A stretch of DNA of 64,000 bases from SAR202 cluster bacterium bin127. GTDB taxonomy: Bacteria > Chloroflexota > Dehalococcoidia > Lucifugimonadales > Lucifugimonadaceae. This document shows, one piece after another, positions 1-64,000 of the stretch. The first letter of the stretch is position 1. Every line of letters starts with the position of its first letter. A program made the position numbers and the translations under genes. The notes below the pieces were generated by a model. It saw only the letters and a program-made list of their open reading frames with translations. It ran no database searches and was not told the origin of the DNA. The stretch is taken from the NCBI GenBank assembly GCA_002239045.1, contig MPNN01000001.1, forward strand, positions 372,001 through 436,000. The letters run 5' to 3'.

Positions 1-17
1 TGGATGCGTCACGGGCC

Positions 18-173
18 AGTCGAGGGCATTCGAAATCGGCGGCGGTGGCGAGCCACCAAGTCGCGGCTGAAAGTCGAGGAATCTGTCCATCTCATCGACT
101 AGTCGAAGGCATTCAAAATCGGTGGTGATGGTGAGCCACAAAATCGCGACTGAGCGACGAGAAATCGGTCCAT
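18..173. repeat. Imperfect tandem duplication, 83-bp period
   Basis: Two copies of a segment of about 73 bp begin at 18 and 101. Both open with agtcga-ggcattc and both end in a gtccat motif. Most differences are transitions, as expected of an ageing duplication. I see no coding potential in it. It lies directly upstream of the motif-rich promoter of the first gene and may be the tail of a feature cut by the window edge. Confidence 0.55.
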
Positions 174-192
174 TGACGGTACGAAAAGCATA

Positions 193-292
193 TTGCCGTT
201 CAATTGCCGACGATGCGGCAAATGATCGGATAGAGTGCGATATAATGCCGTGACATGCTTGCAAAGCAGAAAATGAGCGGCAAAAACGGCAA
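193..292 (+). promoter_or_regulatory. Promoter with clustered TTGCCG/CGGCAA motifs
   Basis: A consensus -10 box TATAAT lies at 241-246, about 50 bp before the ATG of the winged-helix-like gene. The hexamer TTGCCG occurs at 193 and 204, and its complement CGGCAA at 216, 278 and 287. The copies at 204 and 216 form a dyad (TTGCCG, 6 bp, CGGCAA). I see no convincing -35 box. Five copies in 100 bp flanking a -10 look like an operator array, perhaps for autoregulation by the product, but that is inference. Confidence 0.4.
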
Positions 293-295
293 AAC

Positions 296-964
296 ATGGC
301 TAAATTAGGTGATTTTGAGTTTCCCGAGGTAGGACTCGTAGATTCCGTCGCTTTGGCGCGTCGGATCCACGAAGACTTGGGCGGAGAGGTGCGGAGAGAC
401 GCTCTGGCGATGGTTTTGGACATGTCGCCCTCCGGAGGGGCTTACGGAGCCCGAATCGGCGCTTTGCGCATGTGGGGCCTCGCGACGGGCCGCAGCGTGA
501 TTAGGTTGACTGGGGACGGTGCGAGGGTGGTTTCTGCACGCGGAGACGGCGAAGAGACGGAGATGATGCGCAAGTTGTCGCGGTCGGTGCCGTTGTTCAA
601 CGAGCTTGAAGCACGGATCGGCGATGGCAAGGTTGATCAGCGAGTGTTGGCGGTGTTGTTGCAGGAGGTCACGGGCGCCGAAATCAGCGAAGTGATGAGG
701 CGTATGCCGATGGTTGAGCGCATCTACGGGGCGATACGCAGTTTCCTGGAAGGGTTTAACGACGATGTTTGGGATTCCGATACGAATGGATCAACGGAAT
801 CCGGTCGGCCCGCGGACGGAGTTACTGACGCTTCAGTTTTGCCCAAAGGTTGGATAGAGTTTCGCTACGATGATGGGACTTTGAGATTGCGCGAGACGCC
901 GGAGAATCTGGATGTGTTGATCGGCGTTATGGAGGCGCGAAAGTGGCGCGTCGGAGGGGATTAG
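296..964 (+). CDS. Hypothetical protein, winged-helix-like N-terminus
   Basis: A 222-residue soluble protein that I do not recognise. The first 80 or so residues have the pattern of a winged helix-turn-helix: two helices, then a segment with GAYGARIGALRMWGL (residues about 48-62) and a short basic beta-hairpin-like stretch ending in GARVV. A middle helical region follows, then a low-complexity acidic linker (about 155-180) and a short charged C-terminus. No catalytic motif is visible. The start is the first ATG after a TATAAT -10 box and lacks a clear Shine-Dalgarno sequence. A DNA-binding regulator is plausible, but no function can be assigned. Confidence 0.7.
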   Translation: MAKLGDFEFPEVGLVDSVALARRIHEDLGGEVRRDALAMVLDMSPSGGAYGARIGALRMWGLATGRSVIRLTGDGARVVSARGDGEETEMMRKLSRSVPLFNELEARIGDGKVDQRVLAVLLQEVTGAEISEVMRRMPMVERIYGAIRSFLEGFNDDVWDSDTNGSTESGRPADGVTDASVLPKGWIEFRYDDGTLRLRETPENLDVLIGVMEARKWRVGGD

Positions 965-970
965 CCGGAT

Positions 971-1027
971 TCACAGATCGTCCCTTACTTTGGCGGTTAG
1001 GCGTTGGGCAAAACCGGGTGTGGAGTT
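971..1027 (-). pseudogene. Decayed duplicate of the uvrC 3' end
   Basis: Read on the minus strand this stretch encodes STPGFAQRLTAKVRDDL followed by a stop. The true UvrC at 1573-3465 ends STPGMTQRLAAKVKDYL and stop. About two thirds of the residues are identical and the stop is aligned. Upstream of the match the frame does not continue as UvrC and soon meets a stop. It is therefore a short relic of a second uvrC 3' end, separated from the intact gene by the coiled-coil gene. Either a partial duplication or replacement of an older uvrC copy would produce it. Confidence 0.6.
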
Positions 1028-1085
1028 GGCGCGAGGAGCGCCAGGCCAGATTGTGCTTCGAGAGCTTCAGCGCGGCGGAGTTAGT

Positions 1086-1451
1086 TTAACCGCTCAGTTG
1101 ATCGATCAAGGTGACGATTGAAACGACGACGGTGGTGCTGACCGCAACCGTGCCGACGAACCAGCGAATGATTTCGGACTTGAAGTTGGCGATCTCGGTT
1201 TTGAGTTCACCGAATCGTACCTCTATTTTTGTGTCGAGTTCACCGAATCGTGCTTCGATCTTGGTGTCTTGGTCACCGAATCGTGCTTCTATCTTGGTGT
1301 CCTGCTGACCGAAGCGTGTTGCCATCTCGGTTCGTAGGTCGCCGTGGGAGTTGGCAAGGTCTTCTTTAGTAGCCAAGGCGTCCAGCCGAGTCTCGAATCG
1401 GACTAAACGGTTGTCGATGTCGAAATCGGCTTGTCGTGTAGAGGTTGTCAT
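1086..1451 (-). CDS. Coiled-coil protein with C-terminal membrane anchor and 11-residue repeats
   Basis: A 121-residue protein built as a long charged coiled coil followed by one transmembrane helix near the C-terminus (about residues 95-118, WFVGTVAVSTTVVVSIVTL). Residues about 46-85 hold four tandem copies of an 11-residue unit of the form RFGxxDTKIEA, encoded by 33-bp DNA repeats. This architecture resembles small DUF1640/CCDC90-type membrane coiled-coil proteins, which have no established bacterial function. The Shine-Dalgarno sequence is weak. A good promoter lies about 60-90 bp upstream. It sits between the uvrC relic and intact uvrC, so it may have entered with that rearrangement. Confidence 0.7.
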   Translation of the reverse strand: MTTSTRQADFDIDNRLVRFETRLDALATKEDLANSHGDLRTEMATRFGQQDTKIEARFGDQDTKIEARFGELDTKIEVRFGELKTEIANFKSEIIRWFVGTVAVSTTVVVSIVTLIDQLSG

Positions 1452-1508
1452 CTAATTTTTCCGTTGGTTCCCTAAAAGTATTACAGACTTTTCGTCGTCG
1501 TGAAACAC

Positions 1509-1538
1509 ATTATATCGAACGGATGTTAATAATTGCAA
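1509..1538 (-). promoter_or_regulatory. Sigma-70-type promoter for the coiled-coil gene
   Basis: On the minus strand TTGCAA (1533-1538) and TATAAT (1509-1514) are separated by 18 bp, with the start codon about 55 bp downstream of the -10 box. The -10 matches consensus exactly. Confidence 0.5.
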
Positions 1539-1572
1539 TGGATGTGGCGAAGATTTGTGCCGGCGGGTGGCA

Positions 1573-3465
1573 TCATAGGTAATCTTTGACTTTGGCCGCT
1601 AGGCGTTGGGTCATTCCGGGGGTCGATGCTAGTTCTAGTTCAGATGCTTCACGTATGGCTTTGACTGAGCCGAAACGCCGCATGAGGGCGCGTTTGCGGG
1701 ATGGACCAACGCCGGGCACGAGGTCTAGCGCGGATTTGAGTGATGTGCGGCCCCGGGTTTTGCGGTGATACGTGATGGCGAAACGGTGGGCTTCGTCGCG
1801 GACTTGCTGGAGGACGAAGAGGGAAGGGGCGTTGCGCGGCAACCGGATGGGATCCGAGCTATCGGGTGTGTAGAGTTCTTCTTCCTTCTTGGCGATGGAC
1901 GCGAGAGGGATGTCGGCGACGCCGAGGTGGAGCATGATGGCGAGCGCGGCGGATAACTGCCCTTTGCCGCCGTCGATGAGCACGAGGTCGGGTGTGATGC
2001 CGAATGAGTCGCCGGCTTTGCTCAATTCGCCGGTCTCGGCTGTCTTTTTGCGCGCGGCGTTGAGGCGTTTGAAGCGGCGCGTGAGGACTTCGCGCATCGA
2101 AGCGAAGTCGTCATTGCCTTCGACGGTGTTGATTTTGAAGCGTCGATACTGCGATGTTGCTGGTGCACCGTTCTCGAAGACGGACATGGCGGCCACGGAC
2201 GATGTGCCTTGGATGTGTGAGATGTCGTAGCACTCGATACGGTAGGGTCGGTTCGGCAAGCTCAAGGCTTCCTGCAGATCGTCCAGAGCACGCCCCATCA
2301 AGTCGGAGTTGGACTGCCACTTCAGCTTTAGCTGTGCGAGGCCCTGTACGGCGTTCTCGTGAGCCATTTCGATGAGTTTTCGCTTGGGACCGCGTTGCGG
2401 GACGTTGATCTCCATCTTGGCGCCGCGGTTTTCGGTGAGAAGTTCCTGGAGGATGGGGGTGTCTTCAGGTTCGGCTTGGGTCAGAATGCGGCGCGGCATG
2501 TGCGGGTTGCCGACGATGTAAAACTGCTCGATGAACTTGGCGATGATGTGGGAATCGGTGTCGTCGTACGTGCCGGCCATGATGAAGTTATCGCGGCCGA
2601 CCATGCTGCCTCGGCGGATGAAGAAGACGTCGATCCAGGCTTCGTCGCTGCCTTTCTCGCAGGCGATGACGTCCATGTCTTCCTGCCCGATGCCGACGAC
2701 TTTTTGATCCTCGTAAACGATCTTCATCGCGTTGAGACGGTCACGGAGGGCTGCGGCGCGCTCGAACTCGAGATTTTCTGCAGCCTCGGTCATCGCCTCT
2801 TGGAGATCGACGACGACCTTTTTGGTGTCGCCTTGGAGGAATGAGATGACTTGCGCGATGACCTCGTCATATTCTGGCTTGTCGGCGTAACCAGTGCAAG
2901 GTGCGACGCAGCGCTTGATGTGGTACTCGAGGCAGGGACGCTCCTCTTCGCCCGTGATCTTCATCGTGCAGGAGCGGTAGGGGAAGAGTTTTTTGAGGAG
3001 ATCGAGAGTGGTTCGGACGGAGTATGCAGACGCGTAGGGACCGAAGTAGCGCGCGCCGTCGCGTTTGGAGCGTCGGCGCGTGAAATAGACGCGAGGGAAC
3101 TCGTCGTCGAGGTCGACCTTGATGTAGGGATAGGTCTTGTCGTCTTTGAGCCGGGCATTAAAGCGGGGTTTGTGCTCCTTGATGAGGGAGTTTTCAAGGA
3201 GGAGAGCCTCGCGCTCGGACTCGGCGATGATGTATTCGAAGTCGTGAATGAGATTGACGAGTCGTTTCGTCTTGCCACGCAGTTTGGTTTCGTTCGAGAA
3301 GTACGAGCGGAGGCGGTTACGCAGGCTTACGGACTTGCCGACGTAGAGTATCTGTCCGCTCTTCCCGCGCATGGTGTAGACGCCGGGTTTGCGAGGAACA
3401 GCGGCAAGGCGATCAGCGAAGAGATCGGCGCGGGAGGGGGGATCCGTTGTGGTGGAGGTGGCCAT
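1573..3465 (-). CDS. uvrC: Excinuclease ABC subunit C
   Basis: UvrC makes both incisions in nucleotide excision repair, acting on DNA loaded with UvrB. The 630 residues show the standard order. A GIY-YIG nuclease lies at about 25-100 (GVY at 28-30, LYVGK at 40-44). A cysteine-containing linker follows (CLEYHIKRCVAPC, 178-190), then a UvrB-binding UVR helix pair (about 218-250). The RNase-H-like 3' endonuclease half carries YDISH and LIDGGKGQ motifs, and the protein ends in a tandem helix-hairpin-helix (GVGPSRKRAL ... STPGM). Length and residues are typical, so it should be functional. The ATG has no strong Shine-Dalgarno sequence. A second, decayed copy of its last codons lies at 971-1027. 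Confidence 0.97.
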   Translation of the reverse strand: MATSTTTDPPSRADLFADRLAAVPRKPGVYTMRGKSGQILYVGKSVSLRNRLRSYFSNETKLRGKTKRLVNLIHDFEYIIAESEREALLLENSLIKEHKPRFNARLKDDKTYPYIKVDLDDEFPRVYFTRRRSKRDGARYFGPYASAYSVRTTLDLLKKLFPYRSCTMKITGEEERPCLEYHIKRCVAPCTGYADKPEYDEVIAQVISFLQGDTKKVVVDLQEAMTEAAENLEFERAAALRDRLNAMKIVYEDQKVVGIGQEDMDVIACEKGSDEAWIDVFFIRRGSMVGRDNFIMAGTYDDTDSHIIAKFIEQFYIVGNPHMPRRILTQAEPEDTPILQELLTENRGAKMEINVPQRGPKRKLIEMAHENAVQGLAQLKLKWQSNSDLMGRALDDLQEALSLPNRPYRIECYDISHIQGTSSVAAMSVFENGAPATSQYRRFKINTVEGNDDFASMREVLTRRFKRLNAARKKTAETGELSKAGDSFGITPDLVLIDGGKGQLSAALAIMLHLGVADIPLASIAKKEEELYTPDSSDPIRLPRNAPSLFVLQQVRDEAHRFAITYHRKTRGRTSLKSALDLVPGVGPSRKRALMRRFGSVKAIREASELELASTPGMTQRLAAKVKDYL

Positions 3466-3533
3466 GAGCGTAAGTTGATTTTACGGGGTTGAACGGAGAT
3501 GCGAAGGATGCTGAAAGTGTTTGAGTTTGGTGG

Positions 3534-3914
3534 TTACCAGGATTCGAGGGGAGTTATGGAGACAAGTCCACCTAGGCGCATCTCGATTGAGAGGGAGTAG
3601 CTGCGCATAAGTTCTCGGCCCATCAGTGGTGCGATGCCTTCGATGACTCGCACTAGTTTGAACTCGCCGTCCCACATCACTTCTGCGAGATAGTAGCGCG
3701 CTGATCGCCGATCACCAGTGGCGGAAGTGATTTCAGTAGTTCCTGTAAGTTCCTGCAACCCCAATCTCGCGATAAGGTCAGGCGTCATCACCAGACTGAA
3801 ATCATTGCCGGTATCGACGATGAATGTAACGAGGTTGACTGCGCCGTTGTGGTCTCGAAATTCGAGGTCGACCAGTGGATAGAGATTGCCGCCTAAGACG
3901 CGGCCGGTGATCAA
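3534..3914 (-). CDS. Retropepsin-like (clan AA) aspartic protease
   Basis: A 126-residue single-domain protein with the hallmarks of clan AA aspartic proteases: FIVDTGND with catalytic D34-T35-G36, a following hydrophobic beta-strand pair, and a C-terminal LMGRELM ... SLSIEM ... GGLVSIT pattern. Such one-DTG proteins work as homodimers, each monomer giving one Asp. No signal peptide or membrane segment is seen, so it should be cytoplasmic. Translation is coupled to the gene before it: the TTG start overlaps that gene's TGA (TTGA). A second protease of the same type follows the same kind of partner at 49836-50225. Substrate unknown; cleavage or control of the partner is a natural guess only. 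Confidence 0.75.
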   Translation of the reverse strand: MITGRVLGGNLYPLVDLEFRDHNGAVNLVTFIVDTGNDFSLVMTPDLIARLGLQELTGTTEITSATGDRRSARYYLAEVMWDGEFKLVRVIEGIAPLMGRELMRSYSLSIEMRLGGLVSITPLESW

Positions 3915-4252
3915 CTGCCTGGCCTCAGGCGGTGGAAATCTGCGATTGCGGCTTCAATGTCTTCAACGTCGTCTGGCGAGATGCCTCCGTCTTTAAATCC
4001 TGACTTGGCTATCGGGATGGACCAAGTTAAGGCGTCAGGACGGCGGGCCATCAGTCGGTCGAGGACGGCATCGTCGTGCCCGTAGTGACCGATCTCATAA
4101 TCGCCACTGATGCCATCAATGACGATGTGGCACCCCTTATGAGAGTCTTTGTATTTGGGTAGCAGTTGTTCTTCGTAGATCCGCTTGGCGTTCTCAATCG
4201 CCCCATCGAAATCTACTCGTTTACGTCTCGAACCATGTTGAAAAATTGTCAC
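3911..4252 (-). CDS. Small YEIG-motif protein, partner of retropepsin-like protease
   Basis: A protein of about 113 residues with no domain that I can name. Its core reads IVID-x3-GDYEIG, then about 15 residues, then RRPDA. The 93-residue protein at 50210-50491 has VDV-x2-GEYEIG and RIPDA at nearly the same spacing, and both are followed by an overlapping retropepsin-like protease gene, so the two are homologues in conserved two-gene modules. I prefer the GTG at 4252, with AAGGGG just upstream. An in-frame TTG at 4291 overlaps a -10-like TATACT (4291-4296) and would lie upstream of the transcript start. The module begins only 65 bp after the MmeI-type gene. Function unknown. Confidence 0.65.
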   Translation of the reverse strand: MTIFQHGSRRKRVDFDGAIENAKRIYEEQLLPKYKDSHKGCHIVIDGISGDYEIGHYGHDDAVLDRLMARRPDALTWSIPIAKSGFKDGGISPDDVEDIEAAIADFHRLRPGS

Positions 4253-4316
4253 AGCAAACCCCTTTGATGGTGGAGTATCGCGATGTTTCAAGTATAGCGG
4301 TTGCAGAGATCTAGGC

Positions 4317-7154
4317 TTATGCCGGCTCGCGCGAAAAGTTCAGCTGTAGCAGGCGTTCTAGGATGGTGTCGTCGTCGAGTTTGGCGGGGTGCTCGGTCCA
4401 GCCGTAGGCGTCGAATACGGCTTGGTCTAGCTTGGCGTGCCGTCTTGTCAACCAAGGATCACGCAAGTTGTAGATGTGGGTCAGCGTCATTTCTCGGAGC
4501 ATCTCTTTGGGAGTCGATTTGGTGGGGGTAATCACATTGTTTCGCGTTTCCGACAATTCTTTCGCGGCATCTGCTACGGCCTTGAGTTGAGTATCCGACG
4601 GATTTGGAAACGGGAATGTTTCGAAGCAGGTAGTTGGCGTGTAGCGAGATCCCGATTCTCTTTCTCTTAATTGCGAACCTAGAGCCAACGCCCAAACTCG
4701 GTGGGCTTTGGATTGAAGCACTCCGAAGAAGTAATCGTCTTCGCGAGCAAAGGCGACGACAGCATTGCTAGGCAGTGTGTCGCTGGAGACCCACTTGAAA
4801 ACTCTATGTTTGGAAACTTGCGGCGTAACGAGATAGCGGGAGAGACCTGACAACGCGGCACGCAAAGCTGGCCGTGGACGTTGGTGCATCCACCACTGAG
4901 TTCGTGCTTCACCTCGCATTTGGGTTCGTGCGGCTTTTACATGTCGTTGTATGTGAGCGAATGGCGCTATGTAATCGGAAGCTTCGGTTTCTGTCATTTC
5001 AGTACCGAAATCGACGATCCATGAATTGCTGGGTACGCCGACGATGTCTCTAGCGTTAATGAATGGTTTGACGACGTCGCTGTTGGGTTTTGAGTGCGGG
5101 TTCTGCGCGCTGAGCAGTTTGAGTGCCGTCTGTTCATCGAGTTCGAAACTGCCTTGTTTCACTAGCCCTTTGAAGCTGATATTGGCGTTCTTCTTGAGTC
5201 TTCTTGCTAGAGTGAGATTCGCGGCCCGCGAGGTCAGATTTGAGTGGATGATACTGACGGGTTTTCCGTCCAAAGTCAGATTAGTTTCGGTACCGTTATC
5301 AAAACCGATCATGGAGGTGTGAACTGAGGCGCCATCCAACTGCCAGTCTCGATCTGATTCGGCAAAGAATATCTGCCCAATGTCATTGATCATGTCCAAA
5401 ACGGGTCTCGAATCTCCTCCCCGGATGTTTTGCGTGGCTAGCAGTCCAGCTCTGACCTGATCCGATTTGACCACATACCTAGCTGCGTTCGCGAACCAGT
5501 ATGCACACAGGTCCGCGCGGCTGGGCACCAAACCTGACCAGATTTCATAAAGATCCTCGACGTACTCGTCGCCGAGTTGCTGACGCATCATGTAGTTGCC
5601 GAGGAATGGTGGATTGCCGACGATGTAGTCGACATCGGGCCATTCGGCGGGTTTGGGTTTGGGTCCAGTGTTGTCGACGATGGCATCTCGGCAGCCGATG
5701 TTGTCTAGCGGGTCTAGTACGGGGTCGCGGTCTTCAATGTTGCCGACGCGAGCCCCGTTCTGGAGATGGCCAATCCAGACGACGACACTGGCGAGTTGAT
5801 GGGCGTATTCGTCGATCTCGATGCCGAGCAGTTGGCGTGGATGGACGCGCGGTTCTGGAGGATCGATTCCGAAATCGAGGGACCAGGTGATGACCTCTCG
5901 TTCGAGGCTGTGCAATAGGTTTAATGCTACGTAGAGGAAGTTGCCTGATCCGCAGGCTGGGTCTAGGATGCGGACATTTCCCAATCGGTCTATGAAATCC
6001 TGAACTGTGACCTTGGCTAGTTCAGCGTCGGCATCGCTGATAGAAGATTTGATGTTGTCCCATTCTCTTCGGAGTGGTGTCATGACGACGGGCTCTACAA
6101 GCGTTTCGATGTCCTTACGGGACGTGTAGTGTCTGCCGTGTTGCGCGCGTTTTTCAGGATTGTAGACACGCTCAAAGAGCGTACCAAAGATGGCAGGTTC
6201 GATCTGGGACCAATCGAGGGCATCGGCTTGACGTACGAACGGCATTATGGTGTTGCCGATCTGCAGGTTGTTGGGGCGCCCGTCAAAGAGTCCGCCGTTG
6301 AAATGCTTGACGGGTGGGGCCTCGATCGGATCGCCGATACTCATCTTTTGGAATAGGCGGTTTAGCCTGGCCGGAAAAACGGTCGCGGGGAATGTGCCCA
6401 ACTCATGCGTGTATTTGGTCATGAGTTGTTTCGGTAAAAGTCCGACATCGCTGGAGAACATGCAGAAAAGAAGCTGAGAAAGGAACCGAGCGATTTCCAC
6501 GTCTTTGCCAGTGTTGTAATCCTGAAGTTCTTTGGCAATGTTGTTGAAGATGTCGGCCGCCGCCTCTGTGATTTGGTCGGTGGTTCGTACGGGCTCCAAG
6601 TAGTCAGGATCGTAGAAGCAGTAGCGGAGCACTTGGTAGATCGAGAGCGGTGATTGATCTACAACTCCGAGCGAGTTCCTGCGTGTAGCGTTCTGCTCGA
6701 TATCGTGTAAGTCGTCAAGCTCAATGATGTATGTGTCGGGTGCTTTTCCGGTGAAATTGGTATGGATGCGAATGGTTTCAAAATCGGCGACGATCAGCAG
6801 TGGCGGGTTGCCAAGTCCGTCGCGGTATCTGAGGTTCTGGTTGTACGCTGCGTCAAGGTCTAATCCCGGTTTTTTGTACTCCATGATGAAGTGATCGCGG
6901 AGAAAGACGTCGGCTTCACCTTGACTTCCAGTCGCGGTGCGTACGCGCTGATTGAATTCGAAGTCGTGGTTGTCTAGGTCGTCGGAGGGTTTTGGGTGGC
7001 CGACGATCGCGCATAATTCGTTGAAGTGGGCCTGGAAATGCTGGATTTCGTTGCCTTGATAGCTCGTCCATTTGCGTCCGAAATCGGCTGCCAAGGTTTG
7101 AACAGCACTTGGTACATCGCGGGACGGGTTGATTGGTTCATCCATCAGCAGCAT
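4317..7154 (-). CDS. MmeI-type (Type IIL/IIG) single-chain restriction-modification enzyme
   Basis: A 945-residue fused endonuclease/N6-adenine methyltransferase that would cut foreign DNA at a fixed distance from its site and methylate the host site. An N-terminal PD-(D/E)xK nuclease motif is visible (D82, then E92-Y93-K94). A helical spacer leads to the methyltransferase with motif I DPACGSG (398-404) and motif IV NPPF (514-517). The C-terminal third is the target-recognition region, with the FETFPFP segment typical of MmeI relatives, ending in a helical domain. No separate S or R gene is needed or seen. Start MLLMDEP at 7154; an ATG three codons on is equally possible. A -10-like TATACT lies at 7181-7186. 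The YEIG/protease module follows on the same strand. Confidence 0.9.
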   Translation of the reverse strand: MLLMDEPINPSRDVPSAVQTLAADFGRKWTSYQGNEIQHFQAHFNELCAIVGHPKPSDDLDNHDFEFNQRVRTATGSQGEADVFLRDHFIMEYKKPGLDLDAAYNQNLRYRDGLGNPPLLIVADFETIRIHTNFTGKAPDTYIIELDDLHDIEQNATRRNSLGVVDQSPLSIYQVLRYCFYDPDYLEPVRTTDQITEAAADIFNNIAKELQDYNTGKDVEIARFLSQLLFCMFSSDVGLLPKQLMTKYTHELGTFPATVFPARLNRLFQKMSIGDPIEAPPVKHFNGGLFDGRPNNLQIGNTIMPFVRQADALDWSQIEPAIFGTLFERVYNPEKRAQHGRHYTSRKDIETLVEPVVMTPLRREWDNIKSSISDADAELAKVTVQDFIDRLGNVRILDPACGSGNFLYVALNLLHSLEREVITWSLDFGIDPPEPRVHPRQLLGIEIDEYAHQLASVVVWIGHLQNGARVGNIEDRDPVLDPLDNIGCRDAIVDNTGPKPKPAEWPDVDYIVGNPPFLGNYMMRQQLGDEYVEDLYEIWSGLVPSRADLCAYWFANAARYVVKSDQVRAGLLATQNIRGGDSRPVLDMINDIGQIFFAESDRDWQLDGASVHTSMIGFDNGTETNLTLDGKPVSIIHSNLTSRAANLTLARRLKKNANISFKGLVKQGSFELDEQTALKLLSAQNPHSKPNSDVVKPFINARDIVGVPSNSWIVDFGTEMTETEASDYIAPFAHIQRHVKAARTQMRGEARTQWWMHQRPRPALRAALSGLSRYLVTPQVSKHRVFKWVSSDTLPSNAVVAFAREDDYFFGVLQSKAHRVWALALGSQLRERESGSRYTPTTCFETFPFPNPSDTQLKAVADAAKELSETRNNVITPTKSTPKEMLREMTLTHIYNLRDPWLTRRHAKLDQAVFDAYGWTEHPAKLDDDTILERLLQLNFSREPA

Positions 7155-7338
7155 AGATTGGTCTCAGATATGGATGTTTGAGTATAGGCGGATTGATAGG
7201 AGTTAATTTTCGCGCAAGTTGACGGTTCAGTTTAGCGACATGTCAAAGATTCACTCGCCGATTTAGGCCGCAAAGTCGCGATACTCTTCATTGCGTCTCG
7301 TCCAATTGGAGGGGCAACGCAACGGGAAACGAGATTGC

Positions 7339-7659
7339 CTACAGAGCGATCGTGAAGACCGCTAGAGCTACCACAATTCCGGTAGCTATGATGCCCATTT
7401 TGCGGATTTCCAAGGGGAATGTGCGGGCGTAGACTTCGGAGCGTGTCCGTTGCGTGCGGCGTGGGTTGGCGGTTTGCGGTCGGTTCGTGGAAGCCGAAAG
7501 ATTGCGTGGTGCTGGCACCGTTGCCGTGGCGGCCGACGGTGCCGCGATGTCTTCTTCTGGTTGTTCGGGTTGTTGGCGCCGCGCCGTCGGCTCTTCGGTC
7601 TGGACGAAGACGTTAGGTCGTCGTCCGGGTCGGCGTCGGTTTCGGTTGCGAGGTGGCAT
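7339..7659 (-). CDS. Small basic protein with C-terminal transmembrane helix
   Basis: A 106-residue protein of unknown function. The N-terminus is very rich in Arg and Pro (PRNRNRRRPGRR), the middle is a low-complexity Ala/Thr/Pro/Gln linker, and the last 20 residues form a single hydrophobic helix (GIIATGIVVALAVFTIAL) ending at the C-terminus. It would be a tail-anchored membrane protein with a basic cytoplasmic domain, possibly binding nucleic acid or acidic lipids. It lies 64 bp downstream of the cytidylate-kinase-like gene on the same strand and may be co-transcribed. No Shine-Dalgarno sequence is obvious. The frame is favoured over its overlaps because only it gives a clean membrane anchor. 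Confidence 0.5.
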   Translation of the reverse strand: MPPRNRNRRRPGRRPNVFVQTEEPTARRQQPEQPEEDIAAPSAATATVPAPRNLSASTNRPQTANPRRTQRTRSEVYARTFPLEIRKMGIIATGIVVALAVFTIAL

Positions 7660-7723
7660 GTGAGATCAGGTGGTGGTGTATTGGTTTCTAGGTGAAATTC
7701 TAGACTATGACGGAGCAACGCCG

Positions 7724-8437
7724 TTAGAGTTTGCCGTCGTCGTCGAGAGATTCAGCGGCTAAAATGGTCGCCCTAGCAGCGTATGAGATGGTGACGTCGG
7801 ATGTGTTGAACATGAAGTGATATAGGAACGGATCGATCGGGCTCGTACCAAATGCCTTGTCGAAGTAGCGGTGTTGTGCGGCATCCGAGTGGGAGATGAA
7901 GTCTCGTGCTTCGTCCATGGAGATGTTTTCGCGTTCGGCTACTCTCTTGGCGCGGTCTTCCATTCGTCCGACAACACCGACGCGTACGACATCGTTGCGT
8001 TCTCGAAGAATTGCGGCACCGCCGCGGCTGAGGATGACGATGTTGCCTTGATCGGCGATATCGTTGATGACCTCCCGTGTGGTAGCGATGAATCGTTCGT
8101 CGTTGACCTCTTCTGCGGTGGTGTGTGGTTCTTCCTCGTACTCGCTGTACTGTCGAGAAATAAGATCTTCGACCCCGGGGCCGAAGTATGGGTCGCCGCC
8201 CATTCCGGCGACGGCAGAACGTTCGAGGACGCGTTGGACGCGCATAGCTAAGCGATTTACCAACGAAGGCACTCGGCGCTCTTGGTCGACGAGGGCACGC
8301 ATTGTGGCGTTTACACCTCGGGCTACCTGAGCGAGGATAAGTCGATCGACGAAGTCGATCTCCAGTTCGCGAGCCACGAGACGCCCGAGATCGGGTGCGC
8401 CGGCTCCAACTCTACCTTCGACGGTGATTATCGGCAT
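7724..8437 (-). CDS. Cytidylate kinase-like family protein
   Basis: A 237-residue P-loop-fold protein of the cytidylate-kinase-like (Cytidylate_kin2) family. The N-terminus ITVEGRVGAGAPDLGRLVARELE corresponds to the P-loop strand and helix, but the usual GxxGxGK[ST] lysine is not conserved, as is common in this family. The later segments ILSRGGAAIL and RVGVVGRMEDRAKRVAERE match the family's NMP-kinase-like core, ahead of a lid-like region ending in FNTSD. True NMP kinase activity is uncertain. An AAGGAG Shine-Dalgarno precedes the ATG by about 6 bases. It is divergent from the gamma-glutamyltransferase gene. Confidence 0.8.
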   Translation of the reverse strand: MPIITVEGRVGAGAPDLGRLVARELEIDFVDRLILAQVARGVNATMRALVDQERRVPSLVNRLAMRVQRVLERSAVAGMGGDPYFGPGVEDLISRQYSEYEEEPHTTAEEVNDERFIATTREVINDIADQGNIVILSRGGAAILRERNDVVRVGVVGRMEDRAKRVAERENISMDEARDFISHSDAAQHRYFDKAFGTSPIDPFLYHFMFNTSDVTISYAARATILAAESLDDDGKL

Positions 8438-8650
8438 ATCAACTCCTTTGCTGAAACGATTCGGTTGACCACGTTTGGGATTGACGAGGATTGGGTTCGC
8501 GGGCGAGGGTGTTCAGTTACTTCCATTATCGCTTGAGTTGGCAAATGTGGTTGAAATGGAGTCGCGGGTTTTACCATCAACTAGGTTGTAACGAGGCCAA
8601 TGTGTCTACGACAACGACGGAATTTCTAGCAGTAAGGTGGTCCATTTCGG

Positions 8651-10366
8651 ATGCCCGCAGGCGCATTAACATCTCAGCGATGGCGTGACAATTCGCCAAC
8701 GACGTTTAGCCTTGAGAATCGCCCAGCCGTTGGCTACGGTGGGGTTGTTGGATCGACGCACACCCTGGGTTCTGCTGCGGGTGCAGAGACGTTGGCCGCG
8801 GGCGGAAATGCGATTGATGCGGCAGTGGCGACGTTATTTGCGCTGAGCGTGGTGGAGCCGATGAAGATGGGGATCTACGGTGCGGGCTTCATGAATATCC
8901 GTCTGGCGAACGGAGATCGATACGTGATCGACAACTACTCGCAGGCACCGGCAGCGGCAACTATGGAGATGTACACGCCGTTGTCGGACGAATGGCCGAA
9001 CTACATGCGAGTTCGTGGGGATTTGAATCAGACGGGCGTGTTGGCTTCGGGCGTGCCGGGAGCGTTGAAGGCGTGGTGCGAGGTGCAGTCTGAATACGGC
9101 AAGTTGTCGCTGTCCGAGGTCATGCAGCCGGCGATCAGTCACGCCGAGCAAGGATTTCGAGCAACGGATCATCACTGCAAGTTCGTGGCTGACAACCAAG
9201 ACCAGCTACAGCTTTTCAGCGCCACAAGCAGCATATTCATGCCGACAGGGCGCGTGCCCCGATCCGGAGATATGGTGGTGCAGCGGGACCTTGCGGCTAC
9301 TCTGAAGCGAATCGCGATCGAAGGCGCAGACCACCTCTATCGCGGCGAATTGGGCGAGGAGATTGTTAGGTATTCGCAGTCGCACGGCGGTATTTTGACG
9401 ATGGACGACCTGCGGGGTTACGAGACACGGAAGAGCAGGCCGGTTGAAGGTAGTTATCGGGGTTACACGATTACCGGACCTCCCCCGGCGTCGGCGGGCG
9501 GTATTCACTTGATCGAGTATCTGCATGTCTTGTCGTTGCGGGACATTCAAGGGATGGGATTCGGCAGGAGTGCGACGATCCATTTGATGGCGGAAGCGAT
9601 GAAGCTCGTGTTCGCGGACCGGAATCGTTATCTTTCGGACCCTGAATTTGTCGAGATTCCAACCGATCGGTTGTTGTCAGAGTTTCATGCGAAGGAGTTG
9701 ATGAGTCAGATTCTGCCGAATGCGGTCATGCCACAACTGGCGACGCCGGCATTTGCGGAGTCGGACAGCACGTCACATGTGACGACGGCGGACGGGGAAG
9801 GGAATATCGTATCGGCGACGCAAACGATCAACCACATATTCGGCTCGAAGGTGGTCGTTCCGGGAACTGGAGTTTTACTGGACAACACGATGTCGAACTT
9901 CGATCCGCATCCTAACGTTGCCAACTCGATTGAGCCGATGAAGCGCGTTGCGAGCAGCATGGCGCCAGTGATTGTGTATCGTGGCAGCCGTCCGAGTTTT
10001 GCATTGGGATTGCCCGGTGGATTGCGGATCTGGCCGTCGGTGGCGCAAGCGATAGTCAATATCGTCGATCACGGTATGACGCCGCAGGAGGCAGTGGAAG
10101 CGCCTCGGATGTTCACGCAGGGTCAGGCAGTGGAGTTGGAGCGCGAATTCACCTCCACGGTCTCGACGGCGTTGACCAATATTGGGCATGAGGTGGAGAT
10201 GGTGGCCAATGTAGCCGGCGGAATGAACATCATCGAGTTCGGGGATGATGGAGCGCTCGCCGGATCGTCTTGTTGGCGTTCAGATGGCGGCGTTGTTGCG
10301 GTGAATCGAGGCAAGGCGCGACCGGGTGTTGGGTTGACGGTGATTGAACCTAGCCGGGGCAATTGA
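8651..10366 (+). CDS. Gamma-glutamyltransferase family protein
   Basis: An N-terminal-nucleophile hydrolase that would hydrolyse or transfer gamma-glutamyl groups, for example from glutathione or poly-gamma-glutamate, after cleaving itself into two subunits. The 571 residues cover the whole family: an ALSVVEP ... GIYGAGF segment, the autoprocessing site around STSH with T374 the likely nucleophile, an oxyanion SSMAP motif, and GLPGGLRIW. No signal peptide is visible, so this looks cytoplasmic, unlike secreted E. coli Ggt. An AAGGTGG Shine-Dalgarno ten bases before the ATG supports the start. The threonine-synthase-like gene follows after 17 bp, suggesting an operon for amino-acid or peptide use. 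Confidence 0.93.
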   Translation: MPAGALTSQRWRDNSPTTFSLENRPAVGYGGVVGSTHTLGSAAGAETLAAGGNAIDAAVATLFALSVVEPMKMGIYGAGFMNIRLANGDRYVIDNYSQAPAAATMEMYTPLSDEWPNYMRVRGDLNQTGVLASGVPGALKAWCEVQSEYGKLSLSEVMQPAISHAEQGFRATDHHCKFVADNQDQLQLFSATSSIFMPTGRVPRSGDMVVQRDLAATLKRIAIEGADHLYRGELGEEIVRYSQSHGGILTMDDLRGYETRKSRPVEGSYRGYTITGPPPASAGGIHLIEYLHVLSLRDIQGMGFGRSATIHLMAEAMKLVFADRNRYLSDPEFVEIPTDRLLSEFHAKELMSQILPNAVMPQLATPAFAESDSTSHVTTADGEGNIVSATQTINHIFGSKVVVPGTGVLLDNTMSNFDPHPNVANSIEPMKRVASSMAPVIVYRGSRPSFALGLPGGLRIWPSVAQAIVNIVDHGMTPQEAVEAPRMFTQGQAVELEREFTSTVSTALTNIGHEVEMVANVAGGMNIIEFGDDGALAGSSCWRSDGGVVAVNRGKARPGVGLTVIEPSRGN

Positions 10367-10383
10367 CGGACGGTCTGTCGTAG

Positions 10384-11487
10384 ATGTCTCGCGAGAATTC
10401 GCCAGGGGTGATGGAGGCGCGTTCATCGCGCTTTGAATTGATCTGCGCCGTTTGCACCGAGGTGGCGGAAGTGCCATCGGTGCGGAACGTCTACTGCGAA
10501 TGCGGCGGGATCTACGACATTCGGTATTTCGATACCGCGGATGCAGTTTCGGGATTACCGACTGCGGCATCGAATCTAGCGGTCGATTTTGGGCAGGGGA
10601 GCACTCCGTTGGTGCGGTTAGATGGACTGGCTCGTAGTATCGGGCTCGCGGGTCTGGTGGCAAAGTTGGAATTCTGTTCGCCGACGGGTTCGTTCAAGGA
10701 TCGGGGTAGCGCAGTTCTGGTTTCAGCGGCGCATGAAGAAGGCGTCGAGGAATTTGTGGAGGATTCGTCGGGCAATGCCGGTGCATCGATGTCGGCTTAT
10801 GCGGCTCGTGCAGGTATGCGGGCACATGTATTTGCGCCTTCGAGCGCGGCGCAAGGGAAGTTGGACCAAATTCAGATATTCGGAGCCGAGTTGCATCTGA
10901 TCGACGGCCCTCGACAGGCGGCGACCGATGCGGCGGCGGAGTTTGCGCATCGTCAGGGCATACCGTATCTCTCACATGCTCTTAGCCCTTGGTTTGCGGA
11001 AGGCGTTAAGGCGATGGTCGCGGAGGTTGCTGACGCTGGTTACCATGCCACGGATATTGTGGCGCCGGCGGGTAACGGGGCGTTGTTGATTGGGAGTTAT
11101 GCAGGATACACCGATGACGAACGACCGCGGATACATTGCGTGCAGTCGCAGGCAGTTCAACCATTAATTCGGGCGATACGGGGCGCGGTGTGGGATGCGG
11201 ACGAGGTTGAACCGACGGTTGCGTCAGGGATAGCGGTCAGTATGCCGCCAAGGGCGGCGCAGGCCGCTCGGGCAGTAGTTGCGTCCGGTGGATCGGCGAT
11301 TGCCGTCGCTGACGCAGCGATGTTGGAGTGGCGGGAGCGATTGGCGGTTGAAGCTGGGATCTTTTGCGAGGTAACTTCGGCGGCGGCGTTCGCAGGTTTG
11401 GAGGAGTTGGTGCGTAAAGGCGAGATCGGAAGAGAGGCGCGGATTGTCGTGCCGGTTACGGGGTCGGGGTTGAAAGAGGCGATATAG
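10384..11487 (+). CDS. Threonine synthase-like PLP enzyme
   Basis: A fold-type II PLP enzyme of 367 residues, most like threonine synthase (O-phosphohomoserine to threonine plus phosphate). The N-terminus has a small zinc-ribbon-like cysteine set (C21-x2-C24 and C38-x-C40), typical of one threonine-synthase branch. The PLP lysine is K105 in PTGSFKDRGS. A DSSGNAG segment binds PLP phosphate and a C-terminal VPVTGSG loop is also present. Other fold-II ammonia-lyases or cysteate synthase are possible. Translation is probably coupled to the gamma-glutamyltransferase gene 17 bp upstream. The first ATG fits the family N-terminus. Confidence 0.85.
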   Translation: MSRENSPGVMEARSSRFELICAVCTEVAEVPSVRNVYCECGGIYDIRYFDTADAVSGLPTAASNLAVDFGQGSTPLVRLDGLARSIGLAGLVAKLEFCSPTGSFKDRGSAVLVSAAHEEGVEEFVEDSSGNAGASMSAYAARAGMRAHVFAPSSAAQGKLDQIQIFGAELHLIDGPRQAATDAAAEFAHRQGIPYLSHALSPWFAEGVKAMVAEVADAGYHATDIVAPAGNGALLIGSYAGYTDDERPRIHCVQSQAVQPLIRAIRGAVWDADEVEPTVASGIAVSMPPRAAQAARAVVASGGSAIAVADAAMLEWRERLAVEAGIFCEVTSAAAFAGLEELVRKGEIGREARIVVPVTGSGLKEAI

Positions 11488-11525
11488 GGATGAGGTTGCG
11501 AAATTGCTATCAGCCGGATGTCCGA

Positions 11526-11786
11526 TCAGCGTAGCGGCTTGATCTTACCCGGGTGCTCGCCTCTGCTGGCACGTTCAAACGCTTCGATCAAATCTTGGTT
11601 GCGTTCGATCGCCCAATCTCGGATCTTGCGGTACTGACGTGTCGGAAGTTGGCCATTCGTCATCAATAAAGAACCGATGTCTATTTCCACGTTGACACCT
11701 GCATACTCCGCGTGGAAATGCGGTGGTGCGTGATCGCCAAAATTCATATATATGCGTATCCCGTCGAAGCGGCATAATTCAGGCAT
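11526..11786 (-). CDS. DUF4160 protein, probable toxin-antitoxin-like partner
   Basis: An 86-residue protein with the DUF4160 signature: RFDGIRIYMNFGDHAPPHFHAEYAG near the N-terminus, with an HAPPHFHAEY metal- or RNA-binding-like His cluster, followed by an acidic strand and a helix ending WAIERNQDLIEAFER. DUF4160 genes commonly pair with DUF2442 genes, and the pair is widely suspected of being a toxin-antitoxin-type unit, with no settled mechanism. Here it overlaps the end of the DUF2442 gene by 8 bp, so the two are translationally coupled. Confidence 0.85.
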   Translation of the reverse strand: MPELCRFDGIRIYMNFGDHAPPHFHAEYAGVNVEIDIGSLLMTNGQLPTRQYRKIRDWAIERNQDLIEAFERASRGEHPGKIKPLR

Positions 11787-12054
11787 GGATAACCTGTTGC
11801 CTTACATCGTCGATGGTTCTTCCCGTGAGTCGCATGTAAAGGTCAACGGCGCACAGGTCCAGTTCCTCGCCCCATGAGATTGACTCGTACGGAGCGATCC
11901 GTACGTCCTCGAAGAAATCTCGATCCTCCCACGCTTTGAACACACCGATTCCCGCAAATTCAGCAAGGTCTATTTCGCCCGATTCACCATCTTCAAACTC
12001 GATCCAAATGCGGTAATCGTGTAGCGCTTTGACTTTGGTTGGTCTAATCGTCAC
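11779..12054 (-). CDS. DUF2442 protein, partner of DUF4160
   Basis: A 91-residue DUF2442 protein: an N-terminal strand with DYRIWIEFEDGESGEIDL, then FEDVRIAPYESISW-type strands and LCAVDLYMRLTG. Such proteins bind partner proteins or DNA and often precede DUF4160. I place the start at the GTG of VTIRPTKV because AAGGA lies seven bases upstream. A longer ATG form (105 residues, from 12096) has no ribosome-binding site. It is first in a two-gene unit with DUF4160. Which partner, if either, is toxic cannot be told from sequence. Confidence 0.8.
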   Translation of the reverse strand: MTIRPTKVKALHDYRIWIEFEDGESGEIDLAEFAGIGVFKAWEDRDFFEDVRIAPYESISWGEELDLCAVDLYMRLTGRTIDDVRQQVIHA

Positions 12055-12186
12055 TTCGTGTTCCTTTCGCAAACCTCGTTTCGCCGCGTCACTCAAATTG
12101 TAAAGAGCGAGATCTGAGACGTTGCGCGGGCTGTTGAGCTGGTTACGCGATCGAGTTGTCAGGGACTTGGGTTTGCCGCTGATTGC

Positions 12187-12753
12187 CTACCCGTCTTCTG
12201 ACGCCGGGATCTTGAGGTGGGTGAGGTCTGGGAGATTACCGCAGGTGGCTACTTGTGAGAAGGTTCCGCCAGGGATGGATACGGCGACGGCGTGGTTACC
12301 GTCGAGGATGGTGCTGATGTGGCGTTCCGGGAGGTTGGTTACGGATACACCGCCGATGGCGTGGTCGAGTGTTTCGACCCATTTGAATTTGGCTAGATCG
12401 CCGGCGTCTTCGCATTTGCCGGAGCGGATGCTCAACTGTTGGATCGTGCCGGGCGCAGGTCGAACAGTCACCTTGATGCGCGTGCCGCGGTCGAGTTGGG
12501 TAACTACCCCGGCTCCCTGCTGCGGATAGTCCTGAAGTCCGAGATTGAAGCCGATTTGGACTTTGCCGTCATCTTCGTCCTGAAATACTGTGGGCGTAGG
12601 CGTGGTGGTCATGGCGCCGGGCGTTGCCGTCGGTAAGGCGATGACGGTTGGTTCGGCATCCTCGCCACATGCGAAGGCAGTTAGAGCGATCACACCCAAA
12701 AGAGGGGCGATGAAGAAGAAGCGAGCGATTTGGATGCGTGTTTGGGCGAGCAT
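12187..12753 (-). CDS. Putative lipoprotein of unknown function
   Basis: A 188-residue secreted protein with a signal peptide and lipobox (LTAFAC, C29), a Thr/Pro/Ala-rich linker (TPGAMTTTPTPT) and a beta-rich C-terminal domain of about 120 residues. That domain holds two cysteines (KCEDAG and ATCGNL) likely to form a disulfide, and a segment HISTILDGNHAVAV reminiscent of small extracellular beta-sandwich domains. It should be anchored to the outer face of the cytoplasmic membrane. It starts 12 bp downstream of the aminotransferase gene on the same strand. I cannot assign a ligand. Confidence 0.75.
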   Translation of the reverse strand: MLAQTRIQIARFFFIAPLLGVIALTAFACGEDAEPTVIALPTATPGAMTTTPTPTVFQDEDDGKVQIGFNLGLQDYPQQGAGVVTQLDRGTRIKVTVRPAPGTIQQLSIRSGKCEDAGDLAKFKWVETLDHAIGGVSVTNLPERHISTILDGNHAVAVSIPGGTFSQVATCGNLPDLTHLKIPASEDG

Positions 12754-12764
12754 GAGAATCGATT

Positions 12765-13955
12765 CTATCCACGTGCATTCGCTTCTTTAAAGGCTTCGGC
12801 AAAACCTTCGATTGATCCATGGAGCACTTCGTCTTCGACGCAGTATGACGCTCGGAAGTAGCCGTCCATGCCAAATCCGACGCCGGGAACGACGAGGACT
12901 AGTTTGGATTTGAGCAGGTCCACGAATGCTGTGTCGTCGGGGATTGGAGATTTGGGGAACAGGTAGAAGCCGCCGTCGGGGAGGTTTGAATGGTAACCAA
13001 TGTCAGTGAGTGCAGAGTGAATGATGTCGCGTTTGCGTCGGTATTCGGAGATGTCGACGCTGGCGTGCTGGAGTTTTGCCACGACGCGTTGCATGATTGC
13101 GGGAGCATTAACGAAACCGAGCGTTCGGAGCATAAAGACCGATGCATCAATGAGATCGGCTTTACCCGGGTCGTCCGGGTTCACGGCGAGGTAACCGATA
13201 CGCTCACCGGCTAATCCGAGGTCTTTGGAGTGGGAAGTTGCCACGATGGTGCGGGGATGGTGTTCGAAGACGAATGGGTATGCGTCGTCGGTATAAATGA
13301 GTTTTCGGTACGGTTCGTCGGTGATGATGTAGATCTCGGTGCCGTGTTCCGCTTCGGTGGTCTGAATGAGCTGTGCGAGTTCGGCAATTGCCTCGGCTGG
13401 ATATATGACACCCGACGGGTTGTTCGGCGAGTTGATGATTACGGCACGTGTGCGTTCGTTCATCAAAGACGCTAACGAGTCGAAGTCGGGCATGAAGTCG
13501 GGGGTGGACTTTGCTTCGCGGTAAACGCCGTTGGCGTGCTGGACGTAAAAGATGTATTCGGCGAAGTATGGCGCAATGATGATGACTTCGTCACCGGGGT
13601 CAAGAAGGGCCCTGAGGGCGACGTTGATGGCACCGGCGGCACCGACGGTCATGATGATGTCGGTTGGTTCAAATTGCGTTCCGGATTCGTGAGACAGCGC
13701 TTCGGCAACGGCGGCCCGGGTTTCGATGAAACCTGGGTTGGGCATGTAGCGATGCGTGCCGCTAGGAGCTTCGTTGGCGATCTCGGCGAGGGCTTGGTTG
13801 AATTCGGGTGGCGGCTCAAGAAGAGGATTGCCGAGTGAAAGGTCGAAAACGTTTTCGGCGCCATGGATCGCCTTGAGCTGCATGCCCTCTTCGAACATGC
13901 GGCGAATCCACGAACTCGCTTTCATCTGTTCTCTTGCGAGTTTTGAGATTGCCAT
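12765..13955 (-). CDS. PLP-dependent aminotransferase, class I/II
   Basis: A fold-type I aminotransferase of 396 residues, of the aspartate-aminotransferase-like group. Visible landmarks are DLSLGNP near the N-terminus (substrate carboxylate region), GAAGAINVAL (PLP phosphate loop), INSPNNPSG (PLP ring Asn), ITDEPYRKL (Asp to pyridine N), and the Schiff-base lysine in TSHSKDLGLAGERIGY. C-terminal FRASYC supplies the conserved Arg. The amino donor cannot be told from sequence. An AAGG Shine-Dalgarno eight bases before the ATG supports the start. Confidence 0.92.
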   Translation of the reverse strand: MAISKLAREQMKASSWIRRMFEEGMQLKAIHGAENVFDLSLGNPLLEPPPEFNQALAEIANEAPSGTHRYMPNPGFIETRAAVAEALSHESGTQFEPTDIIMTVGAAGAINVALRALLDPGDEVIIIAPYFAEYIFYVQHANGVYREAKSTPDFMPDFDSLASLMNERTRAVIINSPNNPSGVIYPAEAIAELAQLIQTTEAEHGTEIYIITDEPYRKLIYTDDAYPFVFEHHPRTIVATSHSKDLGLAGERIGYLAVNPDDPGKADLIDASVFMLRTLGFVNAPAIMQRVVAKLQHASVDISEYRRKRDIIHSALTDIGYHSNLPDGGFYLFPKSPIPDDTAFVDLLKSKLVLVVPGVGFGMDGYFRASYCVEDEVLHGSIEGFAEAFKEANARG

Positions 13956-13995
13956 CTAAGCGCCTTTCGGAAAGTTTTGTTCGATGCGGAAACGA

Positions 13996-14643
13996 TTAGT
14001 TTCGTCGTCGATTCCGACGTTTGCGGCGCGTTGTTGGGCGGCCGACGCGTTGTTGGCGTGTCTGGTCAGGTTGTGCATCGTCCCGGGGTGCGAACATTCG
14101 ACCGAAGAACCCGGGCCCTCCACTATTGGGAATCACAACGACGTAAGTTCCGGCCATTTTGTCGTGCCAACCCTGATGTTTGTCGTCGAATATGACCCAG
14201 ATGATTCCAATACCGAAGGTTATTGTGGATACGAAGCGACCGACGACTTCGCGCGGGATGGCGACGGCCACGCCCGGTTTGTTGCCTTCGTCGTCAACGA
14301 CGGAGATGCCGGCAACCCATTTTCCAAGCGTGCGTCCGAAGAGGCCGGTAGGGATGATGAAGTATGCGAGAAAGATGAACACATCGATGATCCCGGCCTG
14401 TGGGCTGAAGACGCGACCGCCCGAGATCGGAGCGACCATGAAAACGACCATGAGGAGGATTCCGATGTCAATCGCAAAGGCGTAGAAGCGGCGAAGTGGA
14501 CCAGCGAATTCAAGACCCAAAGCTTCGATGGGTTTGGGGTCAGGAGTTGCCGGCTCTTCGGATGGGATCGTATCAGGTGCGTCATGAACCGGTTCTTCAG
14601 AATGAGCCGGGCGAGGTCGGTGACTGCGTCGAGAGGTGGTCAT
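13996..14643 (-). CDS. RDD family membrane protein
   Basis: A 215-residue membrane protein with the RDD domain: RRFYAFAIDIGI opening the first membrane helix, FGRTLGKWVAGISVV after the second, and IWVIFDDKHQGWHDKMAGTYVV at the end of the third. A basic, Pro-rich tail of 45 residues precedes the domain, and a strongly basic tail (RKRRNRRRN) ends the protein. Some RDD proteins take part in ion exchange or sit beside transporters, but most are uncharacterised. The gene ends about 40 bp before the aminotransferase start on the same strand, so they may be co-transcribed. Confidence 0.85.
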   Translation of the reverse strand: MTTSRRSHRPRPAHSEEPVHDAPDTIPSEEPATPDPKPIEALGLEFAGPLRRFYAFAIDIGILLMVVFMVAPISGGRVFSPQAGIIDVFIFLAYFIIPTGLFGRTLGKWVAGISVVDDEGNKPGVAVAIPREVVGRFVSTITFGIGIIWVIFDDKHQGWHDKMAGTYVVVIPNSGGPGFFGRMFAPRDDAQPDQTRQQRVGRPTTRRKRRNRRRN

Positions 14644-14706
14644 GTTGGCGATTTAAGATTGTATCGCCTCAGCGGGATGTGTCGGGAACTACAGAAACCT
14701 TCGCGG

Positions 14707-15105
14707 TTATTCCGTAGCGTCGACCCGATCCAGATCGCCTGACCAATACAAGATATGTCGATCGGCGGTTACGAGGCGTCCTAGAGTCTGAGCAGTAGCA
14801 GTGATGATGCGATCCGCAGGATCGCCGTGCATGTTCGGTAATCTCGCAGCACGGTCTGCAATATCGCCGGAGGCGGGTATCTCTATCAGGCCTCGGTCTC
14901 GAAAAACTTGCCTCCAAGAGGTAAGCTCGCGTCCAAGCCGGATCCTGCGTTTTTGAACCAACATGCCGATTTCCCAAACAGACAACGCGGAAATCGCTAT
15001 CTCGCCAGCCTGCAACCCTTCCAAGATAATTTGGTGCGCCTTTGGCCCCAATTTTGGGTCGCCTCGTTCGAACCATAACAATGCGTGGGTGTCGAGGACG
15101 ATCAA
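14707..15105 (-). CDS. VapC-type PIN-domain toxin
   Basis: A 132-residue PIN-domain ribonuclease. The Mg-binding acidic residues are all present: D5 (MIVLDTHALLW), E45 (SVWEIGM), D95/D98 (HGDPADRIITA) and D115 (TADRHIL). PIN toxins of this kind cut tRNA or rRNA when free of antitoxin. The start codon overlaps the stop of the upstream antitoxin gene by 4 bp (ATGA), the usual arrangement. It looks intact. Confidence 0.9.
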   Translation of the reverse strand: MIVLDTHALLWFERGDPKLGPKAHQIILEGLQAGEIAISALSVWEIGMLVQKRRIRLGRELTSWRQVFRDRGLIEIPASGDIADRAARLPNMHGDPADRIITATAQTLGRLVTADRHILYWSGDLDRVDATE

Positions 15106-15398
15106 AACAGTTCCTCGTCGCTATCGTCCTCTTTCGCGTACCACTCTTCAGGCATTGGTCCGACGATGTCCCCGAGGATTTCTATCTGGTCTCGAAATTC
15201 TCCGAAAACCATGGTTTGCTTGGGCCGTTTGGGTTGCGGTTCGTAACGAGTCAAGCGGGACACGGGCTTTCCGTCCTGGGTGATCACGAATTCTTGTTCC
15301 CCGCTCGACACTTTGGCAACGGTTTCAGCGACCCGGTTTTCGAGATCGTGGATGTCGATGAAATGCAGTGGTTTATTTTGGTTTGGTGAAACTGTCAT
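15102..15398 (-). CDS. Phd/YefM-family antitoxin
   Basis: A 98-residue antitoxin. Residues about 12-50 form the Phd/YefM DNA-binding dimer domain (IHDLENRVAETVAKVSSGE, then FVITQDGKPVSRL). The C-terminal half is acidic and extended and would wrap the toxin. It lies directly before the PIN toxin with a 4-bp overlap. AGGAG seven bases upstream is a strong ribosome-binding site that is also half of a palindrome likely to be the operator. Confidence 0.88.
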   Translation of the reverse strand: MTVSPNQNKPLHFIDIHDLENRVAETVAKVSSGEQEFVITQDGKPVSRLTRYEPQPKRPKQTMVFGEFRDQIEILGDIVGPMPEEWYAKEDDSDEELF

Positions 15399-15405
15399 AG
15401 GGTAG

Positions 15406-15415
15406 CTCCTAGGAG
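15406..15415. promoter_or_regulatory. Palindrome overlapping antitoxin ribosome-binding site
   Basis: The 10-bp perfect palindrome CTCCTAGGAG overlaps the antitoxin's AGGAG ribosome-binding site, 8 bp before its ATG. Phd-type antitoxins bind short palindromes at this position, so it is a reasonable operator candidate. Confidence 0.4.
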
Positions 15416-15530
15416 GCGCAGATAGACTTCATGCTAGCAAACACAGCCGTTGCGAATAGAGATTGCGCGCGCGAGTGGGCGTGAACATAAACTTACTAAC
15501 GCTGACTAGGCATCGAGCATTGGAGCGAAC

Positions 15531-16301
15531 ATGGGCAGGCTTGACGAAAAGACCGCTTTGATCACCGGCGCGGGTTCGGGTATCGGCGCGGCGTGTGCCG
15601 AGTTGTTCAGCGCGGAGGGTGCGAATGTGTTCTGCGCCGATTTGGAAGTGGATGCGGCGCGGGATGTTGCGGACCGGGTGACTGAGCGCGGCGGATCGGC
15701 CGCAGCAGATTCTGTGGATGTCACGAAACGGAGTCAGTGCGAGGAATTGGTCGCGGGCACTGTGGAGAGATTTGGCGGGTTGCATGTTTTGGTCAATAGC
15801 GCGGGGGTGACACCTCGGAAAGCGCCGTTGGATTGGGATTTCGAGGCGAAGTGGGACTGGGTGATTGATGTGAACTTGAAGGGCTCGATGTTGATGTCTC
15901 ACGCCGCATCGGAAGTGATGCTCTCCGCCGGTTACGGTTCGATAGTGAACTTGGCGTCGATCATCGGATTGGTCGGATACTCGACCGGGATGAGCGACGG
16001 TTTCAATCCGTATCCGCATTCGAAGGGTGGGGTTGTGCAGATGACGCGTGATATGGGTGTGGCGTTCGCCAAGCGAGGCGTCAGGGTGAATGCGCTATGC
16101 CCAGGTTTCACCTACACAGCCCTGACGAGGTCATTGACTGACGATGCCGACATGCGAGTGCACCTGGAGTCGCTGCACCCGATGGGACGGCTCGGCGAGC
16201 CGATTGAAATTGCGTATGCAGCGTTGTATCTGGCATCGGATGAGTCGTCGTTTGTAACCGCTTCGTGCCTGCCCGTAGACGGCGGGTACACGGCGGGATA
16301 A
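15531..16301 (+). CDS. SDR family oxidoreductase (first of tandem pair)
   Basis: A classical short-chain dehydrogenase/reductase of 256 residues. It shows the NAD(P)-binding TGAGSGIG, the NSAG strand, and a catalytic Y-x3-K in NPYPHSKGG. An acidic residue after the second strand (ADLEVD) favours NAD(H). The C-terminus SFVTASCLPVDGGYTAG is the usual SDR ending. The substrate is unknown. It shares with the gene 13 bp downstream the unusual DGFNPYPHSKGG block, so the pair is a tandem duplication. GGAG five bases before the ATG supports the start. Confidence 0.9.
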   Translation: MGRLDEKTALITGAGSGIGAACAELFSAEGANVFCADLEVDAARDVADRVTERGGSAAADSVDVTKRSQCEELVAGTVERFGGLHVLVNSAGVTPRKAPLDWDFEAKWDWVIDVNLKGSMLMSHAASEVMLSAGYGSIVNLASIIGLVGYSTGMSDGFNPYPHSKGGVVQMTRDMGVAFAKRGVRVNALCPGFTYTALTRSLTDDADMRVHLESLHPMGRLGEPIEIAYAALYLASDESSFVTASCLPVDGGYTAG

Positions 16302-16314
16302 GGAAAGCAAATCA

Positions 16315-17118
16315 ATGGTGGAACAGACACGAGCGAGAGAATCAACCGTTTCGGGGCGTTTGCGAGGCAAGGTAGCGTTGATCACCGGCGGTGGTAGCGG
16401 TATTGGTGAAGCGAGCGCCAAGTTGTTTGCGGACGAAGGCGCAACAGTTGCGATCGCCGAATTGAACGCGGAAGGTGCGGCGCGTGTTGCGGGTGAGATA
16501 CGTGAAGCCGGCGGTTCGGCGATGGTCACGGCGGTTGATGTGACGGACAACGACAGTTGCGCGGCCGCGGTTGACGCGGTGGTGGATGAGTTTGGACGAG
16601 TCGATGTCTTGGTCAACAGCGCAGGCGTGGGTGCTCGGCGCGCCTCGGACATGACCTACGAGGAGCGTTGGCAGTTCGTCATCGACGTCAACTTGAAGGG
16701 CACGGTTTTGATGGCGCGGCACGCGGTGGATCAGATGAAGGAGCAGGGTAGTGGTGCGGTTGTGAACATCGCTTCGATTCGTGGTTTAATCGGTTATCCG
16801 GACTTCATCACCGACGGTTTCAATCCCTATCCGCACTCCAAAGGTGGCGTGGTCAACGCGACGCGCGACATGGCGCTTGGCTTGGCGAAGCAGAATATTC
16901 GGGTCAATGCTGTGTGCCCCGGATTCACACATACGGAAATGACGCGCGGGACGTGGGAAAACCCTGAGATGTACGACCGGATCGTTGCCTTGCATCCGAT
17001 CGGTCGATTTGCAGAGCCGATCGAGATCGCCAGGGCCGTGTTGTTCCTGGCCTCGGACGAGGCCTCGTTCGTAACCGGAGCGTGTTTGGTGATCGACGGC
17101 GGGTTTACGGCGCAGTAA
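16315..17118 (+). CDS. SDR family oxidoreductase (second of tandem pair)
   Basis: A 267-residue classical SDR, paralogous to the gene just upstream. The cofactor motif is TGGGSGIG, followed by NSAGVG, a membrane-free Rossmann core, the catalytic Y-x3-K in NPYPHSKGG, and the ending SFVTGACLVIDGGFTAQ. It has a slightly longer N-terminal tail than its neighbour. AAGGA ten bases upstream of the ATG serves as ribosome-binding site. The two proteins may act as a heteromer or on successive substrates. It ends convergently with ppk2, 16 bp away. Confidence 0.9.
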   Translation: MVEQTRARESTVSGRLRGKVALITGGGSGIGEASAKLFADEGATVAIAELNAEGAARVAGEIREAGGSAMVTAVDVTDNDSCAAAVDAVVDEFGRVDVLVNSAGVGARRASDMTYEERWQFVIDVNLKGTVLMARHAVDQMKEQGSGAVVNIASIRGLIGYPDFITDGFNPYPHSKGGVVNATRDMALGLAKQNIRVNAVCPGFTHTEMTRGTWENPEMYDRIVALHPIGRFAEPIEIARAVLFLASDEASFVTGACLVIDGGFTAQ

Positions 17119-17134
17119 CGCTGGTATCCGTTCG

Positions 17135-18154
17135 CTAAGTCGATACGGCGGCTAGCTCGTTCGTTGACGTCTGGCCGTTGTCGCTAGTTCCGTAACTGGA
17201 TTTGCCTTTGACGTCAAAGACTTCGTCGGCGCTTGCAATGATCCATGGATCAGTTTCGTAGACGACTTCCTCGTCTTTTCCGTGGTACGGGAGAAGATTC
17301 AGGACGTGACGAATGGAGTTGATGCGGGCCCGCATTTTGTCGTCGGATTTGATGACGTACCAGGGAGCGAAGTCGGTGTGGGTGTGATAAAACATCGCCG
17401 TCTTGGCGGTGGTGTAATCGTCCCATCGGTGGTACGACGCGAGATCGACCGGGCTGAGCTTCCACTGCTTCAGGGGATCGCGCTGCCGTCGTTTGAACCG
17501 GCGCTCCTGCTCAATTCGGCTGACGGAGAAGTAGAGCTTGATGATGCGGATGCCGGAGTTCGCCCACATCTCCTCGATCCGCGGTGTATCGATGAGGAAT
17601 TGGTCATATTCCTCCTCGGTGCAGAATCCCATTACTTTTTCGACGCCGGCGCGGTTGTACCAGGAGCGGTCGAAAAGAGCGATCTCGCCATCGGCAGGCA
17701 GGTGTTGGATGTACCGCTGGAAGTACCACTGTCCGGATTCTTGGCGCGTGGGTTTTTCGAGTGCGATTACTTTGGCAGCTCTGGGGTTGAGGTGCTCCAT
17801 AAAGCGACGGATCGTTCCACCTTTTCCAGCCGCGTCACGGCCTTCGTAGACGATCAAGACCTTCTCGCCGGTGTCGCGCACCCAGTTCTGCATCTTGACA
17901 AGCTCAATCTGGAGCGGGAACTTGTGTTCGTAGTAACTGTCGAGGCTGATTTTTCGCTGGTAGGGATAAGCGCCTTCGCGGAAGAATTCACGACGCTCTT
18001 CGGAGTCGAGGTCATCTCGATTTTCCGGAGCGCGGTAATTTCTCAGCTTTCCGCGCGTCATCGAGTCTTCGAAAGCATCACCCCATTTGGTGTTGAAGAA
18101 GCCGTGTGCGCGTTCGCTCGTCGTGCTCTTGTATGCGGGTTCGTTCTCTGCCAT
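17135..18154 (-). CDS. ppk2: Polyphosphate kinase 2
   Basis: A PPK2-family enzyme of about 339 residues that transfers phosphate between polyphosphate and nucleotides. The Walker A motif EGRDAAGKGG and the Walker B/lid segment FDRSWYNRAGVE are clear, and the single-domain length fits class I PPK2, which favours nucleoside diphosphates. The N-terminal 70 residues are charged and family-typical. I choose the ATG of MAENEP, which has GAGG upstream; an ATG five codons earlier (18169) has no ribosome-binding site. It faces the SDR pair tail to tail. Confidence 0.92.
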   Translation of the reverse strand: MAENEPAYKSTTSERAHGFFNTKWGDAFEDSMTRGKLRNYRAPENRDDLDSEERREFFREGAYPYQRKISLDSYYEHKFPLQIELVKMQNWVRDTGEKVLIVYEGRDAAGKGGTIRRFMEHLNPRAAKVIALEKPTRQESGQWYFQRYIQHLPADGEIALFDRSWYNRAGVEKVMGFCTEEEYDQFLIDTPRIEEMWANSGIRIIKLYFSVSRIEQERRFKRRQRDPLKQWKLSPVDLASYHRWDDYTTAKTAMFYHTHTDFAPWYVIKSDDKMRARINSIRHVLNLLPYHGKDEEVVYETDPWIIASADEVFDVKGKSSYGTSDNGQTSTNELAAVST

Positions 18155-18273
18155 GATGCGAGACCTCATGGTGCGTCGTGAGTGGTCGAATGATTGGTTA
18201 CAAATATACCAGCGTCACAGGTAACGTCCGATTAGGACGCGAGCGGAAGTTGTGGACGCAGATCACGTCGTAG

Positions 18274-19386
18274 TTAAATGTCCTCGAAACGAGAAGGTAG
18301 GACGATCTCCGGGGGTGAGATTTCCTGCAAAACAAGGTCTGCGGTCCATTCGGCCATCAAGGGAGACAGTAGTATTCCTTTTTTGCCGGCACCGTTGGCA
18401 TAGAAGAGGCCATCAGCCGCACTCGAAGCACCAACGATGGGAAAACCGTCGCTGGCTACTGGACGCAAGCACGCGGTGGTCTTGATGGTACGCAGCCCCG
18501 CGAGTGATGGGATATAGCTGGTAACCCCACCCATGATGTGATTGCGACCTTCATCAGAGACTTCTCGGTTGAAGCCGCGGTCCCATTCGTAGGTGCCGGC
18601 CCACACCGAGCCGTCGGGTTTGCGGCCGACGTTGAAGCCACCGAAGCCAACTCGGTTTTGGAGGTCGCTGCCGGGTCGTTCAAGGCGAATGATTTCGCCT
18701 TTCATTGGTTTGATCGGGAGGGACGGAACGCCGGCGATGTCACTCGTCCATGGACCGGTTGCGACGATGACGATTGGCGCTTCAATTATGGAGCCGTCCG
18801 CAAACTTCACGCCGTTTACGGAACTCCCTCTGGTTTCGATAGCAACGGCGCAACCGTCGGCGAAGATTGCGCCGCCGCGTTTTGCTTCGGTTGCGATGGA
18901 TTTTGTGAATGAGTTGCTGTCGAGTTCCCAACCTGCTTCTACGAGTGACGCCGCGACCATGCCGTCGCGGATTGCGGGTTCCAACCGATACAGATTGTCG
19001 GCGTCGATCATCTCCGCGGCGAAGTCTTGGGACCGCATCCACTCGACATCTGCTGTCAATTGATTTGCTGTGGTCTCGTCGTCCGCGAGTGAAAGCGAAA
19101 CCACGGGTTGCAGTTCCCAGTCGTTGGACGCGGAAGAGGAGAGTTCATCGTAGAGTGCGATGTGTTTGGCAATTGCGTCGCGGTAGTGTTCGGTCATGGG
19201 ACCAGGAACGCCGTTTCCGAAGTGAGCGGAGAGTCCGCCCCAGGCGAATGCAGAAGCATTCGACGCAATCCCGTCGCGGTCGAAGACTCGAGGCGCGATA
19301 CCTGAACGCGCGAGTTGCAACGCGATCGCGCAGCCGACTGCACCGGCACCAAGAACCACCGCGTCGGCTTTTTGGGGAGTTTTCAA
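18274..19386 (-). CDS. FAD-dependent oxidoreductase, DAO family
   Basis: A 370-residue flavoprotein of the D-amino-acid oxidase / glycine-sarcosine oxidase family. The N-terminal Rossmann fingerprint GAGAVGCAIA (13-22) binds FAD, followed by the acidic VFDRD. The mid-region has VIVATGPWTSDIAG, the family's second FAD contact. The C-terminal FYANGAGKKGILLSPL matches the last nucleotide-binding strand. It should oxidise an amine or amino acid, but the substrate cannot be read from the sequence. It is divergent from hisZ, and the 297-bp gap between them has only weak promoter-like elements (a TAGAAT box at about 19575). Confidence 0.88.
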   Translation of the reverse strand: MKTPQKADAVVLGAGAVGCAIALQLARSGIAPRVFDRDGIASNASAFAWGGLSAHFGNGVPGPMTEHYRDAIAKHIALYDELSSSASNDWELQPVVSLSLADDETTANQLTADVEWMRSQDFAAEMIDADNLYRLEPAIRDGMVAASLVEAGWELDSNSFTKSIATEAKRGGAIFADGCAVAIETRGSSVNGVKFADGSIIEAPIVIVATGPWTSDIAGVPSLPIKPMKGEIIRLERPGSDLQNRVGFGGFNVGRKPDGSVWAGTYEWDRGFNREVSDEGRNHIMGGVTSYIPSLAGLRTIKTTACLRPVASDGFPIVGASSAADGLFYANGAGKKGILLSPLMAEWTADLVLQEISPPEIVLPSRFEDI

Positions 19387-19683
19387 CTCAGGTTCCTCTT
19401 GTCACCGAGTTCTTGTGCGCGATTCGCGCAATGCTCGGTTGTACGTCGATCTGAAAGTGTCGGGTTTGCGGAGGCGACAGCGTAGGTGCACGATTTTTTG
19501 GTTGGCAACACGCTGAGGATGCTGGGACAGATTGTAACGACACGGATAGCGTTTGCCAGAAACATTGCGGAATTAGAATCTGGTGGTATTGGCGACGATG
19601 TATTTGACTCCGCTCGGTCAATTGCGCCGTGGTTTCTCGTGATTGGTTACCGATGTGCTTTCGGTTGATGACAGATTGATTCG

Positions 19684-21168
19684 ATGATAGGCCGCAACGG
19701 CAGGATTCGACGCGCCCCTGGCTTCGAAGACCGGACGGGCAGGGATTTCGAACGAATCGAAGAGTCGATCAACATCGCGCGCGGCGTGTTGCACGGCCTT
19801 GGTTACCAACCGATCGAAACTCCGCTGATAGAGCAGACCGAGCTTTTTCTACGGCGATCAGGCGGTCTCTTATCGAGTCAGCTGTTTGACTTCATCGCCC
19901 CGGACGGAAGCGACATCAGCCTCCGACCAGAGATGACTGCCCCGGTGGTTCGTCACGCATTGGAAACCTCCGGTGGTCAGGGCCCGCAGAGGTTCCAATA
20001 TGCGGCTCCGATATTTCGCTACAACGAAAGGCCGTACGACGCGCCATCCAGTTCGGTGCCCAACAAGCGTCAGTTCATTCAACTTGGCGCGGAGTTGGTC
20101 AACGCATCCCAGCCTTTCGCTGATGGCGAGATAATTTTCGCCGCGTACTCCTTGGCTCGGAGATTGGGTGTAGATCAAGTTTCAATTCGGATCGGTCATA
20201 TCGGTTTTATACGCGAACTGTTGAGTCGCTTCGATCTCTCTGAGCGCGCCCGGATGTTTCTCGCGGATAGCGTTACGGGGTTGGCTGACAGTGACGACGA
20301 TGACAACGGATCGATTGAGACTGAAGCGGTTCGATTGGGGTTGTTACCGTCTAAGGGTCAACAGATGATCGAGACGCAGGCATCGGCGGCAGATCTGTTG
20401 TCGAGATTGGCGTCGGGTTCGGTGCGCTTGCCCGAATCTTCGGAGTTGACGACGAGATCGGCTGATGAGATCGTTGCTGGATTGCGACGAAAGGTGGAAT
20501 GGGACGCTCGAAACGTAGATTTCCCGGATGCGTTGGCGCTCATCCGTCAAATCGCTAATTTCAAAAGTGCCAGCGTCGACGCTGATCAAGGCGAATCTTC
20601 GAACCGACGACTTCTGGAAACCATCGATGGTGCACGACGACTAACCGAGAGCTACGGCCTCGAGTCGCTGAGCAGTCTGGACAATTTGGAGTCCGTCGTC
20701 GAAGCTGCTGAATTGAACGGCGTGGACAGGTCAGACGTGATCGTCGATCTCGGGCTAGGAGCTTCAATCGCTTACTACTCCGGTATGATCTTCGAAGTCA
20801 GTGCCGTTGTGGGTGGACAGAACGTTGTCCTTGGCCGTGGTGGCCGTTACGATGGATTGGCTTCGGCGTTAGGTTCAGAGGCAGAGTTACCGGCATTGGG
20901 TTTTGCGTTAAACCTCGACGCCGTGTTGGAGTTAAGACATGGCGGTCAACCGGAAGCCGCGAAGCGCAGATATATCGTTGTCTCGCCAACCGACGACAGA
21001 TTTGTCGCGGATGTGATCAAAAAGGCCGTCGAACTGCGCGAGGCCGGCCACAACGTAGTGTCGTTGTTCGATAGTCAAGTAGACGCCGACGAGGTTGCGC
21101 AGTCGATTGGGAACGCGCGCGTCATGCGGGTGGGGAATACCGAGCCAATTGATGGAGTTGGGGAATGA
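19684..21168 (+). CDS. hisZ: ATP phosphoribosyltransferase regulatory subunit HisZ (HisRS-like)
   Basis: A class II aminoacyl-tRNA-synthetase-like protein of 494 residues that would serve as the regulatory partner of HisG. Class II landmarks are present: LRPEMTAPV (about 80-88), FRYNERP (111-117), QLGAEL (133-138) and GRGGRYDG. The histidine-recognition loop reads YYSGMIFE rather than the LDYYT form of true HisRS, favouring HisZ. It is longer than usual HisZ: the last 70 or so residues (RRYIVVSPTDD ... HNVVSLF) look like an anticodon-binding-type domain. It overlaps hisG by 4 bp (ATGA). A true HisS cannot be excluded without alignment. Confidence 0.8.
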   Translation: MIGRNGRIRRAPGFEDRTGRDFERIEESINIARGVLHGLGYQPIETPLIEQTELFLRRSGGLLSSQLFDFIAPDGSDISLRPEMTAPVVRHALETSGGQGPQRFQYAAPIFRYNERPYDAPSSSVPNKRQFIQLGAELVNASQPFADGEIIFAAYSLARRLGVDQVSIRIGHIGFIRELLSRFDLSERARMFLADSVTGLADSDDDDNGSIETEAVRLGLLPSKGQQMIETQASAADLLSRLASGSVRLPESSELTTRSADEIVAGLRRKVEWDARNVDFPDALALIRQIANFKSASVDADQGESSNRRLLETIDGARRLTESYGLESLSSLDNLESVVEAAELNGVDRSDVIVDLGLGASIAYYSGMIFEVSAVVGGQNVVLGRGGRYDGLASALGSEAELPALGFALNLDAVLELRHGGQPEAAKRRYIVVSPTDDRFVADVIKKAVELREAGHNVVSLFDSQVDADEVAQSIGNARVMRVGNTEPIDGVGE

Positions 21169-22193
21169 CGGAGACGTTGCGCTTGGCGATTCCGTCCACC
21201 GGCGCGCTTGAGCAGGGCGCGGTTCGCTTGCTCGCGGAGTCTGACGCGGCGGTCAGTCGGGTGAACTCGAGGCGGTATACAGCGGAGATTCCCTCCATAC
21301 CGGGTATCGAGGTCATCTATCAACGGCAATCAGACATCACTACGATCGTGGATTCCGGCAATGCGGACCTAGGCGTCGTGGGCCTTGACAGATACTTGGA
21401 GGCGCGTTTGGAAGACGGTGAGACGTTGGTTGTCGCCCCTGATCTGGAGTACGGCCATTCACGGTTGGTGATCGCGGTACCAGATTCGTGGCTCGACATC
21501 ACCTCGATGTACGACTTGGCGGATATGAGCCTCGAACTGCATGAACGCGGGCGCGATCTTCGAGTCGCGACGAAGTATCCGAGGTTGGTGAAGCGGTTTC
21601 TCAATCGCCGAGGTATCAACTATTTCTCAATGGTTGCGATCAATGGCGCTCTCGAAGCTGCGCCGCGAATCGGGTACGCGGACATCATCGCCGACATTTC
21701 AGATACCGGAAACACATTGCGGGAGAACAACCTTCGCACGTTGGTCGACGGTGTGGCGATTGAATCGCAAGCCATATTGGTAGGGAACGGGCGACTCCTA
21801 GCCGGGTCGAAGGCGAAACTGGACTTAACTAGGTTGTTGCTGGAGCGGATCGAGGCTCGATTGAGGTCGCGGTCGTACCTGCGTGTGACTGCAAATGTGA
21901 AAGGGTCTTCGGAAACTGAGATCGCCGGATTAGTGCTGAGATCGCCAGAGCTTTCTGGCATGCGTGGTCCGACGGTTTCGAAGGTCTTTACGAACGACGG
22001 GAATCACTGGTTCGCGGTTCAGATAGTGACGCGCAAAAGAGACGTGTTGCGTGTGGTGGACCACTTACGGGCTTTGGGTGGAACCGGCACTTCGGTGACC
22101 GACATTCAGTTCCTGTATCAGAGCGAATGCGAGTTGTACCGGAAATTGGTCGAAAATCTGGGTTCGTCCGCAATGGGAACCAATCCGTGTTGA
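21165..22193 (+). CDS. hisG: ATP phosphoribosyltransferase, long form
   Basis: HisG catalyses the first step of histidine synthesis (ATP + PRPP to phosphoribosyl-ATP). The 342 residues contain the two periplasmic-binding-protein-like catalytic lobes, with DLGVVGLDRYLE and the PRPP-binding segment ADIIADISDTGNTL. They are followed by a C-terminal regulatory domain of about 100 residues (VTANVKGSS ... LRSPELSGMRGPTVS ... WFAVQIV). This is the long, histidine-inhibited form. Long HisG normally works without HisZ, so its coupling to a HisZ-like gene is noteworthy. hisD begins at its stop codon. Confidence 0.92.
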   Translation: MTETLRLAIPSTGALEQGAVRLLAESDAAVSRVNSRRYTAEIPSIPGIEVIYQRQSDITTIVDSGNADLGVVGLDRYLEARLEDGETLVVAPDLEYGHSRLVIAVPDSWLDITSMYDLADMSLELHERGRDLRVATKYPRLVKRFLNRRGINYFSMVAINGALEAAPRIGYADIIADISDTGNTLRENNLRTLVDGVAIESQAILVGNGRLLAGSKAKLDLTRLLLERIEARLRSRSYLRVTANVKGSSETEIAGLVLRSPELSGMRGPTVSKVFTNDGNHWFAVQIVTRKRDVLRVVDHLRALGGTGTSVTDIQFLYQSECELYRKLVENLGSSAMGTNPC

Positions 22194-23500
22194 GGCGAAT
22201 CCACGGGTTGGATGCAGCGATCGTCGCGTTCAAGGACCGTAGCTCGAAAAGCGACGGCAATGAGCCGTTAACGGACGGCGGTGGCGTCTACGACGCGGCG
22301 ATGACGCCCGACGCGTTTGCCGAACGTGTGATCGCGGATGTTCGTTCGCACGGAGATCAATTCGTACGACGAATCTCGAAGAAATTGGATGGGGTGGAGA
22401 TCGACGAATTCAAGGTTCCGGCGAATGTCGTGGCGGAGGCAAAGCACCAGTTGCGCCCGAATGAAGTCGAAGGATTGCAACTGGCCGCGCGGCGCGTGGG
22501 CGATTTTCAAGCTCGAACATTGCCGCAGTCTTGGCGAGACGACGTAGAGGGGTATGGCGAGGTAGCGCACCCGGTTCAATCAGCAGGTTGCTGTATCCCT
22601 GGGGGGACCGCGCCATTGGCGTCGACCGTGATTATGACGGCGGTTCCGGCGAGGGTTGCTGGAGTTCCCTATGTCTGTGTGGTCACGCCCCCGGGTAAGA
22701 ACGGAGTTCCGCACCCGGCCGTCTTGGCTGCGTGTCATATCGCGGGAGTGGACGATGTGTTCGCAGTAGGCGGGGCTCAGGCTGTTGCTGCATTGGCCGT
22801 TGGGACCGAATCGATCCCCAAAGTAGATGTAATCTGTGGCCCCGGAAGCCTTTGGGTAACCGCTGCGAAGCGTCGGGTCTACGGGATGGTCGGTGTCGAT
22901 GGAATTTATGGTCCCACGGAGACGATGGTCATAGTCAATGACAATTCGGATGCGGCCGTTGCGGCGGCGGATCTATTGGCTCAAGCGGAGCATGATGTTG
23001 TCGCGGCGCCGGTTCTAGTGGCGTTATCCGACCGCTCGGTGGATGCGGTTGAGAGCGAGTTGGCGACGCAGTTGGAGAGATTGCCGCGGGCTGAGATTGC
23101 GCGCAAGGCCTTGATGGGGCGTGGTGCGGCGGTGGTGGTCGATTCCATCGCCGAGGCGTTGAAGGTTGCCGAAGTTTTCGCGCCGGAGCATCTGTGTTTG
23201 GGCTTCGCTGGTGCTAACGAGATGCTAGGGGATGTTCGACATGCGGGCGGTATCTTCTTGGGCGAGCGATCGGGCGAGGTGATGGCTGACTACGTTGCGG
23301 GGCCGAGCCATGTGATGCCGACGGGAGGATCGGCGCGTTTCTCGTCGGCGTTGTCGGCGCGGGATTTCATCCGCGTAACGCCATTCTTGGACATGGACCA
23401 GTCGACATACGATTCGATTGCCGGGGCGGCTTCGGATTTGGCTCGGTTGGAGATGCTCGAAGCACACGCGCTGGCGGCTGAGATTCGTCGGAAACGATAG
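22187..23500 (+). CDS. hisD: Histidinol dehydrogenase
   Basis: HisD performs the last two steps of histidine synthesis (histidinol to histidine, two NAD+), using Zn2+. The 437 residues show the conserved GCCIPGGTAPLAST, VGGAQAVAALA, VICGPGSLWVTAAKR and HVMPTGGSARFSS blocks. Start: in-frame GTG at 22187 with GGGA eight bases before it, overlapping the end of hisG; a TTG one codon later is also possible. An ATG at 22127 would force a long overlap and adds only hisG antiframe residues, so I reject it. Confidence 0.95.
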   Translation: MLRRIHGLDAAIVAFKDRSSKSDGNEPLTDGGGVYDAAMTPDAFAERVIADVRSHGDQFVRRISKKLDGVEIDEFKVPANVVAEAKHQLRPNEVEGLQLAARRVGDFQARTLPQSWRDDVEGYGEVAHPVQSAGCCIPGGTAPLASTVIMTAVPARVAGVPYVCVVTPPGKNGVPHPAVLAACHIAGVDDVFAVGGAQAVAALAVGTESIPKVDVICGPGSLWVTAAKRRVYGMVGVDGIYGPTETMVIVNDNSDAAVAAADLLAQAEHDVVAAPVLVALSDRSVDAVESELATQLERLPRAEIARKALMGRGAAVVVDSIAEALKVAEVFAPEHLCLGFAGANEMLGDVRHAGGIFLGERSGEVMADYVAGPSHVMPTGGSARFSSALSARDFIRVTPFLDMDQSTYDSIAGAASDLARLEMLEAHALAAEIRRKR

Positions 23501-23537
23501 TATTGCGAAGTCATCGAACGTTAAAAGGCAGGGGACG

Positions 23538-24623
23538 ATGCGCGACTTGATAGGCATGATGCGACCGCATCTCTACAACCCGACGGGTTATGTCGGGGCT
23601 CAACATTCGGATCATTTGGCTACCGCGGTGGGAATCGACCCTGCCGATGTCATTCGATTGAACGCCAATGAAAATCCATACGAGCCGTTGACTGAGATAG
23701 CGGACGCGTTGGTTGGGTTGCCGATCCACGAGTACCCGGATCAAGATTTGGTGCGGATCAGGTCGGCGTTGAGCGAGTACACCGGGCGCCCGTCGGAGCA
23801 GTTGATCGCTGGATCGGGTGGTGATGAGATCATCGAGTTGCTGACGAAGCTTTTCGTGGCTCCCGGAGAGTCGATGATCGACTGTCCACCGACGTTTGGG
23901 ATGTACGAGTTCTGCGCACAGATTTCGGAGGCCGAATTAATCCCGGTTGAACGTCGGGACGACTGGGAAATCGACATAGACGCGACGACCCAGGCGATTG
24001 ATCGTACGGGTGCGAAATTGTTATTCATCGCTTCGCCGAACAACCCAACGGGCAATCTGTTACCGGAGGACGATGCACGAGCGATCCTAGACACGGGCAT
24101 TGTGTTGGTAGTCGACGAGACTTACTACGAGTTTTGCGGTGAGACAACCGCAGGGCTGTTGGACGAATACGAAAATTTGGTTGTGATCAGGTCTTTCAGC
24201 AAATGGGCAGGCATCGCAGGTCTGCGTATCGGGTACGCGATTGGGTCCGAACTGATCGTCGACCATCTAATGACCATTAAGCAGCCATACAACCTAAACA
24301 TCGCAGCGGAGTCGGCGGGTCTGGCGGCGTTGAAGCACAAAGACAAGCTGCTGGCACGCATTACAACGTTGGAGAACGAGCGCAAGAGGACCGAGGCCGT
24401 CATTGACGAGTTGGACGGCGTCAGCTACTCGCCGTCGAGGGCAAATTTCCTGCTTGTGAAGTTTGAACGTTTGAGTGGTGACGAGGCGTACGAATTGCTA
24501 GCTCGACGTGGCATTTTCGCGAGAAAGTTCAGCGGAAGAAGGTTGGAGAATTCAATCCGGATCAGCGTCGGAACACCGCCGCAAAATGATCTTGTGATCG
24601 ACGCGTTGCAGGACATGGTGTAA
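23538..24623 (+). CDS. hisC: Histidinol-phosphate aminotransferase
   Basis: A fold-type I PLP enzyme of 361 residues converting imidazole acetol phosphate to histidinol phosphate. Motifs: LNANENPYEP near the N-terminus, SGGDEIIELL, ASPNNPTGN, VVDETYYEF and the PLP lysine in RSFSKWAGIAGLRIGY. The start is the ATG preceded by AGGGGA (MRDLIGMM). A frame-open extension back to 23418 only overlaps hisD and lacks a ribosome-binding site. It lies 37 bp after hisD in the same operon. Confidence 0.94.
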   Translation: MRDLIGMMRPHLYNPTGYVGAQHSDHLATAVGIDPADVIRLNANENPYEPLTEIADALVGLPIHEYPDQDLVRIRSALSEYTGRPSEQLIAGSGGDEIIELLTKLFVAPGESMIDCPPTFGMYEFCAQISEAELIPVERRDDWEIDIDATTQAIDRTGAKLLFIASPNNPTGNLLPEDDARAILDTGIVLVVDETYYEFCGETTAGLLDEYENLVVIRSFSKWAGIAGLRIGYAIGSELIVDHLMTIKQPYNLNIAAESAGLAALKHKDKLLARITTLENERKRTEAVIDELDGVSYSPSRANFLLVKFERLSGDEAYELLARRGIFARKFSGRRLENSIRISVGTPPQNDLVIDALQDMV

Positions 24624-24696
24624 CGCGTTCGGATGCACGCAAAATCGTCGGATTAGGGTGCTTGCGGATTCGATAATTGGGTGTTGAGGTGCACGA

Positions 24697-25293
24697 ATGA
24701 GTGATCGAACCGCAGAGATTGAGCGCGTAACGGGCGAGACGAATATCCGCGTCGGCCTCGACATCGATGGGCAGGGCAGAGCTGAGATAGACACGCCGAT
24801 CGGGTTCATGAATCACATGCTGCACGCGTTGGCGAAACATTCGTTGATGGATCTCTCTGTGGTTGCTACGGGTGATATCGAAACTGGCTCGCACCACACG
24901 GTTGAAGACACGGCAATAGTTATCGGTCGGTGTCTGTTGGAGGCGTTGGGCGATGCCGCGGGCATAATTCGCATGTCCAGCAAGCACGTTCCTCTCGATG
25001 AGGCCTTATCGCATGCGGTGGTCGATCTAAGTGGTCGTGGTTATGCGGTTGTCGACATGGGTTCGACCTCGAACATCGGCGATTTCTCGCCGGACATGGC
25101 TCGGCACTTCTTCGAGTCGATGGCCGCTGAAGGTCGTTTCAATTTGCACCTAACGGTGTTGCGTGGATCGAACGAACACCACATGATCGAGTCGGCGTTC
25201 AAGGCGTTTGCTCGAGCGTTGCGCGAAGCTGCGTCGATTGATGACCGAGCGGGCGGTGCGGTGCCGAGCACCAAAGGCACGCTTTCGGGCTGA
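24697..25293 (+). CDS. hisB: Imidazoleglycerol-phosphate dehydratase
   Basis: The 198-residue monofunctional HisB dehydrates imidazole glycerol phosphate and binds two Mn2+ through His/Glu motifs, here GFMNHML, GSHHTVEDTAI and, in the second half, NEHHMIESAF. Length and motifs are typical of the single-domain bacterial enzyme without the phosphatase half. It follows hisC by 73 bp. The hisH, hisA, hisF and hisI genes are not in the window, so the pathway is split. Confidence 0.96.
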   Translation: MSDRTAEIERVTGETNIRVGLDIDGQGRAEIDTPIGFMNHMLHALAKHSLMDLSVVATGDIETGSHHTVEDTAIVIGRCLLEALGDAAGIIRMSSKHVPLDEALSHAVVDLSGRGYAVVDMGSTSNIGDFSPDMARHFFESMAAEGRFNLHLTVLRGSNEHHMIESAFKAFARALREAASIDDRAGGAVPSTKGTLSG

Positions 25294-25414
25294 GGTCCTT
25301 GCAGATGTCGTTAGATGTCGTTACTTCGATCGACGTCGGCGCCAACAGCTTTCGTACCGGCTTTGCCAGCGGGTAAAGCGTGAGCAGATCACACGCGTTG
25401 AATGGAGGGTGACG

Positions 25415-26137
25415 ATGAATGAGCAAATGAGCCGTCGTAGGGTCATATTTGAATGGCTTGCGTTGGCTGCAATTGTCGCGTCGGTGAGCGTAACCACGTT
25501 CGACACAGATATCCCGCATCTTTGGCGAGCGACATGGGGGCCGGAGAAGGGTTGGATCGACGACATCGCATACGTTGCGGTCATATTCTTCGCGTTCGAA
25601 TACGTTGTCAGGGTGTGGACCGCTTCCGATAGACGCAAATACATCTTTTCATTTTTTGGCGTCATCGATCTGCTAGCTGTAGTCGTGGGAATCGTGGCAC
25701 TACCCCAGTTCACGTCCCTACGACTCTTCAGATTGTTGCAACTCATCAGGTTGCTCAAAATGGCGCGCTTCAGCCAGGCATTGGCGGATCTGGGTAGAGC
25801 GTTTTCGCATATGCGGGACGAGATTATGCTGTTTCTCACATTGACCGGGTTGGTTGTTTTCCTGGCCGCGTTCGGGGCGTACCATTTCGAGCACGAGACG
25901 CAACCGGAGCAGTTCAGTCATATGGGTGATGCGCTGTGGTGGGCGGTGGCGACACTCACAACGGTCGGCTATGGCGACATCTATCCGGTCACGATCGGCG
26001 GAAAGATCATGACCGCCGTCGTCGTGCTGTGTGGATTGGGCATCGTAGCCGCGCCCGCGGGTATCGTAGCGCAGGCAATGGCGACCGCGTTACGAGAAAA
26101 ACACGCGAGGCAAGCAGACGGCCAATCGGAAGGCTAA
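25415..26137 (+). CDS. Voltage-gated potassium channel family protein
   Basis: A 240-residue ion channel with the Kv-like plan. Membrane helices lie at about 14-30, 50-70, 78-97, an S4-like segment with spaced arginines (LRLFRLLQLIRLLK, 102-115), and two pore helices around the selectivity filter TTVGYGD (182-188). The S6 helix (MTAVVVLCGLGIVAAPAGIVA) ends in a short charged tail with no ligand-binding domain. It should form a K+-selective tetramer. The ATG at 25415 has GGAGG upstream; the longer open frame from 25208 is hisB overlap. Confidence 0.92.
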   Translation: MNEQMSRRRVIFEWLALAAIVASVSVTTFDTDIPHLWRATWGPEKGWIDDIAYVAVIFFAFEYVVRVWTASDRRKYIFSFFGVIDLLAVVVGIVALPQFTSLRLFRLLQLIRLLKMARFSQALADLGRAFSHMRDEIMLFLTLTGLVVFLAAFGAYHFEHETQPEQFSHMGDALWWAVATLTTVGYGDIYPVTIGGKIMTAVVVLCGLGIVAAPAGIVAQAMATALREKHARQADGQSEG

Positions 26138-26156
26138 ACGGGCGTGTTTGCGCCGG

Positions 26157-26411
26157 TTAGTCGACTATCTCTACGGAGTAAGTCTCGATTACGGGGTTGG
26201 CGAGCAGCGTTTCGCACATATTGCGCGCCGTCTGCGCCGCATGTTCGGCGTTGTCCGCTTCAATCCGCACGTCGAAGAACTTTCCGGCGCTGAGCGACGC
26301 TATTTCGTCGAAACCGAGGCGCGCGAGAGCTCGGTTAATGGTCTCCGATTCAGGGTCGTGGATGCCGGGTTTGAAGTAGACGCGGATGTGGGCGAGGTGT
26401 GTGCCGCTCAT
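26157..26411 (-). CDS. purS: Phosphoribosylformylglycinamidine synthase subunit PurS
   Basis: PurS (84 residues) bridges PurL and PurQ in the fourth step of purine synthesis. The ferredoxin-like strand-helix pattern is clear: IRVYFKPGIHDPESETINRAL, then LSAGKFFDVRIEA, then NPVIETYSVEI. In most genomes purQ and purL follow directly; here the downstream neighbour is the convergent potassium channel, so purS is separated from its partners. It is 16 bp after the DUF3105 gene in a minus-strand purine cluster. Confidence 0.93.
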   Translation of the reverse strand: MSGTHLAHIRVYFKPGIHDPESETINRALARLGFDEIASLSAGKFFDVRIEADNAEHAAQTARNMCETLLANPVIETYSVEIVD

Positions 26412-26427
26412 TTCGGATCCGCGTCGT

Positions 26428-27165
26428 TCAGTTCGCTGGTGTCATGCCGGCGACTTGCGGCTCGAAACCGCGGTCAAAGTATGCGTCAATGAACTCCAAC
26501 ATCTTGGGTTCATCGATCTCATCTAGTCGGAGGTGGTGACGCCACGCGGTGAGCGTGATTACGGTATCCGTGAAGGGGTACGGCGAAATGACGAATCCCG
26601 TGTAGGTATCGTCATCGTTCCAATCCTTGGCAATCCGCTCTAACGTCGCTGCGATCTCTGCACATGAGTCGGTGTCGCATTTGGTGGTGTCGTAGTGCAT
26701 ACCGATGCCACCGTGCTCTAGGTTATGGATCAAGGATTGGTCGGGTATGACACGCTCATACGGACCCCATCCGGCAGGAGCGCGCTCGTAGTTGTTAGCT
26801 TGGCTGCCAAGCGTGTTCCAGTGCGGGCCGGAGGTTGGTGGATAGATGCTGTAGCGAGTTTCTGGAACTATTGAGTCCGGAACGTGAGCGCGGCCATCGT
26901 CGGGGTCTTGGGGAACGGGACCCCCGGCGTTGTATGGTCCACGTTCGCCGGCGAGTTGTTGGTCGCGAGAAATGAAACCTTGTTGGAATACCAGGGCGAA
27001 GATGATGATGACCGCAAAAACCGAACCGACTGCAATGAGGACGGTTCGTTTCCGTTGCTTGCGGCGATTGCTGCGTGCTCGTCGTTCTTCCCGAACCTGC
27101 GAGCGGGTCATGCCGCGGCGATGCTCGGGGCGGGTGGAGGCTACTCTGTCACTTGACTGGTTCAT
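26428..27165 (-). CDS. DUF3105 membrane-anchored protein
   Basis: A 245-residue protein with a basic cytoplasmic N-terminus (about 40 residues, many Arg/Lys), one transmembrane helix (VLIAVGSVFAVIIIFALVF) and an extracytoplasmic DUF3105 domain. Family hallmarks are YPPTSGPHWN and SLIHNLEHGGIGMHYD, whose histidines could bind metal, and a CDTDSC cysteine pair. Function is not known. It sits inside a purine operon, between purS and purB-purC, without an obvious link to purines. Confidence 0.88.
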   Translation of the reverse strand: MNQSSDRVASTRPEHRRGMTRSQVREERRARSNRRKQRKRTVLIAVGSVFAVIIIFALVFQQGFISRDQQLAGERGPYNAGGPVPQDPDDGRAHVPDSIVPETRYSIYPPTSGPHWNTLGSQANNYERAPAGWGPYERVIPDQSLIHNLEHGGIGMHYDTTKCDTDSCAEIAATLERIAKDWNDDDTYTGFVISPYPFTDTVITLTAWRHHLRLDEIDEPKMLEFIDAYFDRGFEPQVAGMTPAN

Positions 27166-27203
27166 CGATTCACGATTCTATTTCACGGTTGGGATACGGT
27201 GGT

Positions 27204-29411
27204 TCACGATTGGAATGTTGAGCCGGTCAACCGCTCGTAAGCGGAGATGTAGCGTTGCCGTGTCATGTCCAGCACCTCGCTTGGAACCTTGGGCGGTGGT
27301 GGTTCTCGCTTCCAACCACTCTCGATAAGCCACTCGCGGAGGTGCTGCTTGTCATACGCTGGGGGGAATGCTCCAGGTTTCCAGTCTTCCGCATCCCAGA
27401 AGCGGCTCGAATCGGGGGTCAAAACCTCATCGATGAGCGTCAGATTGCCGTCGACGAATCCGAATTCGAATTTTGTGTCCACCAGAATCATGCCACGATC
27501 GGCAGCGTGTTGATGGGCTCGTTTATAGATCTCGATGCTCACGCGTTTGAGTTTCTGAAACAGCTCAGCTCCGACGAGATCGATCGCTTCCGCTTCAGTT
27601 AACGGCAGATCGTGTCCCTCTTCGGCTTTAGTTGAAGGCGTGAACATCGGTTCGGGCAATCTCTCGGCAGGGCGGAGTCCTGCGGGCAGTTCGGCGCCGT
27701 TGAGGGTGCCGTGAGTTTCATATTCGGCCCATCCGGCTCCAGCGAGGTAGCCACGCACAACACACTCCATGTCGATGCGGTCTGCTTCTCGGATCAACAT
27801 CGCGCGATCGTTCCACTCAGCGGGGAGGTAAGTGAGCGCGCCACTCCGTTCGAGATCAGATTCACTCACTATTGCGATCATGTGGTTGTCAACGATGTCG
27901 CCGATGACGTTGCGGAACCAGAACGCTGACATCTGCGCTAGCAGGACACCTTTTTGCGGTATCGGATCGTCCATGATGACATCGAAGGCAGAGATACGAT
28001 CAGTGGCGATCATCATGAGTACGCCGTCGGACACGTGGTAGGTGTCGCGTACCTTCCCGCGATGGACGAGCCCGGGCAGGTAGGTGGACAACACCGTTTC
28101 CGACACGTTCAATTCGATCCCGAGACGGTCGAATATCTGGTCAACCTGCTCGATGAAGTAGCTATAGTCGAAGAGGTCGGCGAGCGAAGAGCCGTCAATA
28201 TGTTGACAGACGATCGGATCTTCGCTGATGATCGATTGGAAGTCGGTTTCTTGGTCGAGAGACTGCATCGCGGCGCGCTGAACCGCGTCGTAAGCCTCGC
28301 CACGTTCTACACCAGCTTCGACTAACGCGAGCATGACGCGAGGCGAGAATACGAGGCCGTGCGTCATCTCCATGTTGCGGCGCATCCGATCGGGCTTCAC
28401 TGTCATGTGAGCGATGATGCCGGACATGAGGTCCAAGATGTAGTCGAGGGCAAGCGACGAATCGGCCAGGACGACGCGTTCGGCCGATGAGTGGGAAATA
28501 TCTCGTTCATGCCAGAGAGCGACGTTTTCAAGTCCGACGATAGAGTTTGCGCGGATTACGCGTGCCAAGCCGCAGATGCGTTCGGAAAGCTCTGGGTTTC
28601 GCTTGTGCGGCATCGACGATGAACCCTTGCTAACGTAGCCGGGTCTGCCAAACGGCTCCTCGACCTCACCGATCTCGGTGCGTTGGAGCGCTCGTATCTC
28701 GGTCGCCATCTTGTCTAGCGTTGAGGCTACCAGCGCCAGTACCTGAAGGTATTCGGCATGGCGATCACGTTGGATGACCTGGTTTGAGACTTCGGCCGGT
28801 TTAAGGCCTAACTGAGCGCAGACGTGGTTCTCGATCTCGATTGGAATGCCCGCGAATGTCCCGACCGGACCTGACAACATGCCAACTGAGACGCGATTCC
28901 GCATAGCCACAACGCGTTCGCGATTGCGTCGCATCTCGGACCACCACAGCGCAAGTTTGAGGCCGAAAGACATCGGTTCGGCATGAATGCCGTGCGACCT
29001 ACCCATGCAAAGGGTGTGCTTGAACTCGACTGCACGGGACGCAAGCGCCGACATCAGTGCGTCGATGCTCGACAGGATCAGCGCGGTCGAGTCGGACAGC
29101 TGCATCGCTAGGGCGGTGTCTTTGACATCGTTAGACGTTAGGCCGTGATGTATCCAACGTCCTTCTTCGCCTAGGGACGTAGCGACGGCTCGAGTGAATG
29201 AAACTAGATCGTGCCGTGTTTCCTCGAACTGGCGATCGTACTCTGCGCGTGAGAAACTGGCGTGGCGAATCTTCGACATGTCAGCTTCGTCGATCACGCC
29301 GAGTTTCGACCATGCCTCACAGGCCGCGACTTCGACTCGAAGCCATAGGTCGAACTGATGGTCATCAGACCATATTCGGCTCATTTCGGGTCTTGAGTAG
29401 CGGGGTATCAC
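27204..29411 (-). CDS. purB/purC: Fused adenylosuccinate lyase - SAICAR synthase (PurB-PurC)
   Basis: One continuous 735-codon frame encodes two purine enzymes. Residues 1-432 are PurB, with GRSHGIHAEP (137-146), the mobile signature loop SSSMPHKRNP (264-272) and HERDISHSSAER. After about ten linker residues, 442-735 is PurC, with LPGLVHRGKVRDTY, TDRISAFDV (470-478) and DTKFEFGF. PurC makes SAICAR and PurB splits it to AICAR and fumarate, so the fusion joins consecutive steps; PurB also makes AMP. The start is GTG, giving the classic MIPRYSRPEM N-terminus. An assembly-joined pair is unlikely because both halves are full and in frame. Confidence 0.93.
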   Translation of the reverse strand: MIPRYSRPEMSRIWSDDHQFDLWLRVEVAACEAWSKLGVIDEADMSKIRHASFSRAEYDRQFEETRHDLVSFTRAVATSLGEEGRWIHHGLTSNDVKDTALAMQLSDSTALILSSIDALMSALASRAVEFKHTLCMGRSHGIHAEPMSFGLKLALWWSEMRRNRERVVAMRNRVSVGMLSGPVGTFAGIPIEIENHVCAQLGLKPAEVSNQVIQRDRHAEYLQVLALVASTLDKMATEIRALQRTEIGEVEEPFGRPGYVSKGSSSMPHKRNPELSERICGLARVIRANSIVGLENVALWHERDISHSSAERVVLADSSLALDYILDLMSGIIAHMTVKPDRMRRNMEMTHGLVFSPRVMLALVEAGVERGEAYDAVQRAAMQSLDQETDFQSIISEDPIVCQHIDGSSLADLFDYSYFIEQVDQIFDRLGIELNVSETVLSTYLPGLVHRGKVRDTYHVSDGVLMMIATDRISAFDVIMDDPIPQKGVLLAQMSAFWFRNVIGDIVDNHMIAIVSESDLERSGALTYLPAEWNDRAMLIREADRIDMECVVRGYLAGAGWAEYETHGTLNGAELPAGLRPAERLPEPMFTPSTKAEEGHDLPLTEAEAIDLVGAELFQKLKRVSIEIYKRAHQHAADRGMILVDTKFEFGFVDGNLTLIDEVLTPDSSRFWDAEDWKPGAFPPAYDKQHLREWLIESGWKREPPPPKVPSEVLDMTRQRYISAYERLTGSTFQS

Positions 29412-29473
29412 GTCGTTGGTCTAGTTATCGGAGGCGCGTTGCGGGAAAAGCAGAATACTAATTCAGGACTGGT

Positions 29474-30742
29474 TCAATCTGCACCGACGGCGATGTCTGA
29501 CCGGTAGCGCGCACCCTCGAATTCGATTCCGTCGGCGATCTCGAAGGCTGTTGAGCGTGCATCTTGGACGGATTCGGTCGAGGCGGCGGTAACGACAAGC
29601 ACTCGGCCTCCAGCAGTGATCAGTTGTCCGTCGTCGTCCTCGGATGTCCCGGCGTGGAAAACGATGGCGTTGTCTTCACTGGGCAGATCGCCGTAGATCG
29701 GAAAACCAGTTTCGTACGCGGCTGGATATTTGCTCGATACAACGACGACCCCTACGGCGCGGTTTTGGTTCCACATTACGGATAATTCGTCGAGTCGGCC
29801 TTCGGCGACAGCGAGGCAAACTTCCGCGAGATCAGAATCGAGGCGCAGCATCAACGGCTCGCACTCTGGATCTCCGAATCGGCAGTTGAACTCGATAACC
29901 TGCGGGCCGCTCTCGGTCAGCATTAGACCGGCGTAAAGAACGCCACGATATGGGCATCCCTCGGCTACGAGGGCGTGGGCGACGGGTTCGAGTATCGACG
30001 AGCGGATGTGATCGAGGTCTGAAGGTGAGCACAGGTTAGGCGAGGTGTACGCGCCCATGCCGCCCGTGTTGGCGCCTACATCGCCGTCGTAAGCGCGCTT
30101 GTAGTCGCGAGCGGCGACCGGATTCGACACCGTTTCGCCGTCGATAAATGCGAATACGCTGAGTTCAGGACCGGAAAGTCGTTCCTCGATGACGATGGTT
30201 TCGCCCGCCTCGCCGAAAGCGCGATGTTCAAGCGAGTCGGTGATGGCCTCGATCGCCTCGGTGGGGGTCTCGGGAATGGTTACCCCTTTGCCGGCGGCTA
30301 GTCCGTCGGCCTTGACCACGATTCCGCCCGGTGGGCAAGATTCGACGTATTGAATCGCTGTTGCCGCGTCGCTAAATGTGCGGCTTTCGGGACATGGGAT
30401 TCCGAGGCGATACATAATTTCGTTGGCCCACGATTTCGAGCCTTCGATGCGGGATGCGGCTGCCGAGGGGCCGAAAGTAGGGATGCCGCGTTCTGTGAGT
30501 TGGTCGGCTAAACCTAGGACAAGCGGTGCTTCGGGACCGACTACAACCAAGTCTGCCTTGATGTCTGTGGCCAGCGCCACCAGACTATCAACGTCTTCGG
30601 CAGCGACGTTGACTAGGTCTCCGTAGTTCGCCATACCGGGATTGCCGGGCGCACAGACGATTTCGGATACAAGGTCCGACTGTGCGAATTTCCACGTCAG
30701 TGCGTGTTCTCTGCCTCCGGAACCGACTACGAGAATCTTCAT
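29474..30742 (-). CDS. purD: Phosphoribosylamine-glycine ligase
   Basis: PurD (GAR synthetase) joins phosphoribosylamine and glycine with ATP in step two of purine synthesis. The 422 residues have the ATP-grasp layout: N-terminal VVGSGGREHAL, VVGPEAPLVLGL, the ATP-binding VVKADGLAAGKGV, metal-binding VIEFNCRFGDPE and a C-terminal small domain. Full length and intact. It lies between guaA and purB-purC on the minus strand in a purine cluster. Confidence 0.96.
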   Translation of the reverse strand: MKILVVGSGGREHALTWKFAQSDLVSEIVCAPGNPGMANYGDLVNVAAEDVDSLVALATDIKADLVVVGPEAPLVLGLADQLTERGIPTFGPSAAASRIEGSKSWANEIMYRLGIPCPESRTFSDAATAIQYVESCPPGGIVVKADGLAAGKGVTIPETPTEAIEAITDSLEHRAFGEAGETIVIEERLSGPELSVFAFIDGETVSNPVAARDYKRAYDGDVGANTGGMGAYTSPNLCSPSDLDHIRSSILEPVAHALVAEGCPYRGVLYAGLMLTESGPQVIEFNCRFGDPECEPLMLRLDSDLAEVCLAVAEGRLDELSVMWNQNRAVGVVVVSSKYPAAYETGFPIYGDLPSEDNAIVFHAGTSEDDDGQLITAGGRVLVVTAASTESVQDARSTAFEIADGIEFEGARYRSDIAVGAD

Positions 30743-30790
30743 TGTTTGGTTCGAGACCTAACCGCTACGTGATGCGATCGAGGGATGCCG

Positions 30791-32458
30791 TCACTCCCAT
30801 TCAATCGTGCCTGGTGGCTTGCTCGTAATGTCCAAGACCACACGATTGACCTCGGGGACTTCGTTGACGATTCGGTTGGACATCCGAGCGATTGTTTCGT
30901 AAGGGAGGCGCGCCCAGTCCGCAGTCATCGCGTCGGTGCTCACAACGGCGCGTATTGCGACGACGTACTGGTACGTTCGAGCATCGCCCATCACGCCGAC
31001 GCTTTGGGTGTCGGTCAATACCGCGAAGCTCTGCCAAAGCTGCTCGTAAAGACCGGCGTCCTTGATTTCATCCACGACAATCCAGTCGGCGGCGCGGAGG
31101 ATTTCGAGCTTTTCGTATGTGACCTCGCCCATGATGCGGATCGCAAGACCCGGACCCGGGAATGGTTGCCGATTAACGGACTGCGCAGACAAGCCGAGTT
31201 CGTGACCCGCTTCTCGGACCTCATCTTTAAACATATGGCGGAGCGGCTCTACGAGTTTGAGATCCATCTTCTCCGGGAGACCGCCAACGTTATGGTGCGT
31301 TTTGATCTTGTGTGCAGCGGAGCTTTCCGGAGACACAGATTCGATGACGTCGGGGTAGAGCGTACCTTGAGCGAGGAAGTCGACCTCCCCAATATCTCTC
31401 GCCTCTCGTTCGAAGATGCGGATGAACTCTTCTCCGATCCGGCGGCGTTTCTCTTCAGGATCGGTGATTTCTTTCAGTGCCGACAAGAACTGCTCGGTAC
31501 CATCGACAAAACGCAGGTTTACGCCGAGTTGGCTGGCAAACACGGTCTGGACTCGCTCGGCCTCACCGCGGCGCATAAGGCCGTTGTCCACAAAGATGCA
31601 GGTGAGACGGTCACCGATCGCACGGTGGATGAGGGCGGCGGCGACGGATGAATCGACACCACCGGATAGCGCGCAGACGACCTTGCCGTCGCCGACTTGT
31701 TGTCGGATGCGAAAGATGGAGTCGCGAACGAAGTTCTTCGGCGTCCACGAGCCTGTTGCGCCGCAGATGCCGTGTACGAAGTTGCGGATTATCTGGTCGC
31801 CTTGTTGCGTGTGGGTAACCTCAGGGTGGAACTGGATACCGTAGGCAAGCATCGATTCGTTGCCCATGACAGCGCATGGCGAGTTCTCGGAGAAAGCGAG
31901 CGAGAGGAATCCGGGGGGCATCTCGGATATGCGGTCACCATGGCTCATCCAGACTGGCACCGAGGTGTCGAGACCTTTGAAAAGCGGGTGATTCACGCCG
32001 TTGAGACGCAGCTGCGCGTGACCGTACTCACGCTCAATGCCGGCGACGACCGACCCGCCGAGTTGATGCGCCAACGCTTGCATTCCGTAGCAGATGCCGA
32101 GGACTGGTACTCCAGCTTCGAAGACCCACGACGGAATTAGTGGTGCGCCATTTTCGTAGACGCTGTTCGGTCCACCGCTGAGGATGATGCCCTTGACGTC
32201 TTGCAGGTGCAGCACGTCCGGACCGGCATCGAAGGGGATGATTTCGCAGTAGACGTTTGCTTCGCGGACTCGGCGGGCGATCAATCGGCTGTATTGGGAC
32301 CCGAAATCGAGGATTACTATCGATTCGGTGCGCACCGGAACGGACGGCGAGTCGCCGCCTAGTCGATCGCCCTCGGCTATTTCGAGGTATGTATTTAGCT
32401 CGATGTCGTCGGACGTGGCGACGCGGTGCGAGGTGGGTCGGGGTTCGATTGTGGTCAT
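30791..32458 (-). CDS. guaA: GMP synthase (glutamine-hydrolysing)
   Basis: GuaA converts XMP to GMP using glutamine. After an unusual N-terminal extension of about 45 residues comes the class I glutaminase domain ([12 protein letters not shown]; nucleophile C123 in GICYGMQ; triad H211/E213 in QFHPEVTH). Then the ATP pyrophosphatase domain (SGGVDS, 265-270) and the dimerisation domain ending KPPGTIEWE. The start is the ATG of MTTIEPRP. A longer open frame to 32707 reads low-complexity basic residues and has no support. It is transcribed away from tsaC. Confidence 0.95.
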
Positions 32459-32586
32459 ATTGAGAGAGCTTCCATCTATGGATTCTAATGTGTGCACAAC
32501 CTCGCCCGTTTGCAAGGGTTTCCTTTGAATTGCGGATGTACGATAGTCAATGACGCGTGCTTTTTGTTTGCAGCGATTAGGTTTGG

Positions 32587-33201
32587 ATGGCATTGGAACA
32601 GATTGATTTGAGCGAGGCCGTCGACGCGGTGAAAGCTGGTGGCGTAATCGCGTTTCCCACTGACACTTTTTACGCGCTGGGCGTCGATGCGATGAACGAG
32701 TCTGCAATCAGAAAGGCCTTTGATATCAAGAGACGTCCTGCCAACACGCCGATGCCGGTATTGATTTCGGAACACTACCAAGCTGAACCGTTGGCGAAGA
32801 GTTTCGGGCATTCATCGCAAGTGCTTGCAGAGCAATTCTGGCCGGGTGCGTTAACGGTCGTCGTTCCCGCCGCCGAGGATGTGCCCGAGGTGTTGACTGG
32901 CGGACTGGATACTGTAGGGTTGCGGATGCCCAATCACGAACTTGGGTTGAGACTTATTTCAGAAACGGGTTGCGGGTTGACTGGCACGAGCGCGAACATC
33001 TCTGGCGATCCGCCTACCAAGGATTGGCAAACCGTGGCAAACGCGATTGGCGATGAGTTGGATGCAATAGTTATCGGCGAATGCGGTGACGCTTCGGCCG
33101 CATCGACGGTGGTTCAGATCGTCGATGGCGAGGTGCGCGTGCTACGCGAGGGACCGATTTCAATCGGTGAGATTGAGAGCGCGCTGGGGCGGCAAACATG
33201 A
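32587..33201 (+). CDS. tsaC: L-threonylcarbamoyladenylate synthase (Sua5/YrdC/TsaC)
   Basis: This enzyme makes threonylcarbamoyl-AMP from Thr, bicarbonate and ATP for the universal t6A37 tRNA modification. The 204 residues carry the YrdC fold motifs: [39 protein letters not shown], and TGTSANISG. There is no Sua5 C-terminal domain, so it is the short form. It overlaps the next gene by 4 bp (ATGA), tying it to the prenyl-synthase-like gene and pgk. TAGG before the ATG is a weak ribosome-binding site. Confidence 0.94.
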
Positions 33202-34259
33202 CGACCACCGCGACTGCATTGCTTCCGTACGAGGCGGAAGACCGCCTTGAAGACGCTATTCGGTCTTCCTTAAAAGATCGAGAGCTAGAGATCTACCAGA
33301 TGATGTCCTGGCAGTTGGGGCACTCGGATGATCGAGGTGCCGCATCGATAGGACCTCTGGAGCGCCGATTGCACGGCTCGTTGCTGTTGGCGGTGGCGCA
33401 GTCTCTACACGGCGATTACTCCATTGGTTTGAAGTATGCGATTTCAGTTGAGTTGATGTACAACTTTGCACTTATCCACGCGGATGTGCAGGATGGCAAT
33501 ACTGAACGAATGGGCAGGGCGTCGGTATGGTGGAAATGGGGTCCGTCGCAGGCGATAAACACTGGCGACGGGATGCACGCCTTGGCGAGACTGTCGTTGT
33601 TTCAGCTCTGCGATGAAGGAGAACCGCTTGAGCGTGTCAGCAAGGCGCTTGAGATCGTCGATGATGCCGTGTTGCGGCGATGCGAAGGCGAATATCTCGA
33701 CGTTGCATTTCAGGAGCGAACATCGGTTTCGGTTACCGACTATCTGGATATGGTTTCGAAACGGGTTGGTTCGCTGTACGGCGCGTCGGCAGAGTTGGCG
33801 TCGATACTCGACGATGACTTCGGGACTGAACGCCGCACTGCGCTAAGGCATTTCGGCGAGAGTGTCGGTATCGTCAAGCAGTTGGTTGCCGATTACCGGG
33901 CGATTTTCGGGGAAGATGACCGTGATCCGGTGGTTCAAGGCAGGATCATATCCAAGAAGAAGAGCCTGCCGATTGCTTATCTGTTTGACACGGTCGAAGA
34001 CCCGTCGATCTTGCGGCGGGCGGGCGAGATGTATATGCAACGCGTCATCGATCCCTCGCGCATTGCCGAACTCACATCATTGGCGGCTGATGCGGGTGGC
34101 CGCGATTTCACTCAGAAACAGATTCGGTCACACCTGAAAAACGCTGAAGAAGCACTTTGTCAAGCTGGAATCGAAGAGGATGTGAGGTCGAAATTGATGG
34201 TCCTCGCCAAAGATATCGGCGATGTGGACTCCGCCGACTCGTTGTCCGAAGACATCTGA
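33198..34259 (+). CDS. Degenerate polyprenyl synthetase family protein
   Basis: A 353-residue homologue of trans-isoprenyl diphosphate synthases with an all-helical layout. The first Asp-rich motif, normally DDxxD, reads ADVQD (96-100) with the following ERMGR retained. The second motif, normally DDxxD, reads ADYRA (231-235). The SKKKSLPIAYLFD block after it is kept. Loss of acidic residues in both metal sites argues against normal catalysis; it may be a non-catalytic subunit of a heteromeric synthase, as known for some hexaprenyl and heptaprenyl synthases, or have changed function. Translationally coupled to tsaC. Confidence 0.85.
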   Translation: MTTTATALLPYEAEDRLEDAIRSSLKDRELEIYQMMSWQLGHSDDRGAASIGPLERRLHGSLLLAVAQSLHGDYSIGLKYAISVELMYNFALIHADVQDGNTERMGRASVWWKWGPSQAINTGDGMHALARLSLFQLCDEGEPLERVSKALEIVDDAVLRRCEGEYLDVAFQERTSVSVTDYLDMVSKRVGSLYGASAELASILDDDFGTERRTALRHFGESVGIVKQLVADYRAIFGEDDRDPVVQGRIISKKKSLPIAYLFDTVEDPSILRRAGEMYMQRVIDPSRIAELTSLAADAGGRDFTQKQIRSHLKNAEEALCQAGIEEDVRSKLMVLAKDIGDVDSADSLSEDI

Positions 34260-34278
34260 TGCCAGTCGAAAGATCGCC

Positions 34279-35472
34279 GTGACTGAAGGTCTACCAAGAA
34301 TCGAAGAACTCGATCTGCGCGGCAAAACGGTGTTACTCCGCGCCGATCTCAACGTCACGTTCCGGCCCGGAACTACTGATATCGCCGATGACAGCCGGAT
34401 CCACGCGTCCGTAGGTACCGTTGACCTTTTGCAAAGCAAAGGAGCGAAAGTCGTACTGTGCTCGCATCTCGGGCGTCCGCGCGGCAATGTAGTGCCAGAG
34501 ATGCGGATCGAGCCGGTACGCTTGCGAATGTCCCATGTGCTCGGTCGCGACGTGCGCGACGTCGGTGGACCGGAAAGCGCAAGCGCGCTCAGCGCAGTCG
34601 CCGAGCTATCCGACGGTGAAGTTGCGATGCTCGAAAATCTGCGTTTCAATCCTGGGGAGGAAGCGAACGACGCAGAGTTTGCCAAGGGATTGGCGTCCCT
34701 AGCCGATGTCTACGTTAACGATGCCTTCGGCGCATCACACAGAAGTCACGCATCAATCGTCGGCGTGGCAACAATCTTGCCTGCCTACGCCGGTTTATTG
34801 ATGCGAGCTGAGATCGAAGCGTTGAATCGGGCTTTAGTTTCGGATGAAAGACCTGCGGTGGCGGTTCTCGGAGGTGCGAAGGTCGCCGACAAACTCGGCG
34901 TGGTTGAGAATTTAGCGCCGAATGTCGATGCGGTTTTGGTCGGCGGTGGAATGGTTTCGGCAATGTTGGCGGTCCAGGGATACGGTGTTGGATCGACCGA
35001 GTTGAGCGAAGTTGAATTGTCGGCAGGCAGGGCACTGATTGAGGATGAAGATGTCGCCTCGAAGATTCGATTGCCAAAAGACGTGGTGGTTGCTCAAGAG
35101 TTCGATGAGGCTTCAGATTTCGCAGAAGTCGCCGCGGATGCGATTCCAAATTCGGGATACGTGCTGGACATCGGAACCAATACGACGGCCGAGTATGTCG
35201 ACGTTATCGCGAGGTCAAAAAAACTGATCTGGAACGGCCCTATGGGTCTTTTCGAGTGGCCATCTTTCTCCAAAGGCACGGCGAGGTTGGCGGAGGCGAT
35301 AGCGGCAAACGATGTTGCGTTCAAATTGGCAGGAGGAGGGTCAACCGTCGAGGCAATCAACCGCTTTGGAATCGCTGAAAAGTTGACACACATCTCGACG
35401 GGCGGCGGCGCTTCGCTTGAATTCCTTGAAGGAAAAACCCTGCCCGGAATTGCGGCATTGCGATCGATCTGA
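34279..35472 (+). CDS. pgk: Phosphoglycerate kinase
   Basis: Glycolytic PGK, 397 residues from a GTG start (VTEGLPRIEELDL). Landmarks: LLRADLNV, SHLGRPRG, LENLRFNPGEE, YVNDAFGASHRSHAS, the hinge and nucleotide site VLGGAKVADK, WNGPMGLFE and the C-terminal STGGGASLEFLEG. An in-frame ATG at 34222 would overlap the prenyl-synthase gene and give residues foreign to PGK, so I prefer the GTG, 19 bp after that gene. Full length and normal. Confidence 0.95.
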   Translation: MTEGLPRIEELDLRGKTVLLRADLNVTFRPGTTDIADDSRIHASVGTVDLLQSKGAKVVLCSHLGRPRGNVVPEMRIEPVRLRMSHVLGRDVRDVGGPESASALSAVAELSDGEVAMLENLRFNPGEEANDAEFAKGLASLADVYVNDAFGASHRSHASIVGVATILPAYAGLLMRAEIEALNRALVSDERPAVAVLGGAKVADKLGVVENLAPNVDAVLVGGGMVSAMLAVQGYGVGSTELSEVELSAGRALIEDEDVASKIRLPKDVVVAQEFDEASDFAEVAADAIPNSGYVLDIGTNTTAEYVDVIARSKKLIWNGPMGLFEWPSFSKGTARLAEAIAANDVAFKLAGGGSTVEAINRFGIAEKLTHISTGGGASLEFLEGKTLPGIAALRSI

Positions 35473-35540
35473 ACGCATCGTTGGTCGACATTCGTTGTTC
35501 CTAGTTAGAGGTGATTTGCAACATCGAACCGTGTGGGTAG

Positions 35541-35569
35541 TTGACGTATCGGCAAAGTGGCGGTATCTT
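35541..35569 (+). promoter_or_regulatory. Sigma-70-type promoter upstream of tpiA
   Basis: TTGACG (35541-35546) and TATCTT (35564-35569) are spaced 17 bp apart in the 168-bp gap between pgk and tpiA. This would start the tpiA-miaA-dapF-dapL-hflX series. Confidence 0.5.
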
Positions 35570-35640
35570 TAACTCGCGCGTCTGTAATTGCCGACAGCCG
35601 ATTGGTCTGCCGGAGTGAGTGAAAAGGCCAACAGCTAGAA

Positions 35641-36411
35641 TTGAGTGCTCGCAAACCCCTCATCGCGGGTAACTGGAAAATGAACACCACGCCACAAGAG
35701 GGCGTGGCGCTGTCACAATCGATTTGCCGATCCGTTGGGGATTCGGAAGTCGTTGATGTTGTTGTTTGCCCACCGTTCACATCACTTATCGCGGTTTACG
35801 GCGTTGTGCATCACACGCCGGTTATGCTTGGCGCGCAAAACGTAAGTCAGCACGTGGACGGCGCGTACACCGGCGAGGTGTCCGCGGGGATGTTGCAAGG
35901 ATTGGTAAGTCACGTCGTCGTCGGCCATTCTGAACGGCGACAAACCTTCGGCGAAACGGACCAGATCGTTGCGGCGAAGGCCGGGGCGGTTATCGATGCA
36001 GGAATGACGGCGATTTTGTGCGTTGGAGAAGACGACGTTGAGAGGCAACGAAGGCGCGCGGAGCGATTTGTGAGACGACAGGTGCGGCTGGGGATCGCCG
36101 GATTGCACGACCCGTCTAAAATCGTGATCGCCTATGAGCCGATCTGGGCAATCGGGACTGGCGTTGCGGCTACGCTCGGGCAGATTGAATACATGGCGGC
36201 TTCGATCCGCGAAGAAGTCTGCGAAGTATTCGATGAGGAAGTTGGCGCTGCAATTCGGGTGCTGTACGGTGGCAGCACTAATGCTGGAAATATCGGGCAA
36301 ATCGTCGGAAGTGAGGCGGTTGACGGTGCATTGGTCGGCGGTGCGAGCCTCAACGATGTTGAATTCTCTTCAATGATCGAGATCATAGCTGAATCAGTCG
36401 ATGACTCGTAA
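35641..36411 (+). CDS. tpiA: Triosephosphate isomerase
   Basis: TIM barrel of 256 residues interconverting DHAP and GAP. The catalytic residues are visible: Asn/Lys in AGNWKMN, His in VVGHSERR, Glu in YEPIWAIGTG, and the phosphate-binding LYGGST and ALVGGASL. The only start consistent with the family N-terminus is TTG (M-S-A-R-K-P). It follows pgk, a common pairing, but with its own likely promoter. Confidence 0.96.
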   Translation: MSARKPLIAGNWKMNTTPQEGVALSQSICRSVGDSEVVDVVVCPPFTSLIAVYGVVHHTPVMLGAQNVSQHVDGAYTGEVSAGMLQGLVSHVVVGHSERRQTFGETDQIVAAKAGAVIDAGMTAILCVGEDDVERQRRRAERFVRRQVRLGIAGLHDPSKIVIAYEPIWAIGTGVAATLGQIEYMAASIREEVCEVFDEEVGAAIRVLYGGSTNAGNIGQIVGSEAVDGALVGGASLNDVEFSSMIEIIAESVDDS

Positions 36412-36423
36412 CGTTGCCACCGT

Positions 36424-37395
36424 TTGACATCTAGAGAGTACCCCGATCAGCGCGCCCGGGTCGTGGCCATCGTTGGGGCGACCGCCACGGGTAAAACGTC
36501 ACTCGGGGTTGAGATTGCGAGGCGTTTTAATGGCGAGGTCGTCAACGCCGATTCGCGGCTTTTTTACCGCGGAATGGACATTGGCACCGCTAAGCCAACC
36601 GCAAGCGAACGTAGAGGTGTCAAACATCACCTGATCGATATTCTCGAACCCCACGAAGGTTACAGTTTGAGCGACTTCCTCCGGGCTGCTAATCGGGTGA
36701 CCGCCGACATCCATGAATGTGGGAAAGTCCCAGTTTTGGTTGGCGGGTCTGGGCAGTATGTCTGGGGACTGTTGGAAGGCTGGGAGGTGCCGGAGATTCC
36801 ACCGAATCCCGCGTTGCGTCAGGAGTTGGAACGGGAACTTGAGGAAGGCGGCATCGAGAGGTTACAGTCTCGTCTTCGGAAAACGGGCGCGGCAAACGTT
36901 GACAAGGTTGAGATTCTGAACCCACGAAGGTTGGTGCGAGCCATCGAACGTGCGATTGCCACAGGTGATGCGATGGGAGGTGCAAGCAAAATGGCGATTC
37001 CGCCTTACGAAGCATTGGTCATTGGATTGATGGCCCCTAGAGATGTATTGCATGCTCGCGTGGCAGATCGGGTAGATCGGATGCTCACTGCGGGTTGGCT
37101 AAAAGAAGTGCAGAAGTTACTCGACGTTGGTATAGAACCCGCGATGCCTTCCATGTCGGCAATCGGTTACCGGCTGTTGGCCGATTTCTTGGGCGGCAAC
37201 CGTTCTTGGGAAGCAACGCGTGACGAGATAATCATCGGGAATAACCGGTTGATCGGCGCGCAGCACAACTGGTTCAAACCGCGAGATTCGAGAATCAGTT
37301 GGATAGACATCACGGATCCCAACTACCTTGATGCAGTGTCTGAGATGGTTGGTGAATGGTTGCGTCGACCGGCTGATGCGTCGGTCACGGGATAG
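36424..37395 (+). CDS. miaA: tRNA dimethylallyltransferase
   Basis: MiaA adds dimethylallyl to A37 of tRNAs reading UNN codons. The 323 residues hold the P-loop GATATGKT, the D/S motif NADSRLFYRGMDIGTAKP, GGSGQYVWGLLEGW, and the ILNPRRLVRAIER block, as in the family. The start is probably TTG, 12 bp after tpiA; an internal GTG (36463, just before AIVGATATGK) is a less likely alternative. Ribosome-binding signals are poor for both. Confidence 0.94.
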   Translation: MTSREYPDQRARVVAIVGATATGKTSLGVEIARRFNGEVVNADSRLFYRGMDIGTAKPTASERRGVKHHLIDILEPHEGYSLSDFLRAANRVTADIHECGKVPVLVGGSGQYVWGLLEGWEVPEIPPNPALRQELERELEEGGIERLQSRLRKTGAANVDKVEILNPRRLVRAIERAIATGDAMGGASKMAIPPYEALVIGLMAPRDVLHARVADRVDRMLTAGWLKEVQKLLDVGIEPAMPSMSAIGYRLLADFLGGNRSWEATRDEIIIGNNRLIGAQHNWFKPRDSRISWIDITDPNYLDAVSEMVGEWLRRPADASVTG

Positions 37396-37436
37396 AATCG
37401 CTTTGTGATCGACGTATCTGACTCGAGGTGTATTGA

Positions 37437-38291
37437 TTGGCGATTGAATTTGCAAAGCTGCATGGTTGCGGCAACGACTACATAGCGGTTGACGGACGTT
37501 CGCTTGATCGAGATTGGGCGGCGGTGACCGTGGCAATGAGCCGGCCGGCGTTTGGCGTCGGTTCGGACGGCATAGTCCTGCTCCAAAACTCCGATGTGGC
37601 CCAAGTGAGGATGCGGGTTTACAATCCGGACGGTTCTGAAGCCGAGATGAGCGGCAATGGAATTCGATTGTTCGCTAAGTTTGTCTTGGATCGCAACATC
37701 GCAGATGCAACGAAGGATGGTTTGACGGTCGAGACCTTGGGTGGCGTCCGAACCGTGTGGCCGGAGATGGTTGACGGGCGTATGGTATCGGCGCGTGTGG
37801 CCATGGGCCCAGCGACGTTTGTCGCTGCCGAGGTTCCAGTTGACACGTCAGATCTGGGCGGCAAAGGCGCGGTTATCGACGAGACGTTAGAGATTGGCGG
37901 AGCCCAGATGGCGGTTACATGTTTGGGGATCGGAAATCCGCACGCCGTGGCGATCATGGATGATCCAGTGGAGGATTTTCCATTGACAGAGGTTGGACCA
38001 TACGTCGAGAATCATCCGATGTTTCCTCAACGGATCAATTTCGAGATAGTAAACGTTCGTTCACGGAACGAGATTCGAGCTCGCATCTTTGAACGCGGTG
38101 CGGGCGAGACGATGTCCTCCGGGACGGGAAGCACGGCTTCGGCCTTCGCGTGTCGGAAACTGGGACTGGTTGATGATGCTGTCGACGTCGTTGTCGACGG
38201 CGGCGTGTTGCGGATTTCTTGGGACGGAAACGACGAGGCTTTCTTGGAAGGGCCGGCCGTCGAGGTCTTCACCGGCGTCTGGAACGAATAA
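37437..38291 (+). CDS. dapF: Diaminopimelate epimerase homologue with Ser in place of both catalytic Cys
   Basis: DapF (284 residues) interconverts LL- and meso-diaminopimelate for lysine and peptidoglycan. The fold markers are all here: KLHGCGNDYIAVDG, NPDGSEAEM, GNPHAV, ERGAGET. But the first catalytic Cys (normally MCGNG) is S72 (MSGNGIR), and the second (normally ACGTG) is S228 (SSGTGS). The codons are AGC and TCC, so this is not one misread base. Either serine supports a slower or altered reaction or the protein has another role. dapL follows directly, giving the DapL lysine route. TTG start with GAGGTG seven bases upstream. Confidence 0.9.
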   Translation: MAIEFAKLHGCGNDYIAVDGRSLDRDWAAVTVAMSRPAFGVGSDGIVLLQNSDVAQVRMRVYNPDGSEAEMSGNGIRLFAKFVLDRNIADATKDGLTVETLGGVRTVWPEMVDGRMVSARVAMGPATFVAAEVPVDTSDLGGKGAVIDETLEIGGAQMAVTCLGIGNPHAVAIMDDPVEDFPLTEVGPYVENHPMFPQRINFEIVNVRSRNEIRARIFERGAGETMSSGTGSTASAFACRKLGLVDDAVDVVVDGGVLRISWDGNDEAFLEGPAVEVFTGVWNE

Positions 38292-38336
38292 ACGCTGCAA
38301 ATCGAGCAGCATCCGATTATCAGGTCGAGGGACACA

Positions 38337-39500
38337 ATGCCAAAGTTAGCAAGACGCGTGCAGCAACTACCGCCGTATCTGTTCGTGAACATCTCACGGG
38401 CGATTGCCGCGAAGAAGGCGCAGGGCATTGACGTCGTGTCCTTCGGCATCGGCGATCCCGATATTCCGACTCCCGATGCGGTGTTGGATGCCTTGGATCG
38501 GGGTGCGCGTAAGACGCCGAATCATCGATATCCGGAGAGTGAGGGACTGCCTGAGTTTAGGCAAGCGGTGTCGGAGTTTTACGCCCGACGATTTGGCGTT
38601 GAGTTAGATCCGGCCAGTGAGGTGATAAATCTAATCGGCGCAAAGGAGGGCATTGCTCACGCGGCGTTGTGTTTCATTGATCCGGGCGACATTTCGATCT
38701 CTCCGGACCCGGCGTATCCGGTGTACGAGATTGGGACGATGTTCGCGGGTGGCGAGACGCATTTCGTGCCATTGCACGAGAAAAAGGGCTATCTGCTCGA
38801 TTTTGATGAGATTCCGACAGACGTGGCCCGCAAGGCAAAGACGTTGTGGTTGAACTATCCGAACAACCCTACGGGTGCGGTAGCCGATCTGAAGTACTTC
38901 GAGAAGGCGGTGGCATACGCCAAGGAGTTCGATCTCTACCTTCTGCACGATGCGTGCTACACCGAGGTGACCTTCGATGGCTACGTGGCTCCGAGCATCT
39001 TGCAGGTGCCGGGTGCTGCCGATGTTGCGATGGAGTTCCATTCACTCTCTAAAACCGCGAACATGACCGGTTGGCGCGTGGGCGCGGCGGTTGGTAACTC
39101 GGAGATGGTTGACGCGCTGATGCGCGTGAAATCGAATATCGACTCTGGGTTATCGCAGGCGATACAAGAGATGGGTATCGAAGCATTGAACTTGCCGCAG
39201 GCGTGGATCGACGGCAACAATGAGATTTATCGAAGGCGCCGAGACCGAGTTGTTGCCGCATTGAACGAGATCGGCCTAGAAGCGACGACGCCGACAGCGA
39301 CGTTGTACATCTGGACTCAGGTGCCGGAAGGATATACTTCGGCCAGTTTCGCCGAGAAAATGTTGCAAGAGCGTGACGTTGTCGTAACGCCAGGTGCATC
39401 ATATGGTCCATCGGGTGAGGGATACATTCGCCTGTCGCTGACCATTCCTGACGATCAGATCGACGAGGGAATACGTCGCATTTCTGGTTGGCGCGTCTAG
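38337..39500 (+). CDS. dapL: LL-diaminopimelate aminotransferase
   Basis: A PLP fold-type I enzyme of 387 residues that makes LL-diaminopimelate from tetrahydrodipicolinate and glutamate in one step. Motifs: FGIGDPDIPTP, IGAKEGIAHA, NYPNNPTGAVA, HDACYTEVTFDG and the PLP lysine in FHSLSKTANMTGWRVG. The length and the pairing with dapF, which uses its product, support DapL over generic aminotransferases. It starts 45 bp after dapF. Confidence 0.92.
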   Translation: MPKLARRVQQLPPYLFVNISRAIAAKKAQGIDVVSFGIGDPDIPTPDAVLDALDRGARKTPNHRYPESEGLPEFRQAVSEFYARRFGVELDPASEVINLIGAKEGIAHAALCFIDPGDISISPDPAYPVYEIGTMFAGGETHFVPLHEKKGYLLDFDEIPTDVARKAKTLWLNYPNNPTGAVADLKYFEKAVAYAKEFDLYLLHDACYTEVTFDGYVAPSILQVPGAADVAMEFHSLSKTANMTGWRVGAAVGNSEMVDALMRVKSNIDSGLSQAIQEMGIEALNLPQAWIDGNNEIYRRRRDRVVAALNEIGLEATTPTATLYIWTQVPEGYTSASFAEKMLQERDVVVTPGASYGPSGEGYIRLSLTIPDDQIDEGIRRISGWRV

Positions 39501-39525
39501 TATCGGCAGACGGTTCGGAGCTAAT

Positions 39526-40686
39526 TTGGCAAAACGCAAACGATTACATCGCACTGAAACGAGGCGTGAACGCGCTTGTCTGGTAGGTGCGCAGGTTCGA
39601 AGACGTGGGAATGGCTGGGCACTGACGGATTCGGTGGCCGAGCTTTCCGCTTTGGCGAGTGCGGCCGGTGCGAATCCGGTTACGACCGTTACGCAGACGT
39701 TGAACGCGCCTTCGCCGACCTATGTGGGATCTGGCAAACTTGACGAGATCGCGGAAACGGTTCGAGACTTTCGCGTTGAAACGGTGATCTGCGATGATGA
39801 GCTGACTCCCGCTCAGCAGCGCGTGCTCGAGGATCGGTTGGAGGTCAAGGTAATTGATCGGACGGCGCTGATACTCGACATCTTCGCTGGCCGGGCGCGG
39901 ACGCGTGAAGGTAAGTTGCAGGTTGAGTTGGCGCAGGTCGAGTATCTGATGCCGCGACTTGCAGGGCAATGGTCGCACTTGGAGCGATTGGGCGGTGGTA
40001 TCGGAACTAGGGGGCCTGGAGAGTCGCAGATCGAGACTGACCGGCGATTGATGCGATTGAAGGCGCGTGATCTGCGACGGTCAATATCGGACGTGAGGGA
40101 CCAGCGTGGCTCACAACGTCGTCGACGGCAACGTGGCGAAGTGAAGACCGTTTCGTTGGTTGGATACACGAATGCGGGCAAATCGGCGCTTTTCAACACT
40201 CTGACGGGTTCCGACATCCGGTCGGTCGACCGGCCTTTCGAGACACTGGACACGACGACTCGGCGTTTGTATCTGCCTTCTGGTGCATCGGCGACGCTTA
40301 GCGACACGGTTGGATTCATCAACAAGCTGCCACCGATACTCATCGACGCGTTCAACGCGACGTTGGAGGAAGCGATGTTTGCCGATCTGTTGGTGCATGT
40401 GACGGATATCTCCAATCCTCTTGCCGCTGAGTCGGCCGAGGTTGTCGATAGTGTGCTTGCGGATCTGGGATTGAGCGAGACGCCGAGGGTGTTGGTGTTG
40501 AACAAACTCGATCTCGTGACTGATGTGCCGCCGCCGGCCGAAGAGATCTCCAACGATGGAAATGTGATGACCTCGGCGATCAAGCGTTGGGGCATCGATG
40601 AGCTGAGATCCGCGATCGACGTTGCGTTGGGGAATGTCTCCGCAGTTGATGAGGTTGACGATGCTGCCGCGACAATCGCGGTTTGA
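39526..40686 (+). CDS. hflX: Ribosome-associated GTPase HflX
   Basis: HflX splits and rescues ribosomes after stress. The 386 residues show an N-terminal HflX domain (SPTYVGSGKLDEIAE, VEYLMPRLAGQWSHLERLGG, and the glycine-rich RGPGESQIETDRR) and a C-terminal G domain with G1 GYTNAGKSALFN, DTVGFINKLP, and NKLD. TTG start with GGAG about six bases upstream. Adjacent to miaA and dapF/dapL in one run; miaA-hflX linkage is common in bacteria. Confidence 0.95.
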   Translation: MAKRKRLHRTETRRERACLVGAQVRRRGNGWALTDSVAELSALASAAGANPVTTVTQTLNAPSPTYVGSGKLDEIAETVRDFRVETVICDDELTPAQQRVLEDRLEVKVIDRTALILDIFAGRARTREGKLQVELAQVEYLMPRLAGQWSHLERLGGGIGTRGPGESQIETDRRLMRLKARDLRRSISDVRDQRGSQRRRRQRGEVKTVSLVGYTNAGKSALFNTLTGSDIRSVDRPFETLDTTTRRLYLPSGASATLSDTVGFINKLPPILIDAFNATLEEAMFADLLVHVTDISNPLAAESAEVVDSVLADLGLSETPRVLVLNKLDLVTDVPPPAEEISNDGNVMTSAIKRWGIDELRSAIDVALGNVSAVDEVDDAAATIAV

Positions 40687-40966
40687 CGTAGACAGCGGTA
40701 TTGAACCGTCGGCGTGCCGCGGAGGCCGTATTGTCGATGCGATAGATCGATGCGCTGGAATAGGGCGCAGAATAAAACTTCGCACTAGACATGTTATGTA
40801 AAGCTGGAAGTAGCGAATTCACTAACGCAACCGACATTTCGCACTGAATGATGGTCTGCCGTCCGTCCCATGTGCGAACCTTGGTGCAATCGGTTTTGAG
40901 GTTGGCTTCGTATATTCTGATATCCATGTGACCGTGAAAGTGACGCGTTAAGTCGCCCTAATCCAA

Positions 40967-42412
40967 ATGAAACGACAAACCATTATCGACCGCTTTTCTC
41001 TCTTCGCAGTGTCGGCGCTGACGCTGGTGCTGCTGTTGGGATTGTCGTGCAGTTCTGAAAGCGAACCGGCGACTGAGGTTGTCAGTGAAGATATCAACGT
41101 AGAGGTTGCGGCTACTCAGGAGTCGGAAGCTGTTGAGTCTGCCGAGGTCGTTGATCCCGAGCCGGTTGCTGAGGATCCGGTTGGCGAAGTCGTCGCCGAT
41201 GAGGACGAGGAGGCGGACGAGGATGAGGTTGCGACGATAAAGGATGCCGACGTGCAGGCGATGCCGCGGGTCGTCGATCTGCCCAAGACGCGGCAACTGC
41301 CGGATGCGGTGCCTGAGGATGTTGCGGTTATCTGGGAGGCGTTCCAGTTCATTAACGACGAATACGTCGACTATAGCCTTGTCGATCCGGCCAAGATGTC
41401 TGAAGAGGCGATTCGGGGTTTCATCGAGGCGCTCGGCGATCCACATATGACGTACATCTCGGCGGATCAGATGCGTATGAGTCGGGATGATCTTGCGGGA
41501 GAGTTTTTCGGTATTGGAGCTACTGTTGCACAGGCGCCGGATGGTAAGGGTGTGATCATTCAGGCTCCGATGGAGAACTCCCCGGCGATGCAGGCCGGGA
41601 TAAAGCCAGGTGATCGGATTTTGGCGGTTGACGGCGTTGATGCTACGACTTGGACGGTTAGCGAGGCGGTGTTGGTGATACGGGGCGAAGAAGGTGTGCC
41701 AGTGATTCTCACGATCCTGCATGTCGGTGACGTGGATCCGGTCGATATCGAGGTTATTCGTGGACGGGTCAAGTTGGAGTCGGTGTATACACGGATGATT
41801 CCGGACACGCCTTACGGTGAGATGGATATACGCCAATTTACCGATGAGACGCCGGGTGAGATTCGCGAGCACATGACGGACCTGTTGTCGCAAGGTGCTG
41901 AGGGTGTGGTTATCGATTTGCGGAACAATCCGGGTGGTCTGCTGCACGCGACGTTGGATTCGGCTAGCGAGTTCATCGCTGAGGGTCGGTTGGCATACGA
42001 ACAGGATCGTAACGGTGCGCGTCGGGATTTCTATGCTCACGGGGAGGCTAACTTCGAGAATGTGCCGATCGTGTTGCTGGTGAATGAGTGGTCAGGTAGT
42101 GGCGCTGAGTTGTTTGCCGGCGCAATTCAGGATCATGGGCGCGCGGTGCTGATTGGTCAGACGACATTCGGGAAAGGGAGTGTGAACATTACTCGGACGT
42201 TGTCGAATGGTGCTGGTTTGAACATCACGATCCGTCGTTGGTACACGCCTGAGGGCAATGTGATTGAGGGTGTTGGTTTGACGCCGGACGTGGTTGTGGA
42301 AGCTGACCCGACGCCGGATCAGCGGGATGTCGATTGGGTTGAGCCGCAGATGGACGCGGCGATAAAGCAGTTGAACTTCCAGACTCAGGTTACGACTGCG
42401 GTTGGGCCGTAG
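40967..42412 (+). CDS. C-terminal processing peptidase (S41, CtpA-like) lipoprotein
   Basis: A 481-residue secreted protease that cleaves or degrades proteins from their C-termini. A signal peptide ends in a lipobox (LLGLSC, C28), so it is probably lipid-anchored outside the membrane. An acidic Val/Glu/Asp-rich linker (about 35-95) leads to the N-terminal helical region, a PDZ domain (about 180-265, with GIKPGDRILAVDG), and the S41 core with RNNPGG, the nucleophile S378 in NEWSGSGAE and the general base K403 in TFGKGSV. Preceded by a 280-bp gap with no clear promoter. Confidence 0.93.
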   Translation: MKRQTIIDRFSLFAVSALTLVLLLGLSCSSESEPATEVVSEDINVEVAATQESEAVESAEVVDPEPVAEDPVGEVVADEDEEADEDEVATIKDADVQAMPRVVDLPKTRQLPDAVPEDVAVIWEAFQFINDEYVDYSLVDPAKMSEEAIRGFIEALGDPHMTYISADQMRMSRDDLAGEFFGIGATVAQAPDGKGVIIQAPMENSPAMQAGIKPGDRILAVDGVDATTWTVSEAVLVIRGEEGVPVILTILHVGDVDPVDIEVIRGRVKLESVYTRMIPDTPYGEMDIRQFTDETPGEIREHMTDLLSQGAEGVVIDLRNNPGGLLHATLDSASEFIAEGRLAYEQDRNGARRDFYAHGEANFENVPIVLLVNEWSGSGAELFAGAIQDHGRAVLIGQTTFGKGSVNITRTLSNGAGLNITIRRWYTPEGNVIEGVGLTPDVVVEADPTPDQRDVDWVEPQMDAAIKQLNFQTQVTTAVGP

Positions 42413-42418
42413 GGGCCC

Positions 42419-42464
42419 GCCCCCTTTGTCCTGCGGACATTTCCCCCGCGAGCGAGGGAAACCC
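42419..42464. repeat. Dispersed GC-rich palindromic repeat, family B
   Basis: The block ccccctttgtcctgcggac, then attt-cccccgcgagcg-aggg-aaaccc. It recurs at 43141 and 44848 with one or two changes. The core cccccgcgagcggggg can form a hairpin. All three copies immediately follow or precede coding genes, as expected of a mobile intergenic repeat. Confidence 0.7.
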
Positions 42465-42525
42465 ATGGATTGTGCGGATAATTGAGGTAGGCGGGGGTGT
42501 TGACCTCTGCCCTGCGCCCCTCTGG

Positions 42526-42635
42526 ATGCCCGCGTACGCGGGAATGACGGCGAATGTTGCTGGAATGACGGTGGATTATGCGGGATTGATGGTAGTTTTT
42601 GCGGGAATGACGTTGATCGGAGGGATGACGTTGGA
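42526..42635. repeat. REP-like palindrome with 21-bp tandem expansion of its tail
   Basis: A copy of the family A palindrome (atgcccgcgtacgcgggaatgacgg, 42526-42550) is followed by repeats of its right half at exact 21-bp steps: gcgggaatgacg at 42538, gctggaatgacg at 42559, gcgggattgatg at 42580, gcgggaatgacg at 42601, and a degenerate fifth unit near 42619. Period 21 keeps one reading frame open (VAGMT-like peptide), but I regard that frame as incidental. It lies between the protease gene and smpB. Confidence 0.75.
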
Positions 42636-42643
42636 TTCTGGTT

Positions 42644-43138
42644 ATGGCACGTAAGAATCGCAAGAAGAAGGTTTCTGCCAATGGTGCGGCCACGTCGGGA
42701 ACGATGGCTACGAATCGGCGCGTCCGGTTTGATTACCATCTGCTGGATGATTTCGAGGCGGGATTGGTGCTGAAGGGATCGGAGATCAAGTCGATTCGGG
42801 ATGGGAAGATTGATATCTCGAATGCGTATGTTCGGGTTACGAATGGTGAGGCTTGGCTGGTGAATGCGTATATTGCTCCGTACCAGGCTGCCGGGGTATG
42901 GAGTCAGCACGAGCCGTTGCGTGAACGGAAGCTGTTGTTGCATCGTCGGGAGATCGAGTTTTTGCGGGGGCGGATCGAGCAGGAACGGTTGACGGTTGTG
43001 GTTCAGCGGGTCTATATCGTTCGGGGTGTTGCGAAGGTTGCGATTTCGTTGGCTCGTGGCAAGCGACATGAGGATCGTCGGGAGACGATTAAGCGTCGGG
43101 ATCAGGAGCGGGATATGGCGCGGGCTTTGCGGCGGTAG
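42644..43138 (+). CDS. smpB: SsrA-binding protein SmpB
   Basis: SmpB brings tmRNA to stalled ribosomes in trans-translation. The 164 residues include the OB-fold core (FDYHLLDDFEAGLVLKGSEIKSIRDGK, AYVRVTNGEAWLVNAYIAPY, ERKLLLHRREIEFL) and the basic C-terminal tail (KRHEDRRETIKRRDQERDMARAL). An N-terminal basic extension of about 25 residues is slightly longer than usual. No tmRNA could be recognised beside it. Confidence 0.96.
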   Translation: MARKNRKKKVSANGAATSGTMATNRRVRFDYHLLDDFEAGLVLKGSEIKSIRDGKIDISNAYVRVTNGEAWLVNAYIAPYQAAGVWSQHEPLRERKLLLHRREIEFLRGRIEQERLTVVVQRVYIVRGVAKVAISLARGKRHEDRRETIKRRDQERDMARALRR

Positions 43139-43140
43139 TG

Positions 43141-43185
43141 CCCCCTTTGTCCTGCGGCCATTTCCCCCGCGAGCGGGGGAAACCC
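43141..43185. repeat. Dispersed GC-rich palindromic repeat, family B
   Basis: Second copy of the family found at 42419 (ccccctttgtcctgcggcc, then cccccgcgagcgggggaaaccc), directly after the smpB stop codon. The 115 bp that follow it before the radical-SAM gene's stop show no further features. Confidence 0.7.
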
Positions 43186-43302
43186 TGATGCTCGGCCATT
43201 TGCTTGGTGAATGGGGGATTCGGGCCGCCTTGACGCTCGGGCATCCCCTGCGTTCTCACTTCGCTCGCTCGCGTCCCCTTCGCGATGCGAAGGGGAGGAT
43301 TG

Positions 43303-44763
43303 TTAGGCGGGTTGTTTTGCTTTTTGGAAGGTGGTTGAGGGGGTGTATCTGACTTTGCCTTTGGTGGATCCGGGATGTCCGGGGGTGTTGTAGAGGGCGC
43401 AGCCGTCGCAGTTTGATCGGATTCCGCAGGGCGTGGGGGTGAGGGTTGTTTGAGTGCCGAAGGGTTCGCCGGGGTCGGCTAGGATGGATGCTTGCGTTTC
43501 GCGGGTGACCTCTGCCCTGTTCTTGGTCAGATGTTCGGTGCCGCCGTCGGTGCGGGTTTTGCGCTCTTGGTTGAGAAGGTTGTCTAGGCGAAGCTGTTTT
43601 GCGGGTTCGGGTCGGTGGCCGGGGAAGGTGATGAATGGCCAGGCGCGTTTGCGGACTACGCCCATGAGTGCGAGGTCTTGCCAGCGTGAAATCTTGGCTC
43701 GGCGTCGGTTTTGGAGGATGCGTTGGACGCTGACGGGGCCGAGGCCGGGGGTTCGCATGAGTTGGTCGCGATTGGCGACGTTGATGTCGACCGGAAATGC
43801 GTCGAGGTTTTCGAGGGCGATGGTCTGTTTGGGGTCGAGTTCGAGGGGCAGGAAGCCGCCTTGGTCGAATCCGAGTTTGATTTCGCTGTCGGAGAATTTG
43901 TAGACGCGTTTGAGCCAGTCGAGCTGGTAGAGGCGGTTGGTGCGCTGCATGGGGGTTGCGGGATGCTCTTCGAGCGGCGTGTATCGCACGGGTCGGAATG
44001 GCGAGAAATAGACACGTTTAAGTTCCCAGTCGGCGTAGAGTTGGGAGATGCGGTTGAGGATGTCGAGGTCAGTCTCGTCGGCTGCTCCGACGACGAATTG
44101 GGTGGCTTGTCCGATGGCGCCGTTTGTGGGGCCGCGTTGAAGTTCGTCGATCCAGGCCATGGGGTCCATGATGTCGCGTTGGTAGTGCTTCATCTTGGAG
44201 AGTTTGTTCATTTGTTCGACGGTGGTGGTTTCGAGGTTTACCGAGAGTCGGGTTCCGAGGAGGTGTGCGGCTTCGACGATGTTGCGCTCGGTGCCGGGCA
44301 TGACTTTGAGGTGGATGTAGCCGTTGAATTTGTATTTGTTGCGGATGAGGTCGACGACTTGGACCATTCGCTCGGTGGTCTTGGATCCGGTTCCGGCGAC
44401 TCCGGAGCTTAGGAAGAGGCCTTGGACGGTCTGTCTTTCGACTAGCTCGTTGAAGGTTTTGGCGAGTTCGTCGACCTTGAATCCGAAGCGTTTGCGCGGG
44501 ACCCAGTGGCTGTTCGGACAGAAATGGCAGTCCATCTTGCAGAAGTCGGTGAACATGACCTGCATGAGGTTGGTGAACTTGCCGTTTGGGAGCCTTGAGC
44601 GGTAGACGCCGGGCATGGGATTGTTTTTCTGTGCGTTGTAGGGTGCCCGTTCCTCGACGCGTGGCCGTTGTGTGGCGTTCGAGGGCAATAGGATGTCGTC
44701 GGTGGCCATTTTGCCGAGTTGCGACATCTTGGTCCATCGGTCGGGTCGGGTTTTGGTGAGCAT
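43303..44763 (-). CDS. Radical SAM protein with helix-hairpin-helix, putative DNA modification/repair
   Basis: A 486-residue protein whose N-terminal half is a radical-SAM barrel binding a 4Fe-4S cluster through C75-x3-C79-x2-C82 (FCKMDCHFC), with SSGVAGTGSKT and HLKVMPGTE strands. A helix-hairpin-helix with PVDINVANRDQLMRTPGLGPVSVQRIL follows at about 325-355, implying DNA or RNA contact. A C-terminal cysteine cluster (CGIRSNCDGC) could hold a second metal site. It resembles the radical-SAM family that co-occurs with UDG-like proteins (rSAM_link_UDG), of unproven function. No such partner lies in this window. The start could also be an internal ATG. Confidence 0.82.
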   Translation of the reverse strand: MLTKTRPDRWTKMSQLGKMATDDILLPSNATQRPRVEERAPYNAQKNNPMPGVYRSRLPNGKFTNLMQVMFTDFCKMDCHFCPNSHWVPRKRFGFKVDELAKTFNELVERQTVQGLFLSSGVAGTGSKTTERMVQVVDLIRNKYKFNGYIHLKVMPGTERNIVEAAHLLGTRLSVNLETTTVEQMNKLSKMKHYQRDIMDPMAWIDELQRGPTNGAIGQATQFVVGAADETDLDILNRISQLYADWELKRVYFSPFRPVRYTPLEEHPATPMQRTNRLYQLDWLKRVYKFSDSEIKLGFDQGGFLPLELDPKQTIALENLDAFPVDINVANRDQLMRTPGLGPVSVQRILQNRRRAKISRWQDLALMGVVRKRAWPFITFPGHRPEPAKQLRLDNLLNQERKTRTDGGTEHLTKNRAEVTRETQASILADPGEPFGTQTTLTPTPCGIRSNCDGCALYNTPGHPGSTKGKVRYTPSTTFQKAKQPA

Positions 44764-44847
44764 GGTGTTTTCGGGGAACGCTGGAGATGGGTATGTTGGT
44801 ATGGCCTGCTGGGTAGTGCAGGTTTTTGGGTGGTTGGTGGGGGGTAT

Positions 44848-44940
44848 GCCCCCTTTGTCCTTCGGACATTTCCCCCGCGAGCGGGGGCAACCCGAATGGT
44901 TCTCGGACGTTGTCCCTGATTAACGGGGACAAGCCGAATG
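44848..44940. repeat. Two head-to-tail palindromic units next to the structured RNA
   Basis: A third copy of repeat family B (44848-44893) runs into a diverged second unit. Unit one ends gcaacccgaatggttctcggacg; unit two (44911-44940) has ttgtccctgattaacggggacaa, then gccgaatggtt. The 23-bp block in unit two is a 7-bp inverted repeat. The shared ccgaatggtt and the hairpin form suggest a tandem duplication. Unit two abuts the likely 3' end of the structured RNA and might help end its transcription, though it lacks a T run. Confidence 0.55.
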
Positions 44941-45423
44941 GTTATTCATCGCCGCGCTTGCGGGGATTGGACGTGGGCCCGTCCTTTAGTTCCAGCGTCT
45001 GACCACGTTGCCAGACCGTGGGCCCGGAGTTCGGCTGCTTGAGCTGTGCCGCCCTCCATCGCTCGGTTAGTCCCGAGCTGGTGCTGTAGCCGCGCCCTGT
45101 TTGTTGTTGAGGGCCGACGTCTGCCGGATTCACGAACGTTCGCCCAGCCCTTGGACGTCGGTACCACGTGCGTGGTACTGATGTCTGGCTCGTTTTGCGG
45201 CGCCCGCCATAGGCGACGCGACTGGACCTTGTAGCAGCGTTCGTTTCTAACGGTCCCTCCCGACGTTGCATCTTGTTTGCTCAAGGATGCCGAGATCAGT
45301 CTTTGACTGTGTTGCTCTTGTGGTGTTGCGTTCACGGTCTTGGGCTGGGCCTCGGGTTTTTGTCGGCAGGGTCTAGTTGAGGTCGTATCCGCACCCGTCG
45401 GCGCGGCGATGTTTTTGAATTCA
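44941..45423 (-). ncRNA. Unidentified structured RNA of about 480 nt
   Basis: No convincing protein lies here. On the minus strand a strong promoter would start transcription near 45423. The two ends pair perfectly over 11 bp (45401-45411 with 44947-44957). Between them are many local helices: 45297-45309 (5-bp stem, AAA loop), 45268-45290 (8 bp, one bulge), 45242-45252, 45224-45228 with 45252-45256, 45205-45215, 45161-45178 (7 bp), 45094-45098 with 45110-45114, 45061-45078 (6 bp) and 44969-44984. Loops are A-rich on this strand. RNase P and tmRNA were tested by eye: the conserved GAGGAAAGTCC box and a tRNA-like end or Ala-Ala tag are missing. Some hairpins have G-U pairs only if read on the plus strand, so strand is not certain. 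Confidence 0.6.
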
Positions 45424-45429
45424 TGTTCT

Positions 45430-45457
45430 ATGATAGCACGGATGTGTTGGTTGTCAA
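45430..45457 (-). promoter_or_regulatory. Strong promoter for the structured RNA
   Basis: On the minus strand a perfect TTGACA (45452-45457) and TATCAT (45430-45435) are spaced 16 bp apart. The expected start lies about 12 nt before the 5' arm of the end-closing helix. This is among the best promoters in the window. Confidence 0.6.
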
Positions 45458-45714
45458 GTGTGAACTATGATGAGAATGATTTTGAAGGATTGGAATGATG
45501 GGGTGTGCCCTGTTTGGGTTGGCGGCGGTTTGTTGGGGGTTGGTTTCTTTTGGTTGATGTGATCTAGGATTCGGCGTCGGATGCAGGTGGTGGACATTCC
45601 GACGTAGATGTAGGTATCAGATGATTCGCCGTATTCGGGCGATTCCCAGATGGCGTAGACGCCCTGTAGGTCTTGGGAGAGGTTTTGGACTTGGGCGCGG
45701 GTGAAGAGGCGGGG
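45454..45714 (-). pseudogene. Remnant of a GIY-YIG nuclease-domain protein
   Basis: Between stop codons at 45715 and 45454 the minus strand encodes LSQDLQGVYAIWES ... YIYVGMSTTCIRRRILDHI, a clear GIY-YIG nuclease half (GVY and YVG spaced as in UvrC and homing-type nucleases). There is a stop directly upstream and no ATG, GTG or TTG start before the motif, so the gene is 5'-truncated or frameshifted. Its last codons overlap the -35 box of the structured-RNA promoter. Its 5' side runs up to the restriction-modification gene on the other strand. Confidence 0.6.
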
Positions 45715-45837
45715 CTAAGTCCGGTTCGCCATTTCGTTTTAAGGAAACGGTCATCAGCGAATAGAATCTCTGTTCAGCACCTTTCAAGTACCACGAATGA
45801 TTTGAAGCCAGCAAGTTTGAGAACTGGTAAGTCGACC

Positions 45838-48660
45838 ATGCCTAGACGAAACAACAGCGAAACCAACCGCGAAGAGGCGTTCAACGTCGAACTCGCACGA
45901 ATGCTCAGGGATCGCGGTATTACCGCACGCGCTGAGCGTCGGAGTCGGCAAGGCATCCCTGACGTTCGAGTCGAATTGAGGACTGGCGACGACGTGATTT
46001 TGGAATGCAAGTATGCTGGTTCCGTAAGCGCTTTGGAAAACCAACTCGATGAACGATTGGGTTCGTTCCCGGATCATTTGGGGATTTTGGGAATCGTATA
46101 CCCTGATCGTTTTCGCGGCGCTCCGGATGTTGATGCCAGCCTCGCGAACGCCAATGATATCGAGTGGTGGTTGCACGGGGTTAGAGGTAAGGCAGAACAC
46201 GATCGTCGAGTCCGGACCGGGTCGGTGGTTGATCTTGCAGATCACTTGCGAGTTCTCCCATTGGAGATCGAAGGTGTTGATCGGGTAGATGCTGCAGCCG
46301 CTGTAGTAGGTTACGCGCTCGAAGAATCGGCGCAGAAAATCGCTGGGCATGCCCGAATTGCACGCCGGATATCGGACATCGTTGCAGATTCGGACAAGGA
46401 GGAGGATGAAGCAGCTGCACTGAGAATAGCGTGTCTGGTGCTTTTCAACGCATTGGCGTTTCAAGATCGATTGGCTGCGGTTGACAAGAATGTTGCCACC
46501 GTTACCGAAGCGATTAGAAACGGACTCGATGGACTGCACGACGTTTGGCTTTACGTGATGGATGAGATCGATTATGTGCCAGTGTTCGAATTGGCCGGTC
46601 ACATCGTGGATGTGCTCAAAGACGGTCCGCCAGAAGTCCAAATGCCGGTTGTCGATCCTTTAGCGAAGGCCGTGAAGGACACTCGGACACTTGAAGGACA
46701 TGACCTAGCCGGCCGATTGTTCCACACTCTTTTGACGGACGCTAAGTTCACGGGCGCTTACTACACATCTGTTCCGGCAGCTACCATGTTGGTTCAGCTG
46801 GTGTTCGAAGGCTGGCCAAATGGTGTTGACTGGTCGGACCATGAATTCCCGGGTTCGCTCAATGTAGCTGACCTCGCGTGCGGAACCGGAACTTTGTTGA
46901 TGGCGGTTGCCGTCGAGGTAGAGCGCCGACATACGGCGGCTGGGGGAACGGAGGCCGCGGCGCTTCACAAAGCTATGGTTGAGCAAGCATTGCATGGATA
47001 CGACGTGCAATTGTCGGCATTGCATTTCGCGGCTACCAGTTTGGCGATGCTCAATCCTGATATCAAGTTCGATCGCATGAGTCTATACGAGATGGCGCTG
47101 GGTGCTCAGGGCTCGAACATCTTGCTAGGGTCATTGGAGTTCCTAAACCAAGACGAAGCTGCTGTGCAATACGCTTTGTCTTCCGAGGAGACTGGCGTGG
47201 CCACGCGAGATGCTAGGAGAGTTTCCGGCCGGGGTTCACGGGGCGTCGAAGTGGGTGAAACCGCGAAACTACCGGATCTTGATCTGGCAATAATGAACCC
47301 TCCTTTTACGCGGTCAGTGATCGGCAATCTGTTGTTTGGCAGCCTACCGCAATCGGAGCGTCGAAAGCTACAAGACGAACTATCGCGGCGACTAAAGACG
47401 ATGCAGGCGTCATCGACAGCCGGTCTTGGCGCGGCTTTTGTAGCGGCTGCATCACCCAAACTCCGCCCGGGCGAAGGCCGTTTGGCGTTGGTGTTACCGG
47501 TTACTGTTTGTACCGGCCCGTCTTGGTTGCAGACGCGCGCGTTAATAGAGAACGACTATGTGCTTGACGTGGTGGTGGCTTCTCACGATCCTACGCGTTG
47601 GAACTTTTCAGACAGCACCGACCTGTCGGAGGCGTTACTGGTCGCAACGCGGCGACCTGAGAATGGTAATGACGTGGAATATCGGACCACTTTTGCGAAT
47701 CTTTGGCGGAATCCGAAAGGGGTATTGGATGCGCATCTCGTAGCAGAAGCTGTCAACACGACACAACCGGCGAGGATCGAGGATACGGGCACTGCCCTTT
47801 TAGAAGTTGATGGCGAACATGTGGGTGAAGTGTTTTCGATTCCGGAATCGATACTCAGGAGCAAGCAGTGGGCCGGTGTGCAGTTCGCCCGTGCAGATAT
47901 CGTTCGGAGCGCGCTCAAGCTTTTGGAAGGTGGGGAAGTGGGGATACCCGGCGAGCCTCTTATCGGCCGTGTACCGATGTGTAGGCTCGATGAAATCGGA
48001 AAGATAGGGCCGGACATCAGGGATGTACGCGACGGATTTGAACCAACAGACGCGGTAACGGCCTACCCGATGGTTGCTAATCACGACACTAACAAGAGAC
48101 GCAGTTTGACAACTGCGCCTGACAGATATTTGGCGCCGCTAGTTGCGCCGCGTCCGGGTCGCAGACTAAAGTCAGTCGGTCAACTGTGGCCGAAATCAGG
48201 TCGTTTGTTACTAGGCGCACGATTCCGACTTAACACAACGAGAGTTGTTGCCATGCGGTCTGAGAGTCTTGTATTGGCCAGTATGTGGTGGCCAATACGA
48301 ATTGAAGACGCAGACCTTGAGAAGGTATCAGCACTATGGTTCAATAGCAGCTTAGGCCTTCTAACTCTAATGGCGACGCGTAACACTACGATGGGAAGTT
48401 GGGTTCAACTGAAGAAGGCAGACCTCAGGTATCTGCCAATTCTCGATCCCCGCCGATTGACGGACGCTCAACTCAAGGGTTTGTCTGACCTATTCGACGA
48501 GCTAGCGGATGCGGAGTTTGAACGGTTGCCGGGCATGGCGGATTGCCCTGCTCGGACAGCATTGGATGAGGGATTGTCGGAGATTCTGGGGTTGCCGGAT
48601 TTGCGGGGGTTGAGGGTTTTGTTAGCTTCGGAGCCGGTGGTTTGTAATGTGGGGTTGTGA
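45838..48660 (+). CDS. Single-chain restriction enzyme / N6-adenine methyltransferase (Type IIG-like)
   Basis: A 940-residue enzyme that I read as a fused nuclease and DNA methyltransferase. The N-terminal PD-(D/E)xK site is GIPDVRVEL ... ILECKYA (D42, E56, K58). A helical region (about 130-300) leads to the methyltransferase: FTGAYYTSVPAA, motif I DLACGTG (345-351) and motif IV NPPF (487-490). The C-terminal 350 residues should be target recognition. It is of a different lineage from the MmeI-type gene at 4317. The ATG (MPRRNNSET) fits the nuclease domain; the open frame extends back to 45673 without support. A PglX-like role in a larger system cannot be excluded, but no partner genes are seen. 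Confidence 0.85.
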   Translation: MPRRNNSETNREEAFNVELARMLRDRGITARAERRSRQGIPDVRVELRTGDDVILECKYAGSVSALENQLDERLGSFPDHLGILGIVYPDRFRGAPDVDASLANANDIEWWLHGVRGKAEHDRRVRTGSVVDLADHLRVLPLEIEGVDRVDAAAAVVGYALEESAQKIAGHARIARRISDIVADSDKEEDEAAALRIACLVLFNALAFQDRLAAVDKNVATVTEAIRNGLDGLHDVWLYVMDEIDYVPVFELAGHIVDVLKDGPPEVQMPVVDPLAKAVKDTRTLEGHDLAGRLFHTLLTDAKFTGAYYTSVPAATMLVQLVFEGWPNGVDWSDHEFPGSLNVADLACGTGTLLMAVAVEVERRHTAAGGTEAAALHKAMVEQALHGYDVQLSALHFAATSLAMLNPDIKFDRMSLYEMALGAQGSNILLGSLEFLNQDEAAVQYALSSEETGVATRDARRVSGRGSRGVEVGETAKLPDLDLAIMNPPFTRSVIGNLLFGSLPQSERRKLQDELSRRLKTMQASSTAGLGAAFVAAASPKLRPGEGRLALVLPVTVCTGPSWLQTRALIENDYVLDVVVASHDPTRWNFSDSTDLSEALLVATRRPENGNDVEYRTTFANLWRNPKGVLDAHLVAEAVNTTQPARIEDTGTALLEVDGEHVGEVFSIPESILRSKQWAGVQFARADIVRSALKLLEGGEVGIPGEPLIGRVPMCRLDEIGKIGPDIRDVRDGFEPTDAVTAYPMVANHDTNKRRSLTTAPDRYLAPLVAPRPGRRLKSVGQLWPKSGRLLLGARFRLNTTRVVAMRSESLVLASMWWPIRIEDADLEKVSALWFNSSLGLLTLMATRNTTMGSWVQLKKADLRYLPILDPRRLTDAQLKGLSDLFDELADAEFERLPGMADCPARTALDEGLSEILGLPDLRGLRVLLASEPVVCNVGL

Positions 48661-48829
48661 GGGGGGAGGCTGTTGGTTGATGGGATGAGGGATTAGAGTG
48701 CGAGAGGTTGTGGTGCTGGTGTGTGCGGGTGAGTGAATCGTGGTCGATACAACCTGAGATAAAATGAAACTTATGTGCTGACGAAGCGTTATCCTGCCTT
48801 GAAACAACCGGCTTGGAGGGTCCAATCAG

Positions 48830-49663
48830 GTGGCTGCAAATAGTCTGAAGTTCAAACAAAGAATCTTGACGCTGAACCGCGTCGTCATCGATACCTTTGA
48901 CGATTATAGATGGCAAGAATTGGGTATCTTGACGAACGAGCTTCCAATGATCGAGAATCATCGATATTTGCTGAGGAGTTTACGTTGGGGAGATGACGAC
49001 TACTCTGGCCACTCTTTAAGAACCCTTAGAAAGATAGTTGGCGATGACGACACCGTCCTGAATTCGATTGAAGAGTTTGTGGGCGTTGAAGAGTGGTTGA
49101 AGAAAGAAGAACCGGACACCTGGCGAGCGATGTACGGCAACAATACATCGCCTGAACTAGAAGTGATCGAAGAAGTAGCGACTCGACTCGACATTTGGGA
49201 ATTGAATAGGCATGCCGGTAGGATTCGGCGTGGATTGCGCGAAGACCCGGAACAAGCGATCGGTTCCTCAAAGGAACTGCTGGAAACGGTGTTCAAATCA
49301 ATTGTGAGTGTAGAAGGCGAAAAAGCAAATCAAGAGACAACTGCACTCGTAAAAGAAGCGTGGCAGAAACTGGATCTAGATGCGGATGGGGTATTGCAAG
49401 GCGCGCCTGGTCGTGAAACCATCAGGCGGACACTCAGCAATCTTGGTCAGATCGTACAAGGCGTTTCGGAAGTTCGTAATCTTTACGGAACGGGTCACGG
49501 ACGTTATAAATCGAAGGAGTTGGAAATCGTCCATGCGCGTTTGGTCGTGAATGCCGCAATCACCTTAGCGACCTATTTATTGGAAGTCTCAGAGAATGTG
49601 CTTAACGATGTGCAAAAAGATTCGAGCGACAATGCAACTCAGGATGAGGGTTTGCCGTGGTGA
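48830..49663 (+). CDS. Abortive-infection C-terminal domain (Abi_C) protein
   Basis: A 277-residue protein whose last half matches the Abi_C family: IGSSKELLETVFKSI (144-158), a middle helix, VRNLYGTGHGR (215-225) and HARLVVNAAITLATYLLE (235-252). The R216-x6-H223 spacing resembles the HEPN ribonuclease motif, so it may be an RNA-cutting defence effector; this is inference. The N-terminal half is helical and unrecognised, perhaps a sensor. GTG start with GGAGGG nine bases upstream. It follows the restriction-modification gene by 169 bp on the same strand, and that gap has a TAAAAT -10-like box near 48757. Confidence 0.8.
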   Translation: MAANSLKFKQRILTLNRVVIDTFDDYRWQELGILTNELPMIENHRYLLRSLRWGDDDYSGHSLRTLRKIVGDDDTVLNSIEEFVGVEEWLKKEEPDTWRAMYGNNTSPELEVIEEVATRLDIWELNRHAGRIRRGLREDPEQAIGSSKELLETVFKSIVSVEGEKANQETTALVKEAWQKLDLDADGVLQGAPGRETIRRTLSNLGQIVQGVSEVRNLYGTGHGRYKSKELEIVHARLVVNAAITLATYLLEVSENVLNDVQKDSSDNATQDEGLPW

Positions 49664-49709
49664 CGTTGCTGCCAAGAAATGCTTAGATGTGGCGGTGCGA
49701 AGAACGACC

Positions 49710-49830
49710 TCTCCCTGATCACCCTCACCCTAGCCCTCTCCCATCGAGGGAGAGGGGATTGCACCGCCCTGCCGCTCTGGATTCCGGCTTTCGCCGGAAT
49801 GACGGAGGTTATGCATAGCACCCGAAGGGG
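49710..49830. repeat. Composite dispersed repeat (families C and A)
   Basis: The 172-bp gap after the Abi_C gene is filled by a composite: ccctcaccctagccctctccc ... gagggagaggggatt, then the palindrome attccggctttcgccggaat-gacgg (49781-49805), then a tail tagcacccgaaggggg. Palindrome and tail recur together at 59111-59160. Confidence 0.7.
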
Positions 49831-49835
49831 GTGTT

Positions 49836-50225
49836 TCAATCCTCGTTTGTTATCGGTTTGATACTAACTGTGCCGTTGTGGATGGCTCGGATGTGGATAT
49901 CGTTGTGTGCGAGCAACTTCATTCCGATTGTTGGTACGCTCTCCGAGCGATGAACTGTGATTTGGCGACGTTCTCCGAACCAATCGACGTTGGCCAAGTA
50001 GGATTCGAAGTAAACGACGCTACTGTCACCCAGTTCCATTCGGCTGCTCCCAGCCTGCCGGAGGCCTAAACCGTCGATTGCTCTGCCAGATAGGGTGAGG
50101 AATTCGGTGAAGCCAGTATCGAGCGTCGCTCTTAAGGGCCGACGTTGTCCGTCGATGCCGTAAATCGCGATGTTGACGTAAATTCGGAGCGACTCGCCCA
50201 ATGAGGCGACTACACCTTGATCCAC
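49836..50225 (-). CDS. Retropepsin-like (clan AA) aspartic protease, second copy
   Basis: A 129-residue clan AA protein with the catalytic triplet D36-T37-G38 in ATLDTGFTEF, followed by strands with VVYFESYLANVDWFG, and the C-terminal PTIGMKLLAHNDIHIRAI ... GTVSIKPI pattern common to this group. No signal peptide. GTG start, overlapping the upstream YEIG gene by 16 bp. Same order and strand relation as the pair at 3534-4252, though the two proteases are diverged (mostly motif-level identity). The role in the module is unknown. Confidence 0.75.
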   Translation of the reverse strand: MDQGVVASLGESLRIYVNIAIYGIDGQRRPLRATLDTGFTEFLTLSGRAIDGLGLRQAGSSRMELGDSSVVYFESYLANVDWFGERRQITVHRSESVPTIGMKLLAHNDIHIRAIHNGTVSIKPITNED

Positions 50226-50491
50226 GAATCGTCTTCCTCTGGTTGTCCACCCCAGTAACCGACGGTGACAGGCCCGTGTCGCAAGAATACGATTTCGGCA
50301 TCTGGGATTCGTTGGGTGAGCCGTTCGAACAGATCTATGTAGTCACCGCCGATCTCGTACTCGCCGGAGTTGACGTCGACGGCGAGCATCATCCCGAGTT
50401 GGTCTTCGGTCAGCTGATGCTTGATGCGTTCGTGGTAGAGCTTGGTGCCGAGTTCGCCGACGTGTGATCTTTCTTCTTGGGTTCGGACCAT
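50210..50491 (-). CDS. Small YEIG-motif protein, second copy
   Basis: A 93-residue protein homologous to the one at 3911-4252. Shared features, in order: a helix with LYHERI (IYEEQL in the other), LAVDVNSGEYEIG (43-48 is GEYEIG), about 12 residues, RIPDA (61-65), then a hydrophobic strand ending VGYWGG. It is shorter at both ends. AAGG seven bases before the ATG is a good ribosome-binding site. The start of the retropepsin-like gene lies within its end, so the two should be translated together. Function unknown. Confidence 0.72.
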   Translation of the reverse strand: MVRTQEERSHVGELGTKLYHERIKHQLTEDQLGMMLAVDVNSGEYEIGGDYIDLFERLTQRIPDAEIVFLRHGPVTVGYWGGQPEEDDSWIKV

Positions 50492-50519
50492 GATTTCGCC
50501 TTAATGTCCCTTGTAGTTA

Positions 50520-50772
50520 CTTTACCATCGGAGGGAGAGGGGATTGCGCTTGCGCTGGCCTGCCCCTCTGGATGGACGTTCCGTCCGCTGAAGCGCCGGC
50601 TTTCGCCGGAATGACGTGGGGGTTCGCTGGCGCGCACCCCCTTTAGTTTCCCCTCAGAGAGGGGGAGGAAAATGGATGTGTTGTCGATTCTGGATTCCCG
50701 CGTGCGCGGGAATGACGGGCTGTTCACTGGCGCGCACCCCCTTTAGTTCCCCCTCGGAGATGGGGAGGGATG
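50520..50772. repeat. Cluster of dispersed repeats with a duplicated 75-bp composite
   Basis: No gene lies here. Two near-identical composites follow each other: palindrome family A (50596-50616 and 50694-50717), then ggcgcgcaccccctttagtt, then a hairpin with ccct-agaga-ggggg-type arms, ending near 50668 and 50770. A family C fragment (gggagaggggatt) starts the cluster. It separates the protease module from the amino-acid transporter operon. Confidence 0.7.
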
Positions 50773-50776
50773 TTGA

Positions 50777-51568
50777 CTACAGAATCTGATCCAAGAAGAG
50801 TTGGGTTCGGTCTTCGGTGGGGTTGGTGAAGATGTGGTTGGGGGTGTTTATTTCTACTAGTTGGCCTTCGTCGAACATGGCCATGCGGTCGGCTACTTCT
50901 CTTGCGAAGCCCATTTCGTGGGTTACGCAGAGCATGGTCATGCCGGTGTCGGCGAGTTCTCGCATGACGTCGAGAACTTCTTTGATCATTTCGGGGTCGA
51001 GTGCTGATGTGGGTTCGTCGAAGAGCATTATTTCGGGTTGCATGGCGAGGGCTCTTGCGATGGCTACCCGTTGCTGTTGGCCGCCGGAGAGTTCGGCGGG
51101 GTATTTTTCGGCTTGTTCGGGGATACCGACGCGTTCGAGGAGGGACATTGCGAGGTCGTCGGCTTCGGCTTTGGGTAGGTGTCGGACGCGTTGTGGCGCG
51201 AGGGTGATGTTGCCGAGGACGGAGATGTGGGGGAAGAGGTTGAATTGTTGGAAGACCATGCCGACTTCGCGGCGGATGGCGTCGAGGTTGCGGAGGTCGT
51301 TGGTCATCTCGATGCCGTCGACGATGATTTTGCCTTGCTGGTGCTCTTCGAGGCGGTTGATCATGCGGATGAAGGTTGATTTGCCGGAGCCGGAGGGTCC
51401 GAAGATGACGACTACCTCTCCCCTCTTTACGGACATGGTGACGTCGTTTACGGCGCAGAAGTTTCCGAACCATTTGTAGACGTTTTCACAGACGATTATG
51501 TCGTCGCGTTCTTCGAGGGGGACGTTGCGGATGTCGGGGTTGGTTACGGAGATGGATTCGGTGGTCAT
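50777..51568 (-). CDS. aapP: General L-amino-acid ABC transporter, ATP-binding protein
   Basis: The ATPase of an Aap/polar-amino-acid uptake system, 263 residues. Walker A GPSGSGKS (57-64), Q-loop FQQFNLFPH, signature LSGGQQQ (160-166), Walker B IMLFDEP (180-186) and the H-loop VTHEMGFA are all intact. It is last in a minus-strand operon with two permeases and two binding proteins. The N-terminus is about 20 residues longer than in many homologues. Confidence 0.94.
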
Positions 51569-51654
51569 GGTGGATTCCTTGAACTAGGATGGACAGGATG
51601 GGGAAGGATGGTGGTTGTTTGGGGTATTGGTTTTCAGGTTTGGTTGTGGATGAT

Positions 51655-51840
51655 TGGGGTTTCCCTGCCCTTTGTCCGCCCCGGTTGCCCTCACCCCCGG
51701 ATCAAGTCCGGGGCAGGCTCTAGCCCTCTCCCGCTGAGCGGAAGAGGGGACGGTTGTTGGTGGGTTGTGGTGTTTTGGTTTTTGTTTGCGTTGTTGGGCG
51801 ACCACGAGTGTTAGGGCGACCACAAGGGTCGCCCCTACGG
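51655..51840. repeat. Dispersed repeats between transporter genes
   Basis: The 282-bp gap inside the transporter operon contains a family C block (ccctcacccccggatcaag, tagccctctcccgctgagcg) and, at 51796-51838, a direct repeat of gggcgaccac, the second copy running into its own inverted form (gggcgaccacaagggtcgccc). No coding or promoter signal is clear. Confidence 0.6.
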
Positions 51841-51850
51841 TGGGTTTTGG

Positions 51851-53488
51851 TTAGCGTTGGCCTACTCCTAGGGCTCTTTCTATTCGTCTTGAGATGTATG
51901 ACATTGAGAAGGTGAAGATCCAGAATACGGCGGCGATGAAGATGTAGACTTCGTGTCCGTCGTCGACGAATTCTAGGTTTCCTTGGATGGTCACTCGGCC
52001 CATTTCGACGAGGTCGAGCATGCCGATGATGAATACTAGGGAGGTGTCTTTGAAGAGGGATATGGCCTGCCCCACGATTGCTGGGATGATGTTGCGGAGC
52101 CCCTGCGGGAGGGTGATCATGATGGTGGTCTGCCATCCGCGGAGTCCGAGTGCTCTTGCGGCTTCGGTCTGTCCGGTGGCGACTGCGGCCATTCCGCCGC
52201 GGACGTTTTCGGCCATGTAGGCGGAACTGAAGAGGGTGATGGTGATCATGGCGAGGTATAGCTCGTCGATCGATACGTTTTCAGGGAATGTGAGCGGTAG
52301 GAGGTGTCGGGACATGAAGAGGAGGGTGATGAGAGGGACGCCGCGGATGATTTCGATGAAGCCGACGCAGAAGTATTTGAGGAATGGGAGATGGCTGCGG
52401 CGTCCGAGGGCTAGTGCGATGCCGATGGGTATGGAGCAGACGATGCCGACGGCGGCGAGGAGGAGGTTGAGGGTTAGTCCGCCGAGGTCTTGGGTTGGAA
52501 CGGGGTCGAGTCCGGGGATGAAGCTGGTTCCGATGACGAGGATGGCGGAGAAGATGAAGAAGACGATGGCGGCTATCAGGAAGTTTCGGAAGGTCCCGAT
52601 GGATCGGATGGTGGCGAGTCCGTAGCCGATGGCGACGGCGAGGAAGTTGATGATGAAGAGGACGTTGACGAGGAGGTCTGGCGGGTCGGTGACGCTGTAT
52701 GAGAGGACGTATGAGTCATTGGTGATGTGCCCGGCGTCGACTCGAACGAAGTAGGTGCCAGGTTCGAGGGTGTCTTCGACCAAAGTGCCGTCGCCACTGA
52801 TGCCCACGACGATTTCCATTGGGCGGTTGGATTGGTCTTCGATTGTGAGCTTAGCGGTGCCTTGGAGTTGCCGGAGACCGACGACGAATTTTTTGGTCTC
52901 TTCGAGGGTGAATGTGTAGTAGTCTGTGCGGTCTTCTTCGTCGAGGGTGCCGGCGAGATAGGTGGTTCCTGTGAGATCGGTGATGTCTTTCTGGTCGATG
53001 GCGTTGGCGGGATCGGCGTCGGCGATGTCGCGTTGTTTTTCGCGGAGGGACATCGACGCCTGGTCTGGTACGACGGTGGAGTCGTGTTTGGGCGCGCCGA
53101 GGTCGACGCCGAGGTATGGGAGGGTCCCGGCGAGGATGGTGACGATGATGAGCGCGATGGCGAATCCACGGGCGATTCCTCCCCAGAGTCGCCATGCCAT
53201 TCCGAGGAGGACGGAGATTAGGAGGAGCGCGGTTTCAGGTCGCCAGTAGAACTCTTGGGGGTAGCGTCCGATGACGTAGAGGGGCACGCGGGAGGTTACG
53301 GCTTCCCATGATGCGGTGAAGAAGACCCAGTTAATGGACTGGAAGATGGCGATTGCGATGATTAAACCGAGGACGATGGTGATGATGCCGTCGGTTGGCG
53401 AGGCGAATAGGTTGGCGCGGATCCATCCGGGCACGCCGACGGTCAACATCGGCGGTGCGGGATTTGGTCTTGTGGATTGCTGGTTCAT
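51851..53488 (-). CDS. aapM: Amino-acid ABC permease (AapM-like) with inserted PPC-like domain
   Basis: A permease of 545 residues, well above the 380 or so usual for AapM. N-terminal membrane helices (about 33-55, 86-100, 107-125) and the AapM-like segment YPQEFYWRP are followed by a soluble insert (about 140-270), then helices from 272 on. The ABC permease core follows, with the coupling-loop motif AARALGLRGWQTTIMITLPQG. The insert reads as a PPC (pre-peptidase C-terminal) beta domain: YLAGTLDEEDRTDYYTFTLEE, LEPGTYFVRVDAG, SYVLSYSV. It would sit on the outside, perhaps contacting binding proteins or ligand. Pairs with the AapQ-like gene 10 bp upstream. Confidence 0.88.
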   Translation of the reverse strand: MNQQSTRPNPAPPMLTVGVPGWIRANLFASPTDGIITIVLGLIIAIAIFQSINWVFFTASWEAVTSRVPLYVIGRYPQEFYWRPETALLLISVLLGMAWRLWGGIARGFAIALIIVTILAGTLPYLGVDLGAPKHDSTVVPDQASMSLREKQRDIADADPANAIDQKDITDLTGTTYLAGTLDEEDRTDYYTFTLEETKKFVVGLRQLQGTAKLTIEDQSNRPMEIVVGISGDGTLVEDTLEPGTYFVRVDAGHITNDSYVLSYSVTDPPDLLVNVLFIINFLAVAIGYGLATIRSIGTFRNFLIAAIVFFIFSAILVIGTSFIPGLDPVPTQDLGGLTLNLLLAAVGIVCSIPIGIALALGRRSHLPFLKYFCVGFIEIIRGVPLITLLFMSRHLLPLTFPENVSIDELYLAMITITLFSSAYMAENVRGGMAAVATGQTEAARALGLRGWQTTIMITLPQGLRNIIPAIVGQAISLFKDTSLVFIIGMLDLVEMGRVTIQGNLEFVDDGHEVYIFIAAVFWIFTFSMSYISRRIERALGVGQR

Positions 53489-53498
53489 GAATCGGTAG

Positions 53499-54683
53499 CT
53501 ATCCGACGCCGGCGTATCTGGTTATGCGGTTGTAGATGTTTCCCACAAGTGAGTAGAAGAGGCTCATTGCGAGGTATGTGGCCATGACCATGCCGATGAG
53601 CGAGATTGCGGGTGCGATCTGGGTCATCGTGGTAGAGACGCTGACTAGGTCGGGGTATCCGATAGCGGCGGCGAGCGATGAGTTTTTGGTGAGGTTTAGG
53701 TACTGGCTGATTAGCGGCGGGATGATGACTCGGAGGGCTTGTGGGAAAATGACCCATCGCAATGAAGCGTTGGTGTGGAGTCCGAGCGCGCGTGCGGCTT
53801 CGGTCTGTCCTCGGTTGACGGCTTGGATACCGGCGCGGACGATTTCGGCGATGAATGCGGAGGTGTATACGACGAGTCCGATGAGGAGGGCGAAGAAGCT
53901 GCCGGACCAACGGGCTCCGCCCTGCAAGCGTCCGAAGGGGCCTTCTTGACGTTCTGGGACAACGAGCTCTAGGGGTGAGAAGATGATGAGTCCGACGATG
54001 GTGGCGACGACGAAGATGGCTATGCCGGCGATGATGGGATAGCTTGGTTGTCCGGTGACGATCTCTCGTTTCGTGAGGTAGTTGAAGGCGAGGATGCCGC
54101 CTGCGAATCCGATGACGGTGAGGATGGCCCAGGGCCAGAATCCGCCGAGAGGTGTCGCCCATGGCAGGTAGAAACCGCTGTTGTTGAGATAGAAGGCGTC
54201 GAAGAATATGTATCCCTCCCGGACGTTAGGGAGTTCGAGGATGATGAGGAACCAGAATAGAAGCTGGATCAGGAGAGGGATGTTGCGGAAGGTCTCGATG
54301 TAGACGAGGGCGAGACGGCTGAGCAGCCAGTTTCTTGAAAGACGAGAGACACCGATGATGATGCCTAGGGTGGTGGCGAGTAATACGCCGAGGACGGATG
54401 CTTTGATGGTGTTAAGAGCGGCGACGGAGAAGCCGTATAGGTATGACTGTGATGGGTCGTACTGGATTACGGATTCGCCGATCGGTATCTGGGCGGCGTC
54501 GTCGAGGAAGTTGAATCCGAAGGGTATCTCGCGGTCTTGGATCTCGTTTGCGACGTTGAAGATGAATCCGGAGACGATAGCGATGATAACGATTGCAGAG
54601 ATGATCTGGACGACCCACTGAATGAAGACGACATTGCGCCACAGGGGGATCCCGCCGGGGTATAGGATGCTCTGCACTACCAA
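53499..54683 (-). CDS. aapQ: Amino-acid ABC permease (AapQ-like)
   Basis: A 394-residue permease of the general L-amino-acid transporter. It has the AapQ pattern: one N-terminal helix, a periplasmic segment with PFGFNFLDDAAQIPIGES and YDPSQSYLYGFSVAALNTI, then the permease core (IETFRNIPLLIQLLFWFLIILELP) and the coupling motif AARALGLHTNASLRWVIFPQALR. AapM follows 10 bp downstream, so the two should form the membrane heterodimer. A terminator-like hairpin lies upstream, between it and the binding-protein gene. Confidence 0.92.
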   Translation of the reverse strand: MVVQSILYPGGIPLWRNVVFIQWVVQIISAIVIIAIVSGFIFNVANEIQDREIPFGFNFLDDAAQIPIGESVIQYDPSQSYLYGFSVAALNTIKASVLGVLLATTLGIIIGVSRLSRNWLLSRLALVYIETFRNIPLLIQLLFWFLIILELPNVREGYIFFDAFYLNNSGFYLPWATPLGGFWPWAILTVIGFAGGILAFNYLTKREIVTGQPSYPIIAGIAIFVVATIVGLIIFSPLELVVPERQEGPFGRLQGGARWSGSFFALLIGLVVYTSAFIAEIVRAGIQAVNRGQTEAARALGLHTNASLRWVIFPQALRVIIPPLISQYLNLTKNSSLAAAIGYPDLVSVSTTMTQIAPAISLIGMVMATYLAMSLFYSLVGNIYNRITRYAGVG

Positions 54684-54745
54684 GTTCTCGTTAACGCGTC
54701 GTGATAAGAATGACGGCTTTGGTGTAGTTTAACGGCAAAAAAGAA

Positions 54746-54772
54746 GGGGGATGCAACCGCATCCCCCTTTTT
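54746..54772 (-). terminator. Rho-independent terminator (bidirectional) between aapJ and aapQ
   Basis: A 9-bp perfect stem (gggggatgc / gcatccccc, loop aacc) is flanked by TTTTT on one side and AAAAAAGAA on the other, so it can act in either direction. It follows the binding-protein stop and precedes the permeases, likely giving more binding protein than permease mRNA. Confidence 0.85.
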
Positions 54773-54794
54773 GGGTTGGTCTTTCGACCGGTTA

Positions 54795-56027
54795 CTAGCG
54801 CAGGGGTGCTGCGTAGATTTGGCCGCCTTTGGGGCAGTCGCCACAGGGAGCGTCTGACCAGAGGGCGTTGCGGCCGCCTTCTCGGGGGAGGTCGATGCCG
54901 TCGGGACCGAGGTTGCGGTCGTAGATTTCGCCGTAGTTGCCGACGGCGTTGATCACGTCTTGCATGAAGGTTTCGGAGAGTCCGAGGGACTCTTGGCCGA
55001 TGGTGCCTTCGGTGCCGAGGAGTCGCTTGGCTTTGACATCGTCGCCACTGGCTTTGGCGCTGACGTTTCCGCTGTTGATTCCGTAGCCTTCGGCGTAGAT
55101 CAGGCCGGACATGACGGTCTTTACGATGTCGAACCACTGGTCGTCACCGTGCGGGACGACTGGGCCGAGCGGCTCTTCGGAGATGGTCTCCGGGAGGATC
55201 ACGTGGTCGGCGGGGTTCTGCAAGGAAGTCCGCAGTGCGGCTAGCTGTGATCGGTCGTTCGTGAAGACGTCGCAGGCGCCGGACTCGTATGACGAGAGGA
55301 CGATGTCGGTGTCTTCAAAGACCTGCGGGTTGTATTCCATGGCGTTCTGTCGGAAGAAGTCGGCCATGTTGAGCTCGGTAGTGGTACCGCTGGTTACACA
55401 GACGGCGGCGCCGCTGAGTTCGTATGCGGAGGTAACACCAAGGTCTGCGGGGACCATGAAGCCTTGTCCGTCGTAGAACATGGTCTGTGCGTAGTTGCCC
55501 CACTGTGCGTCTCGGCTGGTGGTCCAGGTAACGGTGCGGACGAGGAGGTCGACTTCACCTGACTGGATGGTCGGGCCACGCTCAGCAGCGTTGATGAACA
55601 CGACCTCGATCGCTTCGGGATCGCCTAGGACGGCGGTAGCGACTGCGCGGCAGAGGTCGATGTCGAATCCGACGCTTCGGCCGGAGTCGTCGAGGAAGCC
55701 GTATCCGGGCACGTCGTTTCGGCTTGCGCAGATCAGGTGACCGCGCTCTTGGACTTGAGCTAGACGGCCACCAGTTTCTTCCGGCATCATGGCTTGGTCG
55801 GCCTCCATCTTGGCTTCCTCGGCCATTTTCATGGCTTCGTCGGCAGAAGCTTCGGCGGCGTCTGCTCGGGCATTGGCCGCGCTGAGTGCGGATTGTGCGG
55901 CAGATGTGGTGGCTTGCGCGTCCTGGAGGTCCGCGTCAGTTGGACCATCGTCGCTCGTGCAAGCGCTAAACGCGACGGCGAAAACCGATACAGTCGCGAG
56001 TATTGCGATCAGAAGTTGTTTTTTCAT
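54795..56027 (-). CDS. aapJ: Amino-acid ABC transporter substrate-binding lipoprotein (AapJ-like, copy 2)
   Basis: A lipid-anchored family 3 solute-binding protein (410 residues). Lipobox AFSAC (C23), then an Ala-rich helical linker (about 35-90) that could be a coiled-coil stalk, then the AapJ fold with RGHLICASRNDVPGYGFLD, VGFDIDLCRAVATAVLGD, LQSGEVDLLVRTVTWT and VTSGTTTELNMADFF. A short insert near the end has CGDC, absent from the paralogue. Start: ATG of MKKQLL with GGAGG ten bases upstream, not the open-frame extension to 56102. The gene after it, past a terminator, encodes the permease. Confidence 0.93.
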   Translation of the reverse strand: MKKQLLIAILATVSVFAVAFSACTSDDGPTDADLQDAQATTSAAQSALSAANARADAAEASADEAMKMAEEAKMEADQAMMPEETGGRLAQVQERGHLICASRNDVPGYGFLDDSGRSVGFDIDLCRAVATAVLGDPEAIEVVFINAAERGPTIQSGEVDLLVRTVTWTTSRDAQWGNYAQTMFYDGQGFMVPADLGVTSAYELSGAAVCVTSGTTTELNMADFFRQNAMEYNPQVFEDTDIVLSSYESGACDVFTNDRSQLAALRTSLQNPADHVILPETISEEPLGPVVPHGDDQWFDIVKTVMSGLIYAEGYGINSGNVSAKASGDDVKAKRLLGTEGTIGQESLGLSETFMQDVINAVGNYGEIYDRNLGPDGIDLPREGGRNALWSDAPCGDCPKGGQIYAAPLR

Positions 56028-56221
56028 GTTGTAGTTTCCTCCGAGGATGGCGATCTTTTCTGTGTTTGGGCTACATCCAAGAATCTCGAAACGAGACATC
56101 ATATCCAGTTTACGCCATTATTGGGAAATAGTTGGAATAATCCAACATCGCAGTGTTGAAGACCCTGCGTTCATGAAATTCGCTGGGTCGAATCCGGCGC
56201 GTGCTAGACATGGTGTCGTCG

Positions 56222-57361
56222 TCAGCGCAACGGAGCGGCGTAGATTTGGCCGCCGTTGATCCAGAGATCGTTGCGTCCATCGCGTGGGAGACCGATGCCT
56301 TGAGCGCCGAGGTTTCGTTCGTAAATTTCCCCATAGTTTCCCACTTGTTTGATGACGTCTTGCATGAAGGTCTTTCGGAGACCAAGCGCTTCTTGCCCGA
56401 AGTCGCCTTCGGAGCCGAGTAGCCGTTTGGCTTTGACGTTGTCGCTCGCGGCCATGCCATCGACGTTGGTGCTGTCGATACCGTAAGCCTCGGCGTAGAT
56501 GAGGCCGGCCATGACGACTTTCACAACATCGAACCATGCTTCGTCGCCGTGAGGGATGACTGGGGTCAGAGGTTCTTCGGAGACGATTTCGGGGAGGATT
56601 AGGTGTTCGTCGGGATTGGGAAACTCTGTCAGGAGCGATGCGAGGCCCGAGCGGTCGGTTGTGAAGGCATCGCACTGCCCGGCTTGATATGCGTCAACAG
56701 CGACGTCGGATTGCTCGAAGACGGTAGGGGTGAAATCGAGATTGTTTTGGCGGAAGTAGTCGGCGAGGTTAAGTTCGGTGGTGGTGCCGGAAGTTACGCA
56801 TATCGCAGCACCTCCAAGTTCGAGGGCTGATGTGACACCGGAGTCTTTTCGCGTCATGAATCCTTGACCGTCGTAGAACATGACTGGTGCGAAGTTTCCC
56901 CAATTGACATCTCGGTTGGATGTCCATGTGGTCGTGAGGTTCATTAGGTCGATTTCACCGGATTGGAGGGCGGGACCGCGTTCGGCGAGGTCGGTGAATC
57001 GGTAATCGATTGCGTCGGCATCACCGAGGACAGCGGCGGCGACGGCTCGGCAGAGGTCGACGTCGAACCCTACGCTCTGCCCTGCTGCGTCGAGGTAGTG
57101 GAAGCCGGGGGTGTCGTTTCCGGTGGCGCAGGTGACATCTCCGCGGTCTTGGATGGCGGCGAGGCGGTCGGCCGACCTTTCAACGATCTCGGCGCGTGCC
57201 ACTGCGTCATCGCGTTCAGCGATGGCATCGTTGCGATCGATGACTGCGGCCTCGGCGGTGGCCTGTGCGCGTTCGACCGCGATCTCGTTTGCGCCGCTGT
57301 TGGACGTGCAGGCGGTGAGGATGAAGATGAGAGTGACTGCTGTTGCGAGGATGTTTTTCAT
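56222..57361 (-). CDS. aapJ: Amino-acid ABC transporter substrate-binding lipoprotein (AapJ-like, copy 1)
   Basis: A 379-residue paralogue of the gene downstream, separated from it by about 195 bp. Signal peptide with lipobox ILTAC (C18), an Ala/Glu/Arg-rich helical linker (about 25-65), then the AapJ core with DVTCATGNDTPGFHYLD, VGFDVDLCRAVAAAVLGD, LQSGEIDLMNLTTTWT and SGTTTELNLADYF. It lacks the CGDC insert. Two binding proteins for one permease pair suggest broadened amino-acid range. Start taken as ATG of MKNILA; a longer frame to 57406 has no ribosome-binding site. Confidence 0.93.
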   Translation of the reverse strand: MKNILATAVTLIFILTACTSNSGANEIAVERAQATAEAAVIDRNDAIAERDDAVARAEIVERSADRLAAIQDRGDVTCATGNDTPGFHYLDAAGQSVGFDVDLCRAVAAAVLGDADAIDYRFTDLAERGPALQSGEIDLMNLTTTWTSNRDVNWGNFAPVMFYDGQGFMTRKDSGVTSALELGGAAICVTSGTTTELNLADYFRQNNLDFTPTVFEQSDVAVDAYQAGQCDAFTTDRSGLASLLTEFPNPDEHLILPEIVSEEPLTPVIPHGDEAWFDVVKVVMAGLIYAEAYGIDSTNVDGMAASDNVKAKRLLGSEGDFGQEALGLRKTFMQDVIKQVGNYGEIYERNLGAQGIGLPRDGRNDLWINGGQIYAAPLR

Positions 57362-57423
57362 GGTGTGGGACTGGGTTTTACTTAAACTCGTTGCCACGCG
57401 GTCCATCGATTTCGGGGAGCAGA

Positions 57424-57612
57424 TCAGGGTCTTGCTACGACGCGATCATTATCGTTGCGGTCGTGCTCGGTTTTACGAATGTGGAGTACGTTGTCATCCA
57501 ATACAAATTCGACCGATGTGCCTTCTTTGATTTCTAAGTCATCGGCGATGTGCTGGGGTATCCGTACGGCGAGATCCGAACCCCATTTTGAGATGCTGGT
57601 TTTCAGTGGCAT
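57424..57612 (-). CDS. AbrB/MazE-type DNA-binding protein, orphan antitoxin-like
   Basis: A 62-residue swapped-hairpin protein: SISKWGSDLAVRIPQHIADDLEIKEGTSVEF is a typical SpoVT-AbrB domain as in MazE and VapB-like antitoxins, followed by a short charged tail. A toxin normally follows; here the next gene on the strand is a binding protein 63 bp away, and no toxin-like frame is present, so it is an orphan or has another regulatory job, possibly of the transporter operon. Confidence 0.8.
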   Translation of the reverse strand: MPLKTSISKWGSDLAVRIPQHIADDLEIKEGTSVEFVLDDNVLHIRKTEHDRNDNDRVVARP

Positions 57613-57709
57613 GTCGATAGTCCGAGTATTATTCCCGATGCATTTTTCTACATCACGGGTCAGAGGGTTGGCGGGACGATATTAGTCTGTCGATCCAGGC
57701 ATGATGCTT

Positions 57710-58264
57710 CTACGGGTTGGTTCCGCCGTCCACAGCATCAACCCAGTAGAGGGTGCAATCGTCATTGCTGGTTCTGCTCTCTTCGTCAACAATCCGTACG
57801 GCACCAGTGTATTTCTGATATGCGCTGAAATCCTCCAAGTCCTCCGAGTTGTATTGGCCCACGTAGATACGACAATCTGAGTCAATCCAGGTTACGTTTT
57901 TTGCTGTGTAGTCGGTTTCACCGTCGATTGTGATGGTGAGGTAGTCGGACTTGTCGAGAATATCTGCGGCGATGTCGTCAGCGATCACTGTGAATATGCG
58001 TTCGTCGCGAGAGTCCGTGGTGACGGTGGATTCGTCTCCAATGTCGTTTTCGGTCATTGAATCGGCTACCAGTACGGTTTCGAGAGGCTTGGGTCCGTCC
58101 TCAGAGATGGTAATCACTGATGCTGAGGCGTCGCTGTCTGTTGGACTTTGAGTCAGAATCGAAGCTAGGTACGCGGGCGTTATGGCAATTAGCGCGAGGA
58201 CGATCATCGTTGCAAGAACCGCTGAGAAACGGCGACGAGTGGGAGTGTTGGAGGTAGTTTTCAT
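57710..58264 (-). CDS. Membrane-anchored extracytoplasmic protein, family X
   Basis: A 184-residue protein of unknown function. One N-terminal membrane helix (AVLATMIVLALIAITPAYLAS), then a Ser/Asp/Thr-rich stretch and a beta-rich C-terminal domain with two cysteines (DSDCRIYVG and NDDCTLYWVDA). The protein at 59244-59753 has the same plan: ITPAYLA vs LAPAFLA after the helix, a strand ending RIVDEESRT vs RIDDHETQS, and DCTLYWVD vs DCSIFFLD at the end. They are local paralogues. A small adhesin, inhibitor or sensor is possible; I cannot say which. Confidence 0.65.
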   Translation of the reverse strand: MKTTSNTPTRRRFSAVLATMIVLALIAITPAYLASILTQSPTDSDASASVITISEDGPKPLETVLVADSMTENDIGDESTVTTDSRDERIFTVIADDIAADILDKSDYLTITIDGETDYTAKNVTWIDSDCRIYVGQYNSEDLEDFSAYQKYTGAVRIVDEESRTSNDDCTLYWVDAVDGGTNP

Positions 58265-58326
58265 GTTGGACTAACCCTTTAAGCAGAATCGAAGGCGGAA
58301 AGATGCTTGTATTCTACGCCTACGCG

Positions 58327-58926
58327 TTAGTTTGGAGTGCAATCTATCGGGGCGATTTCGAGTTCGGATAGGTCGATTTCGGCGATTTCTTTTTCGCGTG
58401 CGGCTGAACACGTTAGCCATTCGGTGTCTGTGCCGGTCCATTTGAAAGTTACTTCGATGGTGTCGACCAGGCCTAAGGCATCCACCAACCAAGGATGGCT
58501 CTTCTGCTTGAATTCGTAGTGCAGGTTGCATTCATCCGGGAGGTCCCAGTCGTAGATGTTAGTGAAATCAGTTCCACCCCAACTGAAGTAACCGGATTCG
58601 TATCGGCCGATATAGTTGCGTGGATCGAATGGGAGTTGCCCGGATTTATACGCCTCAACGCACCTTTTCAGATCCGATTCGCTGCTGACCAGTGGAATCG
58701 AGAACATCCCGCGGTTGCCGTCGGTTACGACGATGAAGTCGCTGCTGTAGCGGTGGCATTGTATGGGCTTTCCGATGTAGGTGTTAAACGTCGTAATGTT
58801 GGATCTCGCGGGAGTCGTGCCGAATCGATAGCTTTGTCCGACAACGGAGACGACGATCAGGAATGCGAAGATGACTGTTGCGGTTGCCGTAATAGATAGG
58901 AGCACTTTTTTCAGTCGTCGCAACAT
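58327..58926 (-). CDS. Membrane-anchored extracytoplasmic protein, unknown
   Basis: A 199-residue protein with a basic N-terminus, a transmembrane helix (VLLSITATATVIFAFLIVVSVV), and an extracytoplasmic domain with several cysteines (IQCHRY, KRCVEAY, DECNLHY, LTCSAA, IDCTPN), which may form disulfides. No family that I know matches. It lies between the two family X genes on the same strand but does not clearly share their C-terminal motif, so I treat it as separate. Start: ATG at the head of a basic-hydrophobic signal anchor. Confidence 0.6.
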   Translation of the reverse strand: MLRRLKKVLLSITATATVIFAFLIVVSVVGQSYRFGTTPARSNITTFNTYIGKPIQCHRYSSDFIVVTDGNRGMFSIPLVSSESDLKRCVEAYKSGQLPFDPRNYIGRYESGYFSWGGTDFTNIYDWDLPDECNLHYEFKQKSHPWLVDALGLVDTIEVTFKWTGTDTEWLTCSAAREKEIAEIDLSELEIAPIDCTPN

Positions 58927-59006
58927 GATATTCGTTCTTGGTTATCGGTTTTGTGCTGAGTTAAGGGGAACCACAAGGGTTGCCCTGATTTGATGTGCCC
59001 TCAGTG

Positions 59007-59160
59007 CCATAGGGGTGCTGTGTACAATCTTCCTCCTTGATGCCCAAGGGGCATCAAGGAGGGTTTAGACGTGGCGTTTCGCTTTGCACTTCCTTGCCCG
59101 GCCCCTCTGGATTCCGGCTTTCGCCGGAATGACGGTAGTTGTGCACAGCACCCATAGGGG
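59007..59160. mobile_element. MITE-like element with 21-bp imperfect terminal inverted repeats
   Basis: The left end (59007-59027, ccataggggtgctgtgtacaa) matches the complement of the right end (59139-59159) at about 18 of 21 positions. Inside are a perfect 14-bp hairpin with a 3-nt loop (cctccttgatgccc / gggcatcaaggagg) and a family A palindrome (59111-59135). Total about 153 bp, no coding frame. Part of the right half recurs at 49781-49830. No target-site duplication is obvious. Confidence 0.5.
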
Positions 59161-59243
59161 ATCATTGTGAAATTATTGTCATTTCCGCACTTGGTGGGCG
59201 CTTGGTCCGCTGAAGCGCCCATCCTGCGCGGAAATAACGGGTT

Positions 59244-59753
59244 CTACTGCGCGTTGGGTTCGTCTAGGAAGAAGATGCTGCAATCGTTCTTGGTGGACTG
59301 GGTCTCATGGTCGTCAATCCTGATGTGTCCGGTAAGAATGTCCTCGTCGTTGCTGCCCGAATAAACGCGGAGGGTCAACACGCATCCTTCTTCGGATTTT
59401 GTGTCGAGAAAGACGACTTCTCCGGAAAATTCGCCAAAATCGAGTTCGTCGTGCGTCACCGCTAGCTGGCCAGCATCGCGGACGAAGTCCACCCCATCAT
59501 CGACGATCACGACGGAGTCTTCACTTGACAGGATGCGCGTTTCGTCGGTAGTTGCCGCGACACTGTGGATTGGCTCGTCAGAAACACCTGCGGCTGGTGG
59601 CTGTACACTCGCCAGATTCTCTGCGCTTGGCGATTGCACCGCGTAGCGGTCAGCTAAGAATGCTGGTGCCAATACGAGTATCGGCAATGCGATGAGCAGG
59701 ATCAGGACGCCGGCGAGACGGCCCTTCAGGCTTCCGGTAGATTGAGTTTTCAT
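59244..59753 (-). CDS. Membrane-anchored extracytoplasmic protein, family X paralogue
   Basis: A 169-residue paralogue of the protein at 57710-58264. One N-terminal membrane helix (LAGVLILLIALPILVLAPAFLA), a Ser/Val/Pro linker, and a beta-rich acidic domain with two cysteines (EEGCVLTLRVYSG and NDCSIFFLD). Two cysteines at the same places as in the paralogue suggest one conserved disulfide. A strong AGGAGG eight bases before the ATG is preceded by a leader that can fold and may hide it. The function is unknown. Confidence 0.68.
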   Translation of the reverse strand: MKTQSTGSLKGRLAGVLILLIALPILVLAPAFLADRYAVQSPSAENLASVQPPAAGVSDEPIHSVAATTDETRILSSEDSVVIVDDGVDFVRDAGQLAVTHDELDFGEFSGEVVFLDTKSEEGCVLTLRVYSGSNDEDILTGHIRIDDHETQSTKNDCSIFFLDEPNAQ

Positions 59754-59760
59754 GACCTCA

Positions 59761-59891
59761 ACCTCCTTTTGCGAGACCGTTACAAAACTCCAGTCTCCTC
59801 ACCTGTGCTATGCAAGCAAGAGGGAGCTGAACCGTCATCAACTGCCGACTTAATGGGACCCCTCCTTATCAGTGCAAGGAGGCGAGTTTTG
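59761..59891 (-). promoter_or_regulatory. Structured leader, possible SD-sequestering switch
   Basis: On the minus strand, upstream of the family X gene, CAAAACTC (59884-59891) pairs with GAGTTTTG (59783-59790), enclosing a perfect 7-bp hairpin CCTCCTT / AAGGAGG (59876-59882 with 59861-59867). The gene's own Shine-Dalgarno (59762-59768) has exactly the same AAGGAGG. The CCTCCTT arm could therefore pair either locally or with the Shine-Dalgarno, a typical switch layout. It matches no riboswitch class that I recognise. Confidence 0.45.
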
Positions 59892-59971
59892 CGGATGTCT
59901 CTATAGGCATCGGCGGTTTGGTTCAGATGATCCAAAGTTTACCACGCTTTGGGGAATGAGGTTTTTACTAG

Positions 59972-60859
59972 TTAGACTGGCATCGTACGCCCTGTTTTGG
60001 CTCGGCCGTAGTCGGCGATGTCTCTGGTCAAGGCACCGATCATCTTGCAGCCGAGTCCATCGATGAGCTGGTCGACCTGTTGCTCGTTGGTCATCTCTTC
60101 GTCTTGCCATGCGGCGTAGAAGGCGATGCCGTTGTTTTCCAACGCCTTCTTGACGATGTTGAGGGCGTTATCCATGAAGTCGGGGTAAGGTGGATCGTGA
60201 GCGTCGGGGTCGCCGAACGACATTCCCATGTCGCCGGGTCCCCACTCGGCGAATGCGATGCCGGGGACGGCCGCGGTCTGCTCTGCAAACGGCAGGCAGT
60301 GGCGGTCTTCGATCTTGAGTCCGAGCATGAGTTCGCCGTTGGGGTTCATCGGCCACGGGTCGGCAATTTGGACGTATTCCTTGGGATCGACTCCCCAGAT
60401 GGCTGCAGGTTGGAGCTGTCCGCCCGCGCCGCGGATCCCCTCAGGAATTATGTCGCTGCCGATGGTCTGGAACGGGTAACGACATGCTGCGACGAACCAT
60501 TTGGTTGCTTCAGGGTTGCGTACGTGGGTGTGGAGCAGACCATGAATGCCGGTGGTCAGCGCGTGTCGCATCTGCCAGGCGTTGTACTGCACCTCTTCGG
60601 GCGAGTAGGCGCTATGAGGCAGAGAAGTCACAACGGTGGGCGTGGGGTGACCGCTAGGTGTGGGTCCGCCGTCTTTGAGGCCTCTCATGAACTGGTAAAG
60701 CCCTCCGATGTCGAAGTGATGGTGTTCGAAGTCGATGAGGACCATGTCGGCCCATGTCTGGGCCATTTCACGTCCGGCGTCGTAGGATAGTTCGGGCGTT
60801 GGCGTGTGGTAGTACGGTTGGTCTTGCTTTAGGAGGTCGATGCATTTGTTGATGCCCAT
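59972..60859 (-). CDS. HpcH/HpaI aldolase/citrate lyase family protein (copy 1)
   Basis: A 295-residue TIM-barrel aldolase of the HpcH/HpaI type, class II pyruvate/oxaloacetate aldolases acting on 2-keto-3-deoxy acids. Landmarks: WADMVLIDFEHHHFDI, HALTTGIHGLLHTH, CRYPFQTIG, the metal-binding glutamate in MLGLKIEDRH, and VPGIAFAEWGPGDMGMSFG. The insertion KTGRTMPV at the C-terminus is shared with the paralogue. I choose the ATG of MGINKC because AAGGA lies nine bases upstream; a longer frame to 60913 adds only 18 residues. The natural substrate is not evident. Confidence 0.9.
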   Translation of the reverse strand: MGINKCIDLLKQDQPYYHTPTPELSYDAGREMAQTWADMVLIDFEHHHFDIGGLYQFMRGLKDGGPTPSGHPTPTVVTSLPHSAYSPEEVQYNAWQMRHALTTGIHGLLHTHVRNPEATKWFVAACRYPFQTIGSDIIPEGIRGAGGQLQPAAIWGVDPKEYVQIADPWPMNPNGELMLGLKIEDRHCLPFAEQTAAVPGIAFAEWGPGDMGMSFGDPDAHDPPYPDFMDNALNIVKKALENNGIAFYAAWQDEEMTNEQQVDQLIDGLGCKMIGALTRDIADYGRAKTGRTMPV

Positions 60860-61000
60860 TGTTTTGGTTCCTTCTAGTGGCGGAATGCGACGTGATTCGT
60901 CGTGCGTTTCCATACCTTATCGCTAATCGGCGCGTTGAGTGCGGCGCGATGAACGTAACGCGCGATGAGTGCAGCTAACGGAGTTGCGTAGGGTCGGCGA

Positions 61001-62440
61001 TCAGTCGTCGTAGTTTTCGGGCATCAGGACGAACTCTGGGTATGCCTCGATTCCGAGTTCACCGGCATCTTGACCAAGTTCCTCGACGTCGCGTTCGACT
61101 CGTATTCCCAGCGGGCTGAGGGCGAGGGCCTTCCAAAGTAGCCAAGACACCGGGAAGACGAAGGCTCCGACAGCGAGAACACCGACGAGTTGTGTCACGA
61201 TGTCGCCTCCGGCGGCGATGCATACCGCTATCGTGCCCCAGATTCCGGCGACGAGGTGAGCGGGGATCGCTCCCACGACATCGTCGATCTTCAGTTTCTC
61301 CAACAACTTCGTGCCAGCTGTGCACAGTATGCCTCCGATGGCACCGATGATGACCGCCCAGTAATGGTCGGTCATGGTCGGACCGGCGGTGATTGCGACG
61401 AGGCCAGCAATGGCACCGTTTAAGCCGACCACGAGGTCCATCCGGCCGAGAATGAAGCGGGAGAACGCTAACGATACGACGATGCCCGCGGCGGCGGCGA
61501 GGTTGGTGTTGACCAGCACGTTGCTCATCGCGATGACATCACTGGCGGTGCCGAGTTTCAACTGCGAGCCTCCATTGAAGCCGAACCAACCGAACCACAG
61601 AATGAAGATGCCCAAGGTGACGATCAGGACGTTCGATGGTGGTGTGGGTCTGGCTTCTCCGTTGCGACGGAACTTGCCGAGCCGTGCACCAGCGATCATC
61701 ACGCCTGCCAATGCCGCCCACCCGCCGGTGCTGTGAACGATTGTCGAGCCAGCAAAGTCTTGGAATCCCATCTGAGCCAACCATCCACCACCCCAGGTCC
61801 AAGCCCCAACGACGGGATAAATCACCGCGGTAAGTACCAGCGTGAATAGGAAGAACGACCACATTCTTACGCGTTCGGCCAATGCACCCGAGACGATTGA
61901 TGCGGTGGTCGCTACGAAGACCATCTGGAAAAACCAGTCCGACATCGTTGAGTAGTCTTGCTCCAAAACGGCGGGCAAGGCGTCGGCGTCACCTTCCAAG
62001 AGAGCGACTTCTGGAGCAGACGAGGTGTACATGAATCGCAGTGACCCGATGAAGTCGCCGACATCGACGTACATGAGGTTGTAGCCGACGAAGAAGAATG
62101 CGAGACCGGCGATTGAGTAAAGCCCGATGTTCTTCATGCAGATCATCGATGCGTTCTTGGTGCGGACCGACCCGGATTCGAGCATGGTGAACCCGGCGCA
62201 CATCCACATCACGAGAACACCCCAGATTAGAAACGAGAAAGAGTTGAAGACGAACTCGGATTCGCTGATGCCCTCGGCGAAGTCGACCGACGGTTCACCG
62301 AGTAAGAATGCCGGTACCGCGATAAATCCACCTAGATAAACGGGAGCGATGCGCCAAGGTACGATCTCGCGTACGGCGTTGGGAATTCGCTTGACGTTTT
62401 GAATCAGGTTGTTGGGCAACCGTGAATCGCGTCGAATCAT
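61001..62440 (-). CDS. amtB: Ammonium transporter
   Basis: An Amt/MEP/Rh family channel of 479 residues that conducts ammonia/ammonium. An unusual soluble N-terminus of about 30 residues precedes a signal-like first helix. Eleven or so membrane helices follow, with the conserved twin-histidine pore: STIVHSTGGW and AIPAHLVAGIWGT. Also GFTMLESGSVRTKN and FGWFGFNGGS. No glnK gene is adjacent. It lies between two HpcH/HpaI paralogues on the same strand. Confidence 0.94.
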   Translation of the reverse strand: MIRRDSRLPNNLIQNVKRIPNAVREIVPWRIAPVYLGGFIAVPAFLLGEPSVDFAEGISESEFVFNSFSFLIWGVLVMWMCAGFTMLESGSVRTKNASMICMKNIGLYSIAGLAFFFVGYNLMYVDVGDFIGSLRFMYTSSAPEVALLEGDADALPAVLEQDYSTMSDWFFQMVFVATTASIVSGALAERVRMWSFFLFTLVLTAVIYPVVGAWTWGGGWLAQMGFQDFAGSTIVHSTGGWAALAGVMIAGARLGKFRRNGEARPTPPSNVLIVTLGIFILWFGWFGFNGGSQLKLGTASDVIAMSNVLVNTNLAAAAGIVVSLAFSRFILGRMDLVVGLNGAIAGLVAITAGPTMTDHYWAVIIGAIGGILCTAGTKLLEKLKIDDVVGAIPAHLVAGIWGTIAVCIAAGGDIVTQLVGVLAVGAFVFPVSWLLWKALALSPLGIRVERDVEELGQDAGELGIEAYPEFVLMPENYDD

Positions 62441-62574
62441 CGTTTGTGTCCCCCATCAGTCTGGTTCGCAACGTCTTCGCAGATCTGCCACGACCGTCAG
62501 TCGTTTCGTGATACGAAGTATCTCAGAGATTCAGAAGGCGCGCATCGTTGAATTCATTTCCCAATCAAGTAGCA

Positions 62575-62675
62575 CTCGGCGGAGCGGGTTTGAAACCCGC
62601 TCCATACTGTCTGTTCTGGATTCCCGCGTGCGCGGGAATGACGTTTGCCCGGTTCCCGCGCGCGGGGTAACGACG
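62575..62675. repeat. Dispersed palindromes downstream of the second aldolase
   Basis: A perfect 23-bp palindrome ggagcgggtt-tga-aacccgctcc (62581-62603), then family A attcccgcgtgcgcgggaat-gacg (62620-62643) and a degenerate copy (62651-62672, ttcccgcgcgcggggtaacgacg). The rest of the 246-bp gap shows nothing further. Confidence 0.7.
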
Positions 62676-62685
62676 TTTGCCTGTG

Positions 62686-63573
62686 TTAAACGGGCATGGT
62701 GCGGCCGGTTTTGGCTCGGCCGTAGTCGGCCCACTCTTTGTTGGGTGCGCCCATCATCTTTACGCCGATGACGTCGATTAGGTGGTCGACGCGCTGTTCC
62801 ATCGTGAGGTTGTCATCGGCCCAGCTGGAGTAGAAGCCGACGCCTGACTTGTCGAGGGCGTCTTTGATGGTGTTGCGTGCATGGTCCATGTAGTCGGGGT
62901 ACGGCGGGTCGTGGGCGTCGGGGTTGCCGTGGGACATTCCCATGTCGCCGGGTCCCCACTCGGCGAATCCGATGCCGGGAACTGCTGCGATCTCGTCGGC
63001 GTTCGGCAGACTGTGGCGGTCTTCGATCTTGAGACCGAGGAGGAGTTCGCCGTCGGGATTGAGGGGCCACGGATCGGCGATTTGGACGTATTCGCGTGGC
63101 GACATCCCCCAGATCTCGGCAGGTATGCCCTGCCCGCCTCCGCCGCGGAGTCCTTCGGGGATGACTTCTCGTGCGAGGGTTTGGAAGGGATAGCGGCATG
63201 CGGCGACGAACCATTTGACGGCTTCGGGGTCGCGAGCGTGGGTGTGGAGAAGGCCATGGACGCCGGTGGTGAGTGCGTGTCGCATCTGCCAGGCGTTGTA
63301 GCGGACTTCTTCGACGGAGATCGCATTGTGCGGAAGCGTGGTGACGACGGTGGGTGTGAGGTGTCCGCTGGGTGTTGGCCCGCCTGCTTTCAGTCCGCGC
63401 ATGAATTCGCCGAGGCCGCCGACATCGAAATGGCGATGCTCGAAGTCGATGAGGATCATGTCGGCCCAGGTCTGCGCCAGTTCGACTCCGGCGTCGTAGG
63501 AGAGTTCAGGAGTGTGGGTTGCGTAGAAGGGCTGTCCCTCTTTTAGCAGGTCGATGCATTTGTTTATGCCCAT
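62686..63573 (-). CDS. HpcH/HpaI aldolase/citrate lyase family protein (copy 2)
   Basis: A 295-residue paralogue of the aldolase at 59972, the same length after start correction and sharing most motifs: WADMILIDFEHRHFDV, HALTTGVHGLLHTHA, CRYPFQTLA, LGLKIEDRH, VPGIGFAEWGPGDMGMSHG and the ending KTGRTMPV. The differences cluster in loops (GGGGQGIPAEIWGM vs GAGGQLQPAAIWGV), which may alter substrate. ATG of MGINKC with GAAGG upstream. Both paralogues flank amtB and are likely to derive from duplication. Confidence 0.9.
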   Translation of the reverse strand: MGINKCIDLLKEGQPFYATHTPELSYDAGVELAQTWADMILIDFEHRHFDVGGLGEFMRGLKAGGPTPSGHLTPTVVTTLPHNAISVEEVRYNAWQMRHALTTGVHGLLHTHARDPEAVKWFVAACRYPFQTLAREVIPEGLRGGGGQGIPAEIWGMSPREYVQIADPWPLNPDGELLLGLKIEDRHSLPNADEIAAVPGIGFAEWGPGDMGMSHGNPDAHDPPYPDYMDHARNTIKDALDKSGVGFYSSWADDNLTMEQRVDHLIDVIGVKMMGAPNKEWADYGRAKTGRTMPV

Positions 63574-63680
63574 GGTTGTATTACCTTCGGTTGTGATCAA
63601 TCGACGCGGTTTGCGGCGCGCGAACTTACTTTATCGCCTAAATGCGAGTCTGGGCGCTCATGTTTGCGTACGATTGGAGT

Positions 63681-63884
63681 ATGTCGCGCGTAAACGTGGA
63701 TATCGACGAAAGGGCATGCGCTGAAGTGATGCGCCGATTCCAATTACCCACCAAACAAGATGCGATCAATTTTGCTTTGCGTTCTTTGGCGAGTGAGGCT
63801 GCATCGGTCCGCGAAGCGCGTGGTTTCAGAGGGATCGGTTGGAACTGCGATTTGGATGAGCTTCGAACCGATCGAACGAAGTGA
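63681..63884 (+). CDS. VapB-family antitoxin
   Basis: A 67-residue VapB-type protein: ribbon-helix-helix-like VNVDIDERACAEVMRRFQLPTKQDAINFALRSL, then the toxin-binding tail with GFRGIGWNCDLDELR, typical of this antitoxin family. I start at the ATG of MSRVNVD; an upstream ATG (63642) adds 13 unrelated residues. GGAG is immediately adjacent, too close for a normal ribosome-binding site, so it may be leaderless. Its stop overlaps the start of a vapC-like frame, but that is broken. Confidence 0.82.
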   Translation: MSRVNVDIDERACAEVMRRFQLPTKQDAINFALRSLASEAASVREARGFRGIGWNCDLDELRTDRTK

Positions 63885-63952
63885 TTCTGGCCGACGCGTC
63901 GGTATCAATCGAGTTCGCGCGCCAAACAGAGCTACGCGTTTACGGGGATTGA
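63881..63952 (+). pseudogene. Truncated vapC-like toxin gene
   Basis: A GTG overlapping the vapB stop (GTGA) begins VILADASVSIEF, the N-terminus of a VapC PIN domain with its first catalytic Asp, but a TGA ends the frame after 23 codons. The next 48 bp to the window end do not restore it. The toxin is therefore apparently inactive, unless sequence past the edge or a sequencing error explains the stop. Confidence 0.55.
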
Positions 63953-64000
63953 AATGACTGGTTTCGCTGTGGTAGACCTGATTGGCGAATAAGGGGGCGA

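Follow-up and report, generated by a model that had tools for sequence, protein, structure and literature searches.

A genus-restricted, multicopy family of large structured RNAs adjoins defence-gene insertion sites in Lucifugimonadaceae

Results

We report a stand-alone, promoter-driven family of structured RNAs that is restricted to one genus of the Lucifugimonadaceae and is present in multiple copies at partly shared chromosomal sites; its transcription is inferred from the promoter. One copy lies in the window, the 64,000-nucleotide stretch of SAR202 cluster bacterium bin127 analysed here (contig MPNN01000001.1, positions 372,001 to 436,000; coordinates without a genome or contig label are those of the window). 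At this locus the minus strand encodes the RNA within a conserved unit of approximately 44945-45459 that includes the promoter. The RNA was assigned to 44945-45423 (minus strand) based on the alignment of homologous copies, covariation and a folding energy of -193 kcal/mol, against an average of -161 for shuffled sequences (z = -4.8; 0 of 100 shuffles at least as stable). Its start at about 45423 is inferred from the promoter, and its 3' end, likewise inferred, was placed at or shortly after the closing helix. The sigma70 promoter (45457-45430, minus strand) consists of a -35 box TTGACA (45452-45457) and a -10 box TATCAT (45430-45435) separated by a 16-nt spacer, and matches 11 of 12 consensus positions. 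The -35 box is kept in nearly all intact copies and is degenerate in three type-B copies; TAATAT is the -10 box of most other copies. By alignment, promoter, RNA and closing helix were found to be conserved across copies as one block.

The closing helix P1 spans 11 bp, with CAUCGCCGCGC (45411-45401) paired to GCGCGGCGAUG (44957-44947), both on the minus strand. Two further domains were defined on this strand by covariation and folding. A middle three-way domain (45143-45226) is closed by UCCAG/CUGGG, carries invariant GAGCCAG and CAAGG segments, and includes a hypervariable peripheral hairpin (45155-45184) that ranges from 23 to 221 nt across copies and is often made of dispersed genomic repeats. 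The 3' core domain (44991-45134), on which covariance models R1 and R2 were based, has four hairpins with an invariant GGCUAC-GC and a GGUCUGGCRACG loop. These four motifs are the near-invariant loops of the family.

Several other elements were observed around the locus. Spaced GGAT repeats (GAACTAGGATTTGAAGGATTTGTAAGGAT) abut the promoter at 45459-45500 and are found upstream of most copies. Short dispersed repeats (GAACCATTCGGGTT...GGAAATGTCCGAAGGACAAAGGGGG), present at 44840-44940, trail the RNA in many copies and occur genome-wide in these genomes. A degenerate GIY-YIG nuclease remnant (GVYAIW...YIYVGMS) with N-terminal stops lies immediately upstream of the RNA promoter at 45454-45740 on the minus strand.

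Covariation was examined in a MAFFT alignment of 24 diverse cores that was built without reference to structure, with slid and shuffled controls. In the 3' core, 94.6% of cells were paired compared to 79% in shuffles and 31-46% when partners were slid, and 80 double-change cells were detected compared to 28 in shuffles, with double changes in 14 of the 25 pairs. The five-pair helix that closes the middle domain was paired in 100% of 60 cells and had double changes at four of its five pairs. P1 covaries between subtypes (e.g., UGCUGCGCAG/CUGCGCAGCA versus CAUCGCCGCGC/GCGCGGCGAUG). G-U pairs occur on the minus strand only (U-G in 22 of 24 sequences at one pair); thus, minus is the transcribed strand. 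Covariation beyond phylogeny, on an alignment independent of structure, meets the criterion for a structured non-coding RNA. The 5' third was too diverged for a machine full-length alignment of all subtypes, and structure there is limited to P1 and to P2, the latter supported by eye and by co-folding without a machine alignment.

Long open frames of 155-222 codons are present in the copies. A protein-coding reading was rejected, as mismatches between copies are flat over codon positions (a non-coding substitution pattern), the frame is broken by stops or a 1-nt deletion in some copies, and low T content (11-16%) accounts for the long frames, with comparable frames arising in 0.4-11% of shuffles. 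The preliminary description, made from sequence alone, had proposed a TTGACA/TATCAT promoter with a 16-bp spacer, ends that pair over 11 bp, and a 480-nt region with no credible protein. All three held: the promoter is conserved in other copies, P1 covaries in other subtypes, and no selection on a reading frame was found.

Neither strand of the window matched any Rfam 15 family even at an E-value of 10, and ten further copies gave only sub-threshold chance matches. RNase P RNA was rejected based on the lack of a match to RF00010 or RF00011 and the location of the true gene at G000:C7:271045 (285 bits; G000 being the genome of the window). tmRNA (RF00023, tRNA-like ends, tag reading frame) was likewise rejected, with none detected by ARAGORN in the window and the true gene found at G000:C20:189876. 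The Rfam covariance models of GOLLD, ROOL and OLE matched neither the window nor the ten further copies. No Rfam match to HEARO or omega-RNA was detected, and a Pfam scan confined to the nearest neighbours, not the whole genome, revealed no IscB or TnpB. Group I and group II introns also gave no Rfam match; divergent relatives cannot be wholly excluded. The RNA family is, thus, a new class with respect to Rfam within a known kind, the large structured bacterial RNAs; its function is inferred, not shown.

The preliminary description of an unidentified structured RNA that is neither RNase P RNA nor tmRNA is upheld by these results. Its likening of the RNA to the large ornate bacterial RNAs is apt as an analogy in size and architecture but does not extend to sequence. 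The stray plus-strand GGCTGCTTGAGC, which had been said to resemble an RNase P segment, is the complement of part of one RNA hairpin. An Rfam match, absent covariation or selection on a reading frame had been named as grounds for refutation; all were checked and none refuted the proposal. The multicopy nature of the RNA, its concerted evolution and the adjoining defence-insertion hotspot go beyond what had been described.

The RNA belongs to a family of approximately 470-730 nt that is present in all seven genomes of the genus, some of which come from sponge-derived genome projects. A DNA search of 60 relatives revealed six copies of high identity (88-99%), along with more distant ones, in a congener assembled as a single contig (G004). 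More copies were found in G000; several lie at contig ends, where repeats that break an assembly are expected. Covariance model R1, built on the 3' core, detected copies in all seven genomes. By a deeper look with R2, 30, 24, 18 and 11 matches (a few of them weak) were found in four genomes of the genus, the 18 being those of G004. Three weak false rows remained in the alignment behind R2, which nevertheless recovered the known copies. Outside the genus, only matches of 21-28 bits with broken cores were detected among genomes of the order (243), family (36), class (about 390) and phylum (399), and these are taken as chance matches. The other 11 genera of the family yielded no convincing copy, and phage and plasmid records gave no match. 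Degenerate-pattern matches in scattered unrelated bacteria and one viral contig were rejected, as none was backed by a covariance model.

Several diverged subtypes coexist within one genome. Further diverged subtypes with their own conserved -35 and -10 boxes (e.g., TTGACTCCAGCACGAATGTTGTAGTAC) were observed in G005 and G006 (L189-L199) and in G004 (L181-L184). At 1.866 Mb of G004 (L034), a copy adjoining a methyltransferase gene that is about 70% identical in DNA to that of the window has lost its promoter and 5' end; thus, single copies are dispensable.

Several of the G004 loci recur with the same neighbouring genes in G000, G002, G005 or G006, and the flanking proteins at loci common to species are about 80-90% identical. 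The window locus, beside radical SAM and smpB genes, is common to G004 and G006. In the tree, copies cluster by genome more than by locus: the G006 copy at the window locus groups with copies of G005 and G006, and, likewise, the copy of G005 at the 819-kb locus and that of G002 at the 1918-kb locus each group with their own lineage. Copies are, thus, homogenised within a lineage, either through concerted evolution by gene conversion or through replacement. Homogenisation is slow, as the subtypes of the near pair G000 and G004 remain at their loci.

Comparison of G000 and G004 revealed a one-sided insertion hotspot immediately upstream of the RNA promoter. At all four loci comparable on both sides, a cargo of 3.3-5.8 kb was present in one genome only, between flanks of 91-96% identity, and started 49, 932, 249 or 10 bp upstream of the RNA promoter. 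Within about 257 kb of collinear DNA, eight indels of at least 1.5 kb were identified, four of which lie next to RNA promoters in less than 2% of the length; the 1-kb upstream span used in this count was chosen post hoc, after the data had been seen. In the window the cargo occupies 45506-50778, where 470 bp are found instead at the orthologous locus of G004. It encodes, on the plus strand, a 940-aa DNA methyltransferase or type IIG-like restriction protein (45838-48660; PADLOC MTase_II, 7e-10) and a 277-aa AbiJ-like abortive infection protein (48830-49663; Pfam AbiJ_NTD5, 5e-22, and Abi_C, 3e-21; PADLOC AbiJ, 6e-13). A gene about 70% identical in DNA to that of the 940-aa protein adjoins another RNA copy of G004.

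Cargo at other copies includes a SacI-like restriction-modification pair, type IV CBASS, other methyltransferases, AbiU/AIPR, GmrSD, an HNH protein with a methyltransferase, and a PglX-like protein. The type IV CBASS set (QueC, TGT, CD-NTase and effector; L033:10849-14162, at about 1.65 Mb of G004) is divergent from its RNA copy. Transposase genes (IS1595/ISXO2) were found in two cargos. A defence gene was detected upstream of 10 of 23 copies, usually within 1 kb, compared to downstream of 0 of 19; downstream was limited to the one or two nearest genes, such that the two sides were scanned to unequal depth. When the same rule was applied to each side of 20 further copies, 69 PADLOC models matched upstream and 7 downstream (E-value 1e-8), a trend and not a gene count, as several models may match one protein. 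In over half of the copies no defence gene could be recognised, and empty cargo sites retain an intact RNA and promoter. Elsewhere in the window (4299-7340), a 3-kb indel relative to G004 lies away from any RNA copy.

Discussion

We favour, with confidence no better than evenly balanced, a model in which the RNA is abundant and acts in trans as a structural RNA, and its loci double as landing sites. Abundance, dosage and action in trans are inferred in the absence of expression data and of a partner protein. According to this model, the RNA would act in trans as a structural RNA or RNP scaffold, and its numerous copies with strong promoters, held similar by gene conversion, would serve a need for dosage, as with rRNA and tRNA genes. 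The DNA upstream of the promoters may be a tolerated landing site for foreign defence modules because, we propose, copies are redundant and actively transcribed. Cargo would probably arrive by homologous recombination between dispersed repeats (RNA copies and the adjoining short repeats), and the RNA loci would anchor cargo much as tRNA genes anchor islands elsewhere. Strong expression, dosage-driven multiplicity and recombination-borne cargo are all inferred. Against the model, plain dosage does not require coexisting diverged subtypes, insertion points lie at no single fixed distance, and some copies have no defence cargo. Read-through effects cannot be excluded, as 13 of 19 downstream genes point in the direction of the RNA.

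A possible alternative is that a mobile element (IscB/TnpB omega-RNA, group I or II intron derivative, or retroelement) spread by transposition and was then fixed, the RNA being its residue or a non-autonomous copy. Consistent with this are the high copy number and several subfamilies per genome, which imply that spread must have occurred at some stage, a GUGCG near the 5' end that recalls group II intron starts, and the IS1595/ISXO2 transposase genes in two cargos. By contrast, loci are common to species with about 80-90% identity between flanking proteins, no reading frame accompanies the RNA, Rfam gave no intron, HEARO or IS605-type match, the RNA is absent from phage and plasmid records, and empty cargo sites retain it. 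A currently mobile element is disfavoured based on the conserved loci and the lack of a travelling reading frame.

A functional link between the RNA and the defence cargo is unlikely, whether the RNA were a landing-site determinant that recruits cassettes or an RNA component or regulator shared by neighbouring defence systems with divergent promoters. In favour of such a link, defence genes occur on the promoter side only (10 of 23 versus 0 of 19), usually less than 1 kb away, with insertion polymorphism exactly there. However, more than half of the copies lack a recognisable defence gene, cargos are mechanistically unrelated, and insertion points range from 10 to 930 bp. That the RNA is part of any one defence system is disfavoured because it persists intact, with its promoter, at empty sites. 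A bolder version, in which the RNA or promoter region actively directs cassette capture as a dedicated docking site, is also improbable but not excluded; if true, about twenty RNA-marked sites in each genome of the genus would together form a distributed defence-cassette system.

A cis-acting, riboswitch-like 5' leader is very unlikely: in 13 of 19 copies the nearest downstream gene shares the strand of the RNA, at a distance of 130-1000 nt, but it is convergent in the other 6, and the downstream genes are too diverse (DNA polymerase I, radical SAM, GreA, aminotransferase, glycosyltransferase and others, all unrelated) and too often opposite in orientation. A repeated DNA element of MITE or REP type, with hairpins that act as DNA only and no RNA product, is also very improbable, as the multicopy state, the resemblance of the closing helix to a terminal inverted repeat and the adjoining short repeats are outweighed by a conserved promoter that points into the element, one-strand G-U pairs (U-G in 22 of 24) that favour RNA, conserved unpaired loops, a tolerated variable loop and conserved locations.

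Among known systems, GOLLD, ROOL and OLE (PMC12286853) are alike in having several hundred nucleotides, multiple helices, a conserved core with a less conserved region, no protein and a function that remains open. The new RNA differs in having no sequence or Rfam match to them, in its restriction to one genus and in adjoining defence insertion sites; GOLLD and ROOL are associated with phages or prophages and tRNA islands, whereas the new RNA is chromosomal and multicopy. HEARO and the IscB/TnpB omega-RNAs are also multicopy structured bacterial RNAs of similar length, but the new RNA has no Rfam match to them, no IscB or TnpB gene at the copies examined, and locations that are inherited, not mobile. 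Group I and II introns, including circularly permuted ones (PMC8637638), are similarly large, structured and present in several copies, and the GUGCG near the 5' end is a further likeness; the new RNA, by contrast, has no Rfam intron match, recognisable domain V or host-gene insertion. Like tRNA and tmRNA genes, which are island and defence hotspots, it is a conserved RNA gene that marks recurrent cargo insertion; unlike these, it is not a tRNA, cargo enters upstream of its promoter and not at the RNA 3' end, and no integrase was seen.

Few large, elaborately folded bacterial RNAs of unknown function are known, and every one has come as a surprise. To these the new RNA adds up to about two dozen copies per genome, concerted evolution, restriction to a genus and a one-sided link to defence insertion. 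Strong expression is predicted from its copy number and conserved promoter, and its loci offer a tangible setting in which to study what determines where defence cassettes insert.
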